From Bacteroidota bacterium (GTDB taxonomy: Bacteria; Bacteroidota; Ignavibacteria; Ignavibacteriales; Ignavibacteriaceae), in the NCBI GenBank assembly GCA_021777835.1, contig JAJYDC010000006.1:90163-154162 (forward strand): a stretch of 64,000 bases of DNA. Direction: 5' to 3'. Of the stretch, positions 1-64,000 are shown one piece after another. Positions within the stretch are counted from its first letter, which is position 1. Every line of letters starts with the position of its first letter. The notes beneath the pieces are model-generated. The model saw only the letters and a program-made list of their open reading frames with translations. It searched no databases and was not told the origin of the DNA. The position numbers were made by a program, and so were the translations under genes.

Positions 1-380
1 GTGACGCTCATTGAATATATAAAATTCAGTTCGGGATGTTTAAGAAGAAAAGTCACCTGTTCTTGAAGTTTGTTTTTAGTCCATATATCATCGCCATCAA
101 GGAATGCGATTAAGTCTGCATTTGATTTTTCTATTCCAAAATTCCTGGTTGCTGAAGGAAGTCCTGCATGATTGATTACGTAGTATTCTACGCGATTATC
201 TTTGAGAGCAAATGATTTTACAGTTTCAAGTGTTTTATCTTCAGAAGCGTCATCTACTACAATAATTTCCAAGTTCTTATAAGTTTGATTTACAACAGAG
301 TATAATGTTTCCCCTATGTACTTTTCCATATTATATGTTGTAATAATAACCGAAACTAATGGATTTGATTTCAGGTTCAT
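1..380 (-). CDS. Glycosyltransferase family 2, N-terminal part (runs off window)
   Basis: This reading frame is not in the ORF track because it is cut by the window edge. Translating the minus strand from the ATG at 380 gives MNLKSNPLVSVIITTYNMEK, followed by an acidic VVDDASED segment and a FLDGDDIWT segment. These are the nucleotide-sugar binding hallmarks of GT-A family 2 glycosyltransferases (the DDA/S loop and the DxD metal site). About 126 residues are visible; the C-terminal part lies outside. It starts 4 bp downstream of the next glycosyltransferase on the same strand, so it belongs to the same polysaccharide operon. The sugar and acceptor cannot be told from the N-terminus. Confidence 0.85.
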   Translation of the reverse strand, partial: MNLKSNPLVSVIITTYNMEKYIGETLYSVVNQTYKNLEIIVVDDASEDKTLETVKSFALKDNRVEYYVINHAGLPSATRNFGIEKSNADLIAFLDGDDIWTKNKLQEQVTFLLKHPELNFIYSMSV

Positions 381-384
381 CAAA

Positions 385-1398
385 TTACTTTAAGACTTGT
401 TCAATCAAATTTTTAAGGTATGACTGAGCCGAGTGATCGCGCACAGAGCGTTCATAGCCTTTATCCGCAATTATATTTCTTACTTCTTCATTATTCAGAA
501 AGAATTTAATTTCAGCAGAAAGTTGTCTTACATCCTCATAAACAGCAATTTCTTTGTCAATTTCATAAACTTGATTTAGACCCGGTATGAAATAACTTAG
601 TTGAAATCCTCCGCTTGCACAAATTTCATAATGCCTGCCTTTTACCTGTTCTTTATCTTTCCTAAGCAGCAAAAGCTGCTTAATATTCTTAAGTGACGGT
701 AAAGACCAAATCAAAAATGATAAATCATAACTAATAGAGTTGGAAAGGTTAAGATTTATTTTTGATTGATTAAAAACATTTATCATCTCTTCCTGTGAAA
801 TCCACTTGCCATCTTTCCCCCAGCCCCTACCGAAGATATTTAATTTTATTCCATCTTTTTCTAATATATGCCGTACCCAATTTCTAAACGGGCTATAACC
901 GCCGACGAAGGAAACATCATACTTCTTTTCAATATCTAATTTTTTATAAATGTTTTGATTAAATCCGAACGGGGAGTATATGACATTTTTAATTCCTTCA
1001 AGTTTATATTGCTGATACATATAATAATCTGGTGTAGAGAAGTAATCAAAGTATTTCATCCAGTGGCGGACAAACTTTTGTCTCCATGGATCATCGAAAA
1101 AATAGATTAGGGTTTTGGTATATTTTCTAAATGACGATACTATCTCCTCTTCAAATTGATCTTCCCACAGCATGCAGAAAATTGCGATTCCGGGTTTGTC
1201 GCGGAGAATTATTTCCTTAAGCTTTTTATTCATCATTTCTTTGCCGACCTGCTTATATTCTGAATAGTAATCGTATAGCAAGACATTTTCTTTCCCGAAC
1301 ACATCACATAAAGGCAAATAGACATTATAATATTCATATGAAAAACCGCGTTCTTCATAACCATAATCATATTTCATTATTGCAACAACTATTTTCAT
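385..1398 (-). CDS. Glycosyltransferase, CgeB-like
   Basis: A 337-residue cytosolic protein without a signal peptide. The N-terminal half has a Rossmann-like pattern (a KIVVAIMKYDYGYEERGFS start, then a FFDDPW segment). The C-terminal half carries YDVSFVGGYSPFRN, an INLNLS segment and KGRHYEICASGGF, which matches the donor-site region of CgeB/GT-B type glycosyltransferases (glycosyl transferases group 1 relatives). It lies 13 bp downstream of the flippase gene and 4 bp upstream of the GT2 gene on the same strand, so the three are probably co-transcribed for O-antigen or capsule assembly. Specificity is unknown. The family call is by motif resemblance only. Confidence 0.7.
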   Translation of the reverse strand: MKIVVAIMKYDYGYEERGFSYEYYNVYLPLCDVFGKENVLLYDYYSEYKQVGKEMMNKKLKEIILRDKPGIAIFCMLWEDQFEEEIVSSFRKYTKTLIYFFDDPWRQKFVRHWMKYFDYFSTPDYYMYQQYKLEGIKNVIYSPFGFNQNIYKKLDIEKKYDVSFVGGYSPFRNWVRHILEKDGIKLNIFGRGWGKDGKWISQEEMINVFNQSKINLNLSNSISYDLSFLIWSLPSLKNIKQLLLLRKDKEQVKGRHYEICASGGFQLSYFIPGLNQVYEIDKEIAVYEDVRQLSAEIKFFLNNEEVRNIIADKGYERSVRDHSAQSYLKNLIEQVLK

Positions 1399-1411
1399 AA
1401 AATTACGTTTT

Positions 1412-2749
1412 CTATTCTAATGAATATTTAAAACTTGAAATGATTTTCCTATTAACAAAAGCAACGTGAATAAGATATATAACACCCACAATAAGCACAG
1501 TATATGCGACACCGTTTATACCCAGATTCTTTATTAAGAGAATGTTTAACAGAACCGCCACTACTCCAATCAATATTTTGGGTGCGAGATATTTATTCGG
1601 AAGATTCAAAGCCATTCCAAGTACCGTGTGAGCCTGCCCAGTAAAAAACATCCCGGTTCCAAAACATAATATCGGAAGCAAGTACCAATAAACGGTATAG
1701 CTATTATTACTCACTAACAAGATTAGTTCTTTCCCAAACAAGTAAGTAACTATAGTTGAAAAAATTGATATTGCAAAAATTATAAGCATATTTATGCGGA
1801 TATAGTGAAAGCCTATTTTAACGTTTTCAGAATTGTTCAGATCAGAATATTGTTTGAATATAATCGGAGTAGCAAATTCTGAAATAATATTATTAGGAAT
1901 AATTATAAGCGCATTTACTATAGCCATCATAATTGCATAAATTCCTACATCTGCCGTTGAAAGAAATCCGTTTATAACCCATTTTTCACCGTTAAGTTGA
2001 AGCCATCCGCTAATTCCCCAAATTAGAAATGGTAATACATACGTATATAATTGTGTATTCATTTCTTTGCGAACATTTTTAATAGATGATTTATCTAGGA
2101 GAGGCTCTTCGGGTAAGAATTTTTCAAAGTATTTTATTTTTATAAAAGCAAATAAAGTTGTATTAAACACCAAAGCTATGAATACATTTTTAAGTTCTAA
2201 AAGATTGAAATATCTTAATGAAACCAGGTAGAGGATTATTGCTGCTTTTTCGATACCCTGTATGATTGAGTTTTCTTTTCTTTTACGAACTAGGTTCAAT
2301 ACGGAATTAAAGAATTCATCCACCTTAAATGTGACAACATATATTCCGGCAATTAAAAAGAACAAAGGAGATAGAGAAAAATGGAATAGCGGAGAGAGTA
2401 TATAAAAAATTACAGCAAGAATAATAAGTATAATACCTGAAATTAAAAGGACTTTGTATATTAGTTTAACGAAAATATTGGAAAGAGATTTATCAAGGTA
2501 ATGATAGTAAAATCGTAAGAACCCTTGTAGCACCGGACCATAAAAGAGCATCCCGAAAAATGCAATAACAGATAATACCAAAGCATAAACACCGTATTGA
2601 TCTGCACCTAAATTGGATAGAATTTTTACTATTATAAAGCTCAAAACAACCGTTGTAAGTTGACCTACAAAGACCCAACTCATTTCCGTAACTGAATCCG
2701 GGTTAATTTTTGACCGAATCAAATGAAAAAGCTTCTTAAATTGATCCAT
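1412..2749 (-). CDS. Polysaccharide (O-unit) flippase, Wzx/MATE-like
   Basis: A 445-residue integral membrane protein with about 12 to 14 hydrophobic segments through its whole length, the normal size for the oligosaccharide flippase (Wzx/RfbX, MVF clan) family. Typical features are the N-terminal WVFVGQLTTVVLSF helix, the GADQYGVYAL motif after helix 1 and the long hydrophobic C-terminus. Its likely job is moving lipid-linked oligosaccharide units across the inner membrane. It is the first gene of a three-gene minus-strand glycan set with two glycosyltransferases. It is divergent from the plus-strand glycosyltransferase across a 244-bp promoter region. Confidence 0.8.
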   Translation of the reverse strand: MDQFKKLFHLIRSKINPDSVTEMSWVFVGQLTTVVLSFIIVKILSNLGADQYGVYALVLSVIAFFGMLFYGPVLQGFLRFYYHYLDKSLSNIFVKLIYKVLLISGIILIILAVIFYILSPLFHFSLSPLFFLIAGIYVVTFKVDEFFNSVLNLVRKRKENSIIQGIEKAAIILYLVSLRYFNLLELKNVFIALVFNTTLFAFIKIKYFEKFLPEEPLLDKSSIKNVRKEMNTQLYTYVLPFLIWGISGWLQLNGEKWVINGFLSTADVGIYAIMMAIVNALIIIPNNIISEFATPIIFKQYSDLNNSENVKIGFHYIRINMLIIFAISIFSTIVTYLFGKELILLVSNNSYTVYWYLLPILCFGTGMFFTGQAHTVLGMALNLPNKYLAPKILIGVVAVLLNILLIKNLGINGVAYTVLIVGVIYLIHVAFVNRKIISSFKYSLE

Positions 2750-2878
2750 AACCAGGAAGTTTAATTTTAGAATATAGTCCTACGTAAATGGAATTCATTA
2801 TAATTTCCGCCGGATAGTTGTTGCTCGTTTCTTTGTGGCAAATATAGAAAAAATTACTCGTATTTTTATACTTTGTTA

Positions 2879-2907
2879 TTGAAAGATAATCCGTAATTTT
2901 ATATTAT
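2879..2907 (+). promoter_or_regulatory. Candidate sigma-70-like promoter upstream of the WaaE-like gene
   Basis: TTGAAA and TATTAT hexamers are separated by exactly 17 bp in the 244-bp divergent intergenic region, about 85 bp before the TTG start of the glycosyltransferase. In such AT-rich DNA, chance matches are common, so this is suggestive only. Confidence 0.35.
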
Positions 2908-2993
2908 AAGAATCAGACATCAATGCAATATTGATTTTAAGACTCTAACAATTTATTGAGAAATCATTTTAGTTTAATAATATTAGACTGCAT

Positions 2994-3782
2994 TTGGAAA
3001 ACAGAAATAAAATATCTTCTATTGTAATAGCCAAGGATGAAGGACAGAACATTCAAAGATGCCTGCAAAGCCAGTTAGGCTGCATAAATGAAATTATTGT
3101 TCTTGTAGATGAAAATAGTACGGATAACACTTTAGATATTGTTAAATCCTTTCCGGAAGTAAAGTATGAGGTTGTCAGATGGATGGGTTACGCGCAAACC
3201 AAACAATACGCGGTGTCATTAACAACAAATGACTGGATATTTTGGATAGATGCCGACGAAGTAATTACACATGAACTTTCTCAAGAGTTAAATGATTTTA
3301 AAGCTTCGGATAATAAATTTGCGGCTTATGATATTCCAAGGCTTGCTAACTTTCTGGGAAGATGGATTAGACATAGCGGATGGTACCCGGGAAGAGTAAC
3401 AAGATTATTCAATAAGAGACTTGCACGATTTAATCAAAAAGATGTGCATGAAAATTTAATTATTGATGGAAGCACAGGAAGCTTTAGTAATAACCTGCTT
3501 CATTATACCGATCCAACGATCAGACATTACTTTCAAAAGTTTAATAATTATACTTCCCTGGCAGCAGATGAATTGATCAAGCAGGATAAAAAATTCTCTT
3601 TATCAGATATAATTATACGCCCAGCTTTTATTTTCGTCAAAATGTACTTCCTAAAAATGGGATTTTTGGACGGAATTCAGGGCTTTATCCTGGCAGTGTT
3701 TTCGTCAGCGTATGTTTTTACAAAATATTGTAAATTTTGGGAGATTAATTATAAAGATAAAAACAAAGGGACAATAGATTAA
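2994..3782 (+). CDS. Glycosyltransferase family 2, WaaE/KdtX-like
   Basis: A 262-residue protein starting at TTG. The N-terminus ISSIVIAKDEGQNIQRCLQS and the acidic WIDADEVIT motif (about residues 83-91) are hallmarks of the WaaE/KdtX branch of family 2 glycosyltransferases, which add glucose to LPS core. The middle HSGWYPGRVTRLFNK and DVHENL segments fit the same branch, and the C-terminus has amphipathic or hydrophobic helices. The stop lies two bases before the nadK ATG, so the two are translationally coupled or at least co-transcribed. A role in LPS core assembly is inferred from the family and not proven. Confidence 0.8.
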   Translation: MENRNKISSIVIAKDEGQNIQRCLQSQLGCINEIIVLVDENSTDNTLDIVKSFPEVKYEVVRWMGYAQTKQYAVSLTTNDWIFWIDADEVITHELSQELNDFKASDNKFAAYDIPRLANFLGRWIRHSGWYPGRVTRLFNKRLARFNQKDVHENLIIDGSTGSFSNNLLHYTDPTIRHYFQKFNNYTSLAADELIKQDKKFSLSDIIIRPAFIFVKMYFLKMGFLDGIQGFILAVFSSAYVFTKYCKFWEINYKDKNKGTID

Positions 3783-3784
3783 TA

Positions 3785-4675
3785 ATGACTATCGGCATAA
3801 TTGCAAATATTAACAAGCCTAAAGTAGTTGAAGTCGTTTCTAACTTTATTAGAAAACTTAAAGCTAACGGAATGGATTTTCTTATAAGCGAAACTTTGCT
3901 TTCAAAAAAGGATCTTTTTACAGAAAAGACAAACAAATCAAGTTATGTAAACAACGATAAGCTCTGTAAGAATTCAGATATTATTATTTCTATTGGCGGT
4001 GATGGCACAATGCTTGCGTCTGCGCATAAAGCACAGTTCCACAACACTCCCGTTCTAGGTGTAAATCTTGGAAAGCTTGGTTTTCTTGCTGAAGCAAACA
4101 TAAGTGAGATGGATATTTTCATTGATGAAATAAAGAATGGTAATTATGAGATTGAAGAAAGGATGGTTATTGAAAGCCAATGCTGCGGACACAAACTTGA
4201 AAAGCTTTATGCAATAAATGACTTTGTTATAGACAAAGCCGGCTGGCCTAAGATGATTGATATAAATATTGCAGTCGATTCAGAATACCTTACTACATTT
4301 GCTGCAGATGGTTTAATAATATCTACACCTACGGGGTCAACAGGTTATTCCCTTTCGGTCGGAGGTCCCATAGTTAGCCCAAAAACGGATGTTATAATAT
4401 TATCGCCGATTTCTCCCCATAGCTTAACGGTGCGCCCAATTGTTTTTCCAGGCAATCAGGAAATCACAATAAAAGCGAATTCACTTTATAAGGAAATTCA
4501 AGTTAACTGCGACGGTCAGAGGGTATTTTCATTTGCGCCTCCATTAGAACTTAATATTAAGAAAAGCTCACGCCCGCTTAAGTTAGTCCACACTTCATTT
4601 TCAAGTTACTTTGAGACGCTTCGTACTAAACTTCTTTGGGGTATTGATCTTAGAAATAATAATCTTCACAAATAG
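3785..4675 (+). CDS. nadK: NAD kinase
   Basis: Phosphorylates NAD to NADP with ATP or polyphosphate. The 296-residue length is normal. GGDGT at residues 71-75 is the ATP/diacylglycerol-kinase-fold motif, LGKLGFLAE (about 95-103) and NDFVID (145-150) are conserved NAD-binding segments, and TPTGSTGYS (181-189) is the glycine-rich family signature. It starts 2 bp after the glycosyltransferase stop and is followed 8 bp later by the thioredoxin-like gene, so the three form one operon. Nothing unusual was seen. Confidence 0.95.
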   Translation: MTIGIIANINKPKVVEVVSNFIRKLKANGMDFLISETLLSKKDLFTEKTNKSSYVNNDKLCKNSDIIISIGGDGTMLASAHKAQFHNTPVLGVNLGKLGFLAEANISEMDIFIDEIKNGNYEIEERMVIESQCCGHKLEKLYAINDFVIDKAGWPKMIDINIAVDSEYLTTFAADGLIISTPTGSTGYSLSVGGPIVSPKTDVIILSPISPHSLTVRPIVFPGNQEITIKANSLYKEIQVNCDGQRVFSFAPPLELNIKKSSRPLKLVHTSFSSYFETLRTKLLWGIDLRNNNLHK

Positions 4676-4683
4676 GTATAATT

Positions 4684-5196
4684 ATGAAAAATATTTTCAT
4701 CCTTTCATTTTTTTTAATCTTAGGATATAAGGCTATGGCTCAGAACAAGGACACTGTGGTTACGGATATTTTATCAGGCAGACCAATGCTGCTAGGTATT
4801 TGCAATAGGGAAGCTTTAAAAGATACAAGTTATTACTGGTGGTTTGAGTCCGAATATGATCTTTACAACGTAGATACTACTTCGCTTGAAAAGATAGCCA
4901 ACAAGATGAATGATATCAAAATTACTGTAGTTATGGGAACATGGTGCAGTGATAGCCGTAGAGAAGTGCCGCGTTTATTTAAGATATTAGATTTTATGAA
5001 ATATCCATCTGATAATGTCAAAATGATAATGGTTGGCAGAGACAGAAAAGGAAAGGGTAACGAAGCAGACAGCCTGGATATTGAAAGAGTTCCTACAATT
5101 ATTTTTTATAAGGGCGGTAAAGAACTTGGAAGGATTATTGAATCTCCAACATTAACCCTTGAAAAAGATATGCTGAAGATTATAGACCAAGAATAA
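4684..5196 (+). CDS. Secreted thioredoxin-family protein with CxxS site
   Basis: A 170-residue protein with a short N-terminal signal peptide (KNIFILSFFLILGYKAMAQ), so it is probably periplasmic. The thioredoxin-fold active-site region reads MGTWCSDSRREVPRLFK. The usual WCxxC is replaced by WCSDS, leaving a single cysteine. The cis-proline context is visible as ERVPTIIFYKGG. CxxS thioredoxins generally act as monothiol reductants, isomerases or non-redox partners, so the exact role is open. It sits 8 bp after nadK and is convergent with the next gene. Confidence 0.75.
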   Translation: MKNIFILSFFLILGYKAMAQNKDTVVTDILSGRPMLLGICNREALKDTSYYWWFESEYDLYNVDTTSLEKIANKMNDIKITVVMGTWCSDSRREVPRLFKILDFMKYPSDNVKMIMVGRDRKGKGNEADSLDIERVPTIIFYKGGKELGRIIESPTLTLEKDMLKIIDQE

Positions 5197-5279
5197 CCGC
5201 CGGCTAAAAGACCATTTTAAGTTTAAGAGTTAGAAAATGGTATAATACATACTAAGTATGGGCTTTTGCTTAAAACTTA

Positions 5280-5894
5280 CTACCGTCGTTCGTATTTACC
5301 CATTAACTCACCTTCAGCAAGTATATGTCCGTTCATTGCTTTAAGCAATTGGGCTTTTGTTGCTCCCGATTCTAGATGATAATGAAGTATTGTATCTAAT
5401 CCATAAATCCTAAAAAAGTACCGATGCGGTTTTCCGGGAGGAGGGCAAGGGCCTCCGTATGCAACATGCCCGAAGCTATTCGTACCCATCATTACTTCAT
5501 CCGGAATATTCCTTGAAGGAGTAACATCTTCGTGAAGCTCCCTAAGGTTTGCCGGGATATTATAGATAACCCAATGGACAAAATCACCGCCCGGCGCATC
5601 GGGATCACTTAATATAATTGCAAATGATTTTATTCCATTGACAGATTCAGTCCAATGTAATTGCGGAGAAATATTGCCACCGTCGCATGTATATTTTGCA
5701 GGAATAAATTCCCCGCTCTTAAACGAAGTGCTGCGAATTTTGATTTCCATTTTCTTATGCTCCTTTATTGTTTGTGCAAACAAATTAACAGGGTTACAAT
5801 TTATTAAAACAACAAGCAGGAAAAATAATAATGCGTAGGATTTTGAGGGTGTTGAAGAATAAGAAGTAATCGGATATAAATAATAGCAATTCAT
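5280..5894 (-). CDS. YbhB/YbcL family Raf-kinase-inhibitor-like protein, secreted form
   Basis: A 204-residue PEBP-fold protein. The core starts at MEIKIRSTSFKSGEFIPAKY. It contains the family motifs DPDAPGGDFVHWVIYN (ligand pocket) and GGPCPPPGKPHRYFF. Ahead of the core are about 45 extra residues holding a hydrophobic stretch ALLFFLLVVLIN ending near FAQ, which looks like a signal peptide and suggests a periplasmic form. If translation instead begins at the internal ATG of MEIK, the protein would be a cytosolic 156-residue YbhB. The biological role of bacterial members is poorly defined. It is divergent from hemL. Confidence 0.85.
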   Translation of the reverse strand: MNCYYLYPITSYSSTPSKSYALLFFLLVVLINCNPVNLFAQTIKEHKKMEIKIRSTSFKSGEFIPAKYTCDGGNISPQLHWTESVNGIKSFAIILSDPDAPGGDFVHWVIYNIPANLRELHEDVTPSRNIPDEVMMGTNSFGHVAYGGPCPPPGKPHRYFFRIYGLDTILHYHLESGATKAQLLKAMNGHILAEGELMGKYERR

Positions 5895-6107
5895 AACGAA
5901 ACTTTTAAATTTCTGTGGATAAATTAAAGCATTATCAATTGTATATCAACTCTAATTTACATTTTATTAAGTTGTTATAATGAATTTCCACACAGTTTTA
6001 CATAATCTAACGATTTATTCTCAGTTAAAATGATTATACCCAACTAAGAAATAGAAATTATTATTAAATTTCATTACAAATTATTATTCATATAGAAACG
6101 GAAGAAT

Positions 6108-7415
6108 ATGAAAACATCTAAAAGCGAAACCCTATTTAATGAAGCAATTAAATATATTCCCGGAGGGGTAAACTCTCCTGTCAGGGCTTTTAAGTCTGTA
6201 GGGGGTAATCCTTTGTTTATAACAAGGGGAGAAGAATCAAAAATTTATGATGTTGATGGAAATGAATTCATTGAATATATCGGTAGCTGGGGACCGCATT
6301 TATTTGGGCACAATCCTTCCTTTATTAAAGAAGCTTTATTAAAAGCAATTGAGAACGGTACAAGCTTTGGTGCACCTACTGAACTTGAAGTAAAAATAGC
6401 TAAGCTTATTATTGAACTCGTTCCATCGGTTGAAATGGTGCGCATGGTTAACAGCGGTACAGAAGCGACAATGAGTGCAATACGTACAGCACGTGGCTAC
6501 ACAAACAAAGAGAAATTTATTAAGTTCGAGGGCTGCTACCACGGTCATGCCGATTATTTTCTTATTAAAGCAGGGTCAGGAGCATTAACACTTGGAATAC
6601 CTACAAGTCCGGGTGTTACGAAAGGCAATGCTGCAGATACTTTGGTTGCCGACTATAATGACATTGATTCAGTTAAAAAACTGATACATCAAAATAAGTC
6701 TGCTAATCATTCCGGAAAGAATGATATAGCAGCCGTAATAATTGAGCCAGTTGCTGGCAACATGGGAGTAGTTAAAGCATCGAATAATTTTCTAAAAGAG
6801 CTTAGGGATATATGCTCTGAAGAAGACATTGTTTTGATATTTGATGAAGTAATGACTGGCTTTAGAGTAGCCCGTGGCGGTGCACAAGAACTTTTTGGCA
6901 TTAAACCTGATCTATCGACTTTCGGAAAGATTATCGGCGGCGGACTCCCTGTTGGAGCATTCGGCGGTAAAAAGGAAATTATGGAAATGGTTGCACCAAG
7001 AGGCTCTGTTTATCAGGCTGGAACATTGAGCGGGAATCCATTGGCTATGGCTGCTGGATTTGCAGCATTAAGTTATATTAGAGAAAATCCTGAAGTATAC
7101 AAACTACTTGAGGTTAAATCCTCTTACCTTGAAGCCGGAATAAAGGAGAATCTTAAACTGTTAAAAAAGAATTATGCTCTTAACAGAGTAGGGTCAATGT
7201 CAACGTTGTTCTTTGTTGAAGGTGAAGTTAATGATTTTAAGTCGGCAGTGAAATCAGATACCGCATTATATGGAAAGTATTTTCATGAAATGCTTATACA
7301 CGGAATTTATCTCGCCCCGGCGCAGTTTGAAGCCGCATTCATTTCTACAGCACACACTAGAGAAGACCTTGATAAGACAATAAAGGCAAATTATGAGGCG
7401 CTTAGTATACAATAA
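6108..7415 (+). CDS. hemL: Glutamate-1-semialdehyde 2,1-aminomutase
   Basis: Converts glutamate-1-semialdehyde to 5-aminolevulinate in the C5 pathway of tetrapyrrole synthesis. The 435-residue length is typical. It shows the N-terminal PGGVNSPVRAF signature, the PLP phosphate-binding NSGTEATMSAIRTAR, EGCYHGHAD, the FDEVMTGFR aspartate, and the Schiff-base lysine K274 in TFGKIIGGGLPVG. Another haem gene, hemH, lies about 4 kb downstream but in a different transcription unit. The gene is followed two bases later by a short relic of an outer-membrane protein and then a strong terminator. Confidence 0.96.
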   Translation: MKTSKSETLFNEAIKYIPGGVNSPVRAFKSVGGNPLFITRGEESKIYDVDGNEFIEYIGSWGPHLFGHNPSFIKEALLKAIENGTSFGAPTELEVKIAKLIIELVPSVEMVRMVNSGTEATMSAIRTARGYTNKEKFIKFEGCYHGHADYFLIKAGSGALTLGIPTSPGVTKGNAADTLVADYNDIDSVKKLIHQNKSANHSGKNDIAAVIIEPVAGNMGVVKASNNFLKELRDICSEEDIVLIFDEVMTGFRVARGGAQELFGIKPDLSTFGKIIGGGLPVGAFGGKKEIMEMVAPRGSVYQAGTLSGNPLAMAAGFAALSYIRENPEVYKLLEVKSSYLEAGIKENLKLLKKNYALNRVGSMSTLFFVEGEVNDFKSAVKSDTALYGKYFHEMLIHGIYLAPAQFEAAFISTAHTREDLDKTIKANYEALSIQ

Positions 7416-7417
7416 AT

Positions 7418-7645
7418 TTGAGTGTCGAGATCTCATTTAACGGCCAAACAAACACTACTGATGAATCAAGTAATACTAAAGGGTTTGATTTTAATATTAT
7501 GTTTGGCGGAGGAGTTGGTTTTAATGTTGGCCCTACGACTTTGGGAGTTGAACTGAGATATACCCTAGGCACCGGAACAGTCGCAAGTGATGGCTCAGAT
7601 ATTAAGAATGGAGTATTTGCCATTCTAGCAAGTATCACTTTTTAA
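7418..7645 (+). pseudogene. Remnant: C-terminal end of an outer-membrane beta-barrel protein
   Basis: The frame encodes about 75 residues and is open only from within the end of hemL. It reads like the last beta-hairpins of a PorT/OmpA-like barrel: alternating aromatic and polar residues, GGGVGFNVGPTTLGVELRY, and a terminal phenylalanine (ASITF), the usual outer-membrane insertion signal. It has no signal peptide, no room for an upstream part and only a TTG as a possible start. I read it as the 3' stump left by a deletion or recombination that joined it to hemL. It might alternatively be expressed as a small protein by coupling to hemL. Confidence 0.55.
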
Positions 7646-7659
7646 TTTAATCAAATTCG

Positions 7660-7693
7660 AAGAAGCTATCTTTAGGGATAGCTTCTTTATTTT
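7660..7693 (+). terminator. Rho-independent terminator after hemL and the barrel remnant
   Basis: AAGAAGCTATC and GATAGCTTCTT form a perfect 11-bp stem with a 6-base loop (TTTAGG), followed by the T-rich tail TATTTTATA. It lies 15 bp after the remnant's stop codon. Confidence 0.85.
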
Positions 7694-8017
7694 ATACTAA
7701 TCCTCTTCTCAATAAACATTATCGTTTTACTTCCTCTCTATTCAAAATAAATTAGAATTTGAAATTACATGATAATAACTTGTCTTCCGTGAATTAAAAT
7801 ATTTCTTAATAACTGAAGTCACGTAAAAATGAATTTTATTAAAAAACCTTAATTAATCATTCCCCCAACTTGCCTCATTATTCATAGTAATAAACCATAT
7901 CAACATTGATAATATGATATGAGTAATATCCGTTAAAATTTTGCGTTGTTATTATTTCAACTTTTAATAATATTAACTTTACAGTATAAATTATTTTTTT
8001 ACCAAGTTGGGCTCATA
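7694..8017. other. AT-rich intergenic region before the subtilase gene
   Basis: About 320 bp with no convincing coding frame. The ORF track extends the subtilase to a TTG at 7946, but that gives a 24-residue hydrophobic leader before a perfectly normal signal peptide. I therefore treat 7946-8017 as untranslated leader. No clear repeat or operator was seen. Confidence 0.5.
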
Positions 8018-10918
8018 ATGAAGAAATCAAAAAGATACCGTTTTCATAAATTTTTATTCCTCTTGTTTGCATTTGCTCTTAGCTTAGGCCTAACACAAAA
8101 TAGTAATTTGAACTCACAAGTAATTAAGCATGGTAACATTTATTACCTATCAAATACTCTAATAGTAAAGCTTCGGGAACCAGCCCCTTCGGGAAGTCAA
8201 CAAACGACAGGTATGCATAAGCTTCCGGAATTTACTTCTCAATTAAATTCAGCTTATGGCAAATATAAATTCTACTCAACTCAATCTGCCTTTAGCGAAA
8301 AGAGTACGGGAACCAAATTTGGGCTAAATAGAATTTATATTGTGAAATATGATGATAATGCAGACCCCGCAGCAGTTGCCTCCAAAATAAAAAAGCTCAG
8401 TAACGTTGAATGGGCCGAACCTCAATACATTCGTAAGCTTGCGGCAGTGGCTAAGAATACTTCCTCATTTACTCCTAATGATCCATACTATTATCAGCAA
8501 TATAATTTAGCAAAAATTGATGCCCCGGATGCATGGGGCATCTCCAAAGGAAATTCAAATGTTATAATTGCAATTGTTGACGACGGAGTTGACTGGTCTC
8601 ACCCTGATTTATATGGAAATATATGGCACAACCCCAATTGGCAGACAGATGCGGCATTTCCTGGTGACTCAATTGGATGGGATTTTGGCGGCGCTACAGG
8701 CACGCCCGATAATAACCCAATGGAAGATGTTCCGGCGCATGGGACATTTGTTGCCGGTATTGCTTCTGCAGTAACTAATAATAACTTGGGCATATCAGGT
8801 ATTGGATTTAACTGCAAAATTATGGCAGTAAAAGTTTCGGAAGGAGATATTACCTCCAACAACGAGCCGTTGATCGTTTATGGTTTCGAAGGAATACAGT
8901 ACGCAGTTGATCATGGGGCAAAAGTTATAAACTGCAGTTGGGGCGGAGGTGGTTATTCCCAAGCTGAGCAGGATGTAATTAATTATGCAATTTCTAAAGG
9001 TGTTCTTATTGTTGCTGCAGCGGGCAATGATGCAGTTAACGAATCATTTTACCCTGCGGCATATAAAGGAGTATTGTCCGTAGGCGCAACTGATGCCAAT
9101 GATGTAATTTCTTATTATTCAAATTACGGCCCAAATGTAGACGTTATGGCGCCGGGTAATAATATCAGTTCTACCTGGCAGCCAAATACTTACTTATTGC
9201 CGGGAGGAGACGGAACATCGTTTGCATCGCCATTAGCAGCGGGCCTAGCGGGGCTTGTTGTCTCAAGGTTTCCCAATTACAACCCTCTTCAAGTCGCACA
9301 GCAAATAAGAGTGAATAGTGATATTATTGATACTTTATCTGCCAACGCTGCATATTACCATCAGATGGGATATGGTAGAATAAATGCATACAAGGCATTA
9401 GCAGATTCAAATTCACAGGCAATTCGTGCTGATGACATTCAATTCTTTGATAATGCCCCAGGTGATAATAACAATGGAATACTTGAGCCAGGAGAAACCA
9501 TCTCTATACTGATTAAGTTTAAAAATTATCTTAGCCCGGTAAATAATATTAATGTTGTGCTTCAAAATTACAACTCATACTCAACATTAGAAAACAGCAG
9601 CTTTACTATTACACACTTGGGAACTATGGATTCACTAGATAATTCTACCGCCATGTTTACTGTAAAGCTTGATAGTACGTTACCAGCAAACTATTCGCTG
9701 CAGTTTAATCTTAATTTTACCGGAGGAACATATAAAGATTTTCAAATGTTTGACATGCTAGTTAATCCTTCTTACGCAACTCAATCAGGTAATAATGTTG
9801 CACTTACAATTACAAGCAAGGGCGCTTTGGGATATAATGACTACGCATCAAACATTGAAGGCGACGGATTTGAATTCCAAGGCGGTGGGAGTTTAATGTT
9901 TGAAGGGGCGCTTATGCTAGGTACTTCTGCCACTCAGATATCTGATGAAGCAAGAGACTCCAATCAGGGACAAAACCAAGACACTGCTTTTCAGACTGTC
10001 CAATCATTCTCACTTATTAAGTCAAACGACGGATATGAAGAAGGCACAACTATTTTTAACGATAACGGAGCAATGGCAAATAAATTAGGTGTAACTATTA
10101 AGTTACGCACATACTCATTTACTAATCCTCCCGATAACAATTATATAATTCTGAGATACAGCATAGTAAACAACAATAATTATGCTATTTCAAATTTATA
10201 TGCCGGGCTTTACTTTGATTGGGACTTAACAAGTGGAGGAGATAGTGATTATACTGCTTATGATACTGTGGGAAATCTCGGATATGCTTATCACGGTAAC
10301 AGCAGTCAGAACAAATGGGTAAGTACAGCGTTAATATCTTCGAAAAATTACGGCTTCTGGGGAATATTAAATGCCGGAGGTGATAATGGCTTCCAAGTAT
10401 ACGATGGATTTTCATATGCAGAGAAATGGCAAGCTCTTTCAAGTGGAATAGGAAAACCTAATGCTGGTCCCGGGGACATTTCAGAAGTTACTTCGGGAGG
10501 ACCTTTTAACATTGCGGCACATGATACAATCGATGTTGCTTTTGCAGTTGCAGGCGGCTATAGCATCAATGACTTAAGAAGCGCTATTTCAAGAGCTAGA
10601 ATTCAGTTTGCGGATATTAACAGCCTCGGAAATGTTACAAATCCTATTATCCCTACAACATTTACACTATACCAGAATTATCCTAATCCATTTAACCCAA
10701 GCACAACAATAAGGTTTGATATTGCAAAAAGCGGGCATGTATCCTTAAAAATCTATGATGTTTTGGGAAATCAAGTAGCTGATCTTATTGAAGAAGAGAA
10801 GACATCGGGCAAATATTCAGTTAATTTTATAAGTAGAAATTTAGCAAGCGGGATCTATTTTTACAGGCTTGTTACACCAACTTTTAGTGATACAAAAAAG
10901 ATGGTGTTTTTGAAGTAA
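8018..10918 (+). CDS. Secreted subtilisin-like serine protease (S8) with T9SS sorting domain
   Basis: Starting at the ATG at 8018 gives 966 residues with a classic signal peptide (KFLFLLFAFALSLGL). A propeptide-like region (TLIVKLREPAP to VEWAEPQY) precedes the S8 domain. The catalytic triad is visible: Asp188 in AIVDDGVDWSHPDL, His241 in AHGTFVAG and Ser401 in GDGTSFASPLAAG. A long beta-rich region follows, with DNNNGILEPGE resembling a calcium-binding/CARDB-like edge. The C-terminus carries YQNYPNPFNPSTTIRFDI and ends in KKMVFLK, a T9SS type A sorting domain. The protein should cross the outer membrane and be attached or released there. It is a single-gene unit after a terminator. Confidence 0.93.
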   Translation: MKKSKRYRFHKFLFLLFAFALSLGLTQNSNLNSQVIKHGNIYYLSNTLIVKLREPAPSGSQQTTGMHKLPEFTSQLNSAYGKYKFYSTQSAFSEKSTGTKFGLNRIYIVKYDDNADPAAVASKIKKLSNVEWAEPQYIRKLAAVAKNTSSFTPNDPYYYQQYNLAKIDAPDAWGISKGNSNVIIAIVDDGVDWSHPDLYGNIWHNPNWQTDAAFPGDSIGWDFGGATGTPDNNPMEDVPAHGTFVAGIASAVTNNNLGISGIGFNCKIMAVKVSEGDITSNNEPLIVYGFEGIQYAVDHGAKVINCSWGGGGYSQAEQDVINYAISKGVLIVAAAGNDAVNESFYPAAYKGVLSVGATDANDVISYYSNYGPNVDVMAPGNNISSTWQPNTYLLPGGDGTSFASPLAAGLAGLVVSRFPNYNPLQVAQQIRVNSDIIDTLSANAAYYHQMGYGRINAYKALADSNSQAIRADDIQFFDNAPGDNNNGILEPGETISILIKFKNYLSPVNNINVVLQNYNSYSTLENSSFTITHLGTMDSLDNSTAMFTVKLDSTLPANYSLQFNLNFTGGTYKDFQMFDMLVNPSYATQSGNNVALTITSKGALGYNDYASNIEGDGFEFQGGGSLMFEGALMLGTSATQISDEARDSNQGQNQDTAFQTVQSFSLIKSNDGYEEGTTIFNDNGAMANKLGVTIKLRTYSFTNPPDNNYIILRYSIVNNNNYAISNLYAGLYFDWDLTSGGDSDYTAYDTVGNLGYAYHGNSSQNKWVSTALISSKNYGFWGILNAGGDNGFQVYDGFSYAEKWQALSSGIGKPNAGPGDISEVTSGGPFNIAAHDTIDVAFAVAGGYSINDLRSAISRARIQFADINSLGNVTNPIIPTTFTLYQNYPNPFNPSTTIRFDIAKSGHVSLKIYDVLGNQVADLIEEEKTSGKYSVNFISRNLASGIYFYRLVTPTFSDTKKMVFLK

Positions 10919-11007
10919 ACGGAATAGTGACTTTAGCAAAAAAATTATACATTATGGGAATAGACTAATTTAGAATAATTATTTATCAAAAATAAAAGAG
11001 AGAAGAA

Positions 11008-11553
11008 ATGACCGAGTCTAATCTAGAGGAACTTAAATTTCCAATAGGCAAATTTAAATATGAGGGGAAATTAACTGAAGAATTAATGAATAAATATATT
11101 CGTGATTATGAAGAAGCTCCCGCATTGCTAAGAAATGCAGTAGAAGGACTAACCGAAGAACAATTAAATGTACCATATCGCCCGGGTGGCTGGACAATAA
11201 AACAGGTTGTTCATCATATGCCTGATAGTCATATGAATTCTTATATGAGGTTTAAACTAACATTAACAGAAGACAAGCCGGCAATTAAGACTTATAAGGA
11301 AGAATTGTGGGCACAATTAGGTGATTCTATGAATACACCGATTTCTGTTTCACTTGATCTGTTTGAATCTCTTCATAAAAGATTCGTCATTTTGTTAAAA
11401 TCAATGAAACTCGAAGATTTCGATAGAACATATCTGCATCCAGTATTCGGATTAGTTCCACTTGAAAGCATAGTTGGGCTTTATGCATGGCACGGAAAAC
11501 ATCACGCTGCTCATATTACATCATTGCGTAAGCGAATGGGTTGGCAATTTTAA
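11008..11553 (+). CDS. YfiT/BstA-type DinB-fold metal enzyme (putative bacillithiol transferase)
   Basis: A 181-residue protein of the DinB/YfiT four-helix fold. The family pattern is clear: KFPIGKF-like start, GGWTIKQVVHHMPDSH and the C-terminal WHGKHHAAHI. The three histidines of HHMPDSH and GKHHAAH fit the metal site. In Firmicutes this family contains bacillithiol S-transferases; whether this organism makes bacillithiol is not visible here, so the substrate is open. It is 20 bp upstream of hemH and probably co-transcribed with it. Confidence 0.85.
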   Translation: MTESNLEELKFPIGKFKYEGKLTEELMNKYIRDYEEAPALLRNAVEGLTEEQLNVPYRPGGWTIKQVVHHMPDSHMNSYMRFKLTLTEDKPAIKTYKEELWAQLGDSMNTPISVSLDLFESLHKRFVILLKSMKLEDFDRTYLHPVFGLVPLESIVGLYAWHGKHHAAHITSLRKRMGWQF

Positions 11554-11572
11554 TATTTTATAGCGAAACTAT

Positions 11573-12589
11573 ATGAATCCCAAAATTGGCGTTTTATTAA
11601 TAAACCTTGGAACTCCCGACAGTCCTTCGGTTGCTAATGTAAGAAAATATCTTTATGAGTTTTTAAATGATCCGAGGGTAATTGACATACCCTGGATACT
11701 AAGAAAAATTCTTGTAAACCTAATCATAGTACCATTCAGGGCGCCGAAGTCAGCAAAGATTTACAAACAGCTGTGGCTGGATAATGGATCGCCGATAATA
11801 ATATATGGAAACAGTGTAAAGGAAAAACTTCAGAAGGTATTGAGCGAAGATATTGAAGTTGAAATTGCTATGCGTTACCAAAGTCCTGGTTTAGACGAAG
11901 TTCTTGAAAGGATGAGAAAGAAAATTTATCAGAAGATAATAATAATTCCGTTGTTCCCTCAATATGCCTCTGCAAGTTCCGGGTCGGCTATTGAAAAGAC
12001 AATGAGTATAATCAAAAGATGGTGGGTTATACCTGAAATTAGAATTATCGGCCAATTTTATGACAACGTTGGTTTTATAAATACGATTGTAGAAAGAGCT
12101 AAAAATTATAATCTTAATGAGTACGATCATATACTATTCAGCTACCATGGTCTTCCGGTTAGACAGGTAGATAAAGTGTATGATGATGGCAAGCCTTGTT
12201 CAGACCACAATTGCGAAAATGAAATTACAGATGCGAACAAATTTTGTTACAAGGCGGCTTGCTACGCAACTACTCGATTACTTGCAGCAAAACTAAAAAT
12301 ACAGACGGATGCATATACAGTATGTTTTCAATCGCGTCTTGATAAGAACTGGCTTGAACCTTTTACCGACAAAGTAATTATAGAGAAAGCGAAAAAGGGA
12401 GCAAAGAAAATTCTTGTTTTTAGTCCTGCTTTTGTTGCAGACTGTCTTGAGACGACTGTTGAGATTGGAATAGAATATCAAAAACTATTTGTTGATAATG
12501 GGGGCGAAAAAATTCAACTTGTTGAGAGCCTAAATGATCATCCACTATGGATAGAGACATTAAAACAAATGGTTATGGAACAAATTTAA
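11573..12589 (+). CDS. hemH: Ferrochelatase
   Basis: Inserts iron into protoporphyrin IX (or coproporphyrin III) as a late step of haem synthesis. The 338-residue length is normal. It shows the NLGTPDSPSVANVRKYL start, PLFPQYASASSGS, the metal-site His192 in FSYHGLPVR, and the conserved glutamate in FVADCLETTVEIG. A run of cysteines (PCSDHNC, CYKAACYATT) precedes the C-terminal lobe, as in many FCB-group ferrochelatases. It follows the YfiT-like gene and precedes tpiA by about 100 bp. Confidence 0.95.
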   Translation: MNPKIGVLLINLGTPDSPSVANVRKYLYEFLNDPRVIDIPWILRKILVNLIIVPFRAPKSAKIYKQLWLDNGSPIIIYGNSVKEKLQKVLSEDIEVEIAMRYQSPGLDEVLERMRKKIYQKIIIIPLFPQYASASSGSAIEKTMSIIKRWWVIPEIRIIGQFYDNVGFINTIVERAKNYNLNEYDHILFSYHGLPVRQVDKVYDDGKPCSDHNCENEITDANKFCYKAACYATTRLLAAKLKIQTDAYTVCFQSRLDKNWLEPFTDKVIIEKAKKGAKKILVFSPAFVADCLETTVEIGIEYQKLFVDNGGEKIQLVESLNDHPLWIETLKQMVMEQI

Positions 12590-12695
12590 TCTTCCAGCAG
12601 TACCTTCTTTGATAAAAAAGCAATTGAAGCAGATTACGATCTTTAGTAATTTGGAAGAACAATTTCAGATTTTTTATTTAAACAGCGAGGGAAAA

Positions 12696-13451
12696 ATGCG
12701 TAGAATAGTTATTGCCGGAAACTGGAAGATGAACAATAATCTTGAGGAATCACAAAATTTAATTTCAAAATTGGTAGAAGGACTAAGTAAAGATAAAATG
12801 AACTGCGAAGTAATTATATGTCCGCCTTATACATCACTAAGTTTGTCGGCTAATTTAATTAAAGGATCAATGGTTAAATTAGGAGCTCAAAATATGTATT
12901 TTGAAGAAAGCGGTGCTTTTACGGGAGAAATATCTGCTTCCATGCTTAAGGGTACTGGATGTGAGTATGTTATTTTGGGACATTCGGAGCGAAGATCCAT
13001 TTTCGGAGAAAAAGATGAACTGATTAACAAAAAAATTAAGAAGGCATTAAGCAGCGATTTGAAGCCGATATTTTGCGTAGGGGAAACTCTTGCTGAAAGG
13101 GAATCAGGAGTAACTAATGAGATCATAAAAGGACAGGTTCACGAAGGTCTAAATGGTTTGTCGGAAAACGATCTTGGCAAGATTATTATTGCTTATGAAC
13201 CAGTATGGGCGATAGGAACTGGGAAAACTGCAACGCCAAATCAAGCACAAGAAGTACACGAATTTATTAGAAAGTTAATTTCTGACAAATTTTCATTTGC
13301 AGCAGCAGATAGAATAGTAATTCAATATGGCGGAAGTGTCAAACCAGACAATGCAAAAGAATTGCTTTCTCAAAAAGACATAGACGGCGCTCTGGTTGGA
13401 GGAGCTTGTCTTAAAGCCGAATCATTCCTTGGTATAATTAACGCAGCTTAA
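12696..13451 (+). CDS. tpiA: Triosephosphate isomerase
   Basis: Interconverts dihydroxyacetone phosphate and glyceraldehyde 3-phosphate. I chose the ATG at 12696 over the longer ORF start because the conserved N-terminus MRRIVIAGNWKMNN begins there and a GAGGGA ribosome-binding site lies just upstream. The resulting 251 residues match the family. The catalytic histidine and glutamate are in ILGHSERR and IIAYEPVWAIGTG, and the phosphate loop is IQYGGSVKP. The 29 extra residues of the track are untranslated leader. Confidence 0.96.
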   Translation: MRRIVIAGNWKMNNNLEESQNLISKLVEGLSKDKMNCEVIICPPYTSLSLSANLIKGSMVKLGAQNMYFEESGAFTGEISASMLKGTGCEYVILGHSERRSIFGEKDELINKKIKKALSSDLKPIFCVGETLAERESGVTNEIIKGQVHEGLNGLSENDLGKIIIAYEPVWAIGTGKTATPNQAQEVHEFIRKLISDKFSFAAADRIVIQYGGSVKPDNAKELLSQKDIDGALVGGACLKAESFLGIINAA

Positions 13452-13466
13452 GAAAATATATAATTG

Positions 13467-13511
13467 GTCACCTTGCGCATACAATTGAATTGACCTAAAG
13501 TGTAAGGTGAC
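13467..13511 (+). terminator. Possible hairpin after tpiA
   Basis: GTCACCTT and AAGGTGAC form a perfect 8-bp stem with a long 29-base loop, 16 bp after the tpiA stop. There is no U-run, so it is a weak terminator candidate. Confidence 0.3.
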
Positions 13512-13639
13512 TGAATTATTAAAATTAGTTCGAAATTAAGAAAAAATAGCCATTTCCATTATAACATTTACGTTGATTTCCCCTCCATTATTTAGTATAT
13601 TTAGCCACTTTTTTTATTATTTTAGGACGATTTATACGG

Positions 13640-16237
13640 ATGGGTCACACCAAATTATTTTACCTTACTTTATTCACCTCGCTTATTTTTTTTTCCCATC
13701 AAAGTTATGGACAGATAATTTTCAAAGAATTACCAAAAAATGAAGCAAATCTTTCAGATTCCACTTTTTTTGGCATAACGGAAACCAGACAAATCATTCC
13801 TCTGGATGGAGTTTGGAAAGTATTTCCAGCAAATACGAAGGAAGATAAAGCCGTAGAAATTAACGTACCTTCCATTTTTCATGGCAAAGGCGAACTAATT
13901 TTTGAAAAACGCATTTATCTTTCAAAAGATCAAGTAAACAACCACCGGTTATGGATATCATTTTTGGGAATAAATTACTCTGCTGATATTTCCGTAAATG
14001 GAGTAATAATATATCGCCACACCGGCGGAGAATTTCCATTTATGGTTAAATTGCCCAAAGATATTCTTTATCCTGACAAGAATAATTTATTATCAGTGAA
14101 ATTGTTCTATAGCCTTGATTCAAAAAACACTATCCCAGTAAGGCAAAGATTCCTTTTTCCTCATAATTTTGGAGGAATTTTTAGAGATGTATATATTCTG
14201 GAGACCCCGAATATTTCAATTACGAACCTAGATTTATCATACAAATATGATCCTGCTTCGAATAGAGCAAATATTCGCCTTGTTACAAGAATTGAGGACC
14301 GTGATTTTTCAAAAGATACAATATCAACATCTTCTCAATTTGTTTTGAAAATGAAATTTGTTGCACCAAACGGAAGCGGCAGCCAATATGCCCAGGATTA
14401 TGATTTACAACTTATCCCGAACAAAGACAAAGACATTAACGAAGCTTTTGAATTGACTTCGCCGGCGCTATGGTCACCTTCTGATCCGCAATCCTATTTA
14501 GCTTATATCGAGCTTTGGCGGGGAACGACATTGATAGACAGGGAAATCCGTTCGGTTTCATTTTATTCCTTATCCTCTGGCAAAGAATCACTTAAACTTA
14601 ACGGAGATGAATTTTCGTTAAGGGGAGTAACATACGTTCCGTCTTATTATGATTATGGAAATCTTGAGAATTATAAACAGATGGATCAAGACATTAAAAT
14701 GATAAAGGACCTTGGTTTTAATGCAGTTCGGTTTGAAAAGAGCGTTCCGCATCCATACTACTTAGAATTATGTGAAAAGTACGGTTTGCTTGCATTCATT
14801 GAACTTCCGATAAACTCAATTCCCGAGAATATTGCTGATGATAAAAGCTTTATTTCGCGAAGTGAGAACTATTTAGGCAATTTTTTAACTGCCTATAAAA
14901 AATATTCTGCAATAGCTGCAATTGGGTTGGGAAGTTCGTACCTACCCCAATCGGAAATACATAATTCACTGATAAAAAATTTGTGTCAAATAGTTAAGAA
15001 GGAAACTAATTTTTTAACTTATGCATCATTCGATGGGACTAATATTTTACCGGTAGATAATTTAGATTTATATGGTATAGAATTTTATAATACACCTATA
15101 AATTCTATAGTAGATAAGCTAAAATCAGCGCAAAGTAATTTAGGTGCAGCAAAGGTATTTATTAGTGAAGCAACATATGTAGTTAACAAAGGAAATACGG
15201 ATGGATATTTAAATGATCATTCCTTTGAGGCACAAGCAAAATATTTTGAGGACTTATTTAATTATTCAGACAACAATCCATTACCGGGTTTCTTCATCAA
15301 TTCAATGTTTGATTACAGAGGCGATTATGCCTCACTAAGCGCTGGATATAATAGCGATAATCTATATAAAATAGGTATATGCGGCGAAGATAGAAGTACG
15401 GACAGATTGGGTTATAAAGTAATATATTCAAAACTGCACAATACTGATAAGGTGACTATTCCGATTGGAAATAAAAAGGATAGCTCTCCAATTGTTTTTA
15501 TTTTATTCGGATTAGTTTTGGCAATCATATTGGGAGTGCTGGTAAACTCGGGAAGGAAATTTCGCGAGGATGCATCTCGTGCTCTAATGCGCCCTTATAA
15601 TTTTTTTGCTGACGTAAGGGATATGCGAATTATGTCGAGTTATCATTCATCTATTCTTGCAATAATAATTGCCGCGACAAGTTCTTTGCTAATTAGTAAC
15701 CTGCTGTTCTACTTTAGAGAGAATATTATTCTTGAGAAACTTCTTTTATCGTTCGGTACAAATGGAATTATCAAGACCGTAAGCTATCTTGCTTGGCACC
15801 CAATTCAAGCACTTATTTGGCTCACAGTAATTCTTTTAGTTTCTTTATTAATTATAACCGTAATAGTAAAAATTGCCTCGTTTTTTGTAAGAAACAAAAT
15901 ATTTTTATCAAGCGTTTACTTTACAGTTATCTGGTCTTTTTTACCTGTTGTTTTGCTCATTCCAGCAGGAATTATTCTATTCCGAGCCCTAGATGCAAAC
16001 CTTGTAAATTTATACATTTACTTAGGACTTTTAATTTTTGCGCTTTGGATTTTTTACCGACTGATGAAAGGCATTTACGTTATCTTTGATGTTAATGCGG
16101 GAAGCGTATATTTCTATAGTATTTTACTCATTTTCTTTATTGCCGGTGGATTTTTACTTTATTATCAAGTAAAGAATTCAGCGTTTGATTATATCTGGTT
16201 AACTTTTAAGCAATTCAACATTTTAGGATACAGATAA
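13640..16237 (+). CDS. GH2-like (beta-galactosidase fold) ectodomain fused to a polytopic membrane domain
   Basis: An 865-residue protein. A signal peptide (residues 1-24) is followed by the glycoside hydrolase 2 sugar-binding jelly roll (about 50-190, with the HNFGGIFRDVYI motif), an Ig-like domain (about 195-310) and a TIM-barrel region opening with KLNGDEFSLRGVTY and IKDLGFNAVRFEKS (about 318-600). Where GH2 enzymes have a general-acid NE after the SLG motif, this protein has GLGSSY (429-434). A possible nucleophile Glu510 is present in VFISEATY. From about 617 there are six hydrophobic helices; the first is followed by a positively charged loop and a Yip1-like RPYNFFADVRDMR. It is probably a non-catalytic or altered sugar-binding membrane protein. 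The stop abuts the smc start codon. Confidence 0.7.
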   Translation: MGHTKLFYLTLFTSLIFFSHQSYGQIIFKELPKNEANLSDSTFFGITETRQIIPLDGVWKVFPANTKEDKAVEINVPSIFHGKGELIFEKRIYLSKDQVNNHRLWISFLGINYSADISVNGVIIYRHTGGEFPFMVKLPKDILYPDKNNLLSVKLFYSLDSKNTIPVRQRFLFPHNFGGIFRDVYILETPNISITNLDLSYKYDPASNRANIRLVTRIEDRDFSKDTISTSSQFVLKMKFVAPNGSGSQYAQDYDLQLIPNKDKDINEAFELTSPALWSPSDPQSYLAYIELWRGTTLIDREIRSVSFYSLSSGKESLKLNGDEFSLRGVTYVPSYYDYGNLENYKQMDQDIKMIKDLGFNAVRFEKSVPHPYYLELCEKYGLLAFIELPINSIPENIADDKSFISRSENYLGNFLTAYKKYSAIAAIGLGSSYLPQSEIHNSLIKNLCQIVKKETNFLTYASFDGTNILPVDNLDLYGIEFYNTPINSIVDKLKSAQSNLGAAKVFISEATYVVNKGNTDGYLNDHSFEAQAKYFEDLFNYSDNNPLPGFFINSMFDYRGDYASLSAGYNSDNLYKIGICGEDRSTDRLGYKVIYSKLHNTDKVTIPIGNKKDSSPIVFILFGLVLAIILGVLVNSGRKFREDASRALMRPYNFFADVRDMRIMSSYHSSILAIIIAATSSLLISNLLFYFRENIILEKLLLSFGTNGIIKTVSYLAWHPIQALIWLTVILLVSLLIITVIVKIASFFVRNKIFLSSVYFTVIWSFLPVVLLIPAGIILFRALDANLVNLYIYLGLLIFALWIFYRLMKGIYVIFDVNAGSVYFYSILLIFFIAGGFLLYYQVKNSAFDYIWLTFKQFNILGYR

Positions 16238-19200
16238 TTGTATTTATCAAAACTTGAAATATTCGGATTCAAATCATTTGCACAGAAAACCCTCGTAAAT
16301 TTTAATCAGGGTGTAACCTCTATTGTAGGACCGAACGGCTGTGGCAAGACTAACATAGTAGACGCAATTAGGTGGTGCTTGGGGGAACAACGAAGCGGGA
16401 CCTTAAGAAGCGATAAGATGGAAAATGTAATATTTAATGGTACTTCAAATAAGAAACCGATGGGTATGGCGGAAGTGTCATTGACTATACATAACAACAA
16501 GGGGATACTTCCAACCGAATATTCCGAAGTTACTATCACAAGAAGAATTTTTAGATCTGGAGAGAGCGAATATCTTTTAAACAAAAACATTTGTCGATTA
16601 AAGGATATTACTAATCTTTTTATGGATACCGGAATTGGTTCAAATGCGTATTCAGTTATAGAACTTAAAATGGTCGAGACCATTTTAAATAACAAAACTG
16701 ATGAACGACGAGTAATGTTTGAGGAGGCTGCTGGAGTTAATAAATATAAACTTCGCCGCCGGCTAGCATTGAAAAAACTAGATGACGTAAAGTCAGACCT
16801 TACCCGAGTCAACGATATAGTATCCGAAGTTGAAAAGAAAGTAAACTCGCTTGAACGTCAAGCAAAAAGAGCCGATAAGTACAACAAAGTATCTTCAACG
16901 CTTCGGGAACTTGAGCTTGAATTGGCCGAGAGAGAATTATTTCTATTTAATTTTCAGAGAAACGAAGCAAAGCAAAGCAAAGAAGAAAGCTTTCAGAAGA
17001 AAATAAATCTTGATTCGGAACTAGCTAAGCTTGATGATGAAATAAATATAATAAAGCAGAATCTAACCGAGATAGAATACCAGCTAAAGATAAAGCGCTC
17101 AGAATTAAACGCTCAAACAGAGAAAATTTTTAATGTTCAAAATAATGTTTCAGTCTCTGAAGAAAGAAAGAGTTCTTTAGAAAGAAACACTATAAGATTT
17201 CAACAAGAACTTGAAGAGCTAACCAAGCAGCATTTAGACTTAGAGAAAATATTAAATGATGGGTCTACAGCACTTAAAGAATTTGGTGATAAGATTGAGT
17301 CCAAGGAATATGAAAAAACTTCAATAAAAGAAAAATTAGACAGCCTTAGAATTGAGCTTGAGGAAAAGAGAAACTTTCTGAAAGCACAGTCGGAACTTTT
17401 GCTTGACAAATTCAAGGAAATTACAGGCAAAGAGAATGAACTTTCAAATGTTGAAAAGTCTCTGGGAGCAAAGAACATTTCTATTGGGAAGCTGAATGAT
17501 AAAATTCAATCTTTAACCAATAACATTGCAAAGACAGTAGGTTATCTTGAAGAATTAAACCAAGAGAAAAAGGAAACTGAAGAAAAATTAGCAGAGGCTG
17601 AGGCACACTATCTCAAAAAACAAGCGGATAAAGAAAACCTAGAAAAGGATCTAAATTCCTTAAAAGAGAAAGAGCTTGAAATAAAAAGTGTTATAAACAA
17701 TATCAAAGATAAAATTAATTTCATTCAGAATTTGATAGACACACTCGAGGGAGTTTCTAAAGGGGCAAAGGCTTTGCTTGAAAATAATGATTGGGCAAAT
17801 GGTCAAAAGGTTTTGCTTGCGCATATAGGTAATTCTCAAGAGGAATACCGGTATGCTATTGAAGCTTCATTAAAAAATAATTTAAATAATATTCTAGTAG
17901 AAAGCTTAGAAGATTTAAAAAATGGAATTGAATACTTAAAAAATCACGATGTGGGTAAGGCTTCTTTTTCGCTTTCAAATATTAATGAAGATAAGGATAG
18001 GAGATTTGTTGACAAAATCTCAGCAATACTAATAAAGCGGAAATCAAAAAAACTGGTTAAGGAAAAAGGATTTCTGGGCTGGGCAAAAGATTTTATTCAA
18101 ACAGAAAGCAAGTGGAGAGTCTACTTTGATAAAATATTAATTAAGACTGTAATTGTAGATTCGTTAGACGTAGCATTTGAGTTATCAAAGAAATATCGTG
18201 ATTTTAATTTTGCAACTTTAAACGGAGATTATCTTGAAAAATCAGGAATAATCGAAGCGGGTTCGACTCCACGCTTAGACGATTCACTTTTCGGCAGGAA
18301 ACAATTACTAGAGAAATTAAAGGATGAGTACCCTCAGCGGGAAAATGAGCTTGAGACTCTTCGAAGAGAAATTCAGAACATTGAAGCAGGAATTGATGAA
18401 ATAGATCTAAAGGTCCTTTCGGAACGAGGTAGGCTTCTGGTAAATGATCTAGCAAACGTAGAAAAGCAAATAGCTCAATTTGAGTTTGAGATGAAAAAGG
18501 CAACGGATGAAATTGAAAAGACAAGACAAGAAATTCAAGATCTGGTAGGAGAGTCAAATAGGCTTGATACCGAGCGAACAGAACTTCATTCTCTGCTTTC
18601 CAGTCAGGTTGAAGAGAAACAAAAAGCAGATACTGATCAGAAGTTATTAGAAGAGAATTTCAAAAATTTCGAAATTGAGTTTAACTCTGTTCTTGCAGGC
18701 CAAAACAAACTTAACCTTGAACTAGAGAGAGTATTAGGCGAAAAGAAAAATACAGAGAATGCTATTCGTCGTGCTAATGAATCAATTGACAATATTAGGA
18801 AGTCTATTGCTAAGCGTGAATTCGACATTTCATCATCACAAAATGAAATTCAACAGCTAATTGATATTATTTCAGAAAAGAAAATCGAACAAGAAAGTCT
18901 AGAACTCGGAAAGCAGATATTGTCTGAAGAAGAGGGGAAAATTGATTCTGAATATAAGATAGTTCAACTGAAAATTTCGGAAATTGAAAATAGACAACGG
19001 AGCCTGAGAAAAGAAAGAGATGTTGTTTCCGAAGCTGTTCATTCTTCGGAGATGAAACTTAATGAACTAGCTATGAAAATAACTTCACTCCGGGAAAGTG
19101 TGCAAGAAAATTATTCACTTAATCTTGAACTGAAGGAATTTGAAGACAATGATGCCTTTAACTTCAAGCAAAGAATGGAAGAAGTTCATTCGTTAAAACA

Positions 19201-19831
19201 ACAAATTAAGAACTTGGGTCCTATAAACCTTCTTGCATATTCTGAATACGAAGAGGAGAAAGAAAGATTTGAATTCTTAAATAAGCAGCGAAATGATTTG
19301 ATTGAGTCCGAAAAGGATATTGTTAAAACTATTGAGGAAATTAATATCAACGCTCAAACTTTATTTATGGAAACATTTGAAAAGATAAGAACAAACTTCA
19401 TAAATATTTTTAGAGGATTATTTAACCCCGGAGATGAAGCAGACCTGCGTCTTGAAGAAAATGCGGATCCACTTGAGGGAAAAATTGAGATTATAGCAAA
19501 GCCTAAAGGAAAGAGACCAACATCTATAGAACTCCTTTCGGGAGGAGAAAAGACATTAACTGCTATTGCATTGTTGTTTGCAATATATTTAGTGAAACCG
19601 AGTCCATTTTGCATTTTAGATGAAATTGACGCTCCTTTAGACGATGCAAACATAGACCGTTTTACTAAGATAATTCATGATTTCAGCAAGGACACTCAGT
19701 TTATAGTAGTTACACACAATAAGCGCACTATGGAGGCTGCTAACACTCTATATGGGGTGACTATGCAAGAAGAAGGAATTTCAAAATTAGTAAGCGTTAG
19801 ATTTAATGAGGATTTAAGTTTTGTTTCATAA
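16238..19831 (+). CDS. smc: Chromosome segregation protein SMC
   Basis: The ATPase that compacts and helps segregate the chromosome with ScpA/ScpB. The 1197-residue length is standard. It has the N-terminal KLEIFGFKSFAQKT and Walker A GPNGCGKTN (about 32-40), a long coiled coil, a hinge around 520-660 (GAKALLENNDWANG onward), a second coiled coil, the ABC signature LLSGGEKTLTA and Walker B CILDEIDAPLDD near the C-terminus. It starts at TTG immediately after the stop of the GH2-like gene (no gap), and its end overlaps the next gene by 11 bp, so the three are co-transcribed. No scpA or scpB is seen in the window. Confidence 0.96.
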   Translation: MYLSKLEIFGFKSFAQKTLVNFNQGVTSIVGPNGCGKTNIVDAIRWCLGEQRSGTLRSDKMENVIFNGTSNKKPMGMAEVSLTIHNNKGILPTEYSEVTITRRIFRSGESEYLLNKNICRLKDITNLFMDTGIGSNAYSVIELKMVETILNNKTDERRVMFEEAAGVNKYKLRRRLALKKLDDVKSDLTRVNDIVSEVEKKVNSLERQAKRADKYNKVSSTLRELELELAERELFLFNFQRNEAKQSKEESFQKKINLDSELAKLDDEINIIKQNLTEIEYQLKIKRSELNAQTEKIFNVQNNVSVSEERKSSLERNTIRFQQELEELTKQHLDLEKILNDGSTALKEFGDKIESKEYEKTSIKEKLDSLRIELEEKRNFLKAQSELLLDKFKEITGKENELSNVEKSLGAKNISIGKLNDKIQSLTNNIAKTVGYLEELNQEKKETEEKLAEAEAHYLKKQADKENLEKDLNSLKEKELEIKSVINNIKDKINFIQNLIDTLEGVSKGAKALLENNDWANGQKVLLAHIGNSQEEYRYAIEASLKNNLNNILVESLEDLKNGIEYLKNHDVGKASFSLSNINEDKDRRFVDKISAILIKRKSKKLVKEKGFLGWAKDFIQTESKWRVYFDKILIKTVIVDSLDVAFELSKKYRDFNFATLNGDYLEKSGIIEAGSTPRLDDSLFGRKQLLEKLKDEYPQRENELETLRREIQNIEAGIDEIDLKVLSERGRLLVNDLANVEKQIAQFEFEMKKATDEIEKTRQEIQDLVGESNRLDTERTELHSLLSSQVEEKQKADTDQKLLEENFKNFEIEFNSVLAGQNKLNLELERVLGEKKNTENAIRRANESIDNIRKSIAKREFDISSSQNEIQQLIDIISEKKIEQESLELGKQILSEEEGKIDSEYKIVQLKISEIENRQRSLRKERDVVSEAVHSSEMKLNELAMKITSLRESVQENYSLNLELKEFEDNDAFNFKQRMEEVHSLKQQIKNLGPINLLAYSEYEEEKERFEFLNKQRNDLIESEKDIVKTIEEININAQTLFMETFEKIRTNFINIFRGLFNPGDEADLRLEENADPLEGKIEIIAKPKGKRPTSIELLSGGEKTLTAIALLFAIYLVKPSPFCILDEIDAPLDDANIDRFTKIIHDFSKDTQFIVVTHNKRTMEAANTLYGVTMQEEGISKLVSVRFNEDLSFVS

Positions 19832-21788
19832 CAAAGGAAAACTCGAGTCATTATTAACTGTGATTTTCATTTTTGTTTTAGCTCCAATATCCCTTTCTCA
19901 GTGGGTAAGTGATCCGTCTGAAAATACTTCGTTAGCAATTGAAACGGTAGATCCGATTAATATTTCCGCTGTAAGTGATGGAAATGACGGTGCATTTGTT
20001 TTTTGGCAGGATAATAAATTTGGCTTTCAGGATGAGATTTTTTTTTCGCACGTAGATGAAGGCGGTAGAATAAGCTTTAAAGCTGATGGTAAAAAAATAA
20101 TAGCACTATCCGGGCAAGAAGAAGATCCCATCAGCACGGCTAGTATTCACAATAGTGCTGTAGTAATCTGGAAAGACTTTACAAGGTCAAAAGAAGGAAA
20201 TTTGTTTGCTCAGAGAGTTAGGCGGAACGGTGCATTGATATGGACTAATAATGGCATTGAAGTTTCGACCGGGAAAGATGAAATAAGTGATTATTCTGCT
20301 AACTCGGATTTAGCCGGAAATACATTTATTTCTTATGTGTCCAAAGAACCCTCTATTACCGGTGATTATAAAATTGTTGTTAAGAAATTATCACCAGAAG
20401 GAAAAGAAGTTTTTAATCTTAATGGGGTAAGTCTAAATAAATCCAGAATTAAAAAAAATATGACTTCCGTAATTGCCGATAATGAGGGGGGGGTATTTGT
20501 ATTTTGGCTTGAAGTTATAAGTGAAAGAGTTATTCTTTTTGGTCAGCACATAAGTAGAGATGGTAAGGAGACTTGGAGCAATAAGCCAGTTGAAATTTCT
20601 AGTAAGGTGCACAACGTTCTAAACTATTTTATATCTAAAATCGGCACCTCTGTGTATGTTGCGTGGCAGATACAAAGAATGGATAGAGTAATTTATCACC
20701 AACTTATAAGTGACAAAGGAATTCCGCAGTGGATTCCCGGTGGTAAACTTATAACAAATCTTCGAGGAAACCAGGTTAATCCAGTTGCAGTTGAAGCAGA
20801 TTCTGCTATCGTGTTAAGTTGGACAAATGAGAATGGAAAAGACAAGGAAATATATTTACAAAAGTTTGATAGACATGGAAGGCCGATGTGGAAGAAATCA
20901 GGAATCCCGGTCACGAATTATAGAAGTATACAATTTGGTCAAAGACTTGTTGGCGATAGCAAGGGGGGGATAATACTTGCTTGGATTGACAGTAGAAATG
21001 ATTCAACTTATGCCGATATATATTCTCAACATATTGACAAAAACGGAAAGTTACTATGGAAACAACATGGATTAGCCGTGGCCACAAATTTTAATACTCC
21101 CAAGAGTTATTTGAACTTGGTCTCGGCTGGCGTAAGCGGAGCAATTGCGATTTTTAGGAACAGGCGAAATAGTACAAATAAGATTTATGTTCAAAAGATC
21201 TTTAGTGATGGAACTTATGTATCGCGAATTTCCAAGTTAAATGTCGGCGTACAAAATGATTCGATTGAAATTGCCTGGAATGTGGCAAATGACAGGACTA
21301 ACTCCGTATACAATATTGAGAGAGCCGTTGAATCTGATACTGGTTCAATGACGTGGAAAGATGTAGGCACAGTTCGTTCAACTGGAACAAAGGACAATAA
21401 TACATTCCAATATTTTGATATCCCAGATACAACGGGTACTCTTTACTATAGAATTCAACAAATAGACGGACTCGGTGATATTCAGCTATCTGATATTGCG
21501 AGAATTAATTATTTCGGAGAATCCTCGGATATTATTATTATGCAAAATTCACCTAATCCTTTTTCCGATTCAACTGAAATAAGTTTTTATTTACCCAAAA
21601 AGTCCCGGGTATCAATTGAATTTTATGATGGGCATGTTACCCTCATTAGACGAATTGAAGACAAGACATTTGCAGCAGGAGAAAATCATATTATGTTCTC
21701 TGCTATTGGATTAAAGCCAGGCATTTACTTTTACCGTTTTATGGCTGATGATTTTGTAGATGTAAAAAGAATGATAATTACTAATTGA
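19821..21788 (+). CDS. Secreted T9SS type A sorting-domain protein, function unknown
   Basis: A 655-residue protein starting at a TTG inside the end of smc. It has a signal peptide (SLLTVIFIFVLAPISLSQ) and then a long series of imperfect repeats of about 50 residues, with motifs such as AFVFWQDNKFG, AVVIWKDF, VFVFWLEV, ILAWIDSRND and a Q(R/H/K)-x-x-x-(D/N)G pattern, suggesting a beta-propeller. A fibronectin-like region (about 470-560) precedes the C-terminal sorting domain (MQNSPNPFSDSTEISFYL to VKRMIITN). It should be exported by T9SS to the cell surface. The ligand is unknown. Overlap with smc is probably operon packing and not a functional link. Confidence 0.75.
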   Translation: MFHNKGKLESLLTVIFIFVLAPISLSQWVSDPSENTSLAIETVDPINISAVSDGNDGAFVFWQDNKFGFQDEIFFSHVDEGGRISFKADGKKIIALSGQEEDPISTASIHNSAVVIWKDFTRSKEGNLFAQRVRRNGALIWTNNGIEVSTGKDEISDYSANSDLAGNTFISYVSKEPSITGDYKIVVKKLSPEGKEVFNLNGVSLNKSRIKKNMTSVIADNEGGVFVFWLEVISERVILFGQHISRDGKETWSNKPVEISSKVHNVLNYFISKIGTSVYVAWQIQRMDRVIYHQLISDKGIPQWIPGGKLITNLRGNQVNPVAVEADSAIVLSWTNENGKDKEIYLQKFDRHGRPMWKKSGIPVTNYRSIQFGQRLVGDSKGGIILAWIDSRNDSTYADIYSQHIDKNGKLLWKQHGLAVATNFNTPKSYLNLVSAGVSGAIAIFRNRRNSTNKIYVQKIFSDGTYVSRISKLNVGVQNDSIEIAWNVANDRTNSVYNIERAVESDTGSMTWKDVGTVRSTGTKDNNTFQYFDIPDTTGTLYYRIQQIDGLGDIQLSDIARINYFGESSDIIIMQNSPNPFSDSTEISFYLPKKSRVSIEFYDGHVTLIRRIEDKTFAAGENHIMFSAIGLKPGIYFYRFMADDFVDVKRMIITN

Positions 21789-21790
21789 TT

Positions 21791-22513
21791 ATGATGGAGA
21801 AGATATTCAAAATATTTGTTGATTTCGATGGCACAATTTCAAAAGAAGATATCGGTGAATCAATTTTCAGAGAATTTGGAGACAAAGAAATAGTAAATTC
21901 AATTATTGCAAGATTATTGAATGATGAAATATCTGCAAAGGAATGTTGGTTATTATTGTGTAATTCAATCGAAGAAATTGATCCGGCTAAATTAGAAATT
22001 TTCATTGACAAATTGGAAATTGACACAACATTTAAAACTCTTGATAAATATTGCGCCAATAATAATATACAACTTATTGTACTTAGCGATGGTTTTGATT
22101 TTTATATTAATAGAATTTTTGAAAGAGAAAAATTAAATCATCTAACAGTTTATTCAAATAAACTCGAAATAGATGAAAATAATCATTTAATACCAGTATT
22201 TCCTTATTTTGATGCTAGTTGCTCAACGTCGGCAAATTGCAAAAGAAATCATATTATTAATCTTAGCAGTGATGATGACTTTACAGTTTTTATTGGTGAC
22301 GGTAATTCCGACAAATATCCGGTACAATTTTGTGATTTCATCTTTGCCAAAGAAGATTTGTTAAGATTCTGTGAATTAGAAAGAATAACTTATTTTCCTT
22401 ACAAGAATTTTGATGATGTCATCTTGAAGATTGAACAACTAAAGTCTAAAAAGAGATTAAAGAAACGACATCAAGCCGAACTGAAACGCAAAGAAATTTA
22501 TACAGCAGAATAA
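21791..22513 (+). CDS. HAD-IB phosphatase, MtnX/phosphoserine-phosphatase-like
   Basis: About 240 residues. HAD motif I is VDFDGTISKED near the N-terminus, motif II is the serine in IVLSDGFDFYI and motif III/IV is FIGDGNSD. This arrangement, with a small helical cap, is that of the phosphoserine phosphatase/MtnX subgroup. MtnX acts in the methionine salvage pathway, but no other salvage gene is nearby, so the substrate is uncertain. I start at ATG 21791 and not at the TTG six bases upstream; a second ATG at 21794 is equally possible. The C-terminal 20 residues are very basic (KSKKRLKKRHQAELKRKE). Confidence 0.75.
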   Translation: MMEKIFKIFVDFDGTISKEDIGESIFREFGDKEIVNSIIARLLNDEISAKECWLLLCNSIEEIDPAKLEIFIDKLEIDTTFKTLDKYCANNNIQLIVLSDGFDFYINRIFEREKLNHLTVYSNKLEIDENNHLIPVFPYFDASCSTSANCKRNHIINLSSDDDFTVFIGDGNSDKYPVQFCDFIFAKEDLLRFCELERITYFPYKNFDDVILKIEQLKSKKRLKKRHQAELKRKEIYTAE

Positions 22514-22578
22514 CCCTATTATGGAACAATCAACCAAAAGAACTGAAAATAACATTTAATTATAGAAAAGAAAAGAAT

Positions 22579-23166
22579 ATGTCAAAAATTGCATCTAAAT
22601 TTTTCAAATACAGAAGCTATACTCCAATTCCTTTTTTATTGTTAATGTTTTTTTATGAAGATGCAAACATTTGGAGTTTAATTGCGGGCTTTATAATAGC
22701 ATTATGCGGCGAGTTTATTAGACTTTGGGGGGTAAGTTGGGCAGGAAGCGAAACTAGAACAACGGGCAGCGTTGGCGGAACATTTTTAGTCGTAAGTGGC
22801 CCGTTCGCCCGTGTTAGAAATCCCCTTTATGTCGGAAATATTCTAATGTATTTTGGTCTTGGAGTTATGTCATTCTCTATTTTTCCTTATCTACAGATTA
22901 TTGCATTACTTTTCTTTTTTGTCCAATATCATTTTATTATAAAAGAGGAGGAAGGCTATTTAAGTAAAACTTATGGGAAAGACTACCAGGACTATCTTGA
23001 AAATGTACCAAGGTTCATTCCAAGAATTACTCGTTACAAAACAAAAAACGTTGAACAGCCTCCTTTTGATTTTAGGGAAGGATTAAAATCTGAGAAAAGA
23101 ACATTGCAAGCATTCACTATTGTTTCCCTCACCATTTTCTTACTTTGGTTTTTTAGGAGAATGTAA
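22579..23166 (+). CDS. Membrane methyltransferase, ICMT/PEMT family
   Basis: A 195-residue protein with about four transmembrane segments and the family signature GPFARVRNPLYVGNILMYFG, followed by FIIKEEEGYLSKTYGKDYQDY, the SAM-binding and catalytic elements of isoprenylcysteine carboxyl methyltransferase and phospholipid methyltransferase relatives. In bacteria without prenylated proteins these enzymes methylate lipids or unknown substrates. It is 6 bp upstream of lpxB and directed the same way, hinting at a role in membrane or lipid metabolism; that is inference from position only. Confidence 0.8.
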   Translation: MSKIASKFFKYRSYTPIPFLLLMFFYEDANIWSLIAGFIIALCGEFIRLWGVSWAGSETRTTGSVGGTFLVVSGPFARVRNPLYVGNILMYFGLGVMSFSIFPYLQIIALLFFFVQYHFIIKEEEGYLSKTYGKDYQDYLENVPRFIPRITRYKTKNVEQPPFDFREGLKSEKRTLQAFTIVSLTIFLLWFFRRM

Positions 23167-23172
23167 AATTAG

Positions 23173-24318
23173 TTGAATAACCTCAATAAAAATATTTTAA
23201 TTATTGCTGGAGAGGATTCGGGTGATCTTCATGGCGCTTCTTTGATAAATGAACTGAAAAAGATAGATAATAATTTAAACTTTTTCGGTATTGGCGGCGA
23301 TAAAATGAAAGCTGCCGGAATGCACTTGATATATCATGTTAACAAAATGGCATTCCTTGGATTTGTTGAAGTCTTAAAACATCTACCATTTATTAGAAAA
23401 GTACAAAAAGATTTGATAGAGTATGTCAAAGAAAAGGATATTAAAACAGCCGTATTGATTGATTATCCCGGATTCAATTTGAGTATAGCGAAGAAATTGA
23501 AAAAACTAGATATTAAAATTGTTTATTATATTTCACCACAAATTTGGGCTTGGGGCGCTGGTAGGATAAAGAAGATTCGAAAAGTTATCGATAAGATGCT
23601 TGTTGTATTTCCATTTGAAGAAAATTTTTATAACCAAAGCGGAGTTAATGTTGAGTTTGTCGGACATCCTTTGTTGGAAAGGATAAAAGATTATAATTTT
23701 TTAACTAAAAACGAACTTTACCAAGAGTTTGGTCTTGAGAAGGACAAAGAGATTTTGCTTATACTTCCAGGTAGTCGCATACACGAAGTTGAAAAAATCC
23801 TTCCTGAAAGCATTAAAGCTGCAAAGAAAATAGCTGAAGAATTTAACTTGCAAATTGTGGTAGCATGTGCGCCAAATATTGATGATAATATATTTAAAAC
23901 TGCAAGAAACAATGATGAATTTAAGGTTGTAAAAGGATATACATACGATTTATTTAAATACTCGACTGTAGGGATTGTTAAGTCCGGCACTTCTACTTTA
24001 GAGGCTGCGTTATTTGAACTTCCAATTGTTATTGTATATAAAACAAGTTACTTAACATATTTAATCGGTAAAAGATTGATCCGGGTAGATAATATAGGAA
24101 TGGTAAATATTGTTGCCGAAGAAACAGTTGTACCCGAACTAATTCAAGAAAATGTGACACAAGAACGAGTATATGCAGAATTAAAAAAGATTTTATCAGA
24201 CAAAGAACTATTGCTTTCAATCAAGAAAAAATTATCAAGAATTAAGTCTAAGTTGGGCACAATTGGCGCGTCAAAAAGAGCTGCTAGTATTATCTACAGA
24301 TTTCTAAATGAAGCTTAA
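23173..24318 (+). CDS. lpxB: Lipid-A-disaccharide synthase
   Basis: Condenses UDP-2,3-diacylglucosamine with lipid X to the lipid A disaccharide at the inner membrane. The 381-residue length and motifs fit: IIAGEDSGDLHGASL at the N-terminus, FFGIGGDKMKAAG, YYISPQIWAWG, FVGHPLLE, ILPGSRIHEV, VKSGTSTLEAAL and the C-terminal IVYKTS. Start is TTG at 23173. It overlaps the next gene by 11 bp, and that gene is 24 bp before lpxK, a compact lipid A module. Other Raetz-pathway genes (lpxA, C, D) are not in this window. Confidence 0.95.
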   Translation: MNNLNKNILIIAGEDSGDLHGASLINELKKIDNNLNFFGIGGDKMKAAGMHLIYHVNKMAFLGFVEVLKHLPFIRKVQKDLIEYVKEKDIKTAVLIDYPGFNLSIAKKLKKLDIKIVYYISPQIWAWGAGRIKKIRKVIDKMLVVFPFEENFYNQSGVNVEFVGHPLLERIKDYNFLTKNELYQEFGLEKDKEILLILPGSRIHEVEKILPESIKAAKKIAEEFNLQIVVACAPNIDDNIFKTARNNDEFKVVKGYTYDLFKYSTVGIVKSGTSTLEAALFELPIVIVYKTSYLTYLIGKRLIRVDNIGMVNIVAEETVVPELIQENVTQERVYAELKKILSDKELLLSIKKKLSRIKSKLGTIGASKRAASIIYRFLNEA

Positions 24319-24967
24319 GCAGGCTCGACAGAATTTTTTAAGAATTATTGGGCATTATTTACTTCATTTTGCCATAAATGTTCTTTGTAAAAGTTTGAAA
24401 TTCAATTTCGCTAATAATAAAGCAATTGAAGAGATGGAAATGCAAAAGAAAAGTTTTGTCCTTGCCTTTTGGCATGGCAGTATGCTGCTACCCTGGTATT
24501 TATTCCGTAACATGAATTATACTGCGCTCACGAGTCAAAGCAAAGATGGAGATTTGTTGGCAAAAATTTTAAGGCAATGGAATTATAATGTTGTAAGAGG
24601 TTCGAGCAGCCAAGGTGGAAACGTGGCGTTAGGGATTTTAATTGATTTTGCGAAAAACAATCAATCAATTCTTTTAACTCCAGATGGACCGAGAGGCCCG
24701 ATTCACAAATTTAAGGCCGGAGCTGTAATAACAGCTAAGAAAAGTGGTTTACCGCTTATATTGGTGGCTGTTGGAATAAAACACAAAAAAATATTGAAAA
24801 GTTGGGATAAGTTTGAAATTCCCAAACTTTTTACAGAGGTAAATGTGTTCTTCTCTGATCCGATTTTTATTGATAAGAATTTGGACCACGATCAAATTTC
24901 CGAGGTAATTGCAAATTGTGAATTGCAGCTTAATGAGCTTCACGATGAGGCAAACAGTTTTATATGA
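24308..24967 (+). CDS. DUF374-family lysophospholipid/lipid A acyltransferase
   Basis: A 219-residue protein of the LPLAT superfamily, DUF374 branch. The acyltransferase motif is FWHGSMLLPWYLFRN (with HG in place of the usual HxxxxD start) and the phosphate-binding element is LTPDGPRGP. An N-terminal hydrophobic segment (residues about 10-25) anchors it to the membrane. Its position between lpxB and lpxK, with overlap to lpxB, suggests secondary acylation of the lipid A precursor in place of LpxL/LpxM. Activity is inferred from family and context. Confidence 0.85.
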   Translation: MKLKQARQNFLRIIGHYLLHFAINVLCKSLKFNFANNKAIEEMEMQKKSFVLAFWHGSMLLPWYLFRNMNYTALTSQSKDGDLLAKILRQWNYNVVRGSSSQGGNVALGILIDFAKNNQSILLTPDGPRGPIHKFKAGAVITAKKSGLPLILVAVGIKHKKILKSWDKFEIPKLFTEVNVFFSDPIFIDKNLDHDQISEVIANCELQLNELHDEANSFI

Positions 24968-24991
24968 TAATTTGAATATATAATTGAAAAG

Positions 24992-26074
24992 ATGAAAGCC
25001 CTAAAAATTATATTGTTGCCATTGCTTCCTATCTATTTTGTAATAGTTAAGTTAAGAAATTATTTATTTGATAAGGATATTCTCAAGTGCCAAAAAGTAG
25101 GCGCACAAATTATTTCTGTCGGCAACCTTACAGTTGGCGGTTCTGGTAAGACTCCTATGGTAATTTACCTTTCAAATCTTGTTAAAAACGAAGGCGGGCA
25201 TGTAGGTGTGCTAAGCCGAGGTTATGGACGAAAATCTCGTGGTTACATTTTAGTTTCTCATGATGGAAGAATTCTAACGACGGTTGAGAACTGCGGTGAC
25301 GAAATGTTTCATACTGTTAAAGAAACAAATATACCAGCTGCTGTATCTGAAAATCGGGTAAACGGAGCAATCAGATTAATTAAAGAAACTGGCGTAGATA
25401 CAATAGTGCTTGATGATGCATTTCAACATCGCTGGATATACCGAGATATAAACATTCTTATATTTGAACAAAGATTTTTGCTGGACACTGGTTTTTTCAA
25501 TCAAAGTTTACTACCAGAAGGGCTCATGAGAGAATCGTTTGATTCGATTAAAAGAGCCGACTTAATAATCATCAATAGAAAATTTTCTGAAATTTCAAAT
25601 CTTCCGGATAAATTGAATAAATTTCTGAGGAAAGCAAAAGTATTCACCGCTTATTATGAAACTATTGGATTTGTTGATATAAAAAAACAAATTTTTTATA
25701 ATATACATGATTTTGAAGGACAAAAGAGTTTGGTAGTATCGGGGATTGCTAATCCATTTTCATTTATTAATGCGTTAAAACAAACGAAAGTCGATACTTT
25801 AAACCAAATTATTTTTAGAGATCATAAAAATTATACATTAAAAGAAGTTCAGAGAATTAGAAAAGAGTTTTATGATACAAATTCTCATTCAGTTGTCACA
25901 ACCGAAAAGGATGCTGTTAAGCTCTATAAGTTTTCAAAGGAACTTGACGATATTGATATATTTTTCTTGAAAATCCGAATTAAGTTGGATGAAGAACAAG
26001 AATTCAAAAAATATTTATTTAATAAACTAACAATAGAGAAAGAAAGAAATAGCTCAAGAAACAAGAAAAATTAA
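24992..26074 (+). CDS. lpxK: Tetraacyldisaccharide 4'-kinase
   Basis: Phosphorylates the 4' position of the lipid A disaccharide. The 360-residue length is normal. An N-terminal membrane helix is followed by the Walker A-like VGNLTVGGSGKTP (about 43-55), GRGYGRKSRGY-like SRGYGRKSRGY, and the DDAFQHR motif of the family. It ends the lpxB-acyltransferase-lpxK module, and ppdK begins 49 bp later on the same strand. Confidence 0.95.
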   Translation: MKALKIILLPLLPIYFVIVKLRNYLFDKDILKCQKVGAQIISVGNLTVGGSGKTPMVIYLSNLVKNEGGHVGVLSRGYGRKSRGYILVSHDGRILTTVENCGDEMFHTVKETNIPAAVSENRVNGAIRLIKETGVDTIVLDDAFQHRWIYRDINILIFEQRFLLDTGFFNQSLLPEGLMRESFDSIKRADLIIINRKFSEISNLPDKLNKFLRKAKVFTAYYETIGFVDIKKQIFYNIHDFEGQKSLVVSGIANPFSFINALKQTKVDTLNQIIFRDHKNYTLKEVQRIRKEFYDTNSHSVVTTEKDAVKLYKFSKELDDIDIFFLKIRIKLDEEQEFKKYLFNKLTIEKERNSSRNKKN

Positions 26075-26122
26075 AAAACAGTATTTTCCGTATTATTCAA
26101 TCAATTTAAAGGATAAATAAAA

Positions 26123-28909
26123 ATGACTAAACAACAAAAATATGTTTACTTCTTTGGTAATAAAAAAGCCGAAGGCAAAGCAGATATGAAAAATCTTTTA
26201 GGAGGCAAGGGTGCTAATCTTGCCGAAATGGTAAACATTAGTTTGCCGGTTCCAGCAGGCTTCACAATTACTACTGAAGTTTGTACTTATTATTATGATA
26301 ATAAAAATAAATATCCTAAGGAACTGAAAGACCAAGTCATTTCTGCGTTAAAAAAAGTTGAGACTACAATGGGCGCAAAATTTGGCGACCCTTCTAATCC
26401 ACTCTTAGTCTCCGTTAGAAGCGGTGCAAGAGCTTCTATGCCAGGAATGATGGATACAATCCTTAACCTTGGATTAAATGATATAACAATTCAAGGAGTA
26501 ATTAAGAAAACTAACAACCCTCGATTTGCATACGATTCATACAGAAGATTCGTTCAAATGTACGGAGATGTAGTGCTTGGGCTAAAGCCGGTTGACAAGC
26601 ATGACGAAGATCCATTTGAAGTAATTCTTGAAAAGAAAAAACATGCTAATGGAGTTAAACTTGATACAGAATTAACAGCAGACCATCTGAAAGAATTAGT
26701 TGAAGAATTCAAAATAGCTATCAAAGAAAAAACGGGTTATGATTTTCCTAATGATCCAATGGAACAACTTTGGGGTGCAGTAGGTGCTGTATTCGGTTCA
26801 TGGATGAACGATAGAGCAATTGTTTATAGAAAATTAAATGGGATACCTGCGAGCTGGGGAACCGCTGTCAATGTTCAATCAATGGTGTTTGGAAATATGG
26901 GAGAGGATTCAGGAACCGGTGTTGCATTTACTCGTGATCCAGCGGCAGGCGATAATATTTTCTATGGAGAATATCTATTTAACGCTCAAGGCGAAGACGT
27001 CGTTGCTGGAATAAGAACCCCTCTTCCGATCGCAAAACTAAAGGAAGATGATCCTGTTATTTATAAACAACTTGACGGCATAAGAAAAACTCTTGAAAAA
27101 CATTATAAAGACATGATGGATATTGAGTTTACAATTCAACAGGGAAAGTTATGGATGCTACAGTGCCGTGTTGGAAAGAGAACTGGCTTTGCAGCAGTTA
27201 AAATGGCGGTTGATATGGTCAAAGAAAGATTAATTGAAAAAGAAGAAGCAATTAATCGAATTGAACCGAATCAGTTAAATCAATTGCTTCGTCCAATCTT
27301 TGATCTAGAACAAAAACGTAAATCAATTAATGCTGGTAATTTCCTTGCAAAAGGACTAAACGCCGGGCCTGGCGCTGCTTCAGGAAAAATTGCATTGAGT
27401 GCTCAAGATGCTGAAGAGATGGCTGCTAAGGGAGATAAAGTTATCCTCGTTCGAATTGAAACTTCTCCCGAAGACATTAAAGGAATGAACGCCTCGGAAG
27501 GTATTTTAACGGCACGCGGAGGTATGACTTCCCACGCTGCTTTAGTTGCACGCCAAATGGGCAAAGTTTGCGTTGCTGGCTGCGGAACATTAAAGATTAA
27601 TTATAAAGAAAGATCAGTCGGAGTAGAAGGAAAGGATCTTCTCCTTCACGAAGGCGATTATATCTCTATAGACGGAACAACCGGCGAAGTAATTTCGGGA
27701 AAGATCGAAACAAAGCCTTCGGAAGTCATTCAGGTTCTAATTAATAAAACACTCGATCCTAAAGATTCACCGGTTTATCAAACATATGCAAGCTTGATGA
27801 GTTGGGCAGATAAATTGAGAAAGCTGAACATTAGAACTAATGCAGACCAGCCGGATCAAGCCGCTAATGCCGTTGCCTTCGGAGCTGAAGGAATCGGACT
27901 TTGCCGCACCGAACATATGTTCTTTGGTGGAGACAGAATAATGGCTGTTAGAAAAATGATCGTTTCTGATACCGTTGAAGACAGAAAAGCAGCGCTTGCA
28001 GAACTTCTTCCACTTCAAAGAGAAGACTTCCATGGAATTTTTGAAGTTATGAAAGGTTTACCTACAACTATTAGGACGCTTGATCCTCCGCTTCACGAAT
28101 TTTTACCTCATGAAGAGAAGGAGCAAATTGAGCTTGCAAATGCATTAAATATCCCGCTAGAAAAATTGAAACAGAAAATCGACAACTTGCATGAATTCAA
28201 TCCTATGCTAGGTTTTAGAGGTTGCCGCCTTGGTATTTTTTACCCAGAAATAACGGAAATGCAAGCCCGTGCTATTATGGAAGCTGCTTGCGATGTAGCA
28301 GCGAAGGGTATAAAGGTTAAACCGGAAATCATGATTCCTCTTGTTAGCGATCTTAATGAATTTAAACTTCAGGAATCAATTGTAAGAAGAGTCGCTGAAG
28401 AGGTTATGAAGGAAAAAGGAAAGAAAATTAGCTACATGGTTGGAACAATGATCGAACTTCCTAGAGCTGCTATAACCGCCGATAAAATTGCACAACGTGC
28501 GGAATTTTTCAGCTTTGGAACGAATGATCTTACTCAAACGACATTTGGTCTTTCAAGAGATGACGCTGGAAAATTTCTTCCTCTTTATGTTCAAGATGAA
28601 ATTTTACCAAGTGATCCTTTTGAAGTTCTTGACCAAGAAGGTGTAGGACAACTTGTAAAAATGGGAACCGAAAGAGGTCGTTCAACACGTCCCGATCTCA
28701 AAGTTGGTATTTGTGGCGAGCATGGTGGCGAACCAGCTTCAGTTGAATTTTGTCACAGAACTGGTTTGAACTACGTAAGCTGTTCGCCGTTCAGAGTACC
28801 GATTGCAAGATTAGCCGCTGCGCGCGCAGTTGTAAAAGAGATGTCCCCAAAAACAACCAAAGCAAAGGTAAAGTCAGCTAAGAGAACAACTTCTTCAAAG
28901 AAGAAATAA
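26123..28909 (+). CDS. ppdK: Pyruvate, phosphate dikinase
   Basis: Reversibly converts pyruvate, ATP and phosphate to phosphoenolpyruvate, AMP and PPi. The 928-residue protein has the expected three domains: an N-terminal ATP-grasp part with [10 protein letters not shown] and [12 protein letters not shown], a central phospho-histidine domain with [15 protein letters not shown] (His about residue 474), and a C-terminal PEP/pyruvate TIM barrel with [17 protein letters not shown] and a GICGEHGG metal/catalytic loop. The C-terminus has an added lysine-rich tail ([14 protein letters not shown]), not part of the core. It has its own short leader and is followed by a GC-rich hairpin. Confidence 0.96.
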
Positions 28910-28928
28910 TTTATAACTAAATTCATGC

Positions 28929-28953
28929 GGAGGGAGTATGTTAAACTCCCTCC
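28929..28953 (+). terminator. GC-rich hairpin after ppdK
   Basis: GGAGGGAGT and ACTCCCTCC pair perfectly over 9 bp around a 7-base loop, with further AATTCA/TGAATT pairing outside. There is no U-run, so it may be a terminator, an mRNA-end stabiliser or a partial attenuator before queA. Confidence 0.55.
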
Positions 28954-28989
28954 TTGAATTAACATTTAACTAAATAAAGGTAATGAAGA

Positions 28990-30024
28990 ATGAAATTATC
29001 AGACTTCAAATACAATCTGCCTAAAACTCAGATTGCTAAATATCCGGTATCTCCAAGAGATAAATCAAAATTAATGGTACTCAACAAGAAAACAGAGGAA
29101 ATTGAAAACAAGTCATTCAGCGATGTTGTGGATTATATGGAAAAGGGTGATATACTCGTAGTCAATGAAACACGAGTGTTTCAAGCGAGGCTTTATGGTA
29201 AAAAGGAAAAAACAAATGCAAAGATTGAAGTGTTTTTGCTAAGAGAACTTAATGCCGAGGAATGTATTTGGGACGTAATAGTTGACCCAGCAAGAAAAGT
29301 TAGAATTGGAAACAAAATCTATTTTAACGACAAACTCTGGTGTGAGGTTATAGACAATACTACTTCACGGGGAAGGACTGTTCGCTTCAATCAACCCGGC
29401 AATGTTTTTAAAGCAGTTGAAAAGATAGGATTCACTCCTTTGCCTCCTTACATAAAAAGAGAGCCGGAAGCCTCTGATAAAGAAAATTATCAAACAGTTT
29501 ATGCGCGCGTGGACGGAGCTGTTGCAGCACCTACAGCTGGCCTTCATTTTACACCAAAGCTCTTGGCTAAAATTGAAAAGAAAGGAATCTTAATTGTCCC
29601 GGTAATTCTTCATATTGGACTTGGAACATTTAGACCCGTTGAGGTAGAAGACCTGACTAAGCATAAAATGGACTCTGAATATTTTGAAATTTCACCTAAA
29701 TCAGCTGAGCTTATTAATAAATCAATTGCGGCAAAGCATCACGTTTTTGTTGTTGGTACAAGTGCATGTCGTGCACTTGAGACAAGCACAACAGCTGAGG
29801 GATTTGTAAAGCCAAATAAGGGCTGGACAGATAAATTCATTTATCCTCCTTTTGATTTCAAAGTTACCGACAGACTAATAACAAACTTCCATGTACCCGA
29901 ATCTACCTTGTTAATGCTTGTTTGCGCTTTAGGTGGCACTGACTTTATAATGAAAGGCTATAAAAAAGCACTTAAGGAAAATTATAGATTCCTCAGTTAT
30001 GGCGATGCAATGCTCATATTATGA
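28990..30024 (+). CDS. queA: S-adenosylmethionine:tRNA ribosyltransferase-isomerase
   Basis: Transfers the ribosyl moiety of SAM to preQ1-tRNA during queuosine synthesis. The 344-residue length and motifs fit: KLSDFKYNLPKTQIAKYP start, SKLMVL, VNETRVFQARL, GFTPLPPYIKR, AAPTAGLHFT and the FHVPESTLLMLV C-terminal element. It overlaps ispD by 4 bp (ATGA), so the two are translationally coupled. No other queuosine gene is present here. Confidence 0.96.
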   Translation: MKLSDFKYNLPKTQIAKYPVSPRDKSKLMVLNKKTEEIENKSFSDVVDYMEKGDILVVNETRVFQARLYGKKEKTNAKIEVFLLRELNAEECIWDVIVDPARKVRIGNKIYFNDKLWCEVIDNTTSRGRTVRFNQPGNVFKAVEKIGFTPLPPYIKREPEASDKENYQTVYARVDGAVAAPTAGLHFTPKLLAKIEKKGILIVPVILHIGLGTFRPVEVEDLTKHKMDSEYFEISPKSAELINKSIAAKHHVFVVGTSACRALETSTTAEGFVKPNKGWTDKFIYPPFDFKVTDRLITNFHVPESTLLMLVCALGGTDFIMKGYKKALKENYRFLSYGDAMLIL

Positions 30025-30698
30025 AGACTTTTGCAATTATTCCTGCTGCAGGTAAAGGTGTTAGGAGCGGTTTTGCCGCTCCTAAACAATATATAAAAAT
30101 CAAAGGGAAAGAAATAATTGTATACACACTAGAGACCTTTCAGAGAAATGAACTGATTGACGAAATTATTCTTGCTGCCGATCCTTTCTATTTTAAGCTA
30201 CTCCAAAAGATTAAAGAAAAATACAAATTAACAAAAATTAAGACTATCGTTGAGGGCGGCAAAGAGCGCCAGGACTCTGTTTACAATGCCCTAAAAGTTC
30301 TAAAAGCAAAACCTAATGAATTTATTGTTGTGCATGACGCTGCTCGACCTCTACTTCCGGTTAATATACTTACAGGAGCAATTCTTTATGCAAAGAAAAA
30401 AGGTAACGCTCTAGTTTGCTTAAAAGCGCAAGATACCTTAGTAAAAGGAAAAGATTACGTTGAATCATACATTAGCCGCGACGAAATATTCTTAGTACAA
30501 ACGCCGCAGATTTTTTTATACAAAGATTTAATGTCAGCTATGGATAAAGCTTATAAGGAGAACTTCTATGGTACTGACGAGTCAATGCTTATTAAAGGAA
30601 TTGGAAAGAAAGTTCATTTGTTCGAAGGCTCAATAATGAACTTCAAGGTTACTAGGAAAAACGATATTGATCTCTTTAAGAACCTTATAAAAAAATAA
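30021..30698 (+). CDS. ispD: 2-C-methyl-D-erythritol 4-phosphate cytidylyltransferase
   Basis: Makes CDP-methylerythritol in the MEP isoprenoid pathway. The 225-residue length is typical. It shows the nucleotide-binding AIIPAAGKGVRSG with APKQYIKIKGKEI, the GGKERQDSV motif, VVHDAARPL and the C-terminal FYGTDESMLIK. It overlaps queA by 4 bp. Other MEP genes are not in this window. Confidence 0.95.
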   Translation: MKTFAIIPAAGKGVRSGFAAPKQYIKIKGKEIIVYTLETFQRNELIDEIILAADPFYFKLLQKIKEKYKLTKIKTIVEGGKERQDSVYNALKVLKAKPNEFIVVHDAARPLLPVNILTGAILYAKKKGNALVCLKAQDTLVKGKDYVESYISRDEIFLVQTPQIFLYKDLMSAMDKAYKENFYGTDESMLIKGIGKKVHLFEGSIMNFKVTRKNDIDLFKNLIKK

Positions 30699-30719
30699 AG
30701 CTCTGGTTCCTCGATTAGG

Positions 30720-30741
30720 ATATTTGTAATAATACAAATAT
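30720..30741. repeat. 22-bp perfect palindrome between ispD and the next gene
   Basis: ATATTTGTA and TACAAATAT are perfect inverted repeats around ATAA, 22 bp after ispD and 25 bp before the following start codon. It lacks a U-run and is AT-rich, so it could be an operator or a hairpin. No second copy was noticed. Confidence 0.5.
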
Positions 30742-30766
30742 ACCAAACAAATAGGATCAAACATTT

Positions 30767-31426
30767 ATGACTAAAGAAAGAATTAAAACATTCATCCCTC
30801 ATTTTCTGCTTTATAATTTCGAAAGAATAAGGATAAGGCAACGGAATTCAACTTCTAGACAAGAGAAAATTTATCAGAAGTGGCTGCAGGATGGTAAGCC
30901 TCTACCACCTCCACATATTGCTAAACAAAAGATAATAGACGAATTTGCAAAGAAGTATAACCTAAAAATGCTAATTGAAACAGGAACTTTTCTTGGAGAC
31001 ATGGTATATTCCCAAAGAAACAACTTCTCAAAATTAGTTTCTATTGAGTTGGACGAAGTATTTTATAAAGACGCTAAACAAAAATTGAAACATTTTAATA
31101 ATATCGAAATCCTAAAAGGTGACAGTGGTATCGTTTTAAAAGAAATTACTCCAGCATTAAAAGAGCCATGCTTGTTTTGGCTTGATGGCCACTACTCTGC
31201 AGGTTTTACCGCTAAGGGTGATTTGGAAACTCCTATTATTTCTGAATTAAACACAATATTCTCTTTGAAAGAAAATCATATTGTCCTAATCGACGATGCT
31301 CGATGTTTTACAGGTGAAAATGATTATCCCACAATAGAATTTATAAGGAATTTTATTAAAAATAAAAAAACCGGCTATGGAATGGAAGTTAAGGATGATA
31401 TAATTAGGCTCCATCCCCATGAATAG
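30767..31426 (+). CDS. SAM-methyltransferase-like protein, unknown substrate
   Basis: A 219-residue protein. The middle looks like a class I SAM-dependent methyltransferase: the glycine loop IETGTFLGD, the acidic LVSIELDE after strand 2, ILKGDSG after strand 3 and LFWLDGHYSAG at strand 4. The C-terminus has IVLIDDARCFTG. A basic N-terminal region (residues 1-45) precedes it. I cannot name the substrate. The gene stands alone between ispD and plsY, behind the ATATTTGTA palindrome. Confidence 0.6.
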   Translation: MTKERIKTFIPHFLLYNFERIRIRQRNSTSRQEKIYQKWLQDGKPLPPPHIAKQKIIDEFAKKYNLKMLIETGTFLGDMVYSQRNNFSKLVSIELDEVFYKDAKQKLKHFNNIEILKGDSGIVLKEITPALKEPCLFWLDGHYSAGFTAKGDLETPIISELNTIFSLKENHIVLIDDARCFTGENDYPTIEFIRNFIKNKKTGYGMEVKDDIIRLHPHE

Positions 31427-31529
31427 TATATTTCGACTTATTATTTATTAAAGATATGGCATAATTTGTCGATAATGTATAGTCTATGAATCAGCATTGA
31501 ATCTTTAATACATTATAATTAGTTTAGTT

Positions 31530-31550
31530 GAACTCAAAATTTGGGTTTTT
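31530..31550 (+). promoter_or_regulatory. Small hairpin with U-tract directly before the plsY start
   Basis: AACTCAA and TTGGGTT pair over 7 bp (one G-U) around AAT, followed by TTT, ending 3 bp before the plsY ATG. It occupies the place of a Shine-Dalgarno site, which is otherwise not visible. It could be a terminator of upstream transcription or a leader structure affecting plsY. Confidence 0.35.
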
Positions 31551-31553
31551 ATT

Positions 31554-32231
31554 ATGTTTTTATTAGCAACAATTGTAATATTATCTTATTTAATTGGCTC
31601 AATACCTACAAGTATAATTGTTACCAAAGCAATTAAAGGTGTAGATATTCGAAATTACGGCAGCGGAAACGCAGGTGGTACAAATGTAATGCGTGTACTT
31701 GGCTGGAAATTAGGTATGCTTGTAATTATTCTTGATGCTTTTAAAGGTGTTTTAGCCGTGGTAATAGTTGCAAGATTACATTATGGGAACATGCCCTTCA
31801 GAAACCTAACACCTTTCGATGATTTTACATTGGTCCAAATTATTGCAGGAATCTCAGCGGTTATCGGGCATATCTGGACTGTCTTTGCTGGGTTCAGAGG
31901 CGGCAAAGGAATCGCTACTGCACTAGGAATGCTCCTTATAATTTCTACCGTTGATATGCTAGTAGCAATTGGCGTTTTTATTCTCGTAGTTTCTATCTCA
32001 AAATATGTCTCACTTGGATCAATTTTGGGTGCAATTTCAATTCCCCTTACTTTAATAATAAGAGAAAACATTTTCAACGTTAATATCCCTAGCTATAATA
32101 CACTGTTACCTTTTGTTGCTGGTGTAAGTTTGCTTATTATATTCACACACAGAAAAAATGTTGTGCGACTTTTAAACGGAAACGAGCACAAATTGGATTT
32201 TCCCAAAAAGAAAAACACCAAAGTTAATTAA
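31554..32231 (+). CDS. plsY: Glycerol-3-phosphate acyltransferase
   Basis: Acylates sn-glycerol-3-phosphate at position 1 with acyl-phosphate, the first step of phospholipid synthesis. The 225-residue protein has about five membrane helices and the family motifs GSIPTSIIV, GSGNAGGTNVMRVLGW and FRGGKGIATALG. It overlaps gpsA by 1 bp (TAATG), so acceptor supply and acylation are co-expressed. Confidence 0.95.
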   Translation: MFLLATIVILSYLIGSIPTSIIVTKAIKGVDIRNYGSGNAGGTNVMRVLGWKLGMLVIILDAFKGVLAVVIVARLHYGNMPFRNLTPFDDFTLVQIIAGISAVIGHIWTVFAGFRGGKGIATALGMLLIISTVDMLVAIGVFILVVSISKYVSLGSILGAISIPLTLIIRENIFNVNIPSYNTLLPFVAGVSLLIIFTHRKNVVRLLNGNEHKLDFPKKKNTKVN

Positions 32232-33226
32232 TGAAAATCTCTGTTTTAGGCGCCGGGGGATGGGGCACCACCTTAGCCATTCTGCTGCATTTTAATGGCC
32301 ATAATGTTACCCTTTGGGAATATAATAGAAGCTACGCTAAATTCCTCAACAAGAAAAGAGAAAATCCCGACTACCTTCCCGGTATTAAAATTCCCGATGA
32401 GATCATTATATCTCACGATATTGAAGAATCTACATCAAATCAAAATATGATTGTATTGGCTGTCCCTTCTCAATTTTTAAGAGGGGTAATTAAAAATATA
32501 AGATATGCCAATATAAAGGATACAATTCTAGTAAATGTAGCAAAGGGCATTGAAATTAAAACCCTAATGACAATGTCGCAAATGCTTAAAGATGAAATGC
32601 CTTCAATTGATGAAAACCAAATTGGGGTTTTATCAGGCCCAAGTCACGCCGAGGAAGTAAGCAAGAGAATCCCTACTGCAGTTGTCGCCTCATCAAAGAG
32701 TCATGAAATTTCTCGATCTATTCAAGCCGCATTTATGACCTCGTACTTTAGAGTTTATTCTTCCACCGATATACTTGGGGTTGAGCTTGGTGGCGCATTG
32801 AAAAACGTAATAGCAATCGGCGCTGGGATAATAGATGGTGCAAAATTCGGAGACAATACAAAAGCGGCTATTATGACCCGAGGAGTTGCTGAAATTGCCC
32901 GCCTAGGCATTTCGATGGGCGCCTCACCAGAAACATTTTCTGGATTATCTGGCATGGGGGATTTAATAGTTACCTGCATGAGCCGGCACAGCAGAAACAG
33001 ATATGTAGGCGAACAAATTGGTGGAGGGAAAAAATTAAAAGAAGTGCTAAAGTCAATGAATATGGTTGCCGAAGGAGTTGAAACAAGCCGCTCTGCATCT
33101 CAACTTGCTGGAAAAAACAATGTTGTAACCCCCATAACTAATGAAGTCTATAAAATTCTTTTCGAAGATAAAGATCCTGTTAAAGCCACTACCGATTTGA
33201 TGTCCCGCGATATGAAGACAGAATAG
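32231..33226 (+). CDS. gpsA: Glycerol-3-phosphate dehydrogenase [NAD(P)+]
   Basis: Reduces dihydroxyacetone phosphate to sn-glycerol-3-phosphate for phospholipids. The 331-residue length is normal. It has the Rossmann loop VLGAGGWGTTLA, VNVAKGIE, VLSGPSHAEEV, the catalytic-lysine region GGALKNVIAIGAG and SGMGDLIVTC. The start codon overlaps the plsY stop. The gene is convergent with the following hypothetical, with a weak hairpin between them. Confidence 0.96.
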   Translation: MKISVLGAGGWGTTLAILLHFNGHNVTLWEYNRSYAKFLNKKRENPDYLPGIKIPDEIIISHDIEESTSNQNMIVLAVPSQFLRGVIKNIRYANIKDTILVNVAKGIEIKTLMTMSQMLKDEMPSIDENQIGVLSGPSHAEEVSKRIPTAVVASSKSHEISRSIQAAFMTSYFRVYSSTDILGVELGGALKNVIAIGAGIIDGAKFGDNTKAAIMTRGVAEIARLGISMGASPETFSGLSGMGDLIVTCMSRHSRNRYVGEQIGGGKKLKEVLKSMNMVAEGVETSRSASQLAGKNNVVTPITNEVYKILFEDKDPVKATTDLMSRDMKTE

Positions 33227-33323
33227 TTTTCCCACTTGTTAAACAAAACAAAATATTATTATTCTTTATAAACATCAATTTATACAAACAAGAATTTAGA
33301 ACATATCTCTTAATCTTAAGATG

Positions 33324-33343
33324 TTATGGTGGATTTACCATAA
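33324..33343. terminator. Weak hairpin between convergent genes gpsA and the lipocalin-like gene
   Basis: TTATGGT and ACCATAA form a perfect 7-bp stem around a 6-base loop in the 142-bp convergent gap. It is short and AT-rich, hence low confidence. Confidence 0.3.
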
Positions 33344-33368
33344 TATAAACCAGCGAGTGCACTCAGAA

Positions 33369-34013
33369 TCATTTTCCCCTTACAAGCCTCATAACACCCG
33401 GGCTCCCTATCTTGTATAAGTAAAGGTCACCCCTTATTATTTGATACTTCATCTTAACTATAAGAGCCCTTTTAGAAAAAACCGAAAATATGTTCTTTTG
33501 AACTACAAAATAGCCATTATATTTATTCAAGGTTTTTCTAATAAAAAGATCTCCATTTTTATGATAAGTTATAACAGCTTGATCCCCCTGAAAATTATCA
33601 GAATACCAACTTCCAACAAGCCCACCCGAAGTATTTGAGCTATCATTTTCTCTAATAAATTTTGAAATAGTCTGTGCCGTATCCTTGCCAGTAACTAACA
33701 CCAGTGTATCAGCCGTAACTAATACAATACTTGTATCATGTACCCATTTACTTAAAAATGGAATATAGTAGCTGGATAAAAGAGTTGTGCCGTCCAGTTC
33801 ATATTTTCCATTCCATCGGGATTCTAAATCATAAGAGAACTTATGCCCAGATTCAAATTCTATTGCAAGATGAGACGCATCAAGCCCAAGATTGGGCGTT
33901 TCCCACTTACCAAGTAAAGGTCCTTTATACTCTTTAATTCTTTTCTGTGCGAAAACACTCACTGAAGGAATCATTAACAAAACTAAAACCGCAGTATATA
34001 GATTTTTTATCAT
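33369..34013 (-). CDS. Secreted protein with two lipocalin-like repeats, function unknown
   Basis: A 214-residue protein with a signal peptide (LYTAVLVLLMIPSVSVFAQ). The mature part contains two similar halves, one opening with LLGKWETPNLG and the other with LVGSWYSDNFQG. Each is followed by alternating beta-strand residues with a K-F/D-L-x-x-K/R-x-N-G-x-Y/F pattern (SRWNGKYEL; NKYNGYFVV). This suggests a duplicated lipocalin-like barrel half. I do not recognise a named family. It is a single-gene unit, convergent with gpsA. Confidence 0.6.
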   Translation of the reverse strand: MIKNLYTAVLVLLMIPSVSVFAQKRIKEYKGPLLGKWETPNLGLDASHLAIEFESGHKFSYDLESRWNGKYELDGTTLLSSYYIPFLSKWVHDTSIVLVTADTLVLVTGKDTAQTISKFIRENDSSNTSGGLVGSWYSDNFQGDQAVITYHKNGDLFIRKTLNKYNGYFVVQKNIFSVFSKRALIVKMKYQIIRGDLYLYKIGSPGVMRLVRGK

Positions 34014-34545
34014 ATTAATTATTTAATGTTGGAAGTTAAATGTTAGAAAAATTTTATTACTATATGATTACAAAATACTAAAAGACTTCTCATCAAAAAA
34101 GGATTATTAATATCTCTTAAATAATTTCTAATACTTGTGGCAAATAATCTTGTTATAGGACATCAAATTAGAAGTCCCCGTTGATCGTTAATTAAGTTTT
34201 CTAAATCGTTCAATTTGAAAAACATTGTCTGTCGAAACTTAGCACTTCGAAATCTTTCTTGACTCACAACTTGCATTTTTATATGTTTATTAGAAACAAA
34301 TACTGGTGTTCTTTTTGATTTCTTATTAACATACATTTATTGCAACCAAGTTTCTCATAATTCCCACAAAGGGTAATAATCAACAAAATCTCTTTTCAAT
34401 ACAATTGGAGAGGATAGTTCGAAATAACCCACTTACTCCGTCTGAAAAATATACTTTTCCAATTAGATTTATATAGTAATATGAGTATTATCAAAACCTT
34501 GAATGGGAGTAATTCGTCGCAAATATCTATTCGCAAAAATAACTT
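34014..34545. other. Long AT-rich gap with no recognisable gene
   Basis: About 530 bp between the lipocalin-like gene and the candidate microprotein. I found no coding frame of useful length, no tRNA-like fold and no repeat. It presumably holds the promoter of the lipocalin-like gene at its left end. Confidence 0.5.
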
Positions 34546-34653
34546 CTATTTATGTGAACGAATGTCTTTCAAATACTTCTTAAAAGTAAAAACTTGAGTT
34601 AGCATTACTATAGTAAATACACTTACCAAAATTATTACAACAGAAAGTTCCAT
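34546..34653 (-). CDS. Candidate 35-residue single-helix membrane microprotein
   Basis: Not in the ORF track. The minus strand from ATG 34653 encodes MELSVVIILVSVFTIVMLTQ followed by a basic tail (FKKYLKDIRSHK), one clear transmembrane helix with positive-inside topology. An AAGGAT ribosome-binding-like site lies 9 bp upstream of the ATG. It is divergent from the DtxR-type regulator, so it may share its control region. Tiny membrane proteins often tune metal transporters, but a link to MntH here is only positional. A chance ORF of this size cannot be excluded. Confidence 0.45.
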   Translation of the reverse strand: MELSVVIILVSVFTIVMLTQVFTFKKYLKDIRSHK

Positions 34654-34708
34654 CTTTAAATCCTTAATTATACAAGCAAATTTGTGAAGCCAGGGTTACA
34701 TATAAGTC

Positions 34709-34730
34709 TATTATTTATGTATGAATAATA
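34709..34730. repeat. AT-rich inverted repeat in the microprotein/regulator divergent region
   Basis: TATTATT and AATAATA are inverted around an 8-base centre (TATGTATG), about 56 bp upstream of the microprotein start. It is short and AT-rich; it may be a second regulator site or coincidence. Confidence 0.25.
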
Positions 34731-34832
34731 TAAACTTACTCAGTGTGTAAATGTGATTTAATTCTCACTTTTTATACCCCAATATATCTAACTCAAGTGG
34801 ACAATTGGGTCTATATTATTAAATTTTCCTTG

Positions 34833-34864
34833 ATTTTTAATTTAAGCGCACTTAAATTAAAAAT
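34833..34864. promoter_or_regulatory. Probable DtxR/MntR-type operator
   Basis: ATTTTTAATTTAAG and CTTAAATTAAAAAT are perfect 14-bp inverted repeats around CGCA. The core TTTAAG-CGCA-CTTAAA has the length and symmetry of boxes bound by DtxR-family metalloregulators. It ends 16 bp before the start of the DtxR-type gene, so binding would block its transcription or translation start. Autoregulation of the regulator-transporter-USP operon is the natural inference. Confidence 0.7.
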
Positions 34865-34880
34865 AAAAATATACTTAAAT

Positions 34881-35540
34881 ATGAAAAATGTTTCAAAAGA
34901 AGATTATCTACGAATTATATTCAAACACAAAGACGAAAAAGGTGAGATTAAACCAAACTTAATTGCAGAAAAGCTCTCCATTTCGAGTGCCGCAGTAACT
35001 GATATGATAAAGAAATTATCAAAAGAAGGATACATAGAATATAAACGTTACAAAGGCATTCGTTTAACGCCATCCGGAGAAGTTTATGCCCTGAATATGG
35101 TTCGTAGACATAGAATATGGGAAATGTTCCTTAATCAGGTTGTTAAAATTCCGTGGGATAAAGTACATGAAGAGGCAAACCATTTGGAGCATTCATCCTC
35201 TGATGGGCTGATAAACAGGCTCGAAGAAATGATCGGATTCCCGGAATATGACCCACATGGCGATCCTATCCCAACGAAGGAAGGAATAATACCAAGCACT
35301 AAAAATTATATACCATTGTCCCAATTAAACCAGGGAGAATCTGCAATTGTTGTCAGAGTAAATGATTTCGATGATAAGTTTTTAACATATATATCGGGTA
35401 TCGGAATCAAACTAAATGAAAAAATAAAGCTTAAAGAAAAAAGAGATTTTGACAAATCAATGATGATAATAATTAAGGGAAAGTCATGGAACATCAGTGA
35501 AAAGCTTGCAGAAAATGTATTTGTTGAAATAAGGACATAG
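34881..35540 (+). CDS. DtxR-family metal-dependent transcriptional regulator (MntR-like)
   Basis: Starting at ATG 34881 gives 219 residues; the 46 extra residues of the track run through the operator palindrome and are unlikely to be translated. An N-terminal winged helix (KEDYLRIIFKHKDEKGEIKP, SISSAAVTDMIKKLSKEGYI) is followed by the dimerisation/metal domain with the RRHRIWEMFL, HEEANHLEHSSSD and DPHGDPIP signatures. A C-terminal SH3/FeoA-like domain (about 155-219) is present. It probably senses Mn or Fe and represses the transporter gene 9 bp downstream when metal is ample. Confidence 0.9.
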   Translation: MKNVSKEDYLRIIFKHKDEKGEIKPNLIAEKLSISSAAVTDMIKKLSKEGYIEYKRYKGIRLTPSGEVYALNMVRRHRIWEMFLNQVVKIPWDKVHEEANHLEHSSSDGLINRLEEMIGFPEYDPHGDPIPTKEGIIPSTKNYIPLSQLNQGESAIVVRVNDFDDKFLTYISGIGIKLNEKIKLKEKRDFDKSMMIIIKGKSWNISEKLAENVFVEIRT

Positions 35541-35549
35541 AATTTAAAG

Positions 35550-36854
35550 ATGAAGAACTTTTTAAATTCATCAATGCTGCAAACAGACGGAAAGATAAGA
35601 GACTCGGCTGAGGCTACATTATCAGGGAAGTCAACCGAAGGAATTTTTAAGAGATTAATTCCCTTCCTCGGACCGGCTTTTATTGCCAGCATTGCATATG
35701 TCGATCCAGGTAATTTTGCTACCAATATTCAAGGGGGTTCAGCATTTGGCTATACTTTGCTTTGGGTAATATTGGTAAGCAATCTTCTAGCAATGATCTT
35801 ACAAACGCTTTCAGCAAAACTAGGAATTGCAACCGGTACAAATCTAGCAGAACATTGCCGCAATCAATTTAGCAAGCCTACTGTTTATACTCTGTGGGTC
35901 TTGATGGAGTTCGTAGCAATGGCTACAGACCTTGCTGAATTTCTAGGAGCCGCAGTTGGTTTTAACTTATTATTCGGTTTCCCTCTAATCATTGGCGGAA
36001 TACTAACGGCAATCTGCACTTTCCTTATTCTTGGTTTGGAGCGATATGGGTTTCGACCGCTTGAAATAGCGATAACAATTATGCTCACTATAATTGCTGG
36101 CAGCTATCTAATTGAAACAATACTTGATAAGCCCGAATTTAAATCTCTTCTATACCATTCGTTTGTTCCACAGTTTTCAGGAACAGAAAGTATAATCCTA
36201 GCGGCGGGCATATTAGGCGCTACTGTTATGCCCCATGCAATCTTTCTTCACTCAGCTCTCATGCAGCAAAGGATTACTGTTAAGAATCCTAAAAAGCTTC
36301 TCAAGCTATTCCATTATGAAATTTTAGATGTCACTATTGCTATGGGAATCGCTAGTTTAGTAAATATGGCAATGCTTATCATGGCTGCTTCAACTTTTTA
36401 CCAACGCGGTTTTACACATATCGCAACTCTAGAAGATGCGCACATGACATTGCAACCTCTTCTTGGAAAAGCTGCAGGCTGGATATTTGCAATTTCACTT
36501 CTAGCTTCTGGGTTGTCTTCTTCTACTGTTGGAACAAGCGCAGGACAAGTAATGATGCAAGGGTTTCTTCATAAGCATATACCTGTTTGGCTAAGACGCT
36601 TAATTACTATTGTACCATCTATAACCATAATAGCTATTGGTTTTGACCCAACAAGAACCTTGGTAATTAGCCAAGTAGTATTAAGCTTCGGCCTTCCTTT
36701 CGCAATCATTCCATTAATAATATTTACACAAGATAAGGAATTAATGGGGATTCTTGTTAATAAAAAAACCACTACTTTTATCGTGTCAGTTATTGCCACT
36801 TTAATTATATTGCTTAATATTTATTTAATATATCAGGTATCATTTGTCGGATAA
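35550..36854 (+). CDS. mntH: Nramp-family divalent metal transporter
   Basis: Imports Mn(II)/Fe(II) with protons across the inner membrane. The 434-residue protein has eleven hydrophobic segments and both metal-site motifs: DPGNFATN in helix 1 (residues 52-59) and MPHAIFLHS in helix 6. It lies 9 bp after the DtxR-type regulator and overlaps the USP gene by 11 bp, so the three form one operon. Direct metal specificity (Mn or Fe) cannot be told, but the Asp, Asn and Met ligands are conserved. Confidence 0.93.
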   Translation: MKNFLNSSMLQTDGKIRDSAEATLSGKSTEGIFKRLIPFLGPAFIASIAYVDPGNFATNIQGGSAFGYTLLWVILVSNLLAMILQTLSAKLGIATGTNLAEHCRNQFSKPTVYTLWVLMEFVAMATDLAEFLGAAVGFNLLFGFPLIIGGILTAICTFLILGLERYGFRPLEIAITIMLTIIAGSYLIETILDKPEFKSLLYHSFVPQFSGTESIILAAGILGATVMPHAIFLHSALMQQRITVKNPKKLLKLFHYEILDVTIAMGIASLVNMAMLIMAASTFYQRGFTHIATLEDAHMTLQPLLGKAAGWIFAISLLASGLSSSTVGTSAGQVMMQGFLHKHIPVWLRRLITIVPSITIIAIGFDPTRTLVISQVVLSFGLPFAIIPLIIFTQDKELMGILVNKKTTTFIVSVIATLIILLNIYLIYQVSFVG

Positions 36855-37767
36855 TATTCTTATAAAGCATTTACTTGTTCCATTAGATGGATCGTTATTA
36901 GCTGAATCTGTTTTGCCATCAGTGGCGTATCTTGCCCGGAAAATGAATACTTCTGTTATGTTAATACATATTATTGAAAAGGATGCACCGGAAAAGGTAC
37001 ACGGTCAGCGGCATCTTAAATTACCGAAGCAAGCTGAAAAATATTTAGAATCAATAACCTCGCTTGATATATTCAAGGGGATTAGTTTAGAGATACATGT
37101 CCACAAAGAGATGGTGAAAGATGTTCCTAAAAGCATAGCCGACCATATTAAGGAATTAAATCAGGATATTGTCATTCTATGTGCTCATGGCAATGTAAGA
37201 CTGCAAGGAATGTTGTTTGGTTCTGTCGCCCAACAAGTAATTTCAAGAGGTAAAACCCCCGTCCTATTAATTAACCCTGCTGCGGGTAAACTAAGTATTG
37301 AAAATCATTTCAAGAATTTTCTTATCCCATTGGATGGGAATCACGACCACGAGTATGCTCTTAGCTATGCATCAGGTTTAGCGAAATTATGCGAAGCAAG
37401 TATGCATCTGGTAATGGCTATTCCAAACTTTGGAACAATGTCAGGTGAGGTATCTCCAGCTAACCGTTTTCTTCCTGCCACAACAGCCAAGATGATGGAT
37501 ATGCTAGTTACGGATGCAAAAGAATATCTTGAGACGCTACAAGAGAATTTTAAGGAAACCAATTTAAACATAACAATTAGCGCCTCGAGAAAAGATCCAG
37601 CGGAAGCAATATTAGCAACCGCAGAGCAAAACAATTCTGATTTAATTGTACTCGCCACCCATGGGACAAAAGGAGCTGAAGCTTTTTGGGAAGGAAGCAT
37701 TACGCCAAAAATTAGCAGAGCTAGTAAGGTTCCTCTCTTGCTAGTTCCGGTATATAAAAAGTTTTAA
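36844..37767 (+). CDS. Tandem-domain universal stress protein
   Basis: A 307-residue cytosolic protein with two USP domains (about 5-145 and 157-305). The first has HLLVPLDGSLLAESVLP and the ATP-loop pattern GNVRLQGMLFGSVAQQV; the second has FLIPLDGNHDHEYAL and GTKGAEAFWEGSITPKI, so the classical G-x2-G-x9-G(S/T) is complete or nearly so only in part. Start is TTG inside the end of mntH, giving translational coupling. Pairing of USP with an Nramp transporter suggests a stress role linked to metal intake, by context only. Confidence 0.85.
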   Translation: MSDNILIKHLLVPLDGSLLAESVLPSVAYLARKMNTSVMLIHIIEKDAPEKVHGQRHLKLPKQAEKYLESITSLDIFKGISLEIHVHKEMVKDVPKSIADHIKELNQDIVILCAHGNVRLQGMLFGSVAQQVISRGKTPVLLINPAAGKLSIENHFKNFLIPLDGNHDHEYALSYASGLAKLCEASMHLVMAIPNFGTMSGEVSPANRFLPATTAKMMDMLVTDAKEYLETLQENFKETNLNITISASRKDPAEAILATAEQNNSDLIVLATHGTKGAEAFWEGSITPKISRASKVPLLLVPVYKKF

Positions 37768-37966
37768 TTTCCTCTCATCAAATGAAATGATTTTATAAGA
37801 GCTGATTGAAGATCTTGTATGCGCATTTATTCACAAGATGAGTTATATTTCTTGAGTTGAGGCACTGTACTCAGCAAGATCTTTACTCAAGTTACAATGA
37901 TGAAATGAGCAATTTAATTCTATAAGATATAAATAAAATAGTTTTCTTAAATATGTTTTACAATTT

Positions 37967-38662
37967 TTAAGAAATAAGCCTAGCTATTAAAAATGCTGCT
38001 GTTGCTGCTAAGCCGCCAATAAAAATAGTTTGAAAACCTCCGCGCCAAGGGTTAATGCCGGTAAATTTTCCTTTAACGAATCCGAAAATAAACAAGGCAG
38101 CTAAAGTAACAACAACGGAAACGTATAGCGAAGTCATTATGTCCTTGAAGAAAATATAAGGAGTAAGAGGGATTAACCCACCAAATATGTAGGAAAATGC
38201 AATTGTTGAGGCGCTTTTAAGTGCACGTTTAGGGTCTGGGGCCTCAAGTCCAAGTTCAAATTTCATCATAAAATCAACCCATTTATCTTGATTTTTACTA
38301 AGTGAAGCAGAAATTGGTTTTATCTGCTCATCACTAAGTCCATAATCCTGAAAAATTTCTTCCACCTCTTCAATTTCTACATGTGGCAATTTAATTGTTT
38401 CATCAATCTCTCTTTGACGCTCGGAATTATAATGTTGTAAATCTGTTTTAGCTGCTAAATACCCGCCCAGACCCATGGCAATAGAACCAGCCGCAATTTC
38501 TGCAAAGCCAGCCGTAACGACGATACTTGTTGCAGCAACAGCTCCGGTTAGCCCAGCAGCTAGCGCAAATGGAACAGTCAGGCCATCGGACATTCCTATT
38601 ACAATATCTCGAACTGTTTCAGAAGATGTAAAGTGATTCTCAGTATGGGAGATGCTTGGCAT
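37967..38662 (-). CDS. VIT1/CCC1-family transporter (iron/manganese)
   Basis: A 231-residue membrane protein with five hydrophobic segments. The family pattern VRDIVIGMSDGLTVPFALAAGL in the first helix, the GLGGYLAAKTD loop and an acidic cytosolic stretch HVEIEEVEEIFQDYG (metal-binding domain) are characteristic of VIT1/CCC1 iron or manganese transporters. It is convergent with the Nramp operon, so an uptake and an export or storage transporter sit back to back. Confidence 0.88.
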   Translation of the reverse strand: MPSISHTENHFTSSETVRDIVIGMSDGLTVPFALAAGLTGAVAATSIVVTAGFAEIAAGSIAMGLGGYLAAKTDLQHYNSERQREIDETIKLPHVEIEEVEEIFQDYGLSDEQIKPISASLSKNQDKWVDFMMKFELGLEAPDPKRALKSASTIAFSYIFGGLIPLTPYIFFKDIMTSLYVSVVVTLAALFIFGFVKGKFTGINPWRGGFQTIFIGGLAATAAFLIARLIS

Positions 38663-38849
38663 AATTTTCCTTTCACGACTTTAACAAATTTTATTATAAT
38701 TATTAACTTTGAATTAAATAATAATTAATTGGATGTTCTATAGCAAATCAAATAAAATATAAAATTAGAAAAAAAGTCCTATTGGATTACATTTATATAA
38801 ATGTCCAAATTTATTAAATTTAATTACATTTTTAATCGTTATAAAATAA

Positions 38850-39737
38850 ATGAAAAAATTTAAAGTTTTGTTGTTCTATAAATACGTCTATTTCGCAGAA
38901 CCTGATAATTTTATGCATGATCATTTAGAATGGTGCAATGACAATGATATTAAAGGAAGAATATTCATTGCAAATGAAGGCATAAATGGAACTGTTTCAG
39001 GAACCATTGAAACTATTGAAAGGTACAAATTATTATTACGGAACTATCCGGAGTTTAGTGATATCGTCTTTAAGGAAGATGATGAAGATAAGCACGCATT
39101 TAATAAGATATTTGTAAGGGTTAAGAGAGAAATTGTTAGTTCAAATTTAAACAGCACTTCTATTAAAAACGGAGGCAAACGTTTAAACCCCGATGACCTA
39201 TTAAAGTTTTATAAAGAAAAGAAAGATTTTGTTATAATAGATACGAGAAATTGGTATGAAAGCAAAATAGGAAAGTTTAGAAATGCCATTACGCCCCCTA
39301 TGAAAAATTTTAGAGAGTGGGCTCAATATGTTGAATTGCTGAGTGATTTCAAAAATAAAACCGTTGTGACATACTGTACCGGTGGAATAAGATGTGAAAA
39401 AGCCTCGGCATATTTGGTTGAAAATGGATTTACAGACGTTTACCAACTTGAGGGTGGAATTGTTACATACGCAAAAAAATTCCCGGACACATATTGGGAG
39501 GGCGGAATATTTGTTTTTGATGAAAGACGAGTGGTTGACCCTAACAATGATCCGGAATTGAAATATGTTTCCAAGTGTTATTATTGTGGAGAGCCTACTT
39601 CCTACTATATCAATTGTCATAATTTAAAGTGTGATAAGATTTTGGTTGTGTGTCATAATTGTAAGGAGGAAAATGATTATTGCTGCTCTGTTCAGTGCAG
39701 AAATTCACCGTTTAAGAGAGATAAATATTACGGCTAA
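38850..39737 (+). CDS. trhO: tRNA U34 5-hydroxylation enzyme TrhO (rhodanese-like YceA family)
   Basis: Hydroxylates uridine 34 of tRNAs as the first step to 5-oxyacetyl/methoxy-uridine. The 295-residue protein has the N-terminal ferredoxin-like part (IANEGINGTVSGT), a rhodanese domain with the active-site loop VTYCTGGIRCEKAS (Cys about 179), and a C-terminal zinc-like cysteine cluster (CYYCGEP, CHNLKC, CHNCKEEN, CCSVQC). It stands alone, divergent from the VIT1 gene. Confidence 0.93.
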   Translation: MKKFKVLLFYKYVYFAEPDNFMHDHLEWCNDNDIKGRIFIANEGINGTVSGTIETIERYKLLLRNYPEFSDIVFKEDDEDKHAFNKIFVRVKREIVSSNLNSTSIKNGGKRLNPDDLLKFYKEKKDFVIIDTRNWYESKIGKFRNAITPPMKNFREWAQYVELLSDFKNKTVVTYCTGGIRCEKASAYLVENGFTDVYQLEGGIVTYAKKFPDTYWEGGIFVFDERRVVDPNNDPELKYVSKCYYCGEPTSYYINCHNLKCDKILVVCHNCKEENDYCCSVQCRNSPFKRDKYYG

Positions 39738-39900
39738 ACAATTAGATCCTCTGAGTCAACATAAAAATAACCATATTAGCTAACGTATTAATTCGGTATT
39801 AAGCCTAGAATGTTATTGTTTTTCTTTGAATGCGCTATTGTTATTTTTACTTTGTAAAAATTTAATATATTCACGAATTTTATTTATATAATGTTCACTA

Positions 39901-40680
39901 ATGATTAATCATAAATTTTTCATCATTATTTGTTTAGCGATAACGTCAAATATTTATGCGCAACAAGGTTTGATAAAATCTTACTACAACAATGGTAAAT
40001 TAAAATCTGAAATCAACTATTCAGACAATATAAGAGAAGGCATAGCCAAATTTTATTATCCAAACGGAAATATAAAAGAGGAATTAAACTTCATCGATGG
40101 CGCTGTTGACGGCGTAGTTAAAGAATATTATGAACGTGGTAAGCTTAAAGAACTTTATACCATTCAAAATGGAAGACGCGAGGGACCTGTTTCTTTTTAT
40201 AGCGAAGACGGTAATTATTTAAATAGTACTAATTACGTTGCAGGAATTCTCCAACACAATGAGATAGAAACAACGACACTGGAAATTGCAAAGAACAATG
40301 GCAACGCCTCGTCTAAGAAAATCACTTCAGTAGCGGATTCAACTCGTTCAACAATTTCAAAAAGTGAATTTGACAATTCAGAATATTTAAGGAGTGCAGA
40401 AGTAATGCCAGAACCTGTCGGCGGGATGAAGGCAATTTTGGATAAGGTGGTTTATCCTCAAAATGCAAGAGAAAATAAAGTTGAGGGCACTGTTTTAATC
40501 TTGGCTGACATTGACGAGTATGGGGAAGTTAATTATGCAAAAGTATTAAGCGGGATTGGACACGGGTGCAATGAGTCTGCGAAGATTGCAGTATTCTATG
40601 CACAATTTAAACCGGGAATGGTAAAAGGTAAGCCCGTTAAGGTTGAAATGAAAATTCCAATTGTATTCAAATTAAAATAG
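39901..40680 (+). CDS. Secreted MORN-repeat / TonB C-terminal domain protein
   Basis: A 259-residue protein with a signal peptide (FFIIICLAITSNIYA-like start). Residues about 24-115 hold MORN_2-type repeats (KSYYNNGKLKSEINY; KFYYPNGNIKEELNF; KEYYERGKLKELYTI; SFYSEDGNY). The C-terminal part (about 165-259) is a TonB C-terminal domain (VYPQNARENKVEGTVLIL, AKVLSGIGHGCNESA, KVEMKIPIVFKLK). It lacks the Pro-rich spacer and membrane anchor of true energy-transducing TonB, so it is probably a periplasmic or surface protein. Its partner is unknown. Confidence 0.8.
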   Translation: MINHKFFIIICLAITSNIYAQQGLIKSYYNNGKLKSEINYSDNIREGIAKFYYPNGNIKEELNFIDGAVDGVVKEYYERGKLKELYTIQNGRREGPVSFYSEDGNYLNSTNYVAGILQHNEIETTTLEIAKNNGNASSKKITSVADSTRSTISKSEFDNSEYLRSAEVMPEPVGGMKAILDKVVYPQNARENKVEGTVLILADIDEYGEVNYAKVLSGIGHGCNESAKIAVFYAQFKPGMVKGKPVKVEMKIPIVFKLK

Positions 40681-40687
40681 GAGGACA

Positions 40688-41833
40688 TTATTCCTTAATG
40701 TTTTCTAACTTGAAACGAAAACTTTTTAGAATACTTAGGATTTTTTCATCGGCATTTGCTGCGGTAATACTATAATTACTAAACTCTCTTCGAAATTGAT
40801 ATTCTTTTCTCAATTTATCAAAATATATTGGACGATCAATTTTATCTAAATTTTTCATCATTCTCATTGTATCATCATCCTTTTTAATAGAATAAATGTT
40901 GTTAAATATGTCGTATAAGGTTGAATTTACATTCCGATTATAATTAATAGCTATATTATTTTTATTTACTTTTGGCAGATATGGGGCCCAGCTTGGATGT
41001 ATATTTAGGAAATTACAGAGCGCGTTATAAATAATTATTGTTCCATTTATTTTTCCTTCAAGTGAATAACCGGCAATATGAGGGGTAGCTAAATATACTT
41101 GCTTAAGCAAATCAATATTTATATCAGGTTCATTTTCCCAAACATCAAGATTTACAGACAAAGATTTCTTAGCAATAAATTCTGCAAGCTTTTGATTATC
41201 TATCACCTGACCTCGCGAAGCATTTATAAGTATTGTTCCGTTTTTAAGGGAATATAGCTTTTCTTCGTTAATAAGATGAAGTGTTCTATCAGGGCCTTCA
41301 GAATTTAGAGGAACGTGGAATGTAATTATATCAGCTTTAAGGGCCTCTTCAAGAGGTGCAAATCCATTTCTCCCAATTCTTCTTTGCAGCGGCGGGTCAT
41401 TCATTACAACCTTCATTCCGATAGTTTCGGCAATCTTTGCAACTCGACTTCCGATATTACCAACACCAACGATTCCAAGAGATTTATCTTCAATTGAAAA
41501 TGAATGATGTTTAGCAAATTGTAAAATTGAAGTAAATACATATTCAGCAACGGCATCCGCGTTGCAGCCTGCAGCATCCTTAAAAAAAATTTGTTGTGAT
41601 TTTAAATATTCTAAATCTATGTGGTCGGTTCCAATTGTTGCTGTGCCCACAAATTTCACAGGGGTATTATGCAATAATTTTTCGTCAACCTTGGTAATTG
41701 AACGGACTATCAATGCATCAGCAGAAAGTAATTCATCTCTTGTAATTTTTCTTCCCTGCAGCAAATTTACGTTTCCAAATTGCGAGAATGCTTCCTTAGC
41801 AAAGGAGATATTTTCGTCAACAACTAACTTCAT
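40688..41833 (-). CDS. pdxB: 4-phosphoerythronate dehydrogenase
   Basis: Second step of the DXP-independent-entry branch of PLP synthesis, oxidising 4-phosphoerythronate. I start at the ATG of MKLVVDENISFAKEAF (381 residues) because homologues begin there; the track start at a TTG adds 10 residues. It shows FVGTATIGTDHIDLEYL, the nucleotide loop GIVGVGNIGSRVA, the substrate-site ASRGQVID and the C-terminal TPHIAGYSLEGK. The C-terminal dimerisation region is present. It is convergent with the TonB-like gene, with a 7-bp gap. Confidence 0.9.
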   Translation of the reverse strand: MKLVVDENISFAKEAFSQFGNVNLLQGRKITRDELLSADALIVRSITKVDEKLLHNTPVKFVGTATIGTDHIDLEYLKSQQIFFKDAAGCNADAVAEYVFTSILQFAKHHSFSIEDKSLGIVGVGNIGSRVAKIAETIGMKVVMNDPPLQRRIGRNGFAPLEEALKADIITFHVPLNSEGPDRTLHLINEEKLYSLKNGTILINASRGQVIDNQKLAEFIAKKSLSVNLDVWENEPDINIDLLKQVYLATPHIAGYSLEGKINGTIIIYNALCNFLNIHPSWAPYLPKVNKNNIAINYNRNVNSTLYDIFNNIYSIKKDDDTMRMMKNLDKIDRPIYFDKLRKEYQFRREFSNYSITAANADEKILSILKSFRFKLENIKE

Positions 41834-42044
41834 ATTCATAAATAAAATGAATTGTTTTTCCAAAACGAAATTTTTGGAGTCAGGAATGCGCCTGCTTATA
41901 ATTTTCTTATAATTATTATAGAGCTTTAATAACTATACGGCGCAAGTTGAATAGCTAGATATAATTAAAAAGGCACTGCCGTATCATAAATGCAAATGAA
42001 TCAATAGCTTTAACGATCCAACTTTGGCATGCTAAAACAATAAT

Positions 42045-43208
42045 TTAGTTCTCAACTTCTTCTAAAACAGGAAGCTCAATTTTTGAAATCTTTAATTCTT
42101 TGGGTTTGGACTTGCCGTTTTTGCCATTACTTCCATTCTTGCCGTTTGTTTTTACCGGATTATGATGATCATGATAATTTTTATAAGAATAAATCTTCTT
42201 CTGATAGTTACGCAAAATTATTTTTTCTTCGTCAAAATGGACGACATAATTAGGAAGTAACGGGATTTTCCCGCCTCCACCAGGAGCGTCAATTACGAAA
42301 TGAGGAATTGCAAGTCCGCTAGTATGACCTCGCAGATTCTCAATTATGTTCAATCCGGTTTCAATAGAAGTTCTAAAATGATTGGCACCCTTTGTTTCGT
42401 CAGCCATATACATATAATATGGTCGAACGCGGATTCTAAGGAGTTTTTGCATTAATTCTTTGACTACTTCTGGAGAATCGTTGACGCCTTTCATAAGGAC
42501 CATCTGATTCCCTACGGGAATTCCGGCGTCTGCGAGCATATTACATGCCTTAGAGCTTTCAGGAGTAATTTCCCATGGATGATTAAAATGAGTATTAAGG
42601 TAAATTGGATGATATTTTTTCAGCATATTACAAAGCTGCGGAGTAATCCTGTGCGGAAGGACGCAAGGCATTTTAGAACCAAGTCTAATAATTTCAATAT
42701 GAGGAATTGCTCTCAAGCGCTGAATAATTTTTTCTAACATAGCATCAGTCAGCATAAGCGGGTCACCACCAGACATAATAACATCTCTAATTTCAGTGTG
42801 CTTTTCAAGATATTGGAATGCACTTTCTAATCCTTTCATTGAAATTTTTTCATAATCTCCAACTTTTCGTTTACGTGTGCAGAAGCGGCAATACAGTCCA
42901 CATTGACTAGTCACAAGGAAGAGTGCTCTATCAGGATACCTATGGGTAATATTAGGAACCGGGCTCATCGCATCCTCCATTAAGGGGTCTTCATCGCTAT
43001 CAATATCATCAAGCTCAATTTTATCCGGGACACACTGTCGCCAAATAGGGTCGCCCGGATAACGAATTAAACTAAGATAATAGGGATTTATTCGAGCTTG
43101 GAAAAATTCATCTAGATCTTCCGCAACTTTTCTTTCGATATTAAATTTTTCCACAATCTGATCAACAGTGTGAACGCTGTCTCTGATCATTTGCTGCCAC
43201 AGTTCCAT
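42045..43208 (-). CDS. kamA: Lysine 2,3-aminomutase (KamA family)
   Basis: Radical-SAM, PLP-dependent enzyme converting L-lysine to L-beta-lysine. The 387-residue protein has the cluster motif CGLYCRFCTRKRK, SGGDPLML, and the PLP lysine in DAPGGGGKIP. The two aspartates that bind the substrate amine in the clostridial enzyme appear conserved (ADETKGANHFRT and VIDAPGGGG), favouring lysine over glutamate. The zinc-binding cysteines of the clostridial enzyme are not visible (GVNDS where it has GINDC, and no C-terminal cysteine cluster). A G/N/K-rich tail (NGKNGSNGKNGK) is added. It is the last gene of a four-gene operon with ATP-grasp ligases and a GNAT. Confidence 0.85.
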   Translation of the reverse strand: MELWQQMIRDSVHTVDQIVEKFNIERKVAEDLDEFFQARINPYYLSLIRYPGDPIWRQCVPDKIELDDIDSDEDPLMEDAMSPVPNITHRYPDRALFLVTSQCGLYCRFCTRKRKVGDYEKISMKGLESAFQYLEKHTEIRDVIMSGGDPLMLTDAMLEKIIQRLRAIPHIEIIRLGSKMPCVLPHRITPQLCNMLKKYHPIYLNTHFNHPWEITPESSKACNMLADAGIPVGNQMVLMKGVNDSPEVVKELMQKLLRIRVRPYYMYMADETKGANHFRTSIETGLNIIENLRGHTSGLAIPHFVIDAPGGGGKIPLLPNYVVHFDEEKIILRNYQKKIYSYKNYHDHHNPVKTNGKNGSNGKNGKSKPKELKISKIELPVLEEVEN

Positions 43209-43228
43209 GACTAAGCCTCAGTTTGTTT

Positions 43229-43699
43229 TTAATAAAAATATTTTCCGAAAATAATTAAATGGTCGCCTATAGAATAAAAATCATTTATCTCCGCGACTAT
43301 TGTAAACTTGTTTCGCAAGTAAAAACTTCTTGTTTTTGAATAATTTTCTTTGGACGACGTCTCAGCCAAAAACCATCTTCCTTTACTTTCTTTAACAAAA
43401 CCTTCCGCATGATCAAGAAGACTCTTACCAATGCCTTTTATTTTGGAATCAGGATCAGCAACGATCCAGTATAAATCAAAAACTCCGTCGGTCAGCGGTC
43501 TCTTACCCGTGCAATGATAGCCTAATATTTTTTTTTCGTGTTCATAAACAAAAAGATAATATTCCTTTTGCATCGGATTATTTGCCGCAATATTTACTAA
43601 TTCCATGGCTACTTCAACTTCACTACTAGTAAAGTTGGAAATTTTATTAAGCAACTTTTCAATTTTAGAAGCATCAGCTTGCTCTATTTTGCGAATCAT
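43229..43699 (-). CDS. GNAT-family N-acetyltransferase (kamA operon)
   Basis: A 156-residue acetyltransferase. Motif A is IVADPDSKIKGIGKSLLDHAE, with the acetyl-CoA pyrophosphate loop KIKGIGKS. A tyrosine-rich start (YYLFVYEHEKKILGYHC) and a C-terminal HLIIFGKYF complete the fold. The gene overlaps the ATP-grasp gene upstream by 26 bp and is 20 bp before kamA. In archaea and some bacteria a GNAT (AblB) acetylates beta-lysine to N-epsilon-acetyl-beta-lysine; this one is shorter than AblB and could act on the ligated product instead. Substrate is inference from context. Confidence 0.85.
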   Translation of the reverse strand: MIRKIEQADASKIEKLLNKISNFTSSEVEVAMELVNIAANNPMQKEYYLFVYEHEKKILGYHCTGKRPLTDGVFDLYWIVADPDSKIKGIGKSLLDHAEGFVKESKGRWFLAETSSKENYSKTRSFYLRNKFTIVAEINDFYSIGDHLIIFGKYFY

Positions 43700-44735
43700 T
43701 ATTTTCTCTTGTTAAAGCAAAATCTGCAATACGTTTCAATAATTCGGGATAAGGAATACCAGCGGATGCTGAAGCCCTTGCAAAACCCGAGTCGGTAGAA
43801 ATATCCGGGTTTGGATTAACCTCAATTACAAATGGGTTTCCATTTTTATCGATGCGAAAATCTATTCTAGCATAGTCTCTACATCCCATTGCCTCAAATG
43901 CAAGCAAAGCCGTTTTCTCAATCTTATGCTTAAGATCTTTGTTAAGCTTAGCGGGACATACCGGTTTCGTATGCTGATAATAAACACTTTTCTCAATCCA
44001 CTTTCCTTCATAAGTAACAATTTTTGGTAAATTATCCGGAAGACCATCAAAATTAATTTCGGATATTGGCAGTACATTATCTCCAAGAACCGCAGCATTA
44101 AGTTCGCGACCGCTAATATATTCTTCCACAATCACTTCCTGATTGTATGTGTCCCATAAAAAATTAAGGTGCTTTTCCAAAGAGTTAATGTCTTCTACAA
44201 CTGAGAGTTCGGAAATGCCTATGCTTGCGTCCTCTTTAAGTAATTTCAGGATTACTGGAAAATTTAGAGAAAAATTATTTTTCGATAACTGTTGGAAAGG
44301 TTTTAATGTTGTGGATTTTGGTGTACTAATTCCAAAAGAAGCTAAAATATATTTTGTTCTACTTTTATTTAGACAATTGCCAAGTGTAGCTGGAAGATTG
44401 CCAGTAAAATTATACCCTAATAGTTGATACAAGCCAGCCATACAGAATTCATAGGAAGCTATTCCCTCTACAGACTCTACAAAATTAAAAATTATATCAG
44501 GATTATATTCATTAATAGAATCAATAGTATGCTCAACATTTCGATCAATTGGGATAGCCTTAACCTCTGTGAAAAACCCCGAAAGATTATTTTTAATTTG
44601 AGAAATTTCATTAATAAATCCATTTTCAGATAGATCATTATTCGTAAACTCATCAATATTTGGTTTCCCGTTATAAATAGAAAATACAGAAACAGGAGCA
44701 TTATAACAAACTAATATTTTACTATTAACTTTCAT
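43674..44735 (-). CDS. ATP-grasp ligase, D-Ala-D-Ala-ligase-like (second copy)
   Basis: A 353-residue ATP-grasp amide ligase. It has IIFNFVESVEGIASYEF where D-Ala-D-Ala ligases have the HG-GEDG loop, the ATP-binding FPVILKLLKEDAS, VIVEEYISGREL, and the magnesium-site DYARIDFRID with FVIEVNPNPDIS. It is about 30 percent similar by eye to the neighbouring ligase and overlaps it by 4 bp, so they probably arose by duplication or act in succession. The amino-acid substrates are not those of cell-wall Ddl by context; beta-lysine is the obvious candidate. Its 3' end overlaps the GNAT gene by 26 bp. Confidence 0.82.
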   Translation of the reverse strand: MKVNSKILVCYNAPVSVFSIYNGKPNIDEFTNNDLSENGFINEISQIKNNLSGFFTEVKAIPIDRNVEHTIDSINEYNPDIIFNFVESVEGIASYEFCMAGLYQLLGYNFTGNLPATLGNCLNKSRTKYILASFGISTPKSTTLKPFQQLSKNNFSLNFPVILKLLKEDASIGISELSVVEDINSLEKHLNFLWDTYNQEVIVEEYISGRELNAAVLGDNVLPISEINFDGLPDNLPKIVTYEGKWIEKSVYYQHTKPVCPAKLNKDLKHKIEKTALLAFEAMGCRDYARIDFRIDKNGNPFVIEVNPNPDISTDSGFARASASAGIPYPELLKRIADFALTRENNDSQNRAS

Positions 44736-45787
44736 ATTAGTTTGTATCTTTTTGCCGCAGCAAATAAAACTTTATTAATCATATCGTTATAACTTAATCC
44801 GCTTGAGCGAGCCGCTTTGGGAAAACACGAATTATCATTTGGATCAGGAAGTATTCCCGGGAGAGGATTTACTTCGATTATGTTAGGTTCACCATTTTCA
44901 TCCAGCCTAATATCTATCCGACTCCAATCTTTACAACGTAATACGTTATAGGTTTTAAGGGCTGTCTTTTTAATCTTTGATTCAAGAGTTGAATTTATAT
45001 TTGCTGGACAAGAGAAAACGTTAAGGGGGCTTTCTTTAGTATCTAAAATCCATTTTGCTTCATATGAATAAATAGGAATAAAGTCCTTAGGAAAATCAGC
45101 GAAATTAATTTCTACAACCGGGAGAACCTCAGCTTCCTCACCGTTTCCAATTATTGCAACAGTAAATTCTCTTCCAGGTAAAAATTCTTCTATTAGCGCA
45201 GGCTGATTATATTCGGAAATTATTCTTTCTACTTCATTGTTAAGATCCTTTTGACTTTTCACAAATGAGGAAGAAAAAATTCCCTTGCTTGATCCTTCAA
45301 AAACCGGTTTAACAATAAGAGGGAATTTAATATTAATATTTTTTATTTCATTTAATCCAAAGGCAATCAAGAATTTAGCGTTTGGTATTCTATAGTACGA
45401 TAAAACTTCTTTTGTTCGAGCCTTATCTAAACAAGTAGTAAGAGTAAGGGGATCTGATCCAGTATATGGAATTTGAAGCATATCAAGCATAGATGGAATT
45501 TGAGCCTCACGGCTGCCTCCGCTAAAGCCTTCTGCAACATTAAATACAATGTCCGGCTTAGTTTCCCGAAATTTATTGAAGGCTGAATCGTCAGCTTCAA
45601 TCAGAATCACATTATTTAAACTCTCTAATGCATCTTTAAGGGCATTAACGGTATCCCATGTATCCCATTCTGCATAAGTATCTATAGATTTTTGTGGCTG
45701 AGTAATGCGATCATTTAAAATTGGGGGTACGATTTCGTGGAAAGTTTGACTTTCAGGCTTTACATTATAAGTTAATGCAACGTTCAA
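44732..45787 (-). CDS. ATP-grasp ligase, D-Ala-D-Ala-ligase-like (first copy)
   Basis: A 351-residue ATP-grasp ligase, first gene of the operon. Motifs: VFNVAEGFSGGSREAQIPS, YTGSDPLTLTTCLDK, FPLIVKPVFEGSSKGI, LIEEFLPGREFTVAII and the metal-site SRIDIRLDENGEPNIIEVNPLPG. Start is uncertain: the TTG at 45787 has no nearby ribosome-binding site, while AAGGAG at 45826-45821 sits 6 bp before an in-frame ATT at 45814 that would add nine residues. A promoter-like element is 60-85 bp upstream. It overlaps the second ligase by 4 bp. Confidence 0.82.
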   Translation of the reverse strand: MNVALTYNVKPESQTFHEIVPPILNDRITQPQKSIDTYAEWDTWDTVNALKDALESLNNVILIEADDSAFNKFRETKPDIVFNVAEGFSGGSREAQIPSMLDMLQIPYTGSDPLTLTTCLDKARTKEVLSYYRIPNAKFLIAFGLNEIKNINIKFPLIVKPVFEGSSKGIFSSSFVKSQKDLNNEVERIISEYNQPALIEEFLPGREFTVAIIGNGEEAEVLPVVEINFADFPKDFIPIYSYEAKWILDTKESPLNVFSCPANINSTLESKIKKTALKTYNVLRCKDWSRIDIRLDENGEPNIIEVNPLPGILPDPNDNSCFPKAARSSGLSYNDMINKVLFAAAKRYKLI

Positions 45788-45845
45788 TCTATCATTGAAC
45801 TCGGGGGATAAAATATTTTTCTCCTTCTGTAAATTATTTTTAACA

Positions 45846-45873
45846 AATATAACTAATAAATATTCTAAGTCAA
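45846..45873 (-). promoter_or_regulatory. Candidate promoter of the ATP-grasp/kamA operon
   Basis: On the minus strand TTGACT and TATATT are separated by 16 bp, with the ribosome-binding AAGGAG about 20 bp further on. This would give a short leader. The surrounding 250 bp are AT-rich with no other clear feature. Confidence 0.45.
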
Positions 45874-46043
45874 CAGTTTTTGCTCACCAACAAAAAATAT
45901 TTTTAATAAACATTTTTTTCACGAGTGATGATTTCAAAGAATATTTTTTTTCGCACGACAAATTTATAACAAAAAAATTTTATTAATCAAATTTTTATCC
46001 CCTTATTTAAATTTTTTTGGAAGCTTAGTTGAAGAAAAACAAG

Positions 46044-48254
46044 CTATGCGATCTTAGAATAATTTAGACTATGAGCGTAATGCTCAAACAAATTCTTCTT
46101 AATAATAAGATTATTTTCTTTTTGAAAATAAGGATCACTTTCAACTATAGCGAATGCTACCGCTTTTGCCATGACAATTAATTCCGAATCTTGCGTAAGA
46201 GTAGCATGCTTTAACTCAGGAAATCCGCTTTGTTCCGTACCAAAGATATTCCCGGGGCCGCGCAATTTTAGATCAACTTCTGCAATTTTGAAACCATCCA
46301 AATAGTTCACCATTGCTTGAAGCCTGACTGAAGATCGATACTTTTCAAGCTGAATTGGAGAAAGATAATCAAGGTTTAGTTTATACTTGCTGTTTGATGC
46401 TGCCAATTCTTCTTTAGTTACAAGGATACAATAGCCTTGTTCTGCGCTCCTTCCAATTCGTCCACGGAGTTGATGAAGCTGAGAAAGTCCAAAGCGCTGC
46501 GCATCATTTATTACCATTATATTGGCATTCGGGATGTCAATGCCAACTTCAATAACTGTTGTTGCTATAAGGACATTATATTCTTTCGCAAGAAACATTA
46601 GCATAATTTCTTCTTTTTCTTGCCATGACATTCTTCCGTGGAGTAAACCTACTTTTATATCTTTCAAATAGGTTTCTGATAATTCTCGAAAATATGTTTC
46701 CGCTGCTTTTAATTCTAGCTTTTCAGATTCTTCAACCAGTGGATAAACTATAAATGATTGGTAACCATCCTTAACTTTATTAATAATAAACTTATAAATA
46801 TCGGGTAATGAGCCCTCTCCCCTTAAGATTGTTTTTATTGGTTTTCTTTCCTTCGGCATCTCGTTAATTATTGAAGCATCAAGATCACCATAAACAGTCA
46901 TCGTTAGTGTTCTAGGAATCGGAGTTGCACTCATAACTAAAACATCTGGAACAACACCTTTATTCTGAAGTTTTGCTCTTTGCTCGACTCCAAAGCGATG
47001 CTGTTCATCAACAATGACAAGTCCAAGTTTTTTAAATTTCACTCGTTCTTCAAATAGCGCATGGGTGCCCACAACAATATCAGCATCCATAAGTCCAATT
47101 CCATCCAATGCTTTGTTTTTGACAGACTTTTTTTGTCCACCAATAAGCAAACTTATATTTATATCTTTGTCTTTATAAATTTCGGAGAGATTCTTTAATA
47201 ACTTTGAAATATTTTTTGAGTGTTGATCGGCTAGAATTTCTGTAGGTACCATTAGCACTGCTTGATATCCGTTATCAACAGCAATTAGCATAGCAATTAA
47301 AGCAACGATAGTTTTACCACTGCCAACATCACCCTGTAAAAGCCTATTCATTGGAGTAGGTGACTCCATGTCCCTTCTTATTTCGCCTAAAACTCGAAGT
47401 TGTGCTTCAGTTAATTTAAAAGGAAGAATTTTTAAAAAGCTCGAGATTAGACTCGTCCTTACCTTCATTGAATTACCGGTGAGTTTTGTTTTATAATTAA
47501 ATTTCCGAAGAGCAACCAGAAGTTCAAGATAAAAGAGTTCTTCGAACTTAAACCTTTGAATTGCTTTGTTAAGCCCTTCTCTATTTTCGGGAAAATGAAA
47601 ATTTTTTATTGATTCAATTAGTCCAGTTATATTATTTTCTTTCAACAATTCTTCCGGCAAAGTCTCATCGAGATAGTCGGCATAATTTTCAACTGCCGTG
47701 TTTATAATTTTTCTTAGGCTAAAGTCGCCTATACTCCCCATACGTAATTCTTTGGGAATCCTGTAAAATGGGATTATCTTTCCGGTGTTTAATATATTGT
47801 TTGATTCGTCCTCACTTATCCGATCAAAATCAGGATGTGTAAATTGAAGTGCGTTATATTTTGAAATAACTGGCTTGCCCGATATGGCAAATATTTCTCC
47901 AGCGTTAAAAACATTTGAAAAATATTTTATTCCTTGAAACCAAACACATTCAAAGAAACCCGTAGAGTCTCGCATTTGCACTTTCAGCAATTCTTTTTTG
48001 CCAAACATTAACTTTTCGGCATTTACTACCTTTCCAACTATCGTGATTTCGCCGTTGAATCCATTAAGTAAATAGCCATAAGCTTTAGAGATTGTTAATG
48101 TAGTAGTTCGATCAAGATGACGTGAAGGGAAATAGAATAACAAGTCACGAATCGTATTGATTCCAATTTTTCTAAACGAAGCTGCTCGTTTAGGTCCAAC
48201 GGATTTTATAAATTGAACGGATTGATTTAGTATATTTTCTTTTTCAGAATTCAT
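46044..48254 (-). CDS. recG: ATP-dependent DNA helicase RecG
   Basis: Branch-migration helicase acting on replication forks and recombination intermediates. About 736 residues from the ATG at 48254; the track's GTG adds eight. An N-terminal wedge/OB region (VGPKRAASFRKIGI, DLLFYFPSRHLD) is followed by the helicase motifs: Walker A LLQGDVGSGKTIVAL, VDEQHRFGVEQR, SATPIPRTL, LHGRMSWQEKE, TTVIEVGIDIPNA and QLRGRIGRS. It is divergent from dgt, with a 107-bp gap. Confidence 0.96.
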   Translation of the reverse strand: MNSEKENILNQSVQFIKSVGPKRAASFRKIGINTIRDLLFYFPSRHLDRTTTLTISKAYGYLLNGFNGEITIVGKVVNAEKLMFGKKELLKVQMRDSTGFFECVWFQGIKYFSNVFNAGEIFAISGKPVISKYNALQFTHPDFDRISEDESNNILNTGKIIPFYRIPKELRMGSIGDFSLRKIINTAVENYADYLDETLPEELLKENNITGLIESIKNFHFPENREGLNKAIQRFKFEELFYLELLVALRKFNYKTKLTGNSMKVRTSLISSFLKILPFKLTEAQLRVLGEIRRDMESPTPMNRLLQGDVGSGKTIVALIAMLIAVDNGYQAVLMVPTEILADQHSKNISKLLKNLSEIYKDKDINISLLIGGQKKSVKNKALDGIGLMDADIVVGTHALFEERVKFKKLGLVIVDEQHRFGVEQRAKLQNKGVVPDVLVMSATPIPRTLTMTVYGDLDASIINEMPKERKPIKTILRGEGSLPDIYKFIINKVKDGYQSFIVYPLVEESEKLELKAAETYFRELSETYLKDIKVGLLHGRMSWQEKEEIMLMFLAKEYNVLIATTVIEVGIDIPNANIMVINDAQRFGLSQLHQLRGRIGRSAEQGYCILVTKEELAASNSKYKLNLDYLSPIQLEKYRSSVRLQAMVNYLDGFKIAEVDLKLRGPGNIFGTEQSGFPELKHATLTQDSELIVMAKAVAFAIVESDPYFQKENNLIIKKNLFEHYAHSLNYSKIA

Positions 48255-48361
48255 TGTACTAAAAATAATTCTTGTCACAAGTAATTACAACTTAATCAAA
48301 ATTTCAAATTTAATTTAGTATTTTAAAAGTTATTATTTATAAAATAAAATTTGAGTCGACG

Positions 48362-49726
48362 TTGGACTGGAAAAAACTTTTATCAAGCACTAGACTAGGC
48401 GAAAACAAAAGTGCTTTACAAAACTATTCTGATGGAAGAAGCGAATTCCAAAGAGATTTTGACAGGGTGGTTTTTTCATCGGCATTTAGACGACTACAGG
48501 ACAAAACTCAAGTATTCCCTTTGCCAGAAAGTGATTTTGTACATAACAGATTAACTCACAGTCTTGAGGTTTCATGCGTGGGCCATTCTCTTGGAAATTT
48601 GGTAGGGGAAAAGGTATTATCACGAAATAGAAAACTTCAAACCAAAATAACAAAATTTCATTTCGGAGAAATTGTTGCTGCGGCCTGCCTTGCACATGAT
48701 ATAGGTAATCCTCCCTTCGGACATTCCGGCGAAAGCGCAATATCTGAATATTTTAGAAACGGGAACGGCAAAGCTTTTGAAGGCGATTTATCCATAAAAC
48801 AATGGAATGATTTAACAAATTTTGAGGGTAATGCACAAGGATTTAGAATCTTAACTCGTCTACAAAATCCAAATATAAAAGGGGGGTTACATCTAACATC
48901 GGCTATGCTTGCTGCATTTACAAAGTATCCAAGAGAGTCCATTTCAGCAAACGACGATATACCAGGAAGGGCTAAAATCTATAAAAAGTTTGGATTCTTT
49001 CAATCCGAAAAAGATATTTTTATTGAGATTTCGGAAGGTGTCGGCTTAAAAAAATATTCTTTAGATAGCAACATACTCTGGTATACTAGGCATCCTCTTG
49101 CTTTTCTAGTGGAAGCAGCAGACGATGTCTGCTATAGGATTATGGATCTTGAAGACGGCTTCAGACTAGGATTACTTTCATTTAGCGATACCGAAAATCT
49201 ACTAATTCCGTTAATTCAAAAGAAAGATTTAAGCAATTATAATTTGCGCGACGAAAATGATAAGATAGGCTATTTGCGAGCTAAGGTGATTAGTAGCCTT
49301 GTTAACCAGCTATCTGAAATATTTTTAGATGAAGAGCATAATATATTGAGTGGAAAATTCTTAACAGACTTGATTTCACATTTGCCCACAACAAAATATC
49401 TTAAAATAATTGAAGAAATATCGATAACAAGAATTTATTCCTACGAAAGTGTTGTTGAAAGAGAAGCTGCAGGTTATGAAGTGCTCGGTGGTTTGCTTGA
49501 TGCATTTATTAATTCTGTAAACGAATCAGCCCAAAACAAGATTTCACCTAAAAGCGCAACATTGCTCAAGTTGTTACCCGATCAATTTGGAGGAAGAGAA
49601 GGAAGACCGGCGTTAGATCTTTATTCAAGATTGCTGAGTGTGATTGATTTTGTGTCGGGCATGACAGATTCATTTGCGGTATCTTTGTTTAGAAAAATAA
49701 AGGGTATTTCTTTACCCGGAAAATAA
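48362..49726 (+). CDS. dgt: Deoxyguanosinetriphosphate triphosphohydrolase family protein
   Basis: Hydrolyses dGTP (or dNTPs) to the nucleoside and triphosphate, balancing dNTP pools. The 454-residue HD-domain protein has FSSAFRRLQDKTQVFPL, the first metal histidine in NRLTHSLEVSCVG, the HD pair in CLAHDIGNPPFGHSGE, and DVCYRIMDLEDG with the final aspartate. The start is TTG, which follows only a weak ribosome-binding site. It is divergent from recG, and the polysaccharide genes begin 86 bp downstream on the same strand. Confidence 0.93.
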   Translation: MDWKKLLSSTRLGENKSALQNYSDGRSEFQRDFDRVVFSSAFRRLQDKTQVFPLPESDFVHNRLTHSLEVSCVGHSLGNLVGEKVLSRNRKLQTKITKFHFGEIVAAACLAHDIGNPPFGHSGESAISEYFRNGNGKAFEGDLSIKQWNDLTNFEGNAQGFRILTRLQNPNIKGGLHLTSAMLAAFTKYPRESISANDDIPGRAKIYKKFGFFQSEKDIFIEISEGVGLKKYSLDSNILWYTRHPLAFLVEAADDVCYRIMDLEDGFRLGLLSFSDTENLLIPLIQKKDLSNYNLRDENDKIGYLRAKVISSLVNQLSEIFLDEEHNILSGKFLTDLISHLPTTKYLKIIEEISITRIYSYESVVEREAAGYEVLGGLLDAFINSVNESAQNKISPKSATLLKLLPDQFGGREGRPALDLYSRLLSVIDFVSGMTDSFAVSLFRKIKGISLPGK

Positions 49727-49812
49727 TTTTGAATACTCAAGACAAGTTTGCTATTTTTCGCTTGTTTCAATTTAAGAACATGAAAACATCTTTAAATAAA
49801 TAAAAAGGCAGT

Positions 49813-50673
49813 ATGAAAGGAATAATTTTAGCAGGAGGCTCTGGATCACGACTATATCCAATTACAAAAATTTATAGTAAGCAGCTAACAGTTATTTATG
49901 ATAAACCACTGATTTATTATCCTTTATCAATTTTAATGTTGGGCGGAATTAGAGAAATACTAATTATTTCTAATTCAGAAACCATCCCATTTTACCAGCA
50001 ACTCTTTGGAAGTGGATCTCAACTTGGTTTGGAAATTGAATATGCTGTACAACAAGCACCAAACGGGATTGCTGAAGCATTTATAATTGGCGAAAAGTTT
50101 ATTAATGGCGAAAGTGTTGTACTAATACTGGGTGACAATATCTTTTATGGATCATTAGAATTTTTCTATAGAGGAATAAGGAATAATGTGGGTGCAACAA
50201 TATTCGGATATAAAGTAAACGATCCCGAGAGATATGGAATTGTTGAATTTGATAAGGAAGGTAAGGCAATTTCTATTGAAGAAAAACCAAAGAAGCCAAA
50301 ATCTAATTATGCAGTTCCGGGAATTTACATTTATAACAATGAAATAATTGAAATTTCAAAGAACTTAAAGCCTTCAGCACGCGGGGAGCTTGAAATTACA
50401 GATGTAAACAAAGAATACCTAATAAAAGGAAAACTGAAGGTTGAAAAAATTGGTCGCGGTATAGCGTGGCTTGACACAGGAACTCCGGAGGCACTGCTTC
50501 AAGCGTCTAATTTCTTTGGTGTTATTGAAGAGCGCCAAGGATTAAAAGTAGCATGTATTGAAGAAATAGCATATTATATGAACTATATTAGCAAAAACGA
50601 ATTTGAAATATTGATTTCTTCTATTCCCAGATCATTATACAAAGATTATCTTGAAAAATTATTGAGAGAATAA
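49813..50673 (+). CDS. rfbA: Glucose-1-phosphate thymidylyltransferase
   Basis: Makes dTDP-glucose, entry to dTDP-deoxysugars. The 286-residue protein has KGIILAGGSGSRLYPITK with the KQLTVIYDKPLIYYPLS lysine, the metal-site GDNIFYG, FGYKVNDPERYG and ITDVNKEYL. Length and motifs are standard for RmlA. It heads a plus-strand sugar-nucleotide cluster with rfbC 33 bp downstream. The dTDP-glucose 4,6-dehydratase (rfbB) that should follow is absent from this window. Confidence 0.95.
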   Translation: MKGIILAGGSGSRLYPITKIYSKQLTVIYDKPLIYYPLSILMLGGIREILIISNSETIPFYQQLFGSGSQLGLEIEYAVQQAPNGIAEAFIIGEKFINGESVVLILGDNIFYGSLEFFYRGIRNNVGATIFGYKVNDPERYGIVEFDKEGKAISIEEKPKKPKSNYAVPGIYIYNNEIIEISKNLKPSARGELEITDVNKEYLIKGKLKVEKIGRGIAWLDTGTPEALLQASNFFGVIEERQGLKVACIEEIAYYMNYISKNEFEILISSIPRSLYKDYLEKLLRE

Positions 50674-50706
50674 TAGTCTAAACTTTTTATATAGCATATT
50701 TAATTT

Positions 50707-51261
50707 ATGAGAATTGTTAAATCAAATATAACTGGACCGATGGTTATTGAGCCGGATATTTTTCCGGATGGACGCGGATATTTTTTTGAATCTTTTAGTC
50801 TCTATAAATATAATGAAAATGGATTGGCTTATAATTTTGTTCAAGACAATATTTCAAAGTCAAAAAAAGGAACTGTCCGGGGGCTTCATTACCAAATTGG
50901 GAATAGTGCACAAGGAAAGCTGTGCCAAGTAATCTTTGGTAATGTCTTAGATGTCGCAGTAGACATTAGATTTAATTCTCCGACATTTGGAAAATATTTT
51001 TCTGTTGAATTATCAGAAGCAAACCACAAACAATTATGGATCCCTCCGGGATTTGCTCACGGATTTTCAGTTTTATCAAGCGAAGCAATATTTCATTACA
51101 AATGCACAACATACTATAGTAAAGCTGACGAAAGGTCAATTCGTTATAACGATCCTCTCTTAAGCATTGATTGGCAAATCGAAAATCCTATCGTATCTGA
51201 AAAGGATTTATCAGCAAAATTATTGAAGGATATTGATGAAGACTTTATTTTCCCATCTTAA
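50707..51261 (+). CDS. rfbC: dTDP-4-dehydrorhamnose 3,5-epimerase family
   Basis: A 184-residue cupin epimerase acting on dTDP-4-keto-6-deoxyglucose. Conserved parts are GYFFESFSLYKY, the active-site histidine in VRGLHYQIG, the VDIRFNSPTFG segment, LWIPPGFAHGFSVL and YKCTTYYSKADER with the catalytic-tyrosine region. Length is typical of RmlC. It lies between rfbA and a DegT aminotransferase; in such a setting it could also be a 3- or 5-epimerase for another dTDP-sugar. Confidence 0.9.
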   Translation: MRIVKSNITGPMVIEPDIFPDGRGYFFESFSLYKYNENGLAYNFVQDNISKSKKGTVRGLHYQIGNSAQGKLCQVIFGNVLDVAVDIRFNSPTFGKYFSVELSEANHKQLWIPPGFAHGFSVLSSEAIFHYKCTTYYSKADERSIRYNDPLLSIDWQIENPIVSEKDLSAKLLKDIDEDFIFPS

Positions 51262-51336
51262 TAAATGCTAACAAATCGCTTTTTTTCCATTACTTCTAAT
51301 TCTTTATTAAATTTGTGTTAAAAATATGGAGTATTT

Positions 51337-52509
51337 ATGCGAGTTCCTTTATTAGATCTAAAACCGCAGTACCTATCCTTAAAAAATGAATTAGATGAAG
51401 CTATAATCAAGGTTGCAGAATCTCAATACTTTATTCTTGGTCCCGAAGTTGATTCAATGGAAAAAGTATTCTGTGAATATTTAAACTGTAAACATGCTCT
51501 TGGTGTTTCATCCGGTACTGATGCTTTGCTTATAGCATTAATGGCTATAGGTATTAAGCCTGGTGATGAAGTAATTGTTCCGACATTTTCTTTTTTTGCT
51601 ACGGCAGGTGTTGTTTCGAGGTTAAATGCAACCCCAGTTTTTGTTGATATCAACCCTGTTACATTTAATATAGATCCCAAAGAATTTGAAAAAAATATTA
51701 CAGCAAAAACAAAAGCTGTTATACCGGTTCATCTTTATGGACAAAGTTGTGAGATGGATGAAATAATTAAAATTGCAAAAGAGAACGGACTAAAAGTAAT
51801 TGAAGATGGTGCACAAGCTATAGGCGTTCAATATAAAGACGGAAGACATGTAGGAACTATCGGCGACATTGGTTGTTTTTCATTTTTTCCTAGTAAAAAT
51901 TTAGGTGGATACGGCGATGGAGGATTGGTTATTTCAAATGATGACAAACTCGCCGAAAGGTTACGAATTTTACGTGTTCACGGTGGTGAATCTAAATATT
52001 ATCATAAAACAATAGGCGGAAATTTTAGGCTAGATGCAATTCAAGCTGCCGTCCTTAAAGTTAAACTTCCCTACCTTGATAACTGGTCAAAGCAACGAAG
52101 AGAAAATGCTGAAACCTACAATAAACTTTTCATGTCTTCAGGATTAGCAGAAGAGACGGGTAAAACTAATTTTGACAAAAGGAATTCAGTTCTTTTGCCT
52201 AAAGCAATTTACAAATCAAATGAAATAAAGAATTATCATATATACAATCAATATATTATTCGGGTTGAAAAACGTGATGAACTACGTCAATATTTAGCCA
52301 AGAATGAAATAAGTACAGAAATATATTATCCTGTTCCTTTTCATATGCAGGAATGCTTTGCAAATTTAGGATATAAGCGAGGCGATTTTCCACTGTCAGA
52401 AATGTCAGCAGAAACTTCAATTGCATTGCCAATTTATCCAGAACTTTCGAAAGAACAGATTGAATTTGTAGTAAGAACGATAAAGGATTTTATTCAAAAA
52501 CAATTTTAA
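51337..52509 (+). CDS. DegT/DnrJ/EryC1/StrS-family sugar aminotransferase
   Basis: A 390-residue PLP enzyme that transaminates keto-sugar nucleotides. Motifs: VPLLDLKPQYLSLKNELD start, GVSSGTDALLIAL, VIEDGAQAIG and the PLP lysine in FSFFPSKNLGGYGDGG, then RVHGG and NFRLDAIQAAVL. Next to rfbA and rfbC it could supply an amino-deoxysugar such as dTDP-Fuc3NAc/Qui3NAc precursors (FdtB-like), but the FdtA-type isomerase is missing, so the sugar is unresolved. It is 18 bp upstream of the fucose synthase ORF. Confidence 0.9.
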   Translation: MRVPLLDLKPQYLSLKNELDEAIIKVAESQYFILGPEVDSMEKVFCEYLNCKHALGVSSGTDALLIALMAIGIKPGDEVIVPTFSFFATAGVVSRLNATPVFVDINPVTFNIDPKEFEKNITAKTKAVIPVHLYGQSCEMDEIIKIAKENGLKVIEDGAQAIGVQYKDGRHVGTIGDIGCFSFFPSKNLGGYGDGGLVISNDDKLAERLRILRVHGGESKYYHKTIGGNFRLDAIQAAVLKVKLPYLDNWSKQRRENAETYNKLFMSSGLAEETGKTNFDKRNSVLLPKAIYKSNEIKNYHIYNQYIIRVEKRDELRQYLAKNEISTEIYYPVPFHMQECFANLGYKRGDFPLSEMSAETSIALPIYPELSKEQIEFVVRTIKDFIQKQF

Positions 52510-52553
52510 CATTATGTGGATATTTAGTGAAAGAATCAAAAAGCATTAGTCAT

Positions 52554-53501
52554 ATGAAGATTTTTCTTGCCGGCCATAAGGGAATGGTTGGTTCGGCAAT
52601 TAAACGAAATCTTGAGCAAAACGGTTATGGTCATTTAATTACTCGTTCTCATACAGAGTTAAACTTAGTTAATCAAAATCAAGTCGAAACCTTTTTTACG
52701 GAAGAAAAGCCTGAGTGCGTTATTATTGCAGCCGCTAAAGTAGGCGGAATTTGGGCTAATAACATTTATCGTGCAGATTTTATTTACAACAATTTGATGA
52801 TCGAAGCCAACATTATAAATGCAGCCTACAAATACGGAACTGAGAAATTAATTTTTCTTGGAAGCTCGTGCATATATCCAAAACTCGCTCCACAGCCTTT
52901 GAAGGAAGAATATCTTTTATCCGATTATCTTGAATTTACTAACGAACCTTATGCAATCGCAAAAATTGCAGGCATTAAGTTGTGCGAAAGTTTTTATCGA
53001 CAATACGGCGTAAATTTTTATTCAGCTATGCCGACAAACCTTTTTGGACCATATGATAATTTTGACCTTGAGACTTCTCATGTACTTCCCGCACTGATAA
53101 GAAAATTTCACGTTGCAAAGAATCATAAAGAAATAAATAATACGGTAACTCTTTGGGGAACTGGAAAACCCAAAAGAGAATTTCTTTATGTTGAAGACTT
53201 AGCGGAAGCAATCCGTTATCTTCTTGAAAATGTAGAAGCCAAAGATTTATATGAAAACGGAATTTCTCAAATAAATATTGGCACTGGCGAAGATTTGTCA
53301 ATAAATGAATTGGCTGGATTAATTTCCAATGTTATAGGTTTCAATGGAAATATTGAATATGATAATTCCAAGCCGGACGGCACTCCGCGTAAGTTGATGG
53401 ATGTTTCAAGAATTCACAAACTCGGTTGGAAGCATCGCACTTCGCTAAAAGAAGGAATTGAAAAAACTTACACTTGGTTTCTTAAAAACACCAAACTTTA
53501 G
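52554..53501 (+). CDS. fcl: GDP-L-fucose synthase
   Basis: Epimerises and reduces GDP-4-keto-6-deoxymannose to GDP-L-fucose. The 315-residue protein from the ATG at 52554 begins MKIFLAGHKGMVGSAI, matching the family; the track's GTG 27 bp upstream adds nine residues. SDR features are the glycine loop GHKGMVGS, AAAKVGGIWANN, FLGSSCIYPK and the YAIAKIAG catalytic motif. gmd follows 30 bp downstream, giving the two-enzyme GDP-fucose route in reversed order. Confidence 0.93.
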   Translation: MKIFLAGHKGMVGSAIKRNLEQNGYGHLITRSHTELNLVNQNQVETFFTEEKPECVIIAAAKVGGIWANNIYRADFIYNNLMIEANIINAAYKYGTEKLIFLGSSCIYPKLAPQPLKEEYLLSDYLEFTNEPYAIAKIAGIKLCESFYRQYGVNFYSAMPTNLFGPYDNFDLETSHVLPALIRKFHVAKNHKEINNTVTLWGTGKPKREFLYVEDLAEAIRYLLENVEAKDLYENGISQINIGTGEDLSINELAGLISNVIGFNGNIEYDNSKPDGTPRKLMDVSRIHKLGWKHRTSLKEGIEKTYTWFLKNTKL

Positions 53502-53531
53502 TTTATACGTTTTAAATTAAGAGGACATAAA

Positions 53532-54659
53532 TTGAAAAAAGCATTAATTACCGGTATCACAGGACAGGATGGAAGTTATTTAACAGAAATTCTTATAGAA
53601 AAAGGATATGAAGTTCATGGAATAATTAGGAGAAGCAGCTCATTTAACACGGGTAGACTTGAACATCTTTATGCTAATAAAGAAATCCTCAATAAGAAAA
53701 TGTTTCTCCATTATGGTGACTTGGTAGATACAAGCAATTTAAATAGGCTTCTTGAAAAAATTGAACCTGATGAAATTTATAATCTAGCAGCACAAAGTCA
53801 CGTTAAGGTTTCTTTTGAGGTACCTGACTATACCGGGCAAGTTGATGCTTTGGGGACGTTAAGGTTTTTAGATGCTATTAGAGAAGTCGGCTTAAAACAA
53901 GTGAAATTTTATCAAGCGTCTACCAGTGAACTTTTTGGTAAAGTCCAGGAAGTACCACAGTCGGAAACAACACCATTTTACCCTCGTTCGCCTTATGGTG
54001 TGGCAAAACTATATGGCTATTGGATTATAGTAAATTATCGCGAAGCATATAATATATTTGCCTGCAACGGTATCTTGTTTAACCATGAATCTCCTAGACG
54101 CGGGGAAACCTTTGTAACTAGAAAGATTACCCGAGCGGCTTCTAGAATTGTAGCCGGGCTTCAATCTGCAGTAGCACTTGGAAATATGGATGCAAAACGG
54201 GACTGGGGCTTTGCTCCAGAATATTGTGAAGGAATGTGGAAAATTCTTCAACAAGGCACTCCTGAAGACTTTGTTCTTGCCACAGGTGAAACCCACACAG
54301 TGCGTGAATTTACAGAGTTAACGTTTAAAGAAATTGGAATTGAGCTTGAATGGACTGGCAAAGAAGAGAAAGAAGTCGGCTTGATTAAAAGAATTGATAT
54401 TGAAAAAGCAAAAAATTTAATCGGTTATTCTGATACTTCGTCTAAATATAAATTTGATTTCAGTAATAAATTGAAACCGGGAAATACCGTCGTGGTTATT
54501 GACCCTAATTATTATCGGCCAACGGAGGTCGAATTACTCATTGGTAATCCAACGAAGGCAGAAAAAAATCTTGGATGGAAAGCTAAAACTAAGTTTAACG
54601 ACCTAGTAAATCTCATGATAAGATCAGACCTTGATAAGGTACTTCAAAGAGGTTTCTAA
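53532..54659 (+). CDS. gmd: GDP-mannose 4,6-dehydratase
   Basis: Converts GDP-mannose to GDP-4-keto-6-deoxymannose, the substrate of the fcl product. The 375-residue SDR enzyme starts at [60 protein letters not shown] and [13 protein letters not shown] hold the NADP loop, substrate site and catalytic Yxxx[21 protein letters not shown] is the family signature. It is convergent with the EamA transporter gene. Confidence 0.95.
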
Positions 54660-54683
54660 AACACATTACTTAGATAAAAAAGT

Positions 54684-55556
54684 TTATTTTTTATTTACTA
54701 AAATTACTCCAGACGTAATTATTAGGCCGCTAAGAATTATCATAATAGTTATTGATTCACTTAAAATAATCCATGCGGAAAAAACGGTAACAAACGGCTC
54801 GAGATACAAAAAGGATCCCACTTTTGAAGCATCAAGCTCCTTTAATGATTTTGCCCACAATACATAAGCGATACCTGAGCAGAAAATTCCAAGGAATAAT
54901 ATAGAAGCCCACCCAATTAAAGATAGATGAATTACAGCGTTTATGGATTGACGAGTAACGGTAAATGGTGTAATTATTACTGCCATCAAAACGAATAAAA
55001 AAAGGATAGTCATCATTGGGGGATATTTTAAGCTAATCTTTTTATTAATCAAAGAATAAACACTCCAGGTAAATGCGCTCGCAAGCACCAATAAATCTCC
55101 TTTTTGTTCAATAAAACCAATATTCGAAATATTACTCCTGCTTACTAGAAGAATTAGGCCTGAAAATGCAATAATAATTCCTAAAATTTTGTTCCTGAAA
55201 AGTTTTTCCTTAAAAAATATCGCACTTAAAATTACCATAAATACGGGAGTTACCCCGACTATCCAGCCAGTATTTGCAGCAGTTGTGAATTTTAGACCTG
55301 TAACTTGAATCCAAAGATGAAAAACAGCAATTAAAGCAAGTACAAAAATTGCGCCGTGATTTTTTAAACTTATAGAAAAATCCCTTTTTGTATAAAATGC
55401 GAATACAACAAGCAAAATGATACCTAACAATAAACGAAGAAGAATTATTGTCTGAGGGTTTAACTCTCTCAATGCAATCTTAGTTGCTATAAATGAATTT
55501 CCCCAAAAGATAACTGCAAGTAGAGGTTCCCAAAATCGAAGAAGGCTTTTTTTCAT
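54684..55556 (-). CDS. EamA/DMT-family permease
   Basis: A 290-residue membrane protein with ten hydrophobic segments in two EamA repeats; the FWGNSFIATKIALRELNP start and LASAFTWSVYSLINKKIS at the second repeat are typical. Members export amino acids, nucleotides or other metabolites; the substrate here is not predictable. It is 18 bp downstream of the deaminase gene on the same strand, and convergent with gmd. Confidence 0.85.
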   Translation of the reverse strand: MKKSLLRFWEPLLAVIFWGNSFIATKIALRELNPQTIILLRLLLGIILLVVFAFYTKRDFSISLKNHGAIFVLALIAVFHLWIQVTGLKFTTAANTGWIVGVTPVFMVILSAIFFKEKLFRNKILGIIIAFSGLILLVSRSNISNIGFIEQKGDLLVLASAFTWSVYSLINKKISLKYPPMMTILFLFVLMAVIITPFTVTRQSINAVIHLSLIGWASILFLGIFCSGIAYVLWAKSLKELDASKVGSFLYLEPFVTVFSAWIILSESITIMIILSGLIITSGVILVNKK

Positions 55557-55574
55557 ATATTTATCCGCTTGAAG

Positions 55575-56072
55575 TCACTTAGATTTTTCCGTTTTTTTTG
55601 CAGATGAATATTTTTCTATTTCGTAGTGGATTATTCTTTCGGGCATTTCAGATTTAATTATCTCAACACTCGACGATGAATAAAATTGCGTTGCAAGAGT
55701 ATCGTGAAAATCCGAAAAGACTACTACACGAACTATGCCTGAAGCTATCAAGGCTTTTGCACAAGTTGTGCATGACATGTTTGTAATATATGCTGTGGCT
55801 CCCTTTAATGTTACTCCATGAATTGCAGCTTGAGTAAGTGCATTCATTTCCGCGTGATTTGTTCTTACGCAGTGGTTATCAACTACTAGGCAGCCTATCT
55901 CCTCACAATGAGGATGCCCTGGTAAAGAGCCATTGTATCCTGTAGCTAATACAAATTTGTCTCTTACAAATACGCATCCACAATGCATCCGTGGACATGT
56001 TGATCTTTCCGAAGCTAGCATTGCTAGCTTTAAAAAATATTCATCCCACGATGGTCGTTTATTTTTTCTCAT
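55575..56072 (-). CDS. dCMP deaminase family protein
   Basis: A 165-residue zinc deaminase. It has RPSWDEYFLKLAMLAS at the N-terminus, the metal-binding TNHAEMNALTQAA (His-Ala-Glu) and SCTTCAKALI (PCxxC-like), and RVVVFSDFHD. This is the dCMP/ComEB-type deaminase arrangement, which supplies dUMP for thymidylate synthesis; ComE-operon members have been linked to competence, but no such gene is near. It is 5 bp downstream of the GNAT gene, so they are co-transcribed. Confidence 0.88.
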   Translation of the reverse strand: MRKNKRPSWDEYFLKLAMLASERSTCPRMHCGCVFVRDKFVLATGYNGSLPGHPHCEEIGCLVVDNHCVRTNHAEMNALTQAAIHGVTLKGATAYITNMSCTTCAKALIASGIVRVVVFSDFHDTLATQFYSSSSVEIIKSEMPERIIHYEIEKYSSAKKTEKSK

Positions 56073-56077
56073 AAATT

Positions 56078-56614
56078 TTATTTACTCCAGTTTTTCTTTA
56101 GCATTGAAAAAACAAATAGATCTACATACTTGTTGTATAAATACTGCCCCTCCTTTTCAATTCCTTCAAAATTAAAACTTAATCTTTTAGGAATAGCCTG
56201 ACTTTTCTTATTTCCTTCAGCACATTTAATAGTTATTCTATTTAACCCCGCATCTTTAAACGCATAACCTATTATTGCGCTACAGGCTCTGGTCATAACT
56301 CCTTTGCCCTGAAACTTTTCACCAAGCCAATAACCAATCTCTGCTTTCTTATTAAGTCGATCTCCGTTATGAACATCTATCAAACCCGAAAGCAAATTAT
56401 TGTACCATATTTCCATAACATATCTACTGGAATACATGTCATGCTCTGACATTGCAAAAATATAGTTTATGGTATCCATGACGCTCCTAGTTTCTGCAAC
56501 CCAGCTTAACCACTCGCTTAAGTAGCTGCGGTTTGAATCTATCAATCGATATAATGCATCAGAACTTGACATTTCTAAATCCATTAATGTAATTTCAGAA
56601 TCTACTACAATCAT
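56078..56614 (-). CDS. GNAT-family acetyltransferase, RimJ/RimL-like
   Basis: A 178-residue acetyltransferase. It has the RimJ/RimL-type start (ITLMDLEMSSSDALYRLIDSN), a YWLGEKFQGKGVMTRACSAI motif A with the acetyl-CoA loop QGKGVM, and the downstream GLNRITIKCAEGNKKSQAIPKRLSF motif B. Such enzymes acetylate ribosomal-protein N-termini or small amines; the substrate is unknown. It is the first gene of the minus-strand GNAT-deaminase-EamA set. Confidence 0.85.
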   Translation of the reverse strand: MIVVDSEITLMDLEMSSSDALYRLIDSNRSYLSEWLSWVAETRSVMDTINYIFAMSEHDMYSSRYVMEIWYNNLLSGLIDVHNGDRLNKKAEIGYWLGEKFQGKGVMTRACSAIIGYAFKDAGLNRITIKCAEGNKKSQAIPKRLSFNFEGIEKEGQYLYNKYVDLFVFSMLKKNWSK

Positions 56615-56779
56615 AAATTACCTCTGGTGATTGATTTATTGGAAATTAAAACTTCACACAAAATATAATTGTTTTCATTTAAACTTTATTGATTTCCATT
56701 GAATTTTGATAAATCTAATATGATATTTTCAATGTCAAATTCTTCAAGATAAATGTCATATTTATTAGGAGGACTAAAA

Positions 56780-57235
56780 ATGAACGATTATTTTTCAAAA
56801 TTGTTTAAATACAATGATTGGGCAAATAAAACTGTCGTTAAATTCCTACAATCACATAATATAAATAATCAAGATATATTAAGTCTTTTATCTCATATTG
56901 TTCTGGCTGAGCAAATCTGGATGGTCAGAATGCAGAAAGGGAACTATGAAAAGCTTGATTTTTGGAAACAGTTAAGTTTAGAAGAATGTGAAAAACTAAT
57001 CGAGGAAAATTTTTCAATATACTTTTCATTTATTGGGAAATTGAATGAAAAGGATTTTAAAAGAATCGTCCATTACAAGAACAGCAAAGGAATTGATTTT
57101 TCAAATACTATCGAAGACATATTAACACATCTTTCTCACCATTCTTCATACCATAGAGCACAAATTGCAAGAGACCTAAGAAAACTTGGATATCAACCGG
57201 CTATAACCGATTACATTGCTTTCATTAGAGGGTAG
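56780..57235 (+). CDS. DinB-fold protein
   Basis: About 151 residues from the ATG at 56780, preceded by a strong AGGAGG site; the track's longer start is not needed. The DinB four-helix fold is seen in LFKYNDWANKTVV, LSHIVLAEQIWM and ILTHLSHHSSYHRAQIA. The three metal-binding histidines (LSHIV, HHSSYHR) are present. Function is unknown (thiol-dependent metal enzymes are known in the family). It stands alone between two opposite-strand gene groups. Confidence 0.85.
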   Translation: MNDYFSKLFKYNDWANKTVVKFLQSHNINNQDILSLLSHIVLAEQIWMVRMQKGNYEKLDFWKQLSLEECEKLIEENFSIYFSFIGKLNEKDFKRIVHYKNSKGIDFSNTIEDILTHLSHHSSYHRAQIARDLRKLGYQPAITDYIAFIRG

Positions 57236-57463
57236 TGAAATTCATCTCTTTTTAGCAAGGGTTTGTGATTCAGCTGTTATGTTCAATAGATGCATGAAAC
57301 TTTCATTGTAAGAATGCTAATATCATCAGAAACAAAAAATATTTCCGCTTAAGGACGCATTTGAATAAAATAATTTTAGTATAGAATAAGTAAAATGTTG
57401 CTGATAACTATCTCTTATAGTTATTATTATATATTAAAATTTTAAATTCATTATGGGTTGATT

Positions 57464-59581
57464 ATGAAAACAAATATAATGGCTATTATTATGCTATCAT
57501 TTTTTATATCTTCTGTTCTTGTCCCCCAAACAAAATTAAAATATCCACTCACCCAAAAGGACGATATTAAAGATAATTACTTTGGTACTATTGTTCCCGA
57601 TCCATATCGCTGGCTTGAAAATGACACTGCTTCAGCTGTTAAACAATGGGTAAAGGAAGAAAACAAAGTCACTTTCAACTATCTTGATAAGATTCCTTAT
57701 AGGGAGAAAATTAAGGCTAGACTTGAAAAACTATGGAACTATCCAAAATATTCTGCACCGTTCAAGGCTGGTAAGAATTATTTCTTTTTTAAGAATGACG
57801 GACTTCAAAATCAAGCAGTGCTTTATGTCCAAGACGGACTTAATGCGAAACCAGAAGTTTTCTTAGACCCAAATAATCTTTCAAAGGATGGAACCGTTTC
57901 ACTTTCTTCATATGCTCCTTCAAAAGACGGAAAATATTTTGCTTATGGTACCGCTTCCGGCGGCTCAGACTGGAATGAATTTCACGTTATGGATGTTGCG
58001 ACAAAAAAAGTCTTACGTGATAGGCTTAAATGGATAAAGTTTTCTGGTATTGCCTGGTTTAAGGACGGTTTCTTTTATAGCCGTTATCCTACTCCGGCAA
58101 AGGGAGAAGAATTAACATCTAAAAATGAATTTCATAAAGTATATTATCATAAACTTGGGACAGAACAATCGAGCGACAGTCTGATATATGAGAATTTGTC
58201 CCAGCCTAAGTTAACGATAGGAGCTCAGACGACTGAGGACGAGAGACTCTTAATCCTTTATCTTTCGACAGGAACAAGCAATAATGCACTTTATGTACAA
58301 AACCTAGAGAAGCCTGGTTCACCGGTGTTAAAAGTTATTGATAATTATGATCATAATTACAGTGTTGTTGATAATATTGGAGATAAGCTTTTAGTTCTAA
58401 CCGATAAAAATGCTCCTAAGTACCAGTTAGTCCTTATTGATCCTGAAAATCCAGGTGAAACAAACTGGCAGACAATCATTCCCGAAAAGAATGATGTCCT
58501 TCAGTCTGTTTCCGTTATCGGCGGAAAGTTAGTTGCAATCTATATGAAGGATGCAAGCAATAGGATGTTTATGTATAACCTTTCAGGCAATAATGAAGAA
58601 GAAATAAAATTACCTGTGCTTGGGACAATTGAAAGTTTAAGTGGAAAGAGAAACAATAATATTGCTTTTTATGATTTCACATCGTTCACATTTCCCCCGA
58701 CAATTTATGAGCTAAATGTAAAAGATAACTCTTCTACCATTTTCCGTAAACCAGAAATCAATTTTAACTTTGATAATTATATAACTAAGCAAGTGTTTTA
58801 CAATAGCAAAGACGGAACCAAGGTTCCGATGTTTATTGTTTATAAAAAAGGGCTGAAGAGAAACGGAAACAACCCTGCTTTTCTTTATGCATACGGCGGT
58901 TTTGATATCAGCATAAATCCGGCATTCAGTATTACACGATTAATTTTTCTTGAGAATGGCGGTGTGCTTGCTATACCTAATATTCGCGGAGGAGGCGAAT
59001 ATGGAGAAGCTTGGCACACAGCAGGTATGCTTGGCAAAAAGCAAAATGTGTTTGATGATTTTATTGCTGCAGCAGAATACTTAATTAAAGAAAAATATAC
59101 TTCTTCCCAAAAACTTGCTATAAATGGCGCTTCAAATGGTGGAATGCTAATCGGTGCTGTTACAAATCAAAGACCTGATTTATTTAGGATTGCAATACCT
59201 CAAGTAGGCGTACAGGATATGCTTCGGTTCCAGAAATTTACTATTGGTTGGGCATGGGTAAATGAATATGGTTCAAGTGATGATTCGGCTCAGTTTCAAT
59301 ATTTATATAAATACTCACCGCTTCAAAATATTAGGTCGGGTGTAAACTATCCTGCAATAATGGCAACTACGGCTGATCATGATGACCGAGTGGTCCCTGC
59401 ACATTCTTTTAAGTATATAGCAACACTTCAGGATAAGTATAAAGGAAATAATCCGATCTTAATTAGGATTGAGACTCGTGCGGGACACGGCGCAGGGAAG
59501 CCTACTTCAAAAATTATTGATGAATGGACTGATATTTGGTCGTTCATATTTTATAATTTGGGGGTGAAGACAATCTACTAA
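57464..59581 (+). CDS. Secreted prolyl oligopeptidase (S9A)
   Basis: A 705-residue protein with a signal peptide (MAIIMLSFFISSVLV). After the N-terminal VPDPYRWLEND motif comes a beta-propeller of about 350 residues, then the alpha/beta hydrolase domain. The catalytic serine is in NGASNGGMLIGA, the aspartate in TADHDDRVVPAHS and the histidine in RAGHGAGKPT. LYAYGGFDISI and IRGGGEYGEAWH line the oxyanion and substrate region. It hydrolyses short peptides after proline, probably in the periplasm. It is convergent with pruA; a palindromic hairpin lies between. Confidence 0.92.
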   Translation: MKTNIMAIIMLSFFISSVLVPQTKLKYPLTQKDDIKDNYFGTIVPDPYRWLENDTASAVKQWVKEENKVTFNYLDKIPYREKIKARLEKLWNYPKYSAPFKAGKNYFFFKNDGLQNQAVLYVQDGLNAKPEVFLDPNNLSKDGTVSLSSYAPSKDGKYFAYGTASGGSDWNEFHVMDVATKKVLRDRLKWIKFSGIAWFKDGFFYSRYPTPAKGEELTSKNEFHKVYYHKLGTEQSSDSLIYENLSQPKLTIGAQTTEDERLLILYLSTGTSNNALYVQNLEKPGSPVLKVIDNYDHNYSVVDNIGDKLLVLTDKNAPKYQLVLIDPENPGETNWQTIIPEKNDVLQSVSVIGGKLVAIYMKDASNRMFMYNLSGNNEEEIKLPVLGTIESLSGKRNNNIAFYDFTSFTFPPTIYELNVKDNSSTIFRKPEINFNFDNYITKQVFYNSKDGTKVPMFIVYKKGLKRNGNNPAFLYAYGGFDISINPAFSITRLIFLENGGVLAIPNIRGGGEYGEAWHTAGMLGKKQNVFDDFIAAAEYLIKEKYTSSQKLAINGASNGGMLIGAVTNQRPDLFRIAIPQVGVQDMLRFQKFTIGWAWVNEYGSSDDSAQFQYLYKYSPLQNIRSGVNYPAIMATTADHDDRVVPAHSFKYIATLQDKYKGNNPILIRIETRAGHGAGKPTSKIIDEWTDIWSFIFYNLGVKTIY

Positions 59582-59626
59582 TGTTTTACTTTACGCCGAA
59601 CACCGAATAAAAGAGTTTTGGAATAT

Positions 59627-59679
59627 CGGAGAAATGGGATAATGGAGTAAACCCATCATTCCATAACTCCATTACTCCG
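59627..59679. terminator. Nested hairpin between convergent genes (prolyl oligopeptidase and pruA)
   Basis: TAATGGAGT and ACTCCATTA form a perfect 9-bp stem, flanked by CGGAG and CTCCG, with a 17-base loop. It lies between two genes reading toward each other and may terminate both. T-rich sequence (CTTTTTATAT) follows on the plus strand. Confidence 0.55.
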
Positions 59680-59711
59680 GAGAACTTTTTATATGTAATA
59701 TGACGCTTTAA

Positions 59712-61343
59712 CTATTTCTCACTCATGAACGGATAACGCCAATCTTTTGGAGGAACAAATGTTTCTTTAATCGAGCGTGCAGTCATCCACCTCATGATGT
59801 TCATTGCACTACCTGCTTTATCATTTGTACCTGATGAGCGACCGCCTCCGAATGGCTGTTGCCCGACAACAGCTGCGGTTGGTTTATCGTTAATGTAAAA
59901 ATTGCCGGCAGCATTGCGGAGTTTGTTCGACATTTTTACCAGTACATTTCTATCTTGAGACCAGATAGCTCCAGTTAGTGCGTAGGGCGAAGTCGTATCG
60001 CATAAATCAAGTGCTTCATCAAACTTATCATCTTCATAGATGAATATTGTAAGCACAGGACCAAATATTTCTTCTTCCATTGTTTTGAATCGGGGATTGG
60101 TAGTTACAATTGTAGTCGGCTCAATAAAAAATCCTTTCGAGTTGTCGCACTTGCCTCCAGTAATAATTTCTGCTTCTTTCGATTCCTTTGCAAAATCAAT
60201 ATAGGACTTTATAGTAGTGAAGGCCCCTTTATCAATTACTGCAGACATAAAGTTTGTAAAGTCTTCCGGATTACCCATTTTTATTTTATTGACTTCTGCA
60301 ACATATTTTTCTTTGAATTCCTGCCAACGAGATTTTGGAATATACATCCGCGAAGCGGCGGAACATTTTTGTCCTTGATATTCAAATGCGCCGCGGATAG
60401 CAGCAACAACAAGGGCATCCACATCAGCTGTATTGTGTGCAAAAATAAAATCTTTTCCTCCTGTTTCTCCGACAATACGAGGATAATATTTTGCTTTATG
60501 AATGTTTTCTCCTATTGTCTTCCACATACCTTGAAATACTGCTGTTGAACCTGTGAAATGAATACCTGCAAGGTCGGGGCTTGCGAGAACGGGGTCGCCA
60601 ACTTCGCCGCCGGAACCAGGGACAAAATTAATTACACCTGCGGGCAATCCAGCCTCCTCCCACAGCTTCATTAGAAAGTATGCAACGTAAACTGCACTGG
60701 AGGCGGGTTTCCATAAGGAGACATTTCCAACAATAACAGGAGCTGTCGGTAAATTTCCGGCAATCGAAGTAAAGTTGAATGGAGTTACAGCAAAAACAAA
60801 TCCTTCAAGCGGACGGTATTCTTCGCGATTCCACATTCCTTTGGGTGAATAAGGTTGTTCACTCATTAATTGAGTCATATAGTAAGTGTTGAACCGCCAG
60901 AAGTCTATTAACTCACAAGAAGAGTCTATTTCAGCTTGGTAAATGGTCTTCGATTGACCGAGCATAGTAGCAGCGTTTAATGTAGATCGCCATGTTGTAG
61001 ATAAAAGTTCAGCAGCTTTTTGAAAAACAGAGGCACGGTGTTCCCATGGCATATCAGCCCAGGATTTTCTTGCTTCAAGTGCGGCTTCAATTGCCATTTT
61101 TACTTCTGCTGTGCCAGCTTTGTGATAAACTCCTAATAGTTTTGAATGATCATGAGGTGTACGGATTTCGGCAGTTTTTCCTGTTTTAATTTCTTTACCG
61201 CCTATGATTAGAGGGATTTCAATTTGTTTAGATTGAAGCTCTGCAAGCTTCTTTTTTAACTCAGCTTTTTCCGGCGTTCCCGGCGCATAAGTCAGAACCG
61301 GCTCGTTTACCGGTATCGGAAGTTTGAAATATGCATTGGACAT
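59712..61343 (-). CDS. pruA: L-glutamate gamma-semialdehyde (1-pyrroline-5-carboxylate) dehydrogenase
   Basis: Oxidises glutamate semialdehyde to glutamate in proline catabolism. The 543-residue aldehyde dehydrogenase carries the stand-alone P5CDH features: VTPFNFTSIAGNLP, the catalytic glutamate in IVGETGGKDF, the nucleophile cysteine in EYQGQKCSAASRMY, and EEEIFGPVLTIF. Length matches the single-domain PruA group. A proline dehydrogenase gene is not seen in the window. It is a single-gene unit; the tandem repeat at 61474-61528 lies upstream. Confidence 0.94.
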   Translation of the reverse strand: MSNAYFKLPIPVNEPVLTYAPGTPEKAELKKKLAELQSKQIEIPLIIGGKEIKTGKTAEIRTPHDHSKLLGVYHKAGTAEVKMAIEAALEARKSWADMPWEHRASVFQKAAELLSTTWRSTLNAATMLGQSKTIYQAEIDSSCELIDFWRFNTYYMTQLMSEQPYSPKGMWNREEYRPLEGFVFAVTPFNFTSIAGNLPTAPVIVGNVSLWKPASSAVYVAYFLMKLWEEAGLPAGVINFVPGSGGEVGDPVLASPDLAGIHFTGSTAVFQGMWKTIGENIHKAKYYPRIVGETGGKDFIFAHNTADVDALVVAAIRGAFEYQGQKCSAASRMYIPKSRWQEFKEKYVAEVNKIKMGNPEDFTNFMSAVIDKGAFTTIKSYIDFAKESKEAEIITGGKCDNSKGFFIEPTTIVTTNPRFKTMEEEIFGPVLTIFIYEDDKFDEALDLCDTTSPYALTGAIWSQDRNVLVKMSNKLRNAAGNFYINDKPTAAVVGQQPFGGGRSSGTNDKAGSAMNIMRWMTARSIKETFVPPKDWRYPFMSEK

Positions 61344-61724
61344 AAATGTTTCCTTTAATTTTGTTTTGGATAGTAAGTATCCATTTAATTATAAATTCAA
61401 TACTTAAATTTATAATTGACAGAATGGAAATGCAATTGTTGGTGATAGATAAGTACTAGATAATGGTATTTGAAGTGCGTTCAGAGTGTATTCATAGTGC
61501 ATTCAGAGTGCATTCAGAGTGCATTCAGAACGTTTAGAGGGATAAAATATTAATTTGTTTTACCTTTTTTAACTGATTTTGAAAGAATTAGTTGTTACCA
61601 GCTAAAAAATTATATGGGGTTGAGAAAAAGAACTAATGTTCTACTATATCAAAAATATTAAATTGAAATATGTGAATCAAGAAAGAAATGGGAGTTGCTA
61701 ACCTGCCAAATAAATTAATCATAT
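61344..61724. other. Intergenic region upstream of pruA
   Basis: About 380 bp without a recognisable coding frame, between pruA and the left inverted repeat of the insertion sequence. Apart from the tandem repeat and probable pruA promoter DNA, I see nothing in it. Confidence 0.5.
61474..61528. repeat. 11-bp tandem repeat, five units
   Basis: Five head-to-tail copies of AGTGCATTCAG (units 3-5 identical; units 1 and 2 differ at 1 and 2 positions: AGTGCGTTCAG, AGTGTATTCAT). It lies 130-185 bp upstream of pruA in a gap with no gene. It could be a site of copy-number variation or repeated protein binding. Confidence 0.85.
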
Positions 61725-61749
61725 CTGTCCAAAACAAATAGAAAAAGGA

Positions 61750-61814
61750 TCCCTCGGAAAAAGTAGTTAATTTTGTTTTAGCAAAAAATAAATCAACCAA
61801 ACTTTAGCGAGGGA
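61750..61814 (+). promoter_or_regulatory. Inverted repeat that can mask the transposase ribosome-binding site
   Basis: TCCCTCG near the left IS end and CGAGGGA just before the ATG are perfect inverted repeats, extended by AAAG/CTTT. The second arm contains the Shine-Dalgarno sequence GAGGGA, so a transcript entering from outside would fold and hide it. Confidence 0.5.
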
Positions 61815-61817
61815 CTA

Positions 61818-62993
61818 ATGACAAATGTAACATTATTCAGTCAGATATTAAACTGTTTGGACAGAAGTCTTTTTACAAAAACAGTTGAACAATACAAGAC
61901 AGATAAACACAACAAAGGGATAAACAGCTGGACACATTTAGTAACAATGCTTTTCAGTCACTTATCAAAATCACAATCAATAAGAGAAACAACCAATGGT
62001 TTATTATCAATAACGGGGAATTTGAATCATTTGGGTATACAAGGCAAGTCACCGCGCAAATCATCACTGTCATATATAAATGCCAATAGAGATTGGCAGA
62101 TGTTTAGGGGATATTATTATAAGTTGTTGGAAGATTTTCAGAGCAAAGGAAATTTCAAGAGAAAAAAATTCAAGAAGATAAACAGGAAAATATACTTACT
62201 TGATAGCACGATTATCAGCGTTTGCTTAAAGGTATTTGACTGGGCAAAGTATAGACAGGAAAAAGGAGCAATAAAACTCCATACGATGCTGGATTACGAC
62301 GGCTGTTTACCTAAATATGTATATATGACCGAAGCAAAACAGTCAGATGTAAAACATGCCCAATATATGTTAATGCCAAGCAAGTCGGTAATAGTATCAG
62401 ATAGAGGCTATCAGGATTTTCAGATGCTTCATAAATTGAAGCAAGAAGACATAATATTTGTCATCATGTTGAAGAAATCGATAAAATATGAACAGGTAAA
62501 AGAATTACCCTTACCGGAGACTAAGGATGCTCATGTAATAAAAGATGAACTAATAAGGCTAACGGAAGAAGATACTTCAAAACTATATCCGGAGAATTTA
62601 AGACGAGTAGTAATATATGATGTAAGAAATAACCGGGAAATCGAGGTAATAACCAACAATTTAACTTGGACAGCATCTACGGTATCCGAGCTTTATAAAC
62701 AGAGGTGGATGATAGAGATTTTCTTCAAAGAGTTAAAACAACACTTAAGAATCAAATCATTTATCGGAACCACTGAGAATGCAATGTGGATACAGATTTG
62801 GACAGCAATGATAACTTTATTGATACTGAGATATTTAAGAGAAATCGCAGCATATTCGTGGAGTTTGTCGAATCTTATAGCTTTTCTAAGGATGAATTTG
62901 TTTGTGAAGATTCTTTTAACGGAATGGCTAAACAATCCTTTTAAGGCGCCGGAAGATTTTTCTATAAATAATAGACAAGAAGAATTATTTTAG
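61818..62993 (+). CDS. IS4-family transposase (DDE)
   Basis: A 391-residue transposase. The N-terminal part (INSWTHLVTMLFSHLSKSQS, RETTNGL) is the DUF4372-like region found in FCB-group IS4 elements. The DDE core shows D in YLLDSTIISV, D in VIVSDRGYQD, and the IS4 signature YKQRWMIEIFFKELK (Y-2-R-3-E-6-K). The frame is full length and undisturbed, preceded by GAGGGA 4 bp before the ATG, so the copy looks functional. It lies inside the inverted repeats at 61725 and 63080. Confidence 0.93.
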   Translation: MTNVTLFSQILNCLDRSLFTKTVEQYKTDKHNKGINSWTHLVTMLFSHLSKSQSIRETTNGLLSITGNLNHLGIQGKSPRKSSLSYINANRDWQMFRGYYYKLLEDFQSKGNFKRKKFKKINRKIYLLDSTIISVCLKVFDWAKYRQEKGAIKLHTMLDYDGCLPKYVYMTEAKQSDVKHAQYMLMPSKSVIVSDRGYQDFQMLHKLKQEDIIFVIMLKKSIKYEQVKELPLPETKDAHVIKDELIRLTEEDTSKLYPENLRRVVIYDVRNNREIEVITNNLTWTASTVSELYKQRWMIEIFFKELKQHLRIKSFIGTTENAMWIQIWTAMITLLILRYLREIAAYSWSLSNLIAFLRMNLFVKILLTEWLNNPFKAPEDFSINNRQEELF

Positions 62994-63091
62994 CAGGGAT
63001 TGAATTTGGAATAAGCAGAAATCTGTCCAATTCTGATTATTATTCAACTTTTTTCTCTATTCTATATTTATTTTGGACAGCACGTGTTGGG

Positions 63092-63156
63092 TCATAATAA
63101 AAGGTAACCGAAAGATTATAAAAAAACATGTTAATAAACAGGCTCATAATAAGGTA
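63092..63156. repeat. Pair of near-identical direct repeats beside the second transposase
   Basis: TCATAATAAAAGGTAA (63092-63107) and TCATAATAAGGTAA (63143-63156) recur 35 bp apart between the IS4 right end and the ISNCY-like transposase. They may be the end or transposase-binding sites of that second element. Confidence 0.45.
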
Positions 63157-63245
63157 AAATTATAAAAATAATTTAATAATAATCGTTTCTTTCTTTTTTT
63201 GTTACTTTTTTTCTTTCTTTGTTGATAAGTGGATAACTCAAAAAT

Positions 63246-64000
63246 CTAATACAACCTTAAGATGTGATTGATTTTATTTTTCACTGTTTTCTCAAGGACA
63301 AAAGGGTCAAGAGACATAAAGATTTTTGTGAGTTCTTTTTTCTTTGTAGACTTGATCTGATCAGAAGCCAACAGTCTCTGATAAGGAGTCATAGGAGAAG
63401 AGAACTTTTTTATGATCTTAGAGCCGTCTCTTTTCTTTTCAATCAGCTTGAATGCAGGAAGGAAGAAGTTCAGATAAAATCTCCATTGGCTCAGGTAAAG
63501 ATCATTAAGCATGCTTACAGTTTCAATATTATCAAATCTCTGGTATCCGATAAACTGTCTAACATGAGTCCAGTTTTTCTCCTCAATATGAGCATTATCA
63601 TTTTTCTTATATTCTCTTGAACGGGTATACTGAACAGGGTTTTTCTTGTTTGTAAAATATTCGAGCAGCATATAGTTAAGTAGCTCACCGCCATTATCAC
63701 AGTCAAACCCAAGTACATCGAAAGGAAGTGCCTCTGTGATGCTCTTTATGGCATCAAAGACGCCTTGCCTGCCCTTTCCCCATACGGCTCTTTGTTCTGT
63801 CCAACCTGTGGCAATATCAACGACATTTAGGGTAAGTGCAAACTGACCACTGGCCGAACTGCCACAGTGCGCAACAGTATCTGCCTCAATAAATCCCGGT
63901 TTAGATTCGTCCCATTGATTCAGTTTAATGGGAACTTGTTTCTTGAGCAAAGAACCGGGCTTAGTGGTACAAAGGCCAAATTTCTTATACTTTGATTTAA
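63246..64000 (-). CDS. ISNCY-like transposase with integrase core, N-terminus outside window
   Basis: The frame is open to the window edge (the track begins at a TTG at 63950, but SKYKKFGLCTTKPGSLLKKQ continues upstream), so the gene is partial at its 5' end. The visible 251 residues hold an RNase-H-like integrase core: GFIEADTVAHCGSS (first Asp), LGFDCDNGGEL (second Asp), and the KNDNAHIEEKNWTHVR region with the Glu. This pattern is that of ISNCY/integrase-catalytic transposases. A typical long C-terminal helical part is present, ending DPFVLEKTVKNKI. Confidence 0.85.
   Translation of the reverse strand, partial: KSKYKKFGLCTTKPGSLLKKQVPIKLNQWDESKPGFIEADTVAHCGSSASGQFALTLNVVDIATGWTEQRAVWGKGRQGVFDAIKSITEALPFDVLGFDCDNGGELLNYMLLEYFTNKKNPVQYTRSREYKKNDNAHIEEKNWTHVRQFIGYQRFDNIETVSMLNDLYLSQWRFYLNFFLPAFKLIEKKRDGSKIIKKFSSPMTPYQRLLASDQIKSTKKKELTKIFMSLDPFVLEKTVKNKINHILRLY

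Follow-up and report, generated by a model that had tools for sequence, protein, structure and literature searches.

A conserved four-gene operon of Ignavibacteria with two ATP-grasp ligases, an acetyltransferase and a lysine 2,3-aminomutase homologue: a predicted pathway for an acetylated amide or short peptide of beta-lysine

A lysine 2,3-aminomutase homologue and a GNAT acetyltransferase make up the AblA/AblB operon for Nepsilon-acetyl-beta-lysine of methanogens and some bacteria, whereas KamA stands beside an ATP-grasp ligase in a plasmid cluster of Thioflavicoccus mobilis and in rhizobial pairs of KamA and L-amino-acid ligase. Operons in which carrier-free ATP-grasp amidoligases make peptides were reportedly described by Iyer et al. 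in 2009. PMC4431377, which cites that work, proposes that adjacent ATP-grasp ligases form amide bonds one after another and that a GNAT enzyme adds a cap, and there is a precedent for the acetyl blocking of lysine N6 ahead of ligation (PMC2922099). At the level of translation, conserved AUU or AUA start codons have been described in bacteria for infC, pcnB, cvfC1 and ccpN (PMC9410913, PMC13009471).

The operon analysed here lies in a window of 64,000 nucleotides from a Bacteroidota bacterium (contig JAJYDC010000006.1). The genes follow one another on the minus strand at 42045–45814 in the order ligA-ligB-GNAT-kamA (Table 1), with overlaps of 4 bp (ligA/ligB) and 26 bp (ligB/GNAT) and a gap of 20 bp (GNAT/kamA). 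All four ORFs were located where the initial annotation had placed them, and its reading of a minus-strand operon agrees with the ORF check in positions, strand, overlaps and gap. The end which it gave, 45826, is where the Shine-Dalgarno sequence begins, and the likely start of ligA is the ATT at 45814–45812. The single candidate promoter that it proposed does correspond to a consensus match at 45873–45846, but such sigma-70-like matches are no commoner than in shuffled sequence (15 found, 18.3 expected). Neither the promoter nor the terminator scans rose above what shuffling yields, and an Rfam search returned no leader RNA.

Table 1. Features of the operon and its upstream region (window coordinates)
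Feature	Position	Strand	Description
kamA	42045..43208	-	387 aa, radical-SAM, PLP-dependent lysine 2,3-aminomutase homologue
GNAT N-acetyltransferase	43229..43699	-	156 aa, with 2R7H as nearest solved relative; not of the AblB type
ligB	43674..44735	-	353 aa ATP-grasp, D-Ala-D-Ala-ligase superfamily, FNFVES loop; DdlB positions Y216 and G276 occupied by W and D, respectively
ligA	44732..45814	-	ATP-grasp ligase, FNVAEG loop, proposed ATT start at 45814
ligA, mechanical ORF call	44732-45787	-	TTG start, 351 aa
Proposed AUU start codon of ligA	45812..45814	-	ATT/ATC/ATA conserved in the order
Shine-Dalgarno AAGGAG of ligA	45821..45826	-	
ATGA stop/start overlap ligA/ligB	44732..44735	-	probable translational coupling
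Sigma-70-like match TTGACT-16-TATATT	45846..45873	-	consensus match, weak evidence
recG	46044..48278	-	upstream neighbour, likewise on the operon's strand in the majority of the order's loci; outside the pathway

An identical gene order and strand was found in all 60 further loci examined, which belong to one order and its class; thus, the arrangement is not due to chance, and the neighbourhood is kept across a class rather than being unique to this genome. Most of the order's loci retain the 4-bp overlap of ligA and ligB, and both ligases are always present where a locus of the window type is complete. A matching KamA is present in 65 of the 68 genomes with a LigB-type match (counts that are phylogenetically dependent), and the genomes of the order that lack LigB also lack the GNAT relative and the operon-type KamA. 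The apparent absence of KamA from two loci of the class proved to be an artefact, as a longer antisense ORF had masked kamA. In another lineage of the phylum (families f39, f51 and f24), all four genes are present on different contigs or far apart, and in four genomes without the operon there is a divergent cassette, KamA-LigA'-LigB'-[GNAT-deacetylase]-GNAT', which includes an acetylpolyamine-amidohydrolase-like domain. In a sample of 396 genomes, the GNAT-deacetylase fusion was not found beyond a handful from the order. Consistent linkage to the operon loci was seen for no transporter, regulator or additional tailoring enzyme, and plasmid searches yielded KamA-ligase pairs, but not the four-gene unit.

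Adjacent ligases, modifying enzymes and conservation of the unit together mark it as a predicted carrier-free ATP-grasp peptide operon. It shares adjacent ATP-grasp ligases and a GNAT with such operons as PMC4431377 describes them, and adds to them a predicted dedicated supply of beta-lysine, a fixed four-gene order across a class, and a proposed near-cognate start. The Thioflavicoccus and rhizobial clusters, in contrast, have a single ligase each. The rhizobial ligase is of another subfamily, and the rhizobial KamA has C at the D330 position, while the Thioflavicoccus cluster additionally contains SbnA/SbnB-like 2,3-diaminopropionate genes. Of the marks of N-acetylglutaminylglutamine amide (NAGGN) synthesis, neither a GNAT/ATP-grasp fusion nor a gene for the asparagine-synthetase-like AsnO was found inside the four-gene unit.

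Both ligases contain the Dala_Dala_lig_C domain (E-values 2e-31 and 5e-38; Pfam/NCBIfam). The predicted structure of LigB (pLDDT 76.6) is nearest to Ddl structures; the LigA model (pLDDT 54.4) was too poor to use. The likeness to D-Ala-D-Ala ligases (Ddl/Van) lies in the fold and in the ATP-grasp catalytic residues, with K97, K144, E180, E187, K215, R255, D257, E270 and N272 invariant in 60/60 LigA and 60/60 LigB sequences. The residues that bind D-Ala, on the other hand, are replaced: E15 and H63 of the D-Ala1 site are lost, and Y216 is changed to W, again in 60/60 sequences of each ligase. The loop motif is FNVAEG in LigA and FNFVES in LigB, compared with HGKWGEDG in the organism's own Ddl, which is encoded on another contig. 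In the ligase tree, Ddl forms a separate 100/100 clade, and LigA and LigB occupy their own clades outside it, neither of them clustering inside true Ddl clades. Loops, D-Ala determinants and tree thus bear out the initial annotation, according to which these are not cell-wall Ddl enzymes, and both proteins have the features of predicted ATP-grasp carboxylate-amine ligases. Membership of the Ddl superfamily and fold could still suggest that they form cell-wall or other D-amino-acid dipeptides in a Ddl- or Van-like manner, and that KamA provides the wall with an unusual amino acid. This is very unlikely, given the lost determinants, the separate clade, the separate housekeeping Ddl found in 25/26 genomes, and a cassette without any Mur, Van or transpeptidase gene.

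KamA, the sole copy in the genome, contains Radical_SAM and LAM_C domains (Pfam/NCBIfam), and its best equivalog-type profile is AblA. The AblA score (468.9 bits) is under the cut-off of 525.4, so the assignment of lysine as substrate rests on residues. C103, C107, C110, R112, D270, D307 and K314 of KamA correspond to C125, C129, C132, R134, D293, D330 and K337 of the solved enzyme 2A5H; the CxxxCxxC motif, the PLP lysine, the lysine-binding D293/D330 and R134 (2A5H numbering) are therefore retained, as they are in 60–61 of 61 operon KamA homologues, the single gap being due to a truncated sequence. Active-site residues and profiles support KamA as a predicted lysine 2,3-aminomutase and, with it, the beta-lysine supply proposed earlier.

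EpmB is a KamA homologue that supplies beta-lysine for EF-P, and KamA might likewise serve EF-P lysylation, with the ligases belonging to an unrelated pathway. However, KamA scores only 230.8 with the EpmB profile, far under the cut-off of 369.3, EpmA exceeds its profile cut-off in 0/39 genomes, and KamA is retained alongside the ligases even where they are unlinked, which makes this use extremely improbable. As to lysine fermentation (KamA-KamDE), the lysine 5,6-aminomutase alpha subunit (PF09043) is absent from the organism's own genome, and a distant PF09043 protein was found in 2/39 relatives. Gene content therefore supports neither of these uses.

The presence of KamA together with an acetyltransferase, and AblA as the top equivalog profile, would also fit a variant AblA/AblB osmolyte operon for Nepsilon-acetyl-beta-lysine, in which the ligases are accessory. 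Such a variant is improbable. A GNAT domain was confirmed in the 156-aa protein (Pfam/NCBIfam), but the AblB profile TIGR03827 gave no match to it at an E-value of 1e-3, and the two ATP-grasp ligases appear obligatory, being present in every complete locus of the window type. Moreover, true AblA-AblB pairs exist separately elsewhere in the phylum, without ligases at their loci; one of them is in the same order (G048; AblA 768.6 bits, AblB 338.3 bits), and true AblB was also found in G171 and G359. Nothing was found that supports the compatible-solute function under salt stress suggested by the initial annotation, and the literature on relatives gave no result on this role. Since a source of beta-lysine is supported, its use in EF-P modification and fermentation is not, and the GNAT is not AblB, an acetylated short beta-lysine amide or peptide is the best prediction, which preserves the beta-lysine-derived metabolite of the annotation without its role as a solute.

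Two ligases would allow any amine or acid partner, and beta-lysine may be just one part of a different intracellular metabolite, e.g., an acetylated low-molecular-weight thiol, a lipid or polyamine conjugate, or a signal. The acetylpolyamine-amidohydrolase-like domain of the divergent cassette and the 2,3-diaminopropionate genes adjoining ligase and KamA in Thioflavicoccus point in this direction, but thiol, lipid and polyamine genes are not consistently linked in the loci examined, and we regard this possibility as unlikely.

The strong Shine-Dalgarno sequence of ligA is followed by an in-frame ATT, ATC or ATA in 58 of 67 distinct leaders and by ATG, GTG or TTG in 0/67. Such a conserved codon, with no usable canonical start, has the character of an infC-like near-cognate start, and infC in the same genomes shows a matching layout of Shine-Dalgarno sequence and ATC/ATT. 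Hence, ligA appears to begin at a rare AUU, not AUG. It resembles infC, pcnB, cvfC1 and ccpN in the strong Shine-Dalgarno sequence followed by an IF3-sensitive near-cognate codon, and differs from them in that it heads a biosynthetic operon, with the codon kept across an order. AUU, AUC and AUA form the codon class against which IF3 discriminates; thus, output of the coupled operon is probably held down at translation. Rejection of the AUU by IF3 would keep expression of ligA low, and, as ligB and GNAT each overlap the preceding gene, initiation at ligA would limit these two as well through translational coupling.

Taken as a whole, the operon is rather likely to be a dedicated, carrier-free and AUU-throttled pathway whose product is an acetylated amide or short peptide of beta-lysine. 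In this pathway, KamA would convert L-lysine to L-beta-lysine, and the GNAT would place an acetyl group on an amine, most plausibly that in the epsilon position, to protect or cap it. With ATP, the two ligases would form acyl-phosphates and, from these, two amide bonds in succession, beta-lysine taking part in one of the two. How many amide bonds are made, in what order and with which partners is inferred.

A further possibility, put forward tentatively, is that the class keeps a novel acetylated di- or tripeptide of beta-lysine by vertical descent as a core metabolite, and that in one order the whole operon is gated by the conserved AUU, its synthesis being set by the level of IF3 and thereby by ribosome or growth state. 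If the predicted pathway is right, an undescribed small beta-amino-acid compound is produced throughout a class of environmental bacteria by a defined set of four enzymes, which could be reconstituted in vitro. With its conserved AUU, a biosynthetic operon would join the very few bacterial genes that retain IF3-sensitive starts, and ligA would offer a clean system for asking what purpose such codons serve.

Four overlapping or nearly touching genes on the minus strand had been described in the initial annotation, and the claimed 4-bp overlap (ATGA), 26-bp overlap and 20-bp gap were all found along the operon. Domain searches placed the D-Ala-D-Ala ligase C-terminal domain in both ATP-grasp ligases (LigA and LigB), GNAT N-acetyltransferase domains in the third gene product, and radical SAM and LAM_C in the fourth (KamA, a lysine 2,3-aminomutase homologue). 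The operon is flanked by recG upstream, on the same strand, and by a PdxB-like gene downstream. The LigB search returned strong relatives in most of the 146 genomes of the order. The arrangement recurs in other genomes: in neighbourhoods from the order and class, all four genes have identical order and strand at 60 loci, and the sole examined locus without LigA ends at a contig edge. Gene order stays constant though sequence diverges to about 40–55% (ligases) and 62–75% (KamA). The upstream neighbour is recG at most loci of the order and at many, not all, loci in the rest of the class.

Features of the four-gene operon and of the ligA leader
Feature	Position	Strand	Remark
Four-gene operon	42045-45814	minus	LigA, LigB, GNAT, KamA in transcription order
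ligA Shine-Dalgarno (SD) AAGGAG	45826-45821	minus	6 nt before in-frame ATT
Proposed ligA start ATT	45814-45812	minus	in frame after SD; no ATG, GTG or TTG near

Judged by its residues, KamA appears to be of the lysine 2,3-aminomutase type, as first proposed: the three cluster cysteines, R134, D293, D330 and K337 are retained (numbering of the solved enzyme 2A5H), and the best-scoring profile is AblA, yet below the equivalog cut-off. No second KamA was found in the window's genome. The GNAT, whose closest solved relative is 2R7H, is not AblB, which argues against an AblA/AblB operon for the osmolyte Nepsilon-acetyl-beta-lysine; the true AblA/AblB pairs of G048, G171 and G359 have no ligases at their loci. 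As for other uses of beta-lysine, EpmA of the EF-P route scored above the cut-off in none of 39 genomes, and the lysine 5,6-aminomutase alpha subunit of the fermentation route was not found in the window's genome. Two genomes of the order (G015, contig C33; G011, contig C157; loci L160/L161) encode PF09043 aminomutase-family proteins, possibly ornithine 4,5-aminomutase-like.

On rhizobial plasmids (L151, L153), an ATP-grasp ligase adjoins a KamA homologue; at L151 the C-terminal domain of the ligase is of the L-amino-acid-ligase type, and the KamA homologue there, with C for D330, perhaps has a different substrate. On Thioflavicoccus mobilis plasmid pTHIMO01 (L150), KamA convergently adjoins a row of diaminobutyrate aminotransferase, SbnA, ornithine-cyclodeaminase-like and Ddl-like ATP-grasp ligase genes, possibly for a 2,3-diaminopropionate/beta-lysine compound.

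The ligases had been held not to be cell-wall D-Ala-D-Ala ligases (Ddl), and this view was borne out by a tree in which Ddl forms its own clade, separate from LigA and LigB (support 100/100). All nine tested ATP-grasp catalytic/binding residues are kept in both, while Ddl residues E15 and H63 are lost and Y216 is replaced by W (60/60 LigA, 60/60 LigB). L282 is C or S in LigA and G in LigB, and G276 is D in 60/60 LigB. The LigB structure model (pLDDT 76.6) predicts a Ddl fold. A separate Ddl gene is present in 25 of 26 genomes.

A third ligase paralogue, LigC, occurs in the order and class independently of the four-gene operon; its divergently oriented neighbour encodes a conserved C39-peptidase-like protein (about 278 aa; L135–L145 and G000 contig C49, L140). 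A Collierbacteria contig (L007, 4095-6470) has two adjacent Ddl-like ATP-grasp ligases without KamA or GNAT. On Patescibacteria-type contigs (L008, L009, L010), the gene for a double ATP-grasp fusion is clustered with genes for another ATP-grasp-like protein and a protein resembling PLP decarboxylases, possibly another peptide or amine pathway.

Three families of the same phylum (f39, f51, f24) keep all four genes unlinked, on separate contigs or tens of kilobases apart, with KamA 52–57% identical. In a 396-genome sample, a LigB-type match (E 1e-60 or better) was found in 68 genomes, and 65 of these have a matching KamA. The other three are G015, which holds LigC only, G013, where the LigB match is truncated and the assembly is in 190 contigs, and G452, which is 81% complete. 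Neither a window-type KamA nor a GNAT relative was found in the LigB-less genomes tested from the order (G001, G015, G017, G020, G030, G050). None of these counts is phylogenetically independent, but the genes are retained when unlinked and lost jointly, and both patterns suggest a single pathway.

A second, five-gene cassette (KamA-LigA'-LigB'-[GNAT fused to an acetylpolyamine-amidohydrolase-like domain]-GNAT') was found in G054, G070, G099 and G083 (L201, L224, L225, L226), where searches did not find the window-type operon. On the short G083 contig, only the first three genes are visible before the contig ends (L225). The GNAT fusion partner is histone-deacetylase-like; acetyl groups may be both added and removed. 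LigA' groups with LigA (support 100/96) and LigB' with the LigB/LigC clade (100/95); therefore, the cassettes represent one enzyme kit in two divergent forms.

In the proposed pathway, KamA would convert lysine to beta-lysine, the GNAT would acetylate an amine, and LigA and LigB would form two amide bonds, ATP-dependently. For other systems, acetyl-blocking of the lysine side chain ahead of ligation and linked ligases acting in succession have both been argued (PMC2922099, PMC4431377).

An addition to the earlier claims concerns the start of ligA, which in its leaders appears to be a near-cognate codon (ATT, ATC or ATA), conserved and preceded by a strong SD (window 45812-45826; L013–L108). 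Of the 67 distinct leaders from the order, 51 have ATT after the best SD, five have ATC and two ATA, and none has a canonical start there; nine lack an SD. The spacing is 5–8 nt in 54 of the 58 leaders with an SD. No in-frame canonical start lies within 20 codons upstream in 46 leaders, in 19 the next 25 or more codons downstream contain none, and in no leader does the first canonical codon past the near-cognate one have an SD. The mechanically called TTG start at 45787 is TTA, CTG, TTT, CTT or CTA in many relatives. For comparison, kamA of the same operons has SD-ATG in 33 of the 34 cases having an SD, and infC of the same genomes has SD-ATC/ATT (about half of the loci readable). Conserved AUU/AUA starts with strong SDs are described for S. 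aureus cvfC1 and ccpN, with initiation down to ~10% (PMC13009471), and E. coli has two AUU-start genes, infC and pcnB (PMC9410913). We infer that the operon may be controlled by IF3.
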